In this document: positions 1 to 32,724 of the stretch, one piece after another
How the letters are laid out: the number at the start of each line of letters is the position of its first letter
Position numbering within the stretch: position 1 is the stretch's first letter
Assembly (NCBI GenBank): GCA_945836915.1
Contig: CAMAMO010000004.1
Coordinates: forward strand, 1 to 32,724
Length of the DNA: 32,724 nucleotides
Source: an uncultured Mediterranea sp.
GTDB lineage: Bacteria > Bacteroidota > Bacteroidia > Bacteroidales > Bacteroidaceae
Direction: 5' to 3'
Translations under genes and position numbers: made by a program
The notes under the pieces: generated by a model
Told to the model about the DNA's origin: nothing
The model's database searches: none
Seen by the model: only the letters and a program-made list of their open reading frames with translations

Positions 1-53
1 AGAGCGCATGATTCATAATCATGAGGTCCCCGGTTCAATCCCGGGTCCCGCTA
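1..53 (+). tRNA. 3' part of a tRNA with CAT anticodon (elongator Met or Ile2 type), truncated by window start; CCA not encoded
   Basis: Anticodon arm CATGA-TTCATAA-TCATG, T-arm CCCGG-TTCAATC-CCGGG, acceptor 3' strand TCCCGCT plus discriminator A. The anticodon stem lacks the GGG/CCC pairs of an initiator tRNA. Confidence 0.9.
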
Positions 54-141
54 CAATAAAGATTATCAGGCTGTTGAGTGGCTTCCACACTTGGCGGTCT
101 TTTTTTTATCCCTATTTTTATAACAGATGATTCATCTAATT

Positions 142-183
142 GTAATCCCTCTCTTTCAACGGGTTTCGAAAAAGAGGGATTAC
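142..183. repeat. Inverted repeat (hairpin) just downstream of the aldo/keto reductase gene
   Basis: GTAATCCCTCT...AGAGGGATTAC, 11-bp arms; no strong T-run on either side, so terminator function is uncertain. Confidence 0.5.
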
Positions 184-199
184 TTCATATGGATAGCTT

Positions 200-1162
200 T
201 TATTTCAATAGCTTTAGTGTGCCGAGATTGTCATCGAGTTGAGTCACGCTACTGGCTCCGACAATGACTGAGGTGACGTTTGGCTGTTGCAGTATCCAGA
301 GCAGGGCTTTTTCTGCCAGGGTAATACCTTGCGCTTCGGCTTCGCTGTTCCACAGTCTGAGCTGATTCATTAACTCGGGGGTCAATCTGTCGGGTGGCAG
401 ACAGGCTTTGGTAGCCATGCGGCTATCTTTGGGGATGCCTTGAAGGTAGCGGTTGGTAAGTAATCCCTGAGCCAATGGTGAGAAAGAGATAAAGCCTACG
501 CCATGGGCTTGGCAGAGTTCTAACAGACCAGACTCGATGGGGGTCTTGTCTATGAGGTTGAGGCGGTCTTGATAAATCAGCAATGGGGTATCGTGATTGG
601 CTAGATAGTCGATGGCTTTCTTAGTGGCTTCATAGGGCCAGCGTGAGATGCCTAAGTAGAGGGCTTTGCCTTGACGTACGATGTCAACCATGGCTTGTAG
701 GGTCTCTTCAATAGGGGTCTCAGGGTCGTAACGGTGACTGTAGAAGAGATCCACATAATCCAGATTCATCCGCCTGAGGCTCTGTTCCAGGCTGGCCATC
801 AGGTATTTGCGTGATCCCCAGTTGCCATAGGGACCAGGCCACATGTCGTAACCGGCTTTGGTACTAATAAAGAGTTCGTCGCGGTAGGGGGCAAAATCCT
901 CTTTTATCAGCCGTCCCATGGTCTCTTCTGCGCTGCCATAGGGTGGGCCGTAGTTGTTGGCCAGGTCGAGGTGGTTGATGCCTTGGTCGAAGGCGTGACG
1001 TACGATGGTACGACTCCGTTCAAAAGGATCAACACCGCCAAAGTTGTGCCAGAATCCTAAACTAATTTTGGGCAATAGAATGCCGCTTCGGCCACATCGC
1101 TCATAGATCATGCCGTTATCGTAGCGCTGAGGGCTGGCTTCATAAATGGTTTTGATCGTCAT
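200..1162 (-). CDS. Aldo/keto reductase, YghZ/MgrA-like
   Basis: Protein MTIKTIYEASPQRYDNGMIYERCGRSGILLPKISLGFWHNFGG...; AKR motifs (LDLANNYGPPYGSAEE, LDYVDLFYSHR). Start moved from the 1213 TTG to the ATG at 1162. Confidence 0.9.
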   Translation of the reverse strand: MTIKTIYEASPQRYDNGMIYERCGRSGILLPKISLGFWHNFGGVDPFERSRTIVRHAFDQGINHLDLANNYGPPYGSAEETMGRLIKEDFAPYRDELFISTKAGYDMWPGPYGNWGSRKYLMASLEQSLRRMNLDYVDLFYSHRYDPETPIEETLQAMVDIVRQGKALYLGISRWPYEATKKAIDYLANHDTPLLIYQDRLNLIDKTPIESGLLELCQAHGVGFISFSPLAQGLLTNRYLQGIPKDSRMATKACLPPDRLTPELMNQLRLWNSEAEAQGITLAEKALLWILQQPNVTSVIVGASSVTQLDDNLGTLKLLK

Positions 1163-1210
1163 ATCATATGGTATTGATGGTTTTTCTCTTGGGGTGATTT
1201 GTTCTGTATG

Positions 1211-1241
1211 CAAAAGTACGAAGAGGGCGTTTGATTTCCAA
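1211..1241 (-). promoter_or_regulatory. Candidate Bacteroides-type promoter for the aldo/keto reductase
   Basis: CAAAAGTA (reverse complement TACTTTTG = TAnnTTTG) at 1211-1218, with a partial -33 element (CCAA) about 20 bp further upstream. Confidence 0.5.
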
Positions 1242-1264
1242 TAGCAGGCCTGTTAAATATACAA

Positions 1265-1300
1265 AAGGTGGAACAGAGTATTGCCCTCTTGTTCCACCTT
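1265..1300 (-). terminator. Hairpin downstream of gdhA
   Basis: AAGGTGGAACA-GAG...CTC-TTGTTCCACCTT inverted repeat, followed on the minus strand by TTTTGTATATTT. Confidence 0.65.
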
Positions 1301-1335
1301 AGTTTATTAATAAATCTATCAGCTATGGTTTCTGC

Positions 1336-2673
1336 TTAGACAATGCCTTGAGCCATCATGGCTTTAGCCACCTTCATGAAACCGGCAATGTTAGCACCTT
1401 TGACGTAGTTGATGTAACCATCAGGCTCAGTACCATACTTCACGCAGTTTTCGTGAATGTTCTCCATGATGTAGTGCAGTTTGGCATCAACCTCTTCGCT
1501 GCTCCATGAGAGGCGCTCTGAGTTCTGCGTCATTTCCAGACCAGATACTGATACACCACCAGCGTTAGAGGCCTTGCCAGGAGCGTAGAGAATCTTGGCA
1601 TCCTGGAACACCTTGATGGCTTCTGGTGTAGAGGGCATATTGGCACCTTCGCTCACAGCGATCACACCATTGGCAATCAACTGGCGGGCGTGGTCGCCGT
1701 TAATCTCGTTCTGCGTAGCGCAAGGCAAGGCAATGTCTGCCTTTTCACCCCAAGGCTTAGCTCCTTCAACATATTTCACACCGGGATATTGTTCGGCATA
1801 TTCGCGGATACGACCACGGTAGAGGTTTTTCAGCTCCATGATGTAGTCTAACTTTTCGCGGTCGATGCCTTCAGGATCATAAATGTAGCCATCAGAATCA
1901 CTCATAGTCAGTACTTTACCGCCCATTTGGAGCACTTTTTCAGCCGTGTATTGAGCCACATTACCTGCTCCTGAAATCAGTACAGATTTGCCTTTCAAAT
2001 CCATGCCGCGAGTCTTGAGCATCTCGAGTAAGAAATAGACATTACCATAACCGGTAGCCTCAGGGCGAATCAGCGAACCGCCAAACTCACGGCCTTTACC
2101 AGTCAATACGCCACTGAATTCACGGGTTAACTTCTTGTACATGCCAAACATGTAGCCTACTTCGCGACCGCCTACGCCGATATCACCAGCTGGCACATCA
2201 ACATCGGGACCGATGTGACGCCACAACTCCAGCATGAAGGCTTGGCAGAAACGCATCACTTCAGCGTTGCTCTTACCACGGGGTGAGAAGTCTGAACCAC
2301 CTTTACCACCGCCCATCGGAAGTGTTGTCAGTGAGTTCTTGAAGGTTTGCTCAAAAGCAAGGAATTTCAAAATACCCAAGTTAACTGATGCATGGAAACG
2401 GATACCGCCTTTGTAAGGGCCAATGGCGTTGTTGTGTTGAACGCGGTAACCCATGTTGGTGCGAACATTACCCTGGTCGTCAACCCATGTGACACGGAAT
2501 TGATAAACACGATCGGGAATGCAAAGGCGCTCAATCAGATTAGCCTTGTCGAATTCGGGATGTTTGTTGTACTCTTCTTCAATGGTTCCTAATACCTCTT
2601 CTACGGCCTGATGATACTCAGGTTCTCCTGGAAACCGTCTCTTCAAATCTTCTAATACATTAGCTGCATTCAT
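1336..2673 (-). CDS. gdhA: Glutamate dehydrogenase, NADP-type hexameric family
   Basis: 445 aa with GYRVQHNNAIGPYKGGIRFH, PMGGGKGGSDFSPRGKS, PAGDIGVGGREVGYMFG, SGAGNVAQ. Confidence 0.96.
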   Translation of the reverse strand: MNAANVLEDLKRRFPGEPEYHQAVEEVLGTIEEEYNKHPEFDKANLIERLCIPDRVYQFRVTWVDDQGNVRTNMGYRVQHNNAIGPYKGGIRFHASVNLGILKFLAFEQTFKNSLTTLPMGGGKGGSDFSPRGKSNAEVMRFCQAFMLELWRHIGPDVDVPAGDIGVGGREVGYMFGMYKKLTREFSGVLTGKGREFGGSLIRPEATGYGNVYFLLEMLKTRGMDLKGKSVLISGAGNVAQYTAEKVLQMGGKVLTMSDSDGYIYDPEGIDREKLDYIMELKNLYRGRIREYAEQYPGVKYVEGAKPWGEKADIALPCATQNEINGDHARQLIANGVIAVSEGANMPSTPEAIKVFQDAKILYAPGKASNAGGVSVSGLEMTQNSERLSWSSEEVDAKLHYIMENIHENCVKYGTEPDGYINYVKGANIAGFMKVAKAMMAQGIV

Positions 2674-2718
2674 AATTTCTATTGTTAGTTGATGTTGTTA
2701 ATTTCTTGTTTGCGGTTG

Positions 2719-2749
2719 CAAAAGTACATATAAAATTGGAACTGACAAA
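2719..2749 (-). promoter_or_regulatory. gdhA promoter (Bacteroides sigma-ABfr-type)
   Basis: Minus-strand TTTG (2746-2749) - 19 bp - TACTTTTG (2719-2726). Confidence 0.75.
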
Positions 2750-2826
2750 CAATTTATAATAAAAATGAGAGAAAATGATGAAATTTGTTATCTGGCACCT
2801 TTGGGGTGTTGCTAAGAAAGGGGGTA

Positions 2827-2860
2827 AAGAAAACCGCTGTAGCGGTTAAACTACAGCGGT
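2827..2860 (-). terminator. Rho-independent terminator after the FKBP gene
   Basis: Perfect 10-bp arms ACCGCTGTAG (2833-2842)/CTACAGCGGT (2851-2860), followed on the minus strand by TTTTCTTT. Confidence 0.8.
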
Positions 2861-2893
2861 CTATGCTATCATGCAGGCCATTGAGCAGACCTT

Positions 2894-3520
2894 TTATTCT
2901 TGTGTAACAGCCACCAACTGAACATCGAATGTCAAGGCGGAGTAGCCGCGGATGGAACCGCTGCCAGAGGTGCCATAAGCACACGTATGGGGGATGTAGA
3001 GTATCCACCGTTCACCGGTACGCATCAACTGAAGGGCGGCTGTCCAGCCTGAAATCACTTGAGATACACCAAACGAGGTGGGTGAGTCGGTGGCTTGAGG
3101 CTCGCGCTCAACGGGGTTGAGCGACTTTTGATCGGTTGCGGAAAAGCCTGTGAAGTTGCCATCGAATTTATCGCCGGTAATTAGTGTACCATAATAAAAG
3201 GTGGAAACCTCTTCTGTATAGAGTGGACGACGACCGTCAGGAGCTGATATCAACTTCTTGCAATAGATGTACTCAGCCTGGGCACTGTTGCTGGCTGAAG
3301 GTACTAAAATGGAGAAGAGTTGACCTATGGGCATCTGGTCGGCTTGTTCTATGGTGGCTACATAGCTATTACCTGTTAAGGCCTTGATTGAGTCGATAAA
3401 GGCTTCGTTTCGAACTTGCCAGTTGTCATACACAGTGGGTTCTTCCACCTCGTCACAGGCAGTGAATAGGCTGCTAGCTATCACCAGGATAGCACTCATC
3501 CAAGGGAGCAAATACTTCAT
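2894..3520 (-). CDS. FKBP-type peptidyl-prolyl isomerase-like lipoprotein
   Basis: Lipobox-like SSLFTAC at the N-terminus. C-terminal FKBP pattern: VISGWTAALQLMRTGERWILYIPHTCAYG...IRGYSALTFDVQLV. Confidence 0.85.
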   Translation of the reverse strand: MKYLLPWMSAILVIASSLFTACDEVEEPTVYDNWQVRNEAFIDSIKALTGNSYVATIEQADQMPIGQLFSILVPSASNSAQAEYIYCKKLISAPDGRRPLYTEEVSTFYYGTLITGDKFDGNFTGFSATDQKSLNPVEREPQATDSPTSFGVSQVISGWTAALQLMRTGERWILYIPHTCAYGTSGSGSIRGYSALTFDVQLVAVTQE

Positions 3521-3576
3521 TCGATTCGTGATGGGTTACTTTATGTTATCAATTTGTTTGTCTATTACAGAGGCTA

Positions 3577-5118
3577 TCAGAGGCGTTTCAACAGAGAGGG
3601 GATGCTGACGCGCTCTTCGATTAAGCTGCAGAGGTCGCTGATGGCTACACGTTCTTGAGTCATGGTGTCACGGTTACGCAGTGTTACGCAACCATCGTTG
3701 AGCGTTTCGTGATCTACCGTAACACAATAGGGGGTACCGATGGCGTCCTGACGACGATAACGCTTACCGATAGAATCTTTTTCGTCGTAGCGGCAGTTGA
3801 AGTGGAATTTCAAGGCATCTACAATCTCGCGTGCCTTTTCCGGCAGGCCGTCCTTCTTGACCAAGGGTAATACGGCCAATTTAACAGGAGCCAAAGCGGC
3901 AGGGAGTTTCAGTACGACACGGCTTTCGCCATTCTCTAACTTTTCTTCTTGGTAGCTGGCACTCAGGATGCTGAGGAACATACGGTCCACACCAATTGAG
4001 GTCTCAATGACGAACGGGGTGTAGCTCTCATTGCTTTCAGGATCAAAGTATTTAATACTTTTGCCACTGAACTTCTCATGTTGTGACAGGTCGAAGTTGG
4101 TGCGGCTGTGGATTCCTTCCACCTCTTTGAAACCAAAGGGCATTAGGAACTCGATATCGGTTGCGGCGTTGGCGTAGTGAGCCAGCTTTTCATGGTCATG
4201 GTAGCGGTAGTGGTCATCACCAAAACCTAATGCCTTGTGCCACTTCAAGCGGGTTTCTTTCCACTGTTTGAACCATTCAAGTTCGGTACCGGGTTTTACG
4301 AAGAACTGCATCTCCATCTGTTCGAACTCACGCATGCGGAAGATGAACTGACGGGCTACAATTTCGTTGCGGAAGGCTTTACCTATCTGTGCAATACCGA
4401 AAGGTATCTTCATGCGACCGGTCTTTTGCACATTGAGGTAGTTGACAAAGATACCCTGTGCCGTTTCCGGACGGAGGTAAACCTTCATAGAACCATCAGC
4501 GGTGCTACCCATTTCAGTTGAGAACATCAGGTTAAACTGACGCACTTCGGTCCAGTTCTTGGTACCACTGATAGGGCAAACAATCTCTTCGTCAAGAATA
4601 ATCTGACGCAGTTCATTGAGATCAGGACCAGCGTTCATGGCATCGCTGTAGCGTTGATGCAGGGCATCGCGCTTAGATTGGTGTTCAAGGACGCGGCCAT
4701 TGGTGCGGCGAAACTCCTCTTCGTTGAAGGCTTCGCCATACTTCTTGGCGGCTTTGGCTACCTCTTTGGCAATCTTATCCTCATATTTAGCAATCTGCTC
4801 CTCAATCAATACATCAGCGCGATAGCGCTTTTTGGAGTCGCGGTTATCAATTAAGGGGTCGTTGAAGGCATCAACGTGGCCGCTGGCCTTCCAAATGGTG
4901 GGGTGCATAAAGATGGCGCTGTCCAAACCGACAATGTTGTCGTGGAGCAGCACCATGCTTTGCCACCAATATTGCTTGATGTTATTCTTCAGTTCTACGC
5001 CATTCTGTCCGTAATCATAGACAGCGCCAAGGCCGTCATAGATTTCACTGCTGGGGAATACGAAACCATACTCCTTACAGTGTGACACGATTTTCTTGAA
5101 AACGTCTTCTTGTGCCAT
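3577..5118 (-). CDS. glyS: Glycyl-tRNA synthetase (single-chain class II type)
   Basis: MAQEDVFKKIVSHCKEYGFVFPSSEIYDGLGAVYDYGQNGVELKNN...; MYLRPETAQGIFVNY, RMREFEQMEMQFF. ATG at 5118 preferred over the upstream start at 5184. Confidence 0.96.
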   Translation of the reverse strand: MAQEDVFKKIVSHCKEYGFVFPSSEIYDGLGAVYDYGQNGVELKNNIKQYWWQSMVLLHDNIVGLDSAIFMHPTIWKASGHVDAFNDPLIDNRDSKKRYRADVLIEEQIAKYEDKIAKEVAKAAKKYGEAFNEEEFRRTNGRVLEHQSKRDALHQRYSDAMNAGPDLNELRQIILDEEIVCPISGTKNWTEVRQFNLMFSTEMGSTADGSMKVYLRPETAQGIFVNYLNVQKTGRMKIPFGIAQIGKAFRNEIVARQFIFRMREFEQMEMQFFVKPGTELEWFKQWKETRLKWHKALGFGDDHYRYHDHEKLAHYANAATDIEFLMPFGFKEVEGIHSRTNFDLSQHEKFSGKSIKYFDPESNESYTPFVIETSIGVDRMFLSILSASYQEEKLENGESRVVLKLPAALAPVKLAVLPLVKKDGLPEKAREIVDALKFHFNCRYDEKDSIGKRYRRQDAIGTPYCVTVDHETLNDGCVTLRNRDTMTQERVAISDLCSLIEERVSIPSLLKRL

Positions 5119-5170
5119 TTTTTCTCTGTTTTTATTATACCTATTTGTATTCTCTGTTTGTAATTGAGCG

Positions 5171-5178
5171 CAAATATA
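5171..5178 (-). promoter_or_regulatory. Candidate -7 box for glyS
   Basis: CAAATATA (reverse complement TATATTTG = TAnnTTTG) about 50 bp upstream of the ATG; no clear -33 partner. Confidence 0.45.
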
Positions 5179-5230
5179 GTGCAAATTAATGAATCGAGAC
5201 GCACATTATGACGTTTTTTCAGAAATATGT

Positions 5231-7102
5231 CTATTTCAAGGCCTTTTTTAGCGTCTTTGCCCAGATACGATAACCCTCTTCACGCAGGTGAAGACCATCT
5301 GTAGAGAGTGATGCGTTGAGTACTTCAGATTCTGCCGATTCGGTAAAGTGCGGGTAGAGGGAGACAAAGGTGAGACGATCATCATGACGCTCGGCTACCC
5401 ATTGCTCTAACTTTTTGTTGATTTGGGCAAAGTAGCCAGTCTTTCCTTTCAAGCGACTGTAGCGGTTGAAACTTTCGTTAATGGGCAGCAGGCTTTGCAG
5501 ATAGAGGTGGGTTGAAGGGCATTCGCGCAGAATGCGGTCAGCCAGTCCACAGATGGAGTGGGCAATGGAATCAATGGAGAGATCATGACTTACATCGTTG
5601 GCACCAGTTTGCAGGCAGATGATGCGAGGTTGTCCAGCAATAATCTGATGCAGACGCTGATGGATACCGGGAACGTCATCGCCTACGATACCGCGATTGA
5701 CGACATGGCGCATGCCGATGCGTTTACCCCAATCACCGCCTCCTTCTGTGAGGCTATTGCCCAGCATGACCACATCATTGGGGGTAATGGCGGGTTCTGA
5801 CTCAAACTGAAGGTAACGTTTACGGTAGTGAGGAGTGGGGTTAATGCCACAACTGGCTAAGTCGAAGGGGTGGATGATGGAGGCTGCTACGGCATTGGAT
5901 ACCAATGAACGGAGGCGTACTACACCCTTGTCATCGACCGGGTGAACGGCATTGATGAGCAGGATGACCGAAGTGTCGGTCTCTGGATCAATGACGATAC
6001 TGGTGCCGGTATATCCGGTATGACCAAAGGTTGAAGGGGAGAGAAGATTACCCGCGTTTGAAGCGTAAGCCGAGTAGTTATCCCATCCCAATGCACGACC
6101 GAAGTCGGTCACCTCGCGGGGAACCGTGCGCATGGCCTTTACACCCATGGGGGAAAGGATGCGTTGGCCATTCCACTCTCCGCCATTTTGCAAGGCTGCA
6201 CAGAGGATGGCGATGTCGTCGGCGGTGCTGAAGATGCCTGCATTGCCGCTGATGCCACCATTCAGAACCCGTGCTAAGGGATCATGTACCTGACCACGTA
6301 GCACCTGGCCGTTCTTCTGACGCTCTGTGGGGGCGATGGGGGTGATGAGTTTGGCTTCTGGGGTATTCTCCCAATGGCCCTTTGCCCCAATCTGGCAGGG
6401 GTAATAGTCGGTATGCTTCATACCAAGTGGACGGAATATGTGCTGCTGGGCAAATTCGCGCAGTGACATACCGCTAATCTTCTGGATGATATGCTGCAAG
6501 GTGACAAAGTTGATGCAGCTGTACTGGAAATCGGTACGGGGCTCGAAGTCGCGTGGACAAGTGGCGATGTAGTGCATCAGACTGTCAGGACAGGGGCTGC
6601 CATACTTCGCTTGCAGTTCTGCTACTGGCGCATAGGGAGGCAGACCGGAAGTGTGTGTCAACAGGTCTTGCACGCGAATGGTTACCTTACGCTTTCCGTC
6701 TTCGCTCTGCCAATTCTGGAACTCGGGGATGTAGAAGTTTACAGGGTCTTGCAGGCGCAAACGTCCCTGCTCAATCAGTATCATGGCACTGATGGCTGTG
6801 CTCATGGATTTACTGCATGAGGCCATGTCAAACTGGGTGTCTGTTGTCATGGCTTCACGCTTGGGCTCGACAGAGCGGTTTCCAAAGGCCTTCAGATAGG
6901 CCATCTTCCCATGGCGAACCACAGCCAGAACGGCTCCTGGTATTTCGTCATTCGCTACTGCACGTTGCAGGGTGGAGTCGGCCATAGCAAGTCGCTGGGC
7001 ATCCATGCCCACTTCCCACGGCAAAACACGCTCCAAAGTTTGGGCTTGGCTGACTAAACCGATGAGCCCACTACATATAAGGAGAAGAAGTCTCTTTTTC
7101 AT
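5231..7102 (-). CDS. Secreted two-domain protein: class C beta-lactamase/serine hydrolase fused to a C-terminal SGNH/GDSL hydrolase
   Basis: Signal peptide MKKRLLLLICSGLIGLVSQAQ. SxxK in SCSKSMST, HTG in FGHTGYTGTS. SGNH blocks VVMLGNSLTEGG, GANDV and DGLHL in the last ~200 aa. Confidence 0.9.
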   Translation of the reverse strand: MKKRLLLLICSGLIGLVSQAQTLERVLPWEVGMDAQRLAMADSTLQRAVANDEIPGAVLAVVRHGKMAYLKAFGNRSVEPKREAMTTDTQFDMASCSKSMSTAISAMILIEQGRLRLQDPVNFYIPEFQNWQSEDGKRKVTIRVQDLLTHTSGLPPYAPVAELQAKYGSPCPDSLMHYIATCPRDFEPRTDFQYSCINFVTLQHIIQKISGMSLREFAQQHIFRPLGMKHTDYYPCQIGAKGHWENTPEAKLITPIAPTERQKNGQVLRGQVHDPLARVLNGGISGNAGIFSTADDIAILCAALQNGGEWNGQRILSPMGVKAMRTVPREVTDFGRALGWDNYSAYASNAGNLLSPSTFGHTGYTGTSIVIDPETDTSVILLINAVHPVDDKGVVRLRSLVSNAVAASIIHPFDLASCGINPTPHYRKRYLQFESEPAITPNDVVMLGNSLTEGGGDWGKRIGMRHVVNRGIVGDDVPGIHQRLHQIIAGQPRIICLQTGANDVSHDLSIDSIAHSICGLADRILRECPSTHLYLQSLLPINESFNRYSRLKGKTGYFAQINKKLEQWVAERHDDRLTFVSLYPHFTESAESEVLNASLSTDGLHLREEGYRIWAKTLKKALK

Positions 7103-7143
7103 TAGGCATTGTTTTGAAAAGGTAAATAGATTCTAAGGAAGGA

Positions 7144-7962
7144 TTATTTGTTAATCTGACGGTAGGCATCAACCGCTTTCTTAACTGAACCGTGCATTAA
7201 CAGCAGATCGCGAGCCTTGCCATAGTCCAGGCCTAATTCCTCCACAATCATGCGGGTACCACGGTCAACCAGCTTCTTGTTGCTCAGCTGCATGTTGACC
7301 ATCTTATTACCTTTTACACGTCCCAGTTGAATCATGACGGAAGTGGTTATCATGTTCAGAATCATCTTCTGACCAGTACCCGATTTCATGCGTGAGCTAC
7401 CGGTAACAAATTCCGGACCTACAATCATCTCAATGGGGATATCACTCTCAGCAGCCATCGGTGAATCAGGGTTGCTGGTAATGCATGCAGTGAGAATACC
7501 ATGCTCTCTGGCTTCGTGGAGGGCACCGATAACATAGGGGGTGGTACCGGATGCGGCAATGCCGATAACGGTGTCTTTGGGGCCAATACCACGTTCACAG
7601 AGTTCTTCCCAACCACGCTGCATGTTATCTTCTGCATTCTCAACAGGGTTTCTCAAGGCGGTATCACCACCGGCTATCAGGCCGATGACCAACGTGGGGG
7701 GCATACCGAAAGTTGGAGGAATCTCACTGGCGTCAAGTACACCCAGGCGGCCGCTGGTGCCTGCACCCATATAGAAGATGCGGCCTCCTTGTTTCATGCG
7801 GGGCACAATCTGATTGACCAAACGCTCAATTTGGGGAATGGCCTCTTTGACCGCAAGGGCCACCTTTTGGTCTTCGGTGTTGATATCTTCTAACAGTTCA
7901 CGAACGGACTTTTTCTCTAAATCGTTGTAGAGCGAGGGTTGCTCTGAAATCTTAATAAACAT
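7144..7962 (-). CDS. murQ: N-acetylmuramic acid 6-phosphate etherase
   Basis: 272 aa SIS-family protein: GGRIFYMGAGTSGRLGVLDASEIPPTFG, GIAASGTTPYVIGAL, GSSRMKSGTGQKMILNMI. Confidence 0.96.
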   Translation of the reverse strand: MFIKISEQPSLYNDLEKKSVRELLEDINTEDQKVALAVKEAIPQIERLVNQIVPRMKQGGRIFYMGAGTSGRLGVLDASEIPPTFGMPPTLVIGLIAGGDTALRNPVENAEDNMQRGWEELCERGIGPKDTVIGIAASGTTPYVIGALHEAREHGILTACITSNPDSPMAAESDIPIEMIVGPEFVTGSSRMKSGTGQKMILNMITTSVMIQLGRVKGNKMVNMQLSNKKLVDRGTRMIVEELGLDYGKARDLLLMHGSVKKAVDAYRQINK

Positions 7963-8014
7963 ATGATCGAAATTGAAGGTTATGACATAATGAATTATAA
8001 TATACGGTGTGTCC

Positions 8015-8851
8015 TTACTGATGGTATTTCAGCAGGCCCTCCATTGGAGCTTTGATAATGATGCCCATCTTCAAGCCTGTTTCTGATAGGGCTTCTTCCA
8101 GAATATCGCGGTAATACCAGGCCACAGAACCGTTAAATCCTACCGCGTAGTGCTGATAGTCATATTGCATTACGTTGCGAACCAGGAAGGCCTTGAAACT
8201 CTGTTTGACCAGTTGGCGTACTTCGGGTATGGTGATGTGCTCGGAAATAAAGGGCGACAATGTGGCCAAATAACGGTTAGGGAAAGGTTTGCGATAGACA
8301 CGGTCGATGATATCAGCCGGTGTCAGTTGGTAGCGTTCAAAAAACTTCTCTTTCAGACCAGCGGGGAGCTGGTTTTTTAGGAGATCACCAATAAACAGCT
8401 TGCCCAGCACCGCACCGCTACCCTCATCGCCGAGGATAAATCCTAAAGGAGAGACATTCGCTTCAATCTCTTTGCCGTTATAGAAGCAGGAGTTACTGCC
8501 TGTACCTAAAATGCAAGCGATTCCAGCCTCATGACCACAAACCGAACGCGCAGCGGCCAGCATATCACTGTTGACCTCAATTGCTGCCATATCGAGCGAC
8601 AAGACGCATGAAATGGCTCGGCGAACTATCTCCACCTTATCGAAAGCGCAACCAGCACCATAAAAATAGACCGCCTCAGGGCGTTTACCATCCAATTCAG
8701 GAAGAAGCGAGTGCTTCATCTCCTCTACCATCTCATCTTCACTTTGGAAGAACGGATTCATTCCTTTTGTCGGGATACGCTTTATGGCTACTCCCTTTTC
8801 GGCCATACACCAATCAGTCTTGGTTGAACCACTGTCTGCTATTAATATCAT
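8015..8851 (-). CDS. BadF/BadG-type sugar kinase, probable MurNAc/GlcNAc kinase (MurK-like)
   Basis: ADSGSTKTDW phosphate-1 motif, ACILGTGSNSCFYNG phosphate-2 motif, ILGDEGSG; directly upstream of murQ. Confidence 0.9.
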   Translation of the reverse strand: MILIADSGSTKTDWCMAEKGVAIKRIPTKGMNPFFQSEDEMVEEMKHSLLPELDGKRPEAVYFYGAGCAFDKVEIVRRAISCVLSLDMAAIEVNSDMLAAARSVCGHEAGIACILGTGSNSCFYNGKEIEANVSPLGFILGDEGSGAVLGKLFIGDLLKNQLPAGLKEKFFERYQLTPADIIDRVYRKPFPNRYLATLSPFISEHITIPEVRQLVKQSFKAFLVRNVMQYDYQHYAVGFNGSVAWYYRDILEEALSETGLKMGIIIKAPMEGLLKYHQ

Positions 8852-8916
8852 ATTGTGTGAAATTGGTTTTGTATGATTTAGATTCTTATCTCTCGTTGAC
8901 TTATAGTCAAGTGATT

Positions 8917-10074
8917 TTATATCTTAATATAGATGCGCCGCTTATAAAGAGGGTAGCCGATGCACCAACAGAGAGCAACGAAGAAGAGTGCATAGGCCAA
9001 TGACCCACCGGTATCTCCGAAGAGGGGCTGCAGGTATCCGTTGAATAGCCAGCCATGAAATCCTGTACTGCTCAGCAGAATGCTCAATACACCACCCAGG
9101 ATGTACATAAATAGGGGATTGATGCCAAAGGATTCGAAGAACAGACTCCATTTTTTCTTTCCTTTGACGTCGATAATCCATATTAGTAAGGCCAACAGAC
9201 TGGAAGCTAATCCGCAGGTTGTCAGTACAAACGTGGGCGACCATACCTTTTTGTTAATGGGACAGCCATAACTGAGCAGGAAGCCCGTAAAGGTTAGAAT
9301 GGTACCAATCAGAAAAAGCTTGACCAGCATGGGCGAAAGGCCATGTTCTTTCTCCTCTTTCGCTTTAGGACCAAAGAGCATTTCGCCCACTGTGAAGCCT
9401 AACAGTACATGGGCAATGGAGGGAAGGGTGCTTAACAATCCCTCGGGGTCTATACCATGATCCTTATACATGTGGGCGGGCGATAGAATGGCGCGATCTA
9501 CGATAGAGAGCACATTCTCTTCGCTATATGCAAAACCGTTGAAACAGAGTAGAACCACAGCGTAAACAGCTAAGATGATAGCTATGAGCCAGGGGATAAA
9601 GCGGTGCTTAACGGTTAACGCAATGATAGAAGAGGCGCAGTAACAAAGAGCCAGACGTTGCATGACGCCCAGATAGCGCATGCGATCAAAAGTCCACACG
9701 GAGGCCCATAGATTCTCACTGAAGCTCAACTCTTCTGGCGCTGAACTCCAGTAGTAACAGAAACGTGAGAACCACCCGATGGCCATGCCTATCAAGAAGA
9801 TGACCAGGGTTCGACGGGCTATCTTTAATGCCAGTTGGCGGCTATATTCAAAGCGGAGCTTCTTCAGTGAAATATAGGTTGAGATGCCCATGATGAACAT
9901 AAAGAAGGGGAAAACCAAATCGGTAGGGGTCAATCCGTTCCACTCCGCATGGCGCAGTGGGGCATAGATGTGACCCCATGAACCGGGGTTATTGACCAGT
10001 ATCATGCCTGCAATGGTGATACCTCGCAGGATATCGAGTGCCAGAATTCGCTGGCTTTTGGACGGTGTATTCAT
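8917..10074 (-). CDS. DUF5009/HGSNAT-like multi-pass membrane protein; probable MurT-like MurNAc transporter
   Basis: Multiple TM segments; HGSNAT-type RHAEWNGLTPTDLVFPFFMFIMG. Gene order DUF5009-kinase-murQ matches the murTKQ arrangement of T. forsythia as I recall it. Confidence 0.8.
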   Translation of the reverse strand: MNTPSKSQRILALDILRGITIAGMILVNNPGSWGHIYAPLRHAEWNGLTPTDLVFPFFMFIMGISTYISLKKLRFEYSRQLALKIARRTLVIFLIGMAIGWFSRFCYYWSSAPEELSFSENLWASVWTFDRMRYLGVMQRLALCYCASSIIALTVKHRFIPWLIAIILAVYAVVLLCFNGFAYSEENVLSIVDRAILSPAHMYKDHGIDPEGLLSTLPSIAHVLLGFTVGEMLFGPKAKEEKEHGLSPMLVKLFLIGTILTFTGFLLSYGCPINKKVWSPTFVLTTCGLASSLLALLIWIIDVKGKKKWSLFFESFGINPLFMYILGGVLSILLSSTGFHGWLFNGYLQPLFGDTGGSLAYALFFVALCWCIGYPLYKRRIYIKI

Positions 10075-10086
10075 CTTGAATTAGCG

Positions 10087-13011
10087 TTATTTAGAAATTG
10101 TACATTCATCAACAAGATAGGCTATGCTGACATAAGGTATGCCAGAGTGGGTGGTGAGACCGATTTCGCAGGTCCGGCTGTTGCTGTAGCCCATCTCGAT
10201 ATGGTTGGCCTCTATCTGCGGTCTCAGTTTACGCAGGGCATAGGCATTGAGTTCGGGATGGGTGAAACCGCGGTCACCAGCAAAACCACAGCAACCTACC
10301 TCCTCGGGAACAAGAACCTGAGTGGAACAAAGTTTGGCTAAGGCAATCAGTGTTGGTGCCAGTCCCATCTGACGCATAGAGCAGGTGATGTGCACAGCGA
10401 CTGGGCGGTTGATGGGTTTGAACTCCAGATAGGGTCGCAGGATGGTGTAGATAAACTCTGCCGGTTCATAGAGTTTCATCTTATGAATATGTTCACGCAT
10501 GCGATGCAGGCAGGGACTCTGATCACAGAGTACGGGTATTGTCCCTTTTTCGCTGGCTTCCCAAAGGGCCTCCTCCAACTCAGCCAGTTTCTTATCGGCT
10601 ATATCCATCATGCCTTTGCTCTCCCAGATTGTACCGCAGCAGAGCTGCTCCATACGGGGAGGGAAGATGACCTCAAAGCCGGCTTTATGAAGCAATGCAA
10701 TCATCTTATTGACCAATGCCTGCTCCTCTTTCGATTTGGAGGGGAGGCCCATGGTCTGATTGATACAACTGGGGAAATAGACAACCCGTTTGGCTTCATC
10801 CTTTTGTGACACCTCTGCGGGAATGGTGCTTTCTCCGTTGTATTTGTAGGCTTTAGGCATGGCTGGACTCCATTGAGGAATCCCCAATGTATGGTGCAGG
10901 CCTCGTGTGATGCTACTCATCAATGAGGTGCCCAGCAGGCTATGGGCTACGTTAGCTAAGCCAAGTACGGGGCGTAAACTGCTCTTGATTCCAGCAAAGT
11001 GGTTGGCAGCATAGTTCCCAATCTTGTACCCCATACTCTGTGGAGGCAGTTGCTCTTGTCGGATGAGGTGCGTCAAATCAGCTGTATTTATCCCCATAGG
11101 ACATGACGTCGAGCAGAGGCCATCTCCAGCACAAGTCTCATTGCCTAAATAGTGGTACTGTTTGGTCAGTAACTCTACCCGTTGTGGGTCTTTGCCAAGC
11201 TGCTTCAAGTCAGATAGCTCACGCTGGATAACGATACGTTGGCGTGAAGAGAGGGTCATACCGCATGAAACGCAGTTGACCTCACAGAAGCCGCACTCAA
11301 TGCAGCGGTTGGCTTTGGCGTAGATTGTTTTGGCCTCTTCGCTCTTCTCACTCTTCTCCTGTCCCAGCAAAGGCAACGGTTTAAAGTGCTTGATGTGGCA
11401 TTCAGGATCATCGTTGAAGATTACGCCCGGATTGAGCATCCCTTTCGGGTCGAAAATCTGTTTGACAGCCTTCATCACTTCAAAAGCTTCATCGCCCCAT
11501 TCATAGCGCACGAAGGGGGCCATGTTGCGACCCGTGCCATGTTCTGCTTTCAGCGAACCATCGTATCGATCAACAACCAGTTGCTTCACCTCTTCCATCA
11601 GGTTGGCATAGCGCTTCACTTCTTCGTCGGTATGGAAGTTCTGATTGATGATGAAGTGGTAATTGCCTTCAAGGGCGTGGCCATAGATGCAGGCATCGTC
11701 ATAGCCATGGCGTGCTATGAGCTTTTGCAAATCTGCGGTAGCCTCCGGGAGGTCCTTGATGTGGAAAGCCACATCTTCAATGAGGCAGGTCGTACCCGGT
11801 TGGCGTGTACCGCCTACGCTGGGGAAGATACCGGAGCGGATGGCCCAGAAGGGCTGATACTCCTCGGGCTTATCAGTGAAATGGACGGGCGTATAGGTGG
11901 AAAAAGCTGCCAGGCAAGTGGTAATCTCGCTGATATGTTGCTGCAGTTCCTCCTTACTGTCTGCTTTAGTCTCAACCAAGACAGCGGTTAATCCCTTCTC
12001 GTCACCGTCATGGGCTGATGAGGCCACCTCTGCTTTGAAGCGGAGATAGACCGGGTCATTGACTGATGAGAGGCTCTTATAGTCGAGCATTTCAGCCCCT
12101 TTGACTACACGATAGGCCAACTCTTTCAAGGCAACGACCGCTTTGCATGCCTCTTGGATGGTCTTGAAATAGAGCATGGCGCTGGCTTTGCAGGGGTAGT
12201 CGTGCTCGGTTCGCATGGTTACTTCGCTCAGGAATGCCAGGGTACCTTCTGAACCTACCATCAGGTGAGTGATGATTTCGAATGGGTCATCGAAGAGCAC
12301 GAAGGGTAAGAGGTTGAGGCCAGTCACATTCTTGATGGCATATTTGTAGCGGATGCGCTCAGTTAACTTTTTATTGGCTTTGACCTGATCGCGCAAGTGG
12401 CAGATGGCTTGGATGAACTCACCGTGGCTCTTTTCAAAAGCCGCTTTGCTGGCAGCATCTCCAGTATCCAAAATGGTGCCGTCAGTCAGAATGATACGGG
12501 CAGAAATCAAGGTGCGGTCGCTGTTGGCATGTGTGCCACAATTCATACCCGAGGCATTGTTCATCACAATACCCCCCACCATGGCACTCTTGACAGAGGC
12601 TGGATCGGGTGCGAACTTGCGTCGATAGGGTGCCAAAATCTCGTTGACTCGCTGCCCGATGATACCCGGTTGCAGTCGGATAACCTTTGCATCCTCGCTG
12701 AGATGATACTTCTCCCAGTGCTTTCCGGCCACAATCAGAATAGAATCACTGATAGACTGTCCTGACAAACTGGTTCCAGCGGCTCGGAAGGTCACAGGCA
12801 AATGGCATTGATCTGCCAGTTTCAGCAAACGAGCCACCTCCTCTTCGCTTGTTGAGCGAATGACGATTTGGGGAATGAGGCGGTAGAATCCAGCATCGGT
12901 ACCCCATGCGAGACGACGGAGTTCATCGGTGTAGATTCTATCTTGAGGTATAAATAGGCTTGCCTCTTTCAGGTAAGTCATGTAAGCATTCTGATTCATG
13001 ATCGGTTTCAT
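10087..13011 (-). CDS. FAD-linked oxidase with Fe-S/GlpC-type C-terminus (D-lactate dehydrogenase-like, YdiJ-like architecture)
   Basis: FAD-binding PVTFRAAGTSLSGQS and GGIVMNNASGMNCG; Fe-S CIECGFCEVNC and CAGDGLCSTSCPMG; CCG motifs LCCGTIWESKG and CCGFAGDRG. Confidence 0.92.
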   Translation of the reverse strand: MKPIMNQNAYMTYLKEASLFIPQDRIYTDELRRLAWGTDAGFYRLIPQIVIRSTSEEEVARLLKLADQCHLPVTFRAAGTSLSGQSISDSILIVAGKHWEKYHLSEDAKVIRLQPGIIGQRVNEILAPYRRKFAPDPASVKSAMVGGIVMNNASGMNCGTHANSDRTLISARIILTDGTILDTGDAASKAAFEKSHGEFIQAICHLRDQVKANKKLTERIRYKYAIKNVTGLNLLPFVLFDDPFEIITHLMVGSEGTLAFLSEVTMRTEHDYPCKASAMLYFKTIQEACKAVVALKELAYRVVKGAEMLDYKSLSSVNDPVYLRFKAEVASSAHDGDEKGLTAVLVETKADSKEELQQHISEITTCLAAFSTYTPVHFTDKPEEYQPFWAIRSGIFPSVGGTRQPGTTCLIEDVAFHIKDLPEATADLQKLIARHGYDDACIYGHALEGNYHFIINQNFHTDEEVKRYANLMEEVKQLVVDRYDGSLKAEHGTGRNMAPFVRYEWGDEAFEVMKAVKQIFDPKGMLNPGVIFNDDPECHIKHFKPLPLLGQEKSEKSEEAKTIYAKANRCIECGFCEVNCVSCGMTLSSRQRIVIQRELSDLKQLGKDPQRVELLTKQYHYLGNETCAGDGLCSTSCPMGINTADLTHLIRQEQLPPQSMGYKIGNYAANHFAGIKSSLRPVLGLANVAHSLLGTSLMSSITRGLHHTLGIPQWSPAMPKAYKYNGESTIPAEVSQKDEAKRVVYFPSCINQTMGLPSKSKEEQALVNKMIALLHKAGFEVIFPPRMEQLCCGTIWESKGMMDIADKKLAELEEALWEASEKGTIPVLCDQSPCLHRMREHIHKMKLYEPAEFIYTILRPYLEFKPINRPVAVHITCSMRQMGLAPTLIALAKLCSTQVLVPEEVGCCGFAGDRGFTHPELNAYALRKLRPQIEANHIEMGYSNSRTCEIGLTTHSGIPYVSIAYLVDECTISK

Positions 13012-13054
13012 TTTTCAAAATAGTCTCAATCGATGGTGATTGAGGTTTGTTTAG

Positions 13055-14299
13055 TTATTTATAGAGATAGTATTTCTTTGAAAGTTGTCTGAAGCTCTCA
13101 ACATCTTTGTACCAGTAGTCGCTGATATCCGCCCAGCGGTTATTCTGGCTGAAGCGGGTGCGGATCTGCTTTGAGCCGCTCACCTTGTCGAACATGTTGA
13201 ATCGTCCCTTATCGGCATGATCGAATACCGCACGTTCGGGCCACAACTCAGCTACCGCCTCCATCAGTCGGAACTGAATCTCGGCTAAGGGGGCTTTCTG
13301 TATATCGGTAAGGTGTACTTGGACTCCCTGTAGCTGTTCACCTTTACCTACGCTGTAGAAGGGCTTCAGATAGATTGGACGGAAGATGACACCGGGTAAT
13401 TCCAAAGTGTTCAACTTGGTGGCCAGATGATGTGCATTCATCCAGGGCGCTGCAAACATCTGGAAGGGGATGGTATAACCCACTCCGATGCTAACATAAC
13501 CTAACTCACCCAGAATGCCGCTTACTGGGTAGAAGAAGGCTGAGTGGGCATGAGGAATGTGGGGCGATGAGGGAACCCACTGCAGACCAGTCTGTGTGTA
13601 ATCCATTTTACGCTTCCATCCCTTCATCTTTACGACATGAAGTTGGCATTGAACCCCTCCCTTGAGCATTCGTTCCCCGTTGAGCATCAGGGCCAGTTCG
13701 CCACACGTCAGACCATAGAGGTAAGGTATTTTGAACTGACTGACAAACGAGGTGCAATCATCCTCTGTTAGGTTGCCTTCAATCTTCAAACCTCCCAAAG
13801 GATTGGGGCGGTCAAGTACGATAAACTCTTTCCCGTTCTCAGCAGCTGCCTCCATGGCCAACCCCATGGTGCTGATGTAGGTGAATGAACGGCAACCGAT
13901 ATCCTGGATGTCATAGACCAATACGTCAATCTCCTTCAGCATGTCGGGGGTCGCTTTTCTGGTCTTGCCGTAGAGTGAATAGACCGGCAGTCCGGTGGTG
14001 GCATCTTTCAAGTCACTTACGTGGTCACCGGCGTGCACATCACCGCGCACACCGTGTTCCGGACCATAGAGGGCTACCAGATTGACCTCAGGTGCATTGT
14101 ATAGGATATCGATGGTAGAGTGCATGGTGTTATCCACACCCGTAGGATTAGTAATCAATCCCACGCGTTTGCCCTTCAGACATTCAAAGTGCTGATCCTT
14201 GAGCACCTCGATGCCTGTTTTTATGGTAATCTTCTGTGCTTGCAGTCCGCTGCAAAGCAGTACAGCAAGAAGGCTAAAAATCCATTGTTTCATAATCAA
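13055..14299 (-). CDS. DUF1343 protein, NamZ-type exo-beta-N-acetylmuramidase (paralogue 1)
   Basis: Signal peptide MKQWIFSLLAVLLCSGLQAQ; LYGPEHGVRGDVHAGDHV, YDIQDIGCRSFTYISTM, LDRPNPLGG, YLYGLTCGELALMLNGE. Confidence 0.9.
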   Translation of the reverse strand: MIMKQWIFSLLAVLLCSGLQAQKITIKTGIEVLKDQHFECLKGKRVGLITNPTGVDNTMHSTIDILYNAPEVNLVALYGPEHGVRGDVHAGDHVSDLKDATTGLPVYSLYGKTRKATPDMLKEIDVLVYDIQDIGCRSFTYISTMGLAMEAAAENGKEFIVLDRPNPLGGLKIEGNLTEDDCTSFVSQFKIPYLYGLTCGELALMLNGERMLKGGVQCQLHVVKMKGWKRKMDYTQTGLQWVPSSPHIPHAHSAFFYPVSGILGELGYVSIGVGYTIPFQMFAAPWMNAHHLATKLNTLELPGVIFRPIYLKPFYSVGKGEQLQGVQVHLTDIQKAPLAEIQFRLMEAVAELWPERAVFDHADKGRFNMFDKVSGSKQIRTRFSQNNRWADISDYWYKDVESFRQLSKKYYLYK

Positions 14300-14331
14300 T
14301 TGCTAAATAAGATATGACTCGTCAACTAATA

Positions 14332-15660
14332 CTATTTCTTTCCATAATTGGGGTCAATCTTTCGATCAACAAAGTAGGTTACAATCAGCGTTGCAATACA
14401 GCAAATCATCACCATGATGAAGAAGTTGGCATAGCCAATGGCCTCTTGTATATAACCTGCTACCATACCAGGCAGAAGCATACTGGCTGCCATGAAGGCG
14501 GTACAGATAGCATAGTGTGAGGTCTTGAATTCCCCTTCACTGAAATACATCATGTAGAGCATGTAAGCTGTAAATCCAAAGCCATAGCCAAACTGTTCAA
14601 TCGCCAGTGACGTGCAGATTGCAAGGATGTTGGTGGGCTGGAACATGGAGAGATAGACAAACGTGGCGCAAGGTAGCGTCATGAAGCCGGCCATAACCCA
14701 CAACGATTTTTTCAGACCAACTTTCGAGGCAAACGTTCCACCCAAAATACCACCGGCAGTCAGGAAAAAGACGCCCACACCACCATAAATCCAGCCTACA
14801 TCCTGTGTGGAGAGCCCCAGGCCACCGACCGCCTGATCGGCTACGAGGAAGGGGGTACACATCTTGATTAAGAAGGCTTCGGGTAAACGGTAAAGTAGCA
14901 TAAAGACGATAGCCAGTACGACACCTGGTTTAGTGAAATAGGTCTTGAAGGTTCGGCCAAACTCACTGAAGATGGTTGATGCGCTGACCTTTTCACTGCT
15001 CGAGCCAAGCACTGAGGCGTCTGATGCCGGTCTTGGAACAAAGAAGGTGTGGTAAATCGTGATGGCAGAGAAGAGGACAGCCGTAACCAGTAATGTGATA
15101 CGCCACGACATGGGGATGTTATCGCTCTCTTTCTCAATGGTGCCAGCAATCCAAACCAGAACACCCTGACCAAAGATACTGGCCAGACGGTAGAAGGTGC
15201 TGCGCCAACCTACCCAAGCCGCTTGCAGGCTCTGACTGAGTGCCAGCATATAGAATCCATCGGCGGCAATGTCATGGGTGGCACTGGCAAAGGCGGTCAC
15301 CACAAAAAGTAGCAGTGTAATGTAGAAAAGACTGATAGGTGTTTGCCCGGAAGCAATGGTGGCTGCGTCTGGAGCAGGCACTGTCAAGGTCAGCAGAATA
15401 AAGGCGGCTGCCATAATCATCTGCATCGTCAGAATCCACCAACGTTTGGTCTTGACAATGTCAATGAAGGGGCTCCAGAAAGGCTTAATCATCCAAGGAA
15501 GATAAAGCAAACTGGTAAAGAGCGCCATCTGGCCGTTGGGTACACCCATCTTAGCCAGCATCAATACACTGATGTTGTTAACGATGAAGTAGGGGATGCC
15601 CTGTGCGAAATAGAGGGTGGGCACCCAAAACATCGGAGAAATCTGTTTTCTGTATTCCAT
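14332..15660 (-). CDS. AmpG-like MFS permease (muropeptide importer)
   Basis: 12-TM MFS; MFWVPTLYFAQGIPYFIVNN, LLYLPWMIKPFWSPFIDIVKTKRWWIL, FASATHDIAADGFYM. Confidence 0.88.
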   Translation of the reverse strand: MEYRKQISPMFWVPTLYFAQGIPYFIVNNISVLMLAKMGVPNGQMALFTSLLYLPWMIKPFWSPFIDIVKTKRWWILTMQMIMAAAFILLTLTVPAPDAATIASGQTPISLFYITLLLFVVTAFASATHDIAADGFYMLALSQSLQAAWVGWRSTFYRLASIFGQGVLVWIAGTIEKESDNIPMSWRITLLVTAVLFSAITIYHTFFVPRPASDASVLGSSSEKVSASTIFSEFGRTFKTYFTKPGVVLAIVFMLLYRLPEAFLIKMCTPFLVADQAVGGLGLSTQDVGWIYGGVGVFFLTAGGILGGTFASKVGLKKSLWVMAGFMTLPCATFVYLSMFQPTNILAICTSLAIEQFGYGFGFTAYMLYMMYFSEGEFKTSHYAICTAFMAASMLLPGMVAGYIQEAIGYANFFIMVMICCIATLIVTYFVDRKIDPNYGKK

Positions 15661-15681
15661 GATCATTAGAAAGTGTTCGGA

Positions 15682-17091
15682 TTAATAGAGATGGGTCAGT
15701 TCGGCTCCGTTGAAATAGTGGGCCAGAATCGTTTGATAGTCGTAGCCTTGTGCACCCATAACGGCTGCTCCAATTTGGCAAAGTCCTACGCCATGTCCCC
15801 AACCGGCTCCAGTCAGGGTAAATTGGGCAGGAACCTGTTCTACATCTTGGGCGTTGGGTTCTGCTTTTTGGCTACCCTCTTTATCTACTACAAAGGCTGA
15901 GCTGTAGAGGTGACTGCTGGAAAGGGTGCGGCGGATTTCCAACTCCTTACCGATGGTGCGAGTCTGTTTCGTACCTACAATCTTCAGCTTCCACAGCCTG
16001 CCGCTTGTGCCGCGAGCAATGGGAATCAGGTCTATAATCTGGCCATAATCTACACCTGAACGTTTCAAGATTAGGGCGCTCAGCTCCTCTTGCGAGTATG
16101 AAACCTTCCAGCGGTAGAAGTCCGTAGTCTCCTGATCGTAGCTGTTGAGAACCTGACTTAGGATGGATTGGTCGTGGGTGTTACAGAAGGCTTTCGGCTC
16201 GGTGCGAATCCAGCGGTCAGCCTCCGCCTCAATTGAAAGGTCGGGGAACTGGGGTGCCTGGCCTGCGGCATCCAGCAGATCGGCTCTCCGTTTCAGGTAA
16301 GGGTAGTTTACGTTGTCCCAACAGTAAGCAAACTCCTCGAACGCTCCACCGCAGCACTTTGAGAAGCGGGCATCGCAGATACTTCCTTCCGAGGTGAGCA
16401 CTTCACCACGGGTGGCTTCAATGGCTTTCCGCACGGTATCTCTCGAGGCGCGGGTGATGCCTTGGTAGCGCTGGCAATGGTCATCGGCGCAAACGTCAAA
16501 GTTGGTATGTGCATCGCGCTCAAACCATTTGATTTGTTCCTCGCCATCTGTGGGTGTCTTGGGCATCTCGATACGGTGCGCTTCTGGGTGGGCTTTCAAC
16601 TGTGGGTAGTCACGCTCAATACATTTCATGCTGGCCAGTAGCCAACTGCGCGAAATCACGGCATGGGCTTTGAGCAGCTCTTCTGAAGCGGAGGCGCTCA
16701 TTTCGCTGCTGATGACCGAGGTGAGATAATCCTCTACACGGACATGGTTAACGGCAGTCAGCTTATCATGCTCGATAATGAGCTCCAGGGCACCTTTGAA
16801 GCGTTGGTTCTCCTTGCGTTGCCAGTGGAAATCTACACCGATGGTCACCTCTTTGAGCTCAAAGCAGCAACTCTCTTCGTCGGCGGGGATAAAGAGCAGT
16901 TTCTCCCACGTTCCGTGGCCTTTCCATGCTATCTTATGCTCTTCTATGGTGGCTTCGTGCAGTCCATTTATCTCCGGGCATGGGGTTTCTGTACCCTTTT
17001 CCATTGTTTGATGCACTTGATAGGTCCCAATCAATTCAAATTGAATGATTGGAGCTGACATGATGCCGACACTTACTCTTGGTTCTTTCAT
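15682..17091 (-). CDS. SpoIID/LytB domain protein without a recognisable signal peptide
   Basis: VEDYLTSVISSEMSASASEELLKAHAVISRSWLL, ARFSKCCGGAFEEF, GAGWGHGVGLCQIGAAVMGAQGYDYQTILAHYFNGAEL. Start set at ATG 17091 (MKEPRVSVGIM). Confidence 0.9.
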   Translation of the reverse strand: MKEPRVSVGIMSAPIIQFELIGTYQVHQTMEKGTETPCPEINGLHEATIEEHKIAWKGHGTWEKLLFIPADEESCCFELKEVTIGVDFHWQRKENQRFKGALELIIEHDKLTAVNHVRVEDYLTSVISSEMSASASEELLKAHAVISRSWLLASMKCIERDYPQLKAHPEAHRIEMPKTPTDGEEQIKWFERDAHTNFDVCADDHCQRYQGITRASRDTVRKAIEATRGEVLTSEGSICDARFSKCCGGAFEEFAYCWDNVNYPYLKRRADLLDAAGQAPQFPDLSIEAEADRWIRTEPKAFCNTHDQSILSQVLNSYDQETTDFYRWKVSYSQEELSALILKRSGVDYGQIIDLIPIARGTSGRLWKLKIVGTKQTRTIGKELEIRRTLSSSHLYSSAFVVDKEGSQKAEPNAQDVEQVPAQFTLTGAGWGHGVGLCQIGAAVMGAQGYDYQTILAHYFNGAELTHLY

Positions 17092-17098
17092 GATATGA

Positions 17099-18010
17099 TT
17101 ATTTGAGGTAAAGTTGTTTGATAGCTTCGCCACTCAGGCAAATCTCTTCTAAGATACTTGCCAGTAGCGAGGCGTTGATTTTATTAAAATCCTCTTCGAT
17201 GGGGAGGATAAACACGCCACCCAGATCGACTGATGCGGGACTGCTCAGCAGTCGCTCATCCCCCTCTGCATAGTAACAATCTGGGCGATGTTTGATGCGG
17301 GGGAAGATGCAAACCGTCCACCCTGTGGAGGCGTCATACATGGCCAATACGTTCATCATGGGTTCTGTATCATCAGCTTTCATCGGTAGGCGATTGTAAA
17401 GGCGATCAAACAGGGTCACTCCATCGGCCAACACCTTTGTATGAATCACGAGTGTGGTGCGCGGCGCGTCATCCATCAGGGACAGCGTGGCCTCTCCCTG
17501 TTGATCCAGGAGGGTCATGCACTTCTGTTTCACCTGCTCTTCAATAGGCATGAAGCCCTTGTTGCCAGCCTGGAAATGGGCATGGTCAGGAGCCGATGCA
17601 CCACATTTAGGACCATTATAGAAGATGGTAAAATCGGGCAATTCGGCTGTCAACTCCATCATGGCCAGTATCCTCCCTTTTATCCGCTGGTCCACGTGGG
17701 CCGAATCGGGGATGGTGAGGTGGCGGGGGAAGATGGGGAAGGGGTTGACGAGGATGTCATAATGACCACCCCATGCGATACCTTCCTGAACCTCTGGGCG
17801 ATTTTGGGCACAGAGGAAACATTTGCGTTGGCTGATGGCTTTGGCATCCACTTTCGCTCCTGATGAGACGATACGTGCGGGGTTGAACTGTACCTTATAG
17901 AGGGTACCGTTCAGGTCAATCTCTTTCACCTTGACCTCTTTCAGGGCCTCATAGTTGTTGCGAGCGGTCTCCCAGCGCTCCAGTTGTGAGGTGATAAAAT
18001 GGTTTATCAT
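17099..18010 (-). CDS. DUF4922 protein, GalT/HIT-superfamily-like putative nucleotidyltransferase/phosphorylase
   Basis: CFLCAQNRPE, YDILVNPFPIFPRHLTI, YNGPKCGASAPDHAHFQ (HxHxQ as in GalT). Confidence 0.82.
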   Translation of the reverse strand: MINHFITSQLERWETARNNYEALKEVKVKEIDLNGTLYKVQFNPARIVSSGAKVDAKAISQRKCFLCAQNRPEVQEGIAWGGHYDILVNPFPIFPRHLTIPDSAHVDQRIKGRILAMMELTAELPDFTIFYNGPKCGASAPDHAHFQAGNKGFMPIEEQVKQKCMTLLDQQGEATLSLMDDAPRTTLVIHTKVLADGVTLFDRLYNRLPMKADDTEPMMNVLAMYDASTGWTVCIFPRIKHRPDCYYAEGDERLLSSPASVDLGGVFILPIEEDFNKINASLLASILEEICLSGEAIKQLYLK

Positions 18011-18039
18011 GCGATTGCTGTATTAATACGGTCTATGAA

Positions 18040-19449
18040 TCAACCCTTTTTGTTCTGGGCAATACGTGCCTGCAACTCCCAGGTGCGAATGCGGTCCTTA
18101 TAGAGGTTGTGGGCATTCATTTTATTAATGTCGAGCGAAGCGTCGCTGTTGTCATCCCATCGGCGGCAGAGGTAAACCACGTCATACACACGGCCAATCT
18201 GGTACTTGCGGCTGAAGTTCAATCCTAAGGCATAGTCTTCACCGTAGCTTGTGTTAGGCACCTTCACCTCTCTCAGCACGGGTGTGTAGAAGGCACGCGG
18301 TGCACCCAGACCATTGATGCGCAGGGCGTTGTTTCGGCCATTCTCAGGCGTCCACTCCTTATGGTCAATGATACCCGGAGCAATCATGTTCATGTTGAAG
18401 TCGGTCATCATGTAGGTACCTACCACCATGGCGCAATTCTGCTCGTAGAAGGCGCGAACCATGGTAGTCAGCGTGTTCTCATCCTTATAGACGTCATCGC
18501 TGTCCAGCTGCACGGCAAACTTACCGCAAAGGGGGTGGTGAACACCCAGGTTCCAACAGCCACCGATGCCCAGGTCGTTGCGTTCAGGAATCAGGTGGAT
18601 GACGCGCTCATCCGCTTTGAATTCATCAATGGCCTCGGTCGTACCATCGGTGCTGTGATTATCGATGATGATAAGGTTGAATTTGAAGTCTGCCTTCTGG
18701 CTCAATACCGATTTGATGGCATCGCGGATGGTGCGGATGCGGTTGCGAACGGGGATAATGACCGAAGCCTCATAGGGGAAATCATCCTTTTCGAAAGCAA
18801 TCTTCTCGAACTTAGGCTCCAGATACCCTCCAATTTCCTTCAGATGTTCAGTGCAGGCTTTCTCCATTTCAATTTGGCGGTCGCGGTTCTTGGGATCCAC
18901 GTAGTCGAACATCTTCTCACCGCTCTTACGGGTATCCAGTTCAACCTCACTGTAGAGGAATTCGTTCATGTGTACCAGTTCGCACTTCTGGCTCAGCTTC
19001 AGACGCAGGTCATAAAGGCCAGCAAAGCGGTAATCGGCCTTCATGCGTTGAGCGGCCTCTTTCAGCTTCTCCGTGTTGAAGAGCAGTACTGAACCGAAAT
19101 CAAAATCGTCACGCAGAGAGCCCTTTTGGTAGTCGATGACTGGTGCGTTGATCTGCTTGCCCTCCTTGATTTGGTAATGGTCAGCGTAGATCATGCCCGC
19201 CTCCGTATCATCCATGATGCGAATCATGCGTTCCAAAGCAAACATGCCCAGCTGCAGCACCGTCTCCTTGGTATAAAGCAGGGTATAGGGCGATTGGCTC
19301 TTGGCGGCCATCTCCTTGATTGAGGCACTGCTGTAGGGGTTTTCTACGGTGTGAATCTCTGCTACAAGACCTGTAGCTTGTAAACCTTCCATGGTACGTT
19401 TTGCCAACTCGTCGGCTGCACATGCGATAAAGCAACTGATTTTCTTCAT
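18040..19449 (-). CDS. Family 2 glycosyltransferase, apparently soluble, with a ~220-aa N-terminal extension
   Basis: YEASVIIPVRNRIRTIRDAIKSVLSQ, NLIIIDNHSTDGT, AVQLDSDDVY (DxD-type). No TM segment evident. Confidence 0.9.
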   Translation of the reverse strand: MKKISCFIACAADELAKRTMEGLQATGLVAEIHTVENPYSSASIKEMAAKSQSPYTLLYTKETVLQLGMFALERMIRIMDDTEAGMIYADHYQIKEGKQINAPVIDYQKGSLRDDFDFGSVLLFNTEKLKEAAQRMKADYRFAGLYDLRLKLSQKCELVHMNEFLYSEVELDTRKSGEKMFDYVDPKNRDRQIEMEKACTEHLKEIGGYLEPKFEKIAFEKDDFPYEASVIIPVRNRIRTIRDAIKSVLSQKADFKFNLIIIDNHSTDGTTEAIDEFKADERVIHLIPERNDLGIGGCWNLGVHHPLCGKFAVQLDSDDVYKDENTLTTMVRAFYEQNCAMVVGTYMMTDFNMNMIAPGIIDHKEWTPENGRNNALRINGLGAPRAFYTPVLREVKVPNTSYGEDYALGLNFSRKYQIGRVYDVVYLCRRWDDNSDASLDINKMNAHNLYKDRIRTWELQARIAQNKKG

Positions 19450-19468
19450 AATCTATTTTCTATTTTTG

Positions 19469-21349
19469 TTATTGTTTTTGAGACGTGATATGACCTATTT
19501 GACCATCGGTCGAGGTGAAGATGACCTCCCCTTTACCTACGGGGAGGAGGGTATTGATGAGGGAGTTTCCCACTTTATGTTTCCACACGAGAGCTCCTGT
19601 TTTGGCATCGAGTGCATAGAGTAGTCCCTCCTTGGTTCCACCATAGACTATACCGTCATATTCCTGAGGCATCGAGGGGGCATGTTCATAGCCGAAGCCC
19701 ACATCGGTTGCCCATATCTGGCGGGGATAGTCGCTCTGTGCATCGTAGCAGACTACGCTGTCGTTCATGGTCTTGGCGTAGATTCTTTTTTTATCTTGGC
19801 TGAAGCCCATGCTCTCACGCACTTTCGACTGGAAGGTACGGTAGATGGTAGTTCCTGTCTGGCGGTCGATGGCGGTGAGTGCACGTTGTGGATCGACGAT
19901 AAAGAGACGTTTCTTGTCACCGGCTGGCCATACGGTGGCAGGTGAGAAGTGCATACGGGTTAGTCCACCGTCCCATCTCCATAGTTCTCTGCCGTCTTGG
20001 CTATCCAGTGCATAGAGGGTGTTATCCCAAGCACCGAAGATGACCTGACCATGGTCCACAAAGGGGCGTGTTTCGATGTAACCTTTCACCTTATTATATC
20101 GCCAAACCAATTGACCGTCTTTGAGGCGGATAGCGCGCATGCAGCCGTCGCTGGCTCCCACATAGGCGATACCTTTAGCTATGGTGACCGCACCCAGAAC
20201 GGGAGCTTCTGCCTCTACTTTCCAGCGTATTCTGCCGGTAGCGGTCTCAAAACCATAGATGGCTCCGTCGGCGGATCCCACCACCACTACGCCTTCTGCG
20301 GTAGCGGGAGACCCTACGATGCGTTGACCTGTCTTAGCCTGCCACAACTGGGTGCCATCGCTCAAGCGGTAGGCCGTAAGTTGTCCCTCGTCATCAGCCA
20401 CATAGAGTTGCCTCTTGTCGGCAGCCGGAGCGCAGTAGATACCTACACCGCTTTGAATCAGCCAGCCGCTCTTCACTTGAGGGTATTGTTCATTCACACG
20501 GTAGTCGGGGTATTGATCAGCTTTGCTGTTCGCTTCATAGAGCGGTTGATGCAGGGCAAAAGCAGCCTTCCTGACGGCTACTTCACCAACGCGACGTTGA
20601 TAAACGTAAATAGAGTCTTGCCTCACTTCGAAGAGTCCGTAGCCACTCTTGTGCTCCTTGTCAGGCAGCGTGCTCCGTGTCAGAATGCCGGGGATGCCAT
20701 CGTAACGGAGATTCCGGAAACTGTGGTAGTGGCCACCGACAAAGAGACGCACATTGTAGTGGCGTACCGCATCGGTCACTTCGTAATAGTTATCCACATC
20801 GCCGGGCAAGATGGGGTAGTGAGTAAACAGAATAGTTGGATTCTGCCGTCCATGCTGCTCCATCCTTTCCTGCATCCAGCGGATATCCTGTGGTACCACA
20901 TGGCCCAAGGCCATACGCATCAACGGACCAGAGTTAAAGCCTAAAAAGAGGACCCCTTGGTGCGTGAACTCAATCCGTTCACCTCCAAACACGGCTGAAA
21001 AGGCGGTGCAGCCTGAGGCGCTCCATTTCGTTTCGTGATTACCCATGATGGTATAGCAAGGGGCTTTTATCAAGTCCAGCGTCGCCTTGACCCGTTGTAG
21101 AGAGGCCTTGTCACCCTCTTCTGACAAATCACCGGTGACGAGGACAAAATCTACGCTATCTTGGGTATTGATCTGTTCAATGCAGGCTTTCAACGCCTCT
21201 TCCGCCTGTCGGTTCGTGGCGCTGAAGTGCAGATCGCTCAGCTGCGCAAAGCGGAACGGCCCCGTTTGGGCCTCTACGCCCATAACGAGGCAGACGAGCC
21301 ATGTCATCAAGGTAAGCCGGCAAATCAGAGAATAGATAGTAGAATGCAT
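19469..21349 (-). CDS. Secreted calcineurin-like phosphoesterase fused to a PQQ-type beta-propeller
   Basis: Signal peptide; QLSDLHFS, VTGDLSEEGD, MGNHETKW, FTHYPI, GGHYHSF; then repeated propeller blades (GQLTAYRLSDGTQLWQAKTG, GAIYGFETATGRIRWKVEA, NTLYALDSQDGRELWRW, GLLYALDAKTGALVWKHKVG). Confidence 0.92.
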   Translation of the reverse strand: MHSTIYSLICRLTLMTWLVCLVMGVEAQTGPFRFAQLSDLHFSATNRQAEEALKACIEQINTQDSVDFVLVTGDLSEEGDKASLQRVKATLDLIKAPCYTIMGNHETKWSASGCTAFSAVFGGERIEFTHQGVLFLGFNSGPLMRMALGHVVPQDIRWMQERMEQHGRQNPTILFTHYPILPGDVDNYYEVTDAVRHYNVRLFVGGHYHSFRNLRYDGIPGILTRSTLPDKEHKSGYGLFEVRQDSIYVYQRRVGEVAVRKAAFALHQPLYEANSKADQYPDYRVNEQYPQVKSGWLIQSGVGIYCAPAADKRQLYVADDEGQLTAYRLSDGTQLWQAKTGQRIVGSPATAEGVVVVGSADGAIYGFETATGRIRWKVEAEAPVLGAVTIAKGIAYVGASDGCMRAIRLKDGQLVWRYNKVKGYIETRPFVDHGQVIFGAWDNTLYALDSQDGRELWRWDGGLTRMHFSPATVWPAGDKKRLFIVDPQRALTAIDRQTGTTIYRTFQSKVRESMGFSQDKKRIYAKTMNDSVVCYDAQSDYPRQIWATDVGFGYEHAPSMPQEYDGIVYGGTKEGLLYALDAKTGALVWKHKVGNSLINTLLPVGKGEVIFTSTDGQIGHITSQKQ

Positions 21350-21381
21350 AATAGGGTGTAATGGATGAATGGTGAATCGTA

Positions 21382-24354
21382 TTAAGGTAGAAGGAATCTC
21401 ATCAGATGTGCCATCAACGTATTAATCTCCCTCTGAGAGGTGAGCGCCTCGATGGGGAAACCGAGGATGCAGGTGCGGTAGTCGTTACCTGTATAAGCCA
21501 CGGCAGCACTCAGTCCGTTTTCGCTGTACCGCATGATGGTCTTGGCCTCGGGTGAGGCCGGTTCAATCGCATCAGGACTCTCTACGACGTAGCTGAGGCT
21601 GTTGGGATGGTTGTAGAAAGCGAATTCCGCTTTTCCCTCGCCGTCCATAAACTCCAGGGCCTTGACCTTGCCTTCCGTAGCCGCTTGCCCTACACGCCAT
21701 TGATACTTCAGCACCTCGGTGGCAAAGCGCTTATCTTCGTCGTTACTTTGGGCTACATGGCTATCCCAGAGGTCACTGCCTACAAACGCACCGCTCACCA
21801 GCAGACGGCCTCCGCCGTGACAGTAGGCTGTCAGAGCTCTCTGCAATCCGGCTGAGAAGGTTTTGAACTCCAACGGAGAGACACCACCTCGGCCCATTTT
21901 GGTCTGGCACTGCTTACCCAATATCAGGTCGGCAGCAGGGTAATCATTCAGCTTGATTATCTCCTCTTCCACGGCCTCGTTGCTGCATGATACAAAGGAG
22001 TAACCAGCCTTCATCAGCGCCTTGCCATGGACGGCAGGGTAGTCAAAACTGTTACCGGCAATCACTTCAGTTTCATAGTTTCCGTAGCTGTCGCCAAAGC
22101 CAGAGGCGTCATCATCCATCCAAGGTACCACACGGCGAAACTCCTTCATGGAGCCGATGTAACTGATATCCTTCAGATAGGGTACACCGTGATCCACCTG
22201 GTCGAGGAAACCAGCCAGGTGGGCACCTGCTTCACCGGGAGCGGTGAAGTCGGCTGGCGCACTGATGCGGTCGAAGCCGTTGATTACAAGTACAGTTCCT
22301 TTGCTCTGAAGCGCTTTACCGGCCGAAAGGATTTCGGAGTCAAAGCTGCGGCCACCGGCGTTGACCGCTACCACCTTGTAGCTACATACCACGCCTGTAG
22401 GCAAGGTGGTGCGGAAACGGTTCTCCTTGACCACCACACCCTGATCAAAGGGCTGGTTGCCCATGCGGGTATAGACAATGTATTGTTCAGCTTTAGCCGT
22501 TGGCTCCAGCGGATCATCAACGGGTTGCCAGGTCAGTTCCACCTCATCGTCACCAATCTGACGAAGCGCCATGTGGTCCACAGCCAGCGGCTGTACCACG
22601 TAGGGCACACTCCGTTGTGAACTGATGAACTGCAGCATCCCCTTGTAGATGGCACGGCTCACCGTAAAGCGGAATCGGGGATCCAGGCCGTAGCGCATAT
22701 CGGCAAAGTTCTGGTGCGAGAGTAACTCCAGCAACATGGTAGGTACACGGGGCACGCGGGCTTCGAAATAGGATTGGTTCCACATACCTCTGCGGCTCCA
22801 CATGGGCTCGTAAAGGTTACGGATATCGTGAACGATGGCACTTTGGATCAGGTCTGTCAGATCTCGACTGAGGTAGCGCGAGGCTCCTCCTTCAAATACC
22901 CCATCGTATGAGGCGGTTTGGTAGATACCCAGCGTACCAATAATCGAGTCGTTGAGCGTCGTACCGGCATCGCTATGGAAGGCAAATGCCAAGTCAATGG
23001 GAATATGGAGACCCTCCTCGTCAGGGTTGACTGACGAACCGCCCGCCAGCCAGTTGACCCAGAGGCCGCGGCTCTTGTAGTCGTCGGTGTAGTCATTCTT
23101 GCCGTGGCTTTCTGAGTAAACCTTGTCAGGCGCGCCAGCCCACTGCAACCAGTAGCGAGCCGCTTCGCAGAAGCGGGGGTAACCGCTCACTTCACCTCGG
23201 GCGATGTTCCCCATGCCGCCACCAATCTTCACGGCATCAGCCGTTACGATTCGTCCAGCCTTGTTGCTCAGGTTCGACAGCGTAACGCCTCCTTGAGTAC
23301 CCTCTCCAAAAGGGAAAGTGCCCAGATAAATCCAGGTTCCTCCACCTATCTGTTGGTTCACCTTGAACGAGGTTTCTCCCCCTTGGTGATGAACCGTATA
23401 GAGTGCATCTTCACTGCTCTGTGGCAGTGAACGGTAAGCTACATAGACCGCATACTCGCCTGCTTGGGGTATGTTCGGAATCCACTTCGCTTCGCTGGCA
23501 GCGCCCTTCTTTATAGTCTCTATCTGGCGGAACGAACCCATTTGGAAGGGGTTCTCAAAATCCTTGTAGCAGCTCTGCTGGTGGGCGAAAGCTGTACCTT
23601 CACCTTGGCGCCAGCTTTTCACCCCTTGGCGTTCCATGTAGGTGGAATATTCATCCAGGGTGCCATCATTATCCACAATGACCTCCTGTTTCTGTATGTC
23701 CCGTTCGCGTGGCAACATCACGTTTGCTCCGGCATTCTCGAGCATCGGCACCAAGAAGGGGAGGACATAGCTTTGCGTATAGAGGTCCTCAACCGTCTGG
23801 AAGATGCGAGCCCGTTGCCACTCCCAGCGATTCAGCTTCTTCTCGTAGTACCAGCCATGGCTCTGCCAGAGGGCGATGTGGCGGCCATCCAAGCCTTTCG
23901 TTGCTCTCCACCTGGGATCAACGGGCGTAACCAGCGGCTTGCCACCTTGCGTAATCCAGGTTTTCACCTTTCTCTTCTTTCCCTTGGCTGGCTGGCGGAG
24001 AGCCAGCGGTATCTGTTCTTCAATCGCTCTGCCGTTGGTTATCAACGTCAGACGGCTATAGTCAGTGGGTACCAAAGCCTGCAAACGTTCATAAATTTCT
24101 GCTACATTGCCTTCGCGAAAGGGAATATATGAGCAGTTCATATTAGCAAAAAGCTTCAAAGTTTTACCTTCAGCAGCAACAGAGTCTATCTTGATTCGTC
24201 CGATAGAGACCTCGCGGGCGGCGATTTCGTCCAGTATTTGGCTCATCTGTTGGCGCACGTCGGTCGAAATCTCCTGAGCCTGCAGAGAGAGGCTGCCTGT
24301 AGCACACAGTGCCAGTGAGAGAAGGGAGAGGTGTTTTTTCTTCATGTCTTTCAT
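21382..24354 (-). CDS. Secreted N-acetylmuramoyl-L-alanine amidase (Amidase_3-like) with an internal golvesin/xanthan-lyase-type domain and FnIII-like region
   Basis: Candidate Zn ligands H166 (HIALWQSHGWYY), E189 (TVEDLY), H460 (FAFHSDAG); catalytic E543 (VPTMLLELLSHQN). Golvesin-like WIPNIPQAGEYAVYVAYRS...GGTWIYLGTFPF between them. Confidence 0.85.
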   Translation of the reverse strand: MKDMKKKHLSLLSLALCATGSLSLQAQEISTDVRQQMSQILDEIAAREVSIGRIKIDSVAAEGKTLKLFANMNCSYIPFREGNVAEIYERLQALVPTDYSRLTLITNGRAIEEQIPLALRQPAKGKKRKVKTWITQGGKPLVTPVDPRWRATKGLDGRHIALWQSHGWYYEKKLNRWEWQRARIFQTVEDLYTQSYVLPFLVPMLENAGANVMLPRERDIQKQEVIVDNDGTLDEYSTYMERQGVKSWRQGEGTAFAHQQSCYKDFENPFQMGSFRQIETIKKGAASEAKWIPNIPQAGEYAVYVAYRSLPQSSEDALYTVHHQGGETSFKVNQQIGGGTWIYLGTFPFGEGTQGGVTLSNLSNKAGRIVTADAVKIGGGMGNIARGEVSGYPRFCEAARYWLQWAGAPDKVYSESHGKNDYTDDYKSRGLWVNWLAGGSSVNPDEEGLHIPIDLAFAFHSDAGTTLNDSIIGTLGIYQTASYDGVFEGGASRYLSRDLTDLIQSAIVHDIRNLYEPMWSRRGMWNQSYFEARVPRVPTMLLELLSHQNFADMRYGLDPRFRFTVSRAIYKGMLQFISSQRSVPYVVQPLAVDHMALRQIGDDEVELTWQPVDDPLEPTAKAEQYIVYTRMGNQPFDQGVVVKENRFRTTLPTGVVCSYKVVAVNAGGRSFDSEILSAGKALQSKGTVLVINGFDRISAPADFTAPGEAGAHLAGFLDQVDHGVPYLKDISYIGSMKEFRRVVPWMDDDASGFGDSYGNYETEVIAGNSFDYPAVHGKALMKAGYSFVSCSNEAVEEEIIKLNDYPAADLILGKQCQTKMGRGGVSPLEFKTFSAGLQRALTAYCHGGGRLLVSGAFVGSDLWDSHVAQSNDEDKRFATEVLKYQWRVGQAATEGKVKALEFMDGEGKAEFAFYNHPNSLSYVVESPDAIEPASPEAKTIMRYSENGLSAAVAYTGNDYRTCILGFPIEALTSQREINTLMAHLMRFLLP

Positions 24355-24386
24355 TCTTGTTAATGGGTTACTTTCACACCTTCAGA

Positions 24387-25835
24387 CTATTTCTTAATCA
24401 GCAAACAGAGGCCTGCCGCCGTAATCAGTGCATTGATAATCAGCAGTTCAAAGCTAATCTGATAGCCGCCAAACCAAGCTTCGCTGTTGCTCTGTAGGAT
24501 ATAGCTTAACACTGGAGCCGCTACGGCGACAACCGGTACATAGGCATCGCGTACGGGGCGTTTGCAACCCATGCCGAAGATAAACAGACCCAAGATGGGG
24601 CCGTAGGTGTAGGCCGCTAAGCTATAGACCGCATTGATGGCACTGTCATCGTTGAGTTCGTAGAACACCACGATGGTAATCACCATGATGAGCGACATGA
24701 TGAAGTGGATCAACTTACGCGTCAAGGTCAGGTTCTTATCATCCTGTTTCTCGTTGGCGCGAAGAATGTCGATGGTAAACGAGGTGGTGAGGGCTGTCAA
24801 TGCCGAGCCCGCAGCCGAGTAGGCCGCTGCCACCAGTCCGACGATAAAGAGGATGCCGATGAAGAGGGGGAAACCGTCACTCCAGGCCACCTCGCCAAAG
24901 AGGGCGTCTCCTTTGATGCCGCTTATCTGAGGCATAAAGCGGTCAGCATACATGTAGAGTAGGGTACCGAGTACCAGGAAGAGTCCGATGACAAAGATTT
25001 GAATGGCGGCACTGACCACCATGTTCTTTTGTGACTCGCGGAAGTTTTTGCAACTTAGGGTTCGCTGCATCAGATCTTGATCCAAGCCAGTGCAGGCAAT
25101 AATCATAAAGATACCGGCAATAAACTGCTTCCAGAAGTAGCGCCCGTCGTTGGGGTCATCCAAGAAGAATATCTTGCTGGTAGGGTGGTCAGCCACGGCT
25201 GCGGGCAGGGTAGCGAGGCTCAGATCCAGATGGGATGCGATGAAGCCGATGCAGCAGATCACCGAAAGCACCAGGCAGAGCGTCTTGAGCGAGTCGGTCC
25301 AGATGAGCGACTTTACACCCCCTTGGAAGGAGTAGAGCCAGATGAGTGCCACGGTAATCACCACGTTGAGTGAGAAGGGGACCCCAAGCGGTTGGAACAC
25401 CAATGTCTGGAGAACTACGCAGACCACGAAGAACCTTACGGAAGCCCCCAGCATCTTCGAAACGAAGAAGAACCAGGCCCCTGTGCGGTACGAGGCCAGT
25501 CCGAAGCGCTTTTCCAGATAGCCGTAGATGCTGAGCAGATTCATTCGGTAGAACATTGGAATGAGTACCCACGCTACAATAATAGATCCCACAAAGAAAC
25601 CCAGGACCATCTGCATGTAGGCGTAGCCGCCTGTCAGTACCGCGCCAGGTACGGATATAAAGGTTACGCCCGATATGCTGGCGCCAATCATGGCAACAGT
25701 TGCCATATACCAGGGTGTTTTTCGGTTACCGGTGAAGAAACCGGCGTTGTCTGCTTTGCGGCCTGTAACCCATGAGATAATAAACAGCAGGGCGAAATAA
25801 CAGGCAATAGTGATAAGGATAGTCCAGGGAGTCAT
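24387..25835 (-). CDS. Sodium:solute symporter (SSS family)
   Basis: 13-TM-like; GRKADNAGFFTGNRKTPWYMATVAMIGASISGVTFISVPG, QDLMQRTLSCKN, AAYSAAGSALTALTTSFTIDI. Confidence 0.93.
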   Translation of the reverse strand: MTPWTILITIACYFALLFIISWVTGRKADNAGFFTGNRKTPWYMATVAMIGASISGVTFISVPGAVLTGGYAYMQMVLGFFVGSIIVAWVLIPMFYRMNLLSIYGYLEKRFGLASYRTGAWFFFVSKMLGASVRFFVVCVVLQTLVFQPLGVPFSLNVVITVALIWLYSFQGGVKSLIWTDSLKTLCLVLSVICCIGFIASHLDLSLATLPAAVADHPTSKIFFLDDPNDGRYFWKQFIAGIFMIIACTGLDQDLMQRTLSCKNFRESQKNMVVSAAIQIFVIGLFLVLGTLLYMYADRFMPQISGIKGDALFGEVAWSDGFPLFIGILFIVGLVAAAYSAAGSALTALTTSFTIDILRANEKQDDKNLTLTRKLIHFIMSLIMVITIVVFYELNDDSAINAVYSLAAYTYGPILGLFIFGMGCKRPVRDAYVPVVAVAAPVLSYILQSNSEAWFGGYQISFELLIINALITAAGLCLLIKK

Positions 25836-25899
25836 TGTGATGCAAACAGATTAAAGTAATGAATGAAGCGTTTTTTCTTGGAGATTTGGGGTATAGAGA

Positions 25900-27066
25900 T
25901 TACTCTTTATAGAGCAGATAGGGTCTTCTTTGTTCTTTGAAGAGCTTGACGTCGTCTTGCCATTTGGCTTTGATTTCCTCAGCACTACACCCCTTCTTAA
26001 TCATCTTGCGAACATAATCGGTGCCAATAAGCAGTTCGAAGAAGGAACGGAAGAAGTGGTCATCCATGTTGAGGTTGCGGTAGGCGTCGATGACGTAAGA
26101 GAGGTCCACGCCTCGTTTCCAAATCTCCTCATCGCTCATGCCGCTCAAATCTACGCCATAGCAGGTCTTATTGAGTTGTGGGGGATTTTTGGCTCCCTTT
26201 ACACTCCGTGGAGTAAAACTAAACTGATATCCCTTCATGTTAGGGTGACCATAAACTTGGAAGGGCTTGTCGGTACCACGGCCCAGGCTGACTGGCGTAG
26301 CCTCGAAGTAGCAGATAGAGGGGTAGAGATAGATAGACTTCATGTTGGGCAGGTTCGGACTGGGTGGAATAGGCAGTTCGTACATCGTCTGATGCGTGTA
26401 GTTCTTACAGGGAATCACCGTCAGATCGGCCACGCGTGAAGCGGGCAACCACCGTTCCCCATTCACCATCAGCGCCAGTTCGCCCAGCGTCATGCCATGA
26501 ACTACGGGTATAGGCAGCCCACCTACTCCCGATTTATACTTCATATCCAGAATCGGACCATCTACATAGTGACCGTTAGGGTTGGGGCGATCCAACAGCA
26601 ACACCTTGCGGTTATACTGTGCACAGGCATCCATCAGTTGGCACATCGTAACGTAGTAGGTATAGAATCGCAGTCCTACATCCTGAATGTCCACAATCAG
26701 AATGTCAAACTTCCGCATCGAGGTTTCGCTGGGCCGCTTTTCCTTGCCATCATAGAGCGAGAGGATAGGCACACCTGTTTTTGAATCCACTGAGCTCGAT
26801 ACATGTTCACCGGCATCCGCATCTCCGCGGAACCCATGTTCAGGCGAGAAGATAGCCACCACATTCACCCCCTTCTCAAGAAGAAGGTCAAGTAGATGTT
26901 TGTCTCCCACCATTCCCGTGTGATTGGAGAAAATAGCCACCCGTTTATTCTTTAGGATAGGCAGGTACAATTCAGTCTGCTCATCCCCCATAACCACCTT
27001 CTGGGCGGCTACAAAAGGGGGTAAGCACATCGTTAATACCATTAAGCATACAAGCAATTTCTTCAT
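25900..27066 (-). CDS. DUF1343 protein, NamZ-type exo-beta-N-acetylmuramidase (paralogue 2)
   Basis: Signal peptide MKKLLVCLMVLTMCLPPFVAAQ; FSPEHGFRGDADAGEHV, VDIQDVGLRFYTYYVTM, LDRPNPNGHYVDGP. Confidence 0.92.
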   Translation of the reverse strand: MKKLLVCLMVLTMCLPPFVAAQKVVMGDEQTELYLPILKNKRVAIFSNHTGMVGDKHLLDLLLEKGVNVVAIFSPEHGFRGDADAGEHVSSSVDSKTGVPILSLYDGKEKRPSETSMRKFDILIVDIQDVGLRFYTYYVTMCQLMDACAQYNRKVLLLDRPNPNGHYVDGPILDMKYKSGVGGLPIPVVHGMTLGELALMVNGERWLPASRVADLTVIPCKNYTHQTMYELPIPPSPNLPNMKSIYLYPSICYFEATPVSLGRGTDKPFQVYGHPNMKGYQFSFTPRSVKGAKNPPQLNKTCYGVDLSGMSDEEIWKRGVDLSYVIDAYRNLNMDDHFFRSFFELLIGTDYVRKMIKKGCSAEEIKAKWQDDVKLFKEQRRPYLLYKE

Positions 27067-27095
27067 TTTGGCGTAGATATTAGTTTAAAACGCAA

Positions 27096-27103
27096 CAAAT
27101 ATA
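27096..27103 (-). promoter_or_regulatory. -7 box of the probable main promoter for the 14-gene operon
   Basis: CAAATATA on plus = TATATTTG on minus, 30 bp upstream of the NamZ2 start codon; no obvious TTTG -33 partner. Confidence 0.6.
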
Positions 27104-27122
27104 CAAATTATTTTAATGTCCG

Positions 27123-27140
27123 ATACATTAGTTTATGTAT
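27123..27140. repeat. Inverted repeat in the -33 zone of the operon promoter
   Basis: ATACAT-TAGTTT-ATGTAT, 6-bp arms and 6-bp spacer, about 20 bp upstream of the minus-strand -7 box. Confidence 0.4.
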
Positions 27141-27243
27141 TTTTTGAATTAAATATATTATTTCACAATATAGACAGAGGTTGGTATGCTTTTTTTCATC
27201 GAATAAAATAAATAGTTGCAAATTGTATCGTTAAAAAATGCTT

Positions 27244-27274
27244 TTTTTGGAAATTTGTGTTGTTGTTCCAAAAA
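27244..27274. repeat. Inverted repeat (operator candidate) upstream of the plus-strand kinase gene
   Basis: TTTTTGGAA (27244-27252) - 13 nt - TTCCAAAAA (27266-27274), perfect 9-bp arms, just upstream of the -7 box. Confidence 0.6.
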
Positions 27275-27281
27275 TAGGTGA

Positions 27282-27289
27282 TATATTTG
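27282..27289 (+). promoter_or_regulatory. -7 box for the divergent BadF kinase gene
   Basis: TATATTTG (TAnnTTTG) 24 bp before the ATG at 27314; possible TTG at 27263-27265. Confidence 0.65.
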
Positions 27290-27313
27290 TATGAAATTTG
27301 AAAATTCAAGGCT

Positions 27314-28162
27314 ATGAAGTTGATTGCTGAAAGTGGTTCTACCCGTACGGAATGGGCGCTGGTCGAAGATCAGCAGCTGATTCAGCACGCCTTTACGGAG
27401 GGTTTGAATCCCTACTTCCAGTCTCGTAGAGAGATTAGCAGAAGTGTGCGTTTAGGTTTGCCCGAGGTTTTCTTTAAAAAGAAGTTGGAGCAGGTGTACT
27501 ATTATGGTGCAGGATGTAACTCTTTGGAGAAACGAAATGTGTTAGGAGCTTCCTTGGTTGCGCAGTTTAAGACTCCCATCCAAGTAGAGAGTGATTTGCT
27601 CGCTGCGGCGAGGGGGTTGTTTAAGACAGACGCAGGTATAGCCTGCATCTTGGGAACTGGTTCCAATTCCTGCTTTTACAATGGACGGTTTATTGTAAAG
27701 AATGTGCGTTCTGGCGGCTATATTCTCGGCGATGAGGGAAGCGGTGCGGCTATTGGCGCTCGCTTTTTAAGTGATGTGTTAAAAGGCCTTTCGCCGGCTG
27801 CGGTTACGACGGCTTTCTTTGATAAGTTTCGCACCACGCCTAACGACATTATGGAGTCAGTTTATAACCGTCCTTTCCCCAATCGCTATTTGGCATCCGT
27901 GGCCTATTTCCTGTCTGATTACATCGATCAAGACTATGTGTATGAATTAGTGACGATTAATTTCCAGGATTTCTTTAGCCGTAACATCCGTCAGTACGAT
28001 TACCGCAGTTTCCCCACGCGATTTGTGGGCTCATTGGCCTACTGCTATGCCAACCTGCTACGCGAGGTAGCCGAGGATTTTGGTGTTAAGGTGGATTTAA
28101 TTGAAGAGACCTCCATGCGCGGATTGATTGATTACCATTCGCTCTCTATTGAAGAACCTTGA
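27314..28162 (+). CDS. Second BadF/BadG-type sugar kinase paralogue with variant phosphate-1 motif
   Basis: AESGSTRTEW, ACILGTGSNSCFYNG, YILGDEGSGAA, PFPNRYLAS; clearly paralogous to the 8015-8851 protein. Only confident plus-strand CDS in the window. Confidence 0.9.
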   Translation: MKLIAESGSTRTEWALVEDQQLIQHAFTEGLNPYFQSRREISRSVRLGLPEVFFKKKLEQVYYYGAGCNSLEKRNVLGASLVAQFKTPIQVESDLLAAARGLFKTDAGIACILGTGSNSCFYNGRFIVKNVRSGGYILGDEGSGAAIGARFLSDVLKGLSPAAVTTAFFDKFRTTPNDIMESVYNRPFPNRYLASVAYFLSDYIDQDYVYELVTINFQDFFSRNIRQYDYRSFPTRFVGSLAYCYANLLREVAEDFGVKVDLIEETSMRGLIDYHSLSIEEP

Positions 28163-28211
28163 GTGTGGTTTTGTTAATCGAGCGCTTAAAGAGCAAAAGG
28201 CGTAAAGCAAT

Positions 28212-28256
28212 AAAAGAGGCCTAAACGTTAGTTGTTAGCGTTTAGGCCTCTTTTTT
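28212..28256. terminator. Bidirectional rho-independent terminator between convergent genes
   Basis: AAAAGAGGCCTAAACG (28212-28227) / CGTTTAGGCCTCTTTT (28239-28254), perfect 16-bp arms with A/T tracts on both sides. Confidence 0.93.
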
Positions 28257-28292
28257 ATGGGGTGCAAATATTTCCCCTATGGGCGAAACAAA

Positions 28293-29204
28293 TCAGAACA
28301 GCTTGTCGGGGTATTCGCCAGCGTCAATCAGGGCTTGAATCTTATCTACTACACTTTGGCGATCTTCGGGATAGGTTACGCCGAACCACTTGCTGGTGGT
28401 ATCGAGCACCTTTACCGTAGCGGTACCCTCTTTGATTAGTTTATCCACCATCAAGGGGATGAAGAACTCGCTCTTCAGGTTCTCCATGTTCTTGGAATCG
28501 CTCAGGAAATCTACAAAGTAGCTCTTGCTATAACCGAAGTAGTCGGGCGTAAAGCCCCAGAAGTTCATGCTAACGGGGGTGTTTTCGGGGGTAGCAGTCC
28601 ATTCGCCGTTGTCATCGATGTACTTCACCTCACCCTCGCGACGCTCTATTTTGGTGCGTTCTACCACGCTGGTCAGTAACTGGTTCTCGTCCGTACCGCA
28701 GAGTCCACGAGATACCGTACCGCTTTCGCTCAGTGTGTTGCCAATTCGGAAGCCTACCATGGCATAGGTGTTCTTTGAGCCTTCGGGCAGGTTGCTCAGG
28801 AACTCGCCCATCACGCGGTAGCTGTCGCGACCGTAGAAGTCATCGCAGTTAATTACAGCAAAGGGTTCGTTAATCACATCCTCACCCATCATCACGGCGT
28901 GGTTCGTACCCCAAGGTTTTTGGCGGCCTTCGGGGCAGATAAAGCCTTCGGGCAGTTTGTCAATAGACTGGAAGACCAGTTCGCAAGGGATGTGACCCTC
29001 ATATTTCGAGATAATCTTCTCACGGAAATCCTGTTCAAAATCCTTGCGGATTACGAAGACCAGTTTGCCGAATCCGGCCTTGATGGCATCGTAGATGGAG
29101 TAATCCATGATGGTTTCACCATGAGGTCCCAGACCGTCAAGCTGTTTCAGACCTCCGTAACGGCTGCCCATACCGGCAGCAAGTAAAAATAATGTTGGTT
29201 TCAT
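28293..29204 (-). CDS. Sugar-phosphate nucleotidyltransferase-like protein (NTP_transferase fold)
   Basis: N-terminal LLAAGMGSRYGGLKQLDGLGPHGETIMDYSIYDAI, FAVINCDDFYG. Confidence 0.85.
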   Translation of the reverse strand: MKPTLFLLAAGMGSRYGGLKQLDGLGPHGETIMDYSIYDAIKAGFGKLVFVIRKDFEQDFREKIISKYEGHIPCELVFQSIDKLPEGFICPEGRQKPWGTNHAVMMGEDVINEPFAVINCDDFYGRDSYRVMGEFLSNLPEGSKNTYAMVGFRIGNTLSESGTVSRGLCGTDENQLLTSVVERTKIERREGEVKYIDDNGEWTATPENTPVSMNFWGFTPDYFGYSKSYFVDFLSDSKNMENLKSEFFIPLMVDKLIKEGTATVKVLDTTSKWFGVTYPEDRQSVVDKIQALIDAGEYPDKLF

Positions 29205-29251
29205 AAAAAATAAATTTTTTTTAGTTAAGAGTATATTGGTAAAAAAGGTTT

Positions 29252-29956
29252 CTATTCAGAAGTATGTGTTAGGTTCATCAGATATACCGCCACCAAGGCT
29301 GCTGTCTCGGTACGTAAGCGGGAGCGGCCCAGTGTAACGGGAACAAAGCCCTGCTTCACCGCTTCGGCTACCTCTTCAGGGCTGAAATCCCCTTCAGGCC
29401 CAATCAGCACCAGATTGTCCTCATCTCCTCTGATTGCCGTTCGTAGCGGTACCTTCTCTCCCTCGTGGCAGTGGGCAATGAACTTTTGTCCCTTAAAGGG
29501 CCTCTTCACAAAGCTCATAAAATCGGTCATCTCATTGAGCTGCGGCAAACGCGCCTTGAGCGACTGTTTCATGGCCGACACCAGAATCTTTTCGATGCGC
29601 TCCCCCTTAATAACCCGCCGTTCGCTCCATTGGCAGTTCAAGAAGCTTAGCTCATCCAGTCCTATCTCTGTCGCCTTCTCCGCCAACCACTCCGTACGAT
29701 CCATATTCTTGGTTGGACCCATTGCCAGATGGAGATGTCCCTGCCAGAGGGGCGGTTGCTCCTGGCGTCTGATGACCTCTACTAAGCAGCGCTTGCGGTT
29801 ACACTCCGTGATGCGAGCTTGGAAGAAGGCTCCCTTACCGTCGGTCAGGCACACCTCATCGCCCGTTTGCAGACGTAGTACGCGCATGGCATGAGCTGCT
29901 TCCTCTTCGGGGAGTTCATTTGAAAGGGCAATATTGGGTGTATAAAAGAGGTGCAT
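29252..29956 (-). CDS. rsmE: 16S rRNA (uracil1498-N3)-methyltransferase
   Basis: EEAAHAMRVLRLQTGDEV, MGPTKNMDRTEWLAEKATEIGLDEL, VLIGPEGDFSPEEV, LGRSRLRTETAALVAV. Confidence 0.94.
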   Translation of the reverse strand: MHLFYTPNIALSNELPEEEAAHAMRVLRLQTGDEVCLTDGKGAFFQARITECNRKRCLVEVIRRQEQPPLWQGHLHLAMGPTKNMDRTEWLAEKATEIGLDELSFLNCQWSERRVIKGERIEKILVSAMKQSLKARLPQLNEMTDFMSFVKRPFKGQKFIAHCHEGEKVPLRTAIRGDEDNLVLIGPEGDFSPEEVAEAVKQGFVPVTLGRSRLRTETAALVAVYLMNLTHTSE

Positions 29957-29976
29957 GTGGTTGAGGTATTGAGGGG

Positions 29977-31260
29977 TTAAACTTCGCGTAGGGCCCCCCG
30001 TTCTTCAGGATGCGTATGCTTATATTTAAATAGAAGGGCGAAGAGGATAGCTACCACCAGTGCGTAGGCGGCAAAAATAAACCAGCAGGTTTGCCATTCT
30101 GCCACCTGGGCGGACCCCTCAGAGACCACGAACTGGTTCACTACCGCCTGTGCACTAAGCGTACCGATGGTAGCACCGAAGCCGTTGGTTACCAGAACAA
30201 AGAGGCCCTGAGCGCTTGAGCGAATCTCCTTATCCACCTCTTTATCCACGAAGAGCGAGCCTGAGACGTTGAAGAAGTCGAACGCTACGCCATAGACAAT
30301 CATGCTGGCGATAAACATCCAGACGCCGCCCCCGGGGTTACCCGTACCAAAGAGTCCGAAACGCAGCACCCAAGCCAGCATGGCCATCAGCATGACCTGC
30401 TTGATGCCAAACCGCTTCAGGAAGAAAGGGATGAGCAGAATACAGAGCGTCTCTGAGATCTGCGACAAAGAGATGAGTATATTGGCATGCTGCACCCCGA
30501 AGGTATCGGCAAACTCTGGTATCTGTCCGAAACTCATGATAAAGGGGTTGGCAAAGCCGTTGGTAATCTGTAGAGAAACGCCCAGCAGCATGGAGAAGAT
30601 AAAGAAGAGTGCCATCTTCTTCTGCTTGAAGAGCGAGAAGGCCTTGAGGCCCAGCGCTTCGGCTATACTCTTGCTTGCTCCCTTGTTGATTGGGCAAGCA
30701 GGCAACGTCAAAGCGTAGCCGCTGAAGATGAGGCCGATGATGCCAGACGCCAGGAACTGGTTATGGTTGGTTTGCCACCCCATCAAATCGACCAGCCACA
30801 TGGAGCAGATAAAACCGATGGTGCCGAAGATGCGGATGGGTGGAAACGCTTTGATGGTGTCCAGGCCCTCACGCTCCAAGGCGTTGTAGGCTACCGAGTT
30901 ACTCAGCGCCAGGGTGGGCATGTAGAAAGCGATAGCAAACGAGTAGAGCGGGAAGAGGGTGCCAAACTGCGTTTCGCTACCATGCGTCATGCCGTAGAAG
31001 CCTGCGCACAGCCAAAATAGGGCTGATATGAAGTGGCAGAGAGAGAGCATCTTCTGAGCTGGGATCCAGCGGTCTGCAGCGATGCCTATCAAGGCTGGCA
31101 TAAAGAGGGAGACTATGCCCTGCATGGCATAAAAGAGGCCAATCTGCGAGGCCATACCCAGAGTGACTAAATAACTTCCCATCGAGGTGAGGTAGGCACC
31201 CCACACTGCAAACTGCAGGAAGTTCATCACAATCAAACGCGTCTTCAAGTTCATGGTCAA
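29977..31260 (-). CDS. MFS transporter, nucleoside:H+ symporter (NupG/XapB)-like
   Basis: MNLKTRLIVMNFLQFAVWGAYLTSMGSYL..., PPIRIFGTIGFICSMWLVD, VYGVAFDFFNVSGSLFVDKEVDKEIRSSAQGLFVLVTNGFG. Confidence 0.88.
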   Translation of the reverse strand: MTMNLKTRLIVMNFLQFAVWGAYLTSMGSYLVTLGMASQIGLFYAMQGIVSLFMPALIGIAADRWIPAQKMLSLCHFISALFWLCAGFYGMTHGSETQFGTLFPLYSFAIAFYMPTLALSNSVAYNALEREGLDTIKAFPPIRIFGTIGFICSMWLVDLMGWQTNHNQFLASGIIGLIFSGYALTLPACPINKGASKSIAEALGLKAFSLFKQKKMALFFIFSMLLGVSLQITNGFANPFIMSFGQIPEFADTFGVQHANILISLSQISETLCILLIPFFLKRFGIKQVMLMAMLAWVLRFGLFGTGNPGGGVWMFIASMIVYGVAFDFFNVSGSLFVDKEVDKEIRSSAQGLFVLVTNGFGATIGTLSAQAVVNQFVVSEGSAQVAEWQTCWFIFAAYALVVAILFALLFKYKHTHPEERGALREV

Positions 31261-31284
31261 TATTTGCTTTTTTTTCTTAGGCTA

Positions 31285-31315
31285 CAAAGGTAGTGCAATT
31301 TGAAGGTAAAAACAA
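31285..31315 (-). promoter_or_regulatory. Promoter for the MFS-rsmE-nucleotidyltransferase operon
   Basis: CAAAGGTA (reverse complement TACCTTTG) at 31285-31292, 20-bp spacer, CAA (TTG) at 31313-31315. Confidence 0.65.
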
Positions 31316-31351
31316 TAAAAGTCGTTGATTTTTTTTCTTCACAGGGGGATA

Positions 31352-31382
31352 TAAAAAAGAAGGGTATCTATCCCAGACACCC
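31352..31382 (-). terminator. Hairpin terminator, probably for the rlmI-like gene
   Basis: GGGTATCT-ATCCC-AGACACCC on plus; on the minus strand the hairpin is followed by TTCTTTTTTAT. Confidence 0.65.
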
Positions 31383-31439
31383 AATCTTTATTAACCTTAA
31401 ATCTAATACCATGAAAAACACGGTGCAAAAGTATAGGTT

Positions 31440-31457
31440 TTATGTTATATAACATAA
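31440..31457. repeat. 18-bp perfect palindrome
   Basis: TTATGTTATATAACATAA equals its own reverse complement; intergenic. Confidence 0.8.
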
Positions 31458-31496
31458 TATTTGGCCGTAAAAATGCAGTAAATTAACATATATTTA

Positions 31497-32678
31497 CTAT
31501 TCAACGTATAAAACCAGCCCTTTGAGGTATTCCCCTTCCGGGTGATAGATATTCACAGGGTGGTCGGCCGGTTGGGTCAGTTGGTGCAGTATGCGTACGC
31601 TGCGTCCCGTCATGGCCGCTGCGGTGAAGACCGCTGTTCGGAAATTCTCCTTGCTCACTGCCTGCGAGCAGCTGAAGGTAAACAGAATGCCGCCGGGCTT
31701 AATCTTTTCAAAGGCTTTGACATTGAGTTTACGATAACCCTGCAGGGCGTTTCGCAAGGCGTCGCGGTGCTTGGCGAAGGCGGGAGGGTCCAGAATAATC
31801 AGGTCGTACTGGTCTCCCATCCGGTCCAAGTACTTGAAGGCATCCTCTGCATAGGCGGCATGGCGCTCATCATCATGGAAGTTGAGGGCGATGTTTTTGT
31901 TGGTCAGGTCGATGGCCTTGGCCGAGCTATCTACCGAGTGGACCAGTTTGGCGCCGCCTCGCATGGCATAGACAGAGAAGCCACCGGTGTAGCAGAACAT
32001 GTTGAGCACCGATCGCCCCTTGGCGTAGCGCTCCAACAGGGCGCGGTTCTCTCGTTGGTCCACGAAGAAGCCGGTCTTCTGCCCCTTCAGCCAGTCGATG
32101 TGGAAGTTCAAGCCATACTCCGTGGCCACATTATCCGCACTGCCCCCTTGCAGGAAACCATTCTCTGGGTAGAGGTCGGCCTTGAAGGGGAGGGTAGTTT
32201 CCGACTTGTAGTAGATGTTATCAATCGCTCCGGCCATCACCTCGTTCAGCGCGGCGGCAATCTCCATGCGCACCAGGTGCATACCGGCTGAATGGGCTTG
32301 CATCACCGCCGTCCGTCCATAAATGTCAATGACCAGTCCTGGTAGGTTGTCTCCCTCACCATGCACCAGGCGGTAGGTGTTGTTATCCACTCGTCCAGCG
32401 ATGCCAATCTGCTGTCGCATGGCGTAGGCCGTAGCCAGTCGGCGGTGCCAGAAAGCCCCGTCGATAGACTCCTCTTCACTGAATGAGAGCACTCTTACCG
32501 CAATGCTACCAATCTGCCAGTGGCCTTTAGCGATGAACTCCCCCTGTTGGGTCAGTACCTCTACCACCTCGCCCTCTTCCGGCTCACCCTCGATGCGGGC
32601 AATAGCGCCCGAAAAAACCCAGGGATGAAACCGCTTGAGCGACTCTTCTTTTCCACGTTTCAGTATAATCTTATACAT
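31497..32678 (-). CDS. rlmI: Class I SAM-dependent 23S rRNA (cytosine)-methyltransferase, RlmI-like (PUA + methyltransferase)
   Basis: LKRGKEESLKRFHPWVFSGAI (PUA), KTGFFVDQRENRALLERYAKGRSVLNMFCYTGGFSVYA, LIILDPPAFAK, FTFSCSQAV. Confidence 0.92.
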   Translation of the reverse strand: MYKIILKRGKEESLKRFHPWVFSGAIARIEGEPEEGEVVEVLTQQGEFIAKGHWQIGSIAVRVLSFSEEESIDGAFWHRRLATAYAMRQQIGIAGRVDNNTYRLVHGEGDNLPGLVIDIYGRTAVMQAHSAGMHLVRMEIAAALNEVMAGAIDNIYYKSETTLPFKADLYPENGFLQGGSADNVATEYGLNFHIDWLKGQKTGFFVDQRENRALLERYAKGRSVLNMFCYTGGFSVYAMRGGAKLVHSVDSSAKAIDLTNKNIALNFHDDERHAAYAEDAFKYLDRMGDQYDLIILDPPAFAKHRDALRNALQGYRKLNVKAFEKIKPGGILFTFSCSQAVSKENFRTAVFTAAAMTGRSVRILHQLTQPADHPVNIYHPEGEYLKGLVLYVE

Positions 32679-32724
32679 ATATTATATATATTAGCTCTCT
32701 CTAGGTTTGTTTTTACTCTCCTCC

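Follow-up and report, generated by a model that had tools for sequence, protein, structure and literature searches.

The DUF4922 protein encoded in the window (the whole 32,724-nucleotide stretch of DNA that was analysed) can be placed with high confidence, from its sequence and a predicted structure, in the HxHxQ transferase/phosphorylase branch of the HIT/GalT superfamily, nearest to phosphorylases and outside GalT in the strict sense. It belongs to a near-obligate three-protein cytosolic module, found in nature as a triple fusion, that lies beside the permease AmpG and comprises a GT2 glycosyltransferase, DUF4922 and a SpoIID-domain protein; the GT2 and SpoIID partners were absent from the original prediction made for this DNA. 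The trio probably has a role in AmpG-linked salvage. As a best explanation, to which we give roughly even credence, DUF4922 would be a cytosolic ping-pong nucleotidyl enzyme that, together with GT2 and SpoIID, processes AmpG-imported disaccharides before MurK and MurQ act on them. The computed part of this explanation comprises the predicted fold, the conservation of catalytic residues, co-occurrence, fusion and operon-like gene order. A domain of unknown function that is wide in gut and oral Bacteroidota thereby gains a testable enzyme class.

A conserved HxHxQ active site

The protein matches PF16269 (DUF4922) at E 4e-66 (221.8 bits, above the gathering cut-off of 23.6), and none of the NCBIfam models matched it. 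The original prediction had read an HxHxQ active site, a CFLC pair and an NPFPIFPRH stretch from this gene, and translation of the minus strand places all three exactly where it had put them (Table 1), with codons 143-147 (HAHFQ) running from 17584 down to 17570 and residues 136-147 reading CGASAPDHAHFQ, as noted earlier. In an alignment of 67 diverse homologues, 35-77% identical to the window protein, C64, H97, H105, N132, G137, S139, H143 and H145 are invariant, whilst C67, D142 and Q147 each deviate in a single sequence (66 of 67 conserved). Five of the eight histidines of the protein are conserved in at least 95% of the sequences, four of them within the motifs (97, 105, 143 and 145). As the motif residues hold in all or all but one of the homologues down to 35% identity, the motif goes beyond chance, and the conservation of H143 and H145 on which the original prediction depended is complete in the family. 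Such (near-)invariance of catalytic residues would be needless in a mere sensor, which makes it extremely improbable that DUF4922 is a catalytically idle nucleotide-sugar sensor regulating GT2, an idea that the physical fusion to the glycosyltransferase would otherwise suit.

Table 1 Features of the window, all on the minus strand
Feature	Position	Strand	Basis or remark
Second NamZ, upstream end of same-strand run	25900..27066	-	
GT2 glycosyltransferase, tandem GT-A domains, near-obligate DUF4922 partner	18040..19449	-	
DUF4922 protein, GalT/Apa2-type fold	17099..18010	-	303 aa
C64-F-L-C67, putative zinc ligands (cf. Cys52/Cys55 of E. coli GalT)	17810..17821	-	conservation; putative assignment
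NPFPIFPRH, residues 89-97, H97 invariant	17720..17746	-	homologue alignment
H105, invariant; putative third zinc ligand (GalT His115 position)	17696..17698	-	putative assignment
H143-A-H145-F-Q147, predicted catalytic HxHxQ	17570..17584	-	alignment of 67 homologues; alignment to Apa2
SpoIID/LytB-domain protein without signal peptide	15682..17091	-	
AmpG-family muropeptide permease	14332..15666	-	TIGR00901 E 3e-49, under its curated cut-off
NamZ exo-N-acetylmuramidase, signal-like N-terminus	13055..14299	-	
HGSNAT/DUF5009-like membrane protein	8917..10074	-	putative T. forsythia MurT position, from gene order (PMC5388701)
MurK-type BadF kinase	8015..8851	-	order as T. forsythia murTKQ
MurQ MurNAc-6-P etherase	7144..7962	-	TIGR00274 E 1e-91

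Fold and nearest relatives

An AlphaFold2 model of DUF4922, with the 67-homologue alignment as input, reached a mean pLDDT of 94.5 and a pTM of 0.92. Its top match in a Foldseek search of the PDB was the yeast Ap4A phosphorylase Apa2 (4i5t, E 9e-10, TM 0.58), the second was the DUF4931 protein 4qvu (E 2e-5), then came CDP-diacylglycerol pyrophosphatase (E 7e-4), and E. coli GalT (1hxq) was matched at E 1e-3 and TM 0.3; a viral fold library gave weak giant-virus matches only. The sequence profile likewise reaches Apa2 (E 1.8e-6), and the two active sites line up. Among the 67 members, 57 touch the Pfam model Ap4A_phos_N and 16 touch ATP_transf (E up to 1), and the window protein itself falls below the curated Ap4A_phos_N cut-off (13.8 vs 23.1 bits; Ap4A phosphorylase being PF19327 plus PF09830). 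With Apa1 and Apa2 it shares, from end to end, the two-half HIT/GalT fold, as well as the N..G..S..DHxHxQ site and an FP..PxH strand; it differs from Apa2 in that identity is 17% and that the aligned Apa2 residues hold neither the CxxC nor a histidine at position 105.

The superfamily placement offered by the original prediction is thus borne out by the model and structure search that it had proposed as a check, whilst its "GalT-like" label fails in the narrow sense, the nearest relative being an Ap4A phosphorylase. Identity with the Leloir enzyme GalT was tried and rejected: hhalign aligns DUF4922 to E. coli GalT over 42 columns only, the active-site stretch, and there is no GalT Pfam match. 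In E. coli GalT the second histidine of HxHxQ is nucleotidylated. Given the HIT/GalT fold, the profile match and the invariant H143 and H145, DUF4922 very probably acts through a nucleotidyl-His145 intermediate, as judged from sequence and model. The conserved CxxC...H...H pattern of C64, C67, H105 and H143 is likely the counterpart of the GalT zinc site, where zinc is bound by Cys52, Cys55, His115 and His164 (PMC5081055), with a presumed one-to-one correspondence of the ligands.

Apa2 is the best match by both fold and sequence, and DUF4922 could accordingly be a housekeeping dinucleoside polyphosphate (Ap4A-type) phosphorylase with no sugar role. We rank this low, as highly improbable, because DUF4922 is nearly confined to trio-bearing genomes and is fused to a glycosyltransferase and a SpoIID domain, unlike Apa1/Apa2, which have neither partner; C64, C67 and H105 are also missing from the aligned Apa2 residues. 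HxHxQ chemistry is used by the plant GDP-L-galactose phosphorylase VTC2/GGP and by GDP-D-glucose phosphorylase as well. According to PMC9871823, DUF4922 falls into one CDD superfamily, cl14728, with VTC2/GGP and the animal GDP-D-glucose phosphorylase, both of which come from other organisms and another context; in CDD terms the relation to VTC2/GGP was already known (PMC9871823, PMC11047344). These plant papers were all that a literature search on DUF4922 returned, a search for HIT/GDP-glucose phosphorylase papers gave no match, and no solved structure of VTC2/GGP or GDP-D-glucose phosphorylase turned up in the searches made.

A peptidoglycan recycling operon

The gene sits in a closely spaced run of 14 same-strand genes extending from 27066 down to 5231, in the order NamZ, Na+/solute symporter, Golvesin-domain protein, metallophosphoesterase-PQQ protein, GT2, DUF4922, SpoIID, AmpG, NamZ, FAD oxidase, HGSNAT/DUF5009-like protein, BadF kinase (MurK-type), MurQ and beta-lactamase/GDSL. 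Co-location with AmpG, NamZ, MurK and MurQ marks this as an AmpG-linked peptidoglycan recycling operon. The longest open-reading frame of the SpoIID gene starts at a GTG at 17133, and the orthologues begin with MKEP, corresponding to the ATG at 17091. The gene order matches the ampG-murTKQ operon of Tannerella forsythia, in which Tanf_08345-08385 (xanthan lyase, gtf, gtf, lytB, ampG, ybbC, murT, murK, murQ) form a single transcript (PMC5388701). Tanf_08355, the second "gtf", is labelled a glycosyltransferase there with no function assigned (PMC5388701); its window counterpart is DUF4922, and from gene order and Parabacteroides it should be a DUF4922 protein itself. Where the window has the HGSNAT/DUF5009-like protein, the T. 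forsythia operon has MurT, so that this protein may be a MurNAc transporter by analogy. Near a NamZ and a BadF kinase, positions 28293-29204 encode a sugar-nucleotidyltransferase-like protein (weak NTP_transferase, close to structure 3pnn of unknown function at E 1e-133) with a possible MurU-like activity.

The original prediction had tied DUF4922 to salvage, a link that operon, co-occurrence and fusion now back, and had gone on to suggest that the enzyme turns a MurNAc-derived phosphate into UDP-MurNAc, or the reverse, so connecting salvage to UDP-sugar pools. GalT-type chemistry would make such a step plausible in an operon with NamZ, AmpG, MurK and MurQ. We nevertheless hold it improbable: the kinase/etherase pair of the operon, MurK and MurQ, leads via MurNAc-6-P to GlcNAc-6-P, so that the pathway can do without a shortcut through UDP-MurNAc; the operon has no MurNAc 1-kinase, and this reading accounts for neither GT2 nor SpoIID. 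Nothing in the analysis points specifically to UDP-MurNAc as the DUF4922 substrate.

Co-occurrence and fusion of the trio

We surveyed 248 Bacteroidota genomes (cut-offs E 1e-40 for GT2, 1e-30 for SpoIID and 1e-50 for AmpG) and found DUF4922 in 37. The GT2 partner was present in 36 of these 37 genomes vs none of the other 211, as was the SpoIID partner without signal peptide (36/37 vs 0/211), and an AmpG-type permease was present in all 37 vs 43 of 211. The Fisher values of 1e-42 for GT2 and SpoIID are overstated, as the genomes are not independent samples, and the co-occurrence of the trio is partly due to shared ancestry. Yet it holds where the genes are unlinked: GT2 is unlinked from DUF4922 in 8 of 36 genomes, and SpoIID falls within 10 kb in 15 of 36, the other 21 having it farther off than that or on a separate contig. 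The 16 close relatives sampled divide into 10 that carry the whole trio and six that have none of it, and one genome (G656) has the trio spread over three contigs. That scattered trio genes are retained or lost together argues for one function. It counts against the salvage role that, outside Bacteroidales, many genomes have the trio away from peptidoglycan genes, so that co-occurrence with AmpG is the remaining link there.

GT2 and DUF4922 are adjacent almost throughout 66 genome loci, and many Prevotellaceae encode all three proteins in a single open-reading frame of ~1,240 aa, with AmpG following. The sampled set held 32 triple fusions and five GT2-DUF4922 joins (one of them, L039, cut by the contig end), and parsimony on the DUF4922 tree needs four changes between fused and separate states. 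Across 42 loci the GT2 and DUF4922 identities correlate at r 0.91, as expected of co-inherited genes. Gene gaps in some neighbour lists (e.g. L005) are probably an artefact of greedy ORF picking and not biology.

GT2 is a 469-aa protein with a mean column identity of 59%, vs 43% for DUF4922. Its model (pLDDT 91) shows structural similarity to the tandem GT-A enzyme K4 chondroitin polymerase and to TarP/TarS, and its second domain bears DSDD and GED motifs; the N-terminal half (~residues 1-225) is a second GT-A-like domain without an obvious DxD and likely degenerate. The SpoIID orthologues begin MKEPKV.VGI and have no signal-like hydrophobic stretch, in contrast to the NamZ proteins, and this absence, together with the fusion behind GT2 and DUF4922, argues on sequence grounds for a location in the cytosol, which would in itself be unexpected for a SpoIID/lytic-transglycosylase domain. 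The region of the conserved SEM glutamate aligns with SpoIID structures, and a chlamydial SpoIID is described as both a lytic transglycosylase and a muramidase (PMC9928106).

Proposed role in disaccharide processing

T. forsythia requires the importer AmpG for growth on GlcNAc-MurNAc and GlcNAc-anhMurNAc, is predicted to lack AnmK, and the fate of the fragments after AmpG is a question its authors call open (PMC7670621). The GT2-DUF4922-SpoIID module is a strong candidate for processing these imported disaccharides without AnmK in T. forsythia, a task possibly analogous to that of the anhydro-MurNAc kinase route of E. coli for imported anhMurNAc sugars, although the proteins are unrelated. AnmK was found in one of 10 trio-bearing vs four of six trio-lacking close relatives, a weak association (Fisher p 0.036) whose pattern follows lineage, and in relatives at least 90% complete the counts are 0/7 vs 4/5. 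The window's own genome carries AnmK on a 3.3-kb contig and the control genome Bacteroides ihuae has matches for both AnmK and DUF4922, which counts against the trio as an AnmK substitute.

Within the favoured explanation we infer the substrate, the direction, the zinc and the order of steps. AmpG would import GlcNAc-MurNAc or GlcNAc-anhMurNAc, and the cytosolic SpoIID would open the anhydro ring or trim the fragment. GT2 would then run in reverse, converting disaccharide and NDP into NDP-GlcNAc and MurNAc, the latter to be taken on by MurK and MurQ. In DUF4922, probably zinc-stabilised, His145 would attack the alpha-phosphorus of the nucleoside-diphosphate sugar, sugar-1-phosphate would leave as nucleotidyl-His145 forms, and the nucleotidyl group would be handed to phosphate (or a sugar-1-phosphate), so that NDP-GlcNAc is phosphorolysed to GlcNAc-1-P and NDP is regenerated. 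That DUF4922 runs in this direction, as an NDP-sugar phosphorylase, appears an evenly balanced proposition. The full scheme, a cytosolic GT2-DUF4922-SpoIID complex that phosphorolyses peptidoglycan disaccharides via a catalytic NDP shuttle with SpoIID opening 1,6-anhydroMurNAc, is put forward tentatively and is unlikely to hold in every part. If true, NDP-shuttle phosphorolysis would take the place of hydrolysis by NagZ and AnmK and save the energy of the glycosidic bond as GlcNAc-1-P. Sucrose synthase is a precedent for a glycosyltransferase used in reverse, and GT2 enzymes normally run forward, which counts against the proposal. So does the sole DUF4922 genome without SpoIID (L113, 4383-10101), where a NagZ-like GH3 with no obvious signal directly behind DUF4922 could cleave the disaccharide instead; AmpG and NamZ lie ahead of DUF4922 at this locus.

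A forward GT2 would fit the main rival explanation, a donor-supply role in which DUF4922, as a Leloir-type NDP-sugar:sugar-1-phosphate nucleotidyltransferase, provides GT2 with a dedicated NDP-sugar for transfer to an acceptor that might be a muropeptide sugar brought in from outside or a glycan of the envelope. A glycosyltransferase fused to its own donor-making enzyme is a natural arrangement, and a distant Persicobacter DUF4922 has an APH-family kinase as its neighbour within a locus for glycan utilisation, which resembles the way Bifidobacterium pairs N-acetylhexosamine 1-kinase and a GalT-type enzyme. We regard this role as a real possibility, if a rather unlikely one: it leaves the cytosolic SpoIID domain and AmpG unexplained, fold and profile both place DUF4922 closest to phosphorylases, and the main operon showed neither a sugar 1-kinase nor an epimerase.

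The Persicobacter protein (L126, 8881-9861, plasmid pPP6 of Persicobacter psychrovividus) aligns with the main family at hhalign E 2e-16 with the same CxxC...H...HxHFQ pattern, its active site reading HHHFQ. The neighbouring APH-family kinase, GH2, phosphodiesterase-family protein and SusCD-type glycan locus possibly represent a second functional context; it is a single example, as a search of 295 Bacteroidia genomes for DUF4922 of this type beside an APH kinase turned up nothing outside the main family. At two other loci (L098 and L110) the DUF4922/GT2 pair adjoins response regulators with SpoIIE phosphatase domains, and one genome holds a second GT2/DUF4922 copy (G047:C140:4589-8723) that looks broken, with an in-frame TAG in GT2 and DUF4922 in two pieces ~1.8 kb apart.
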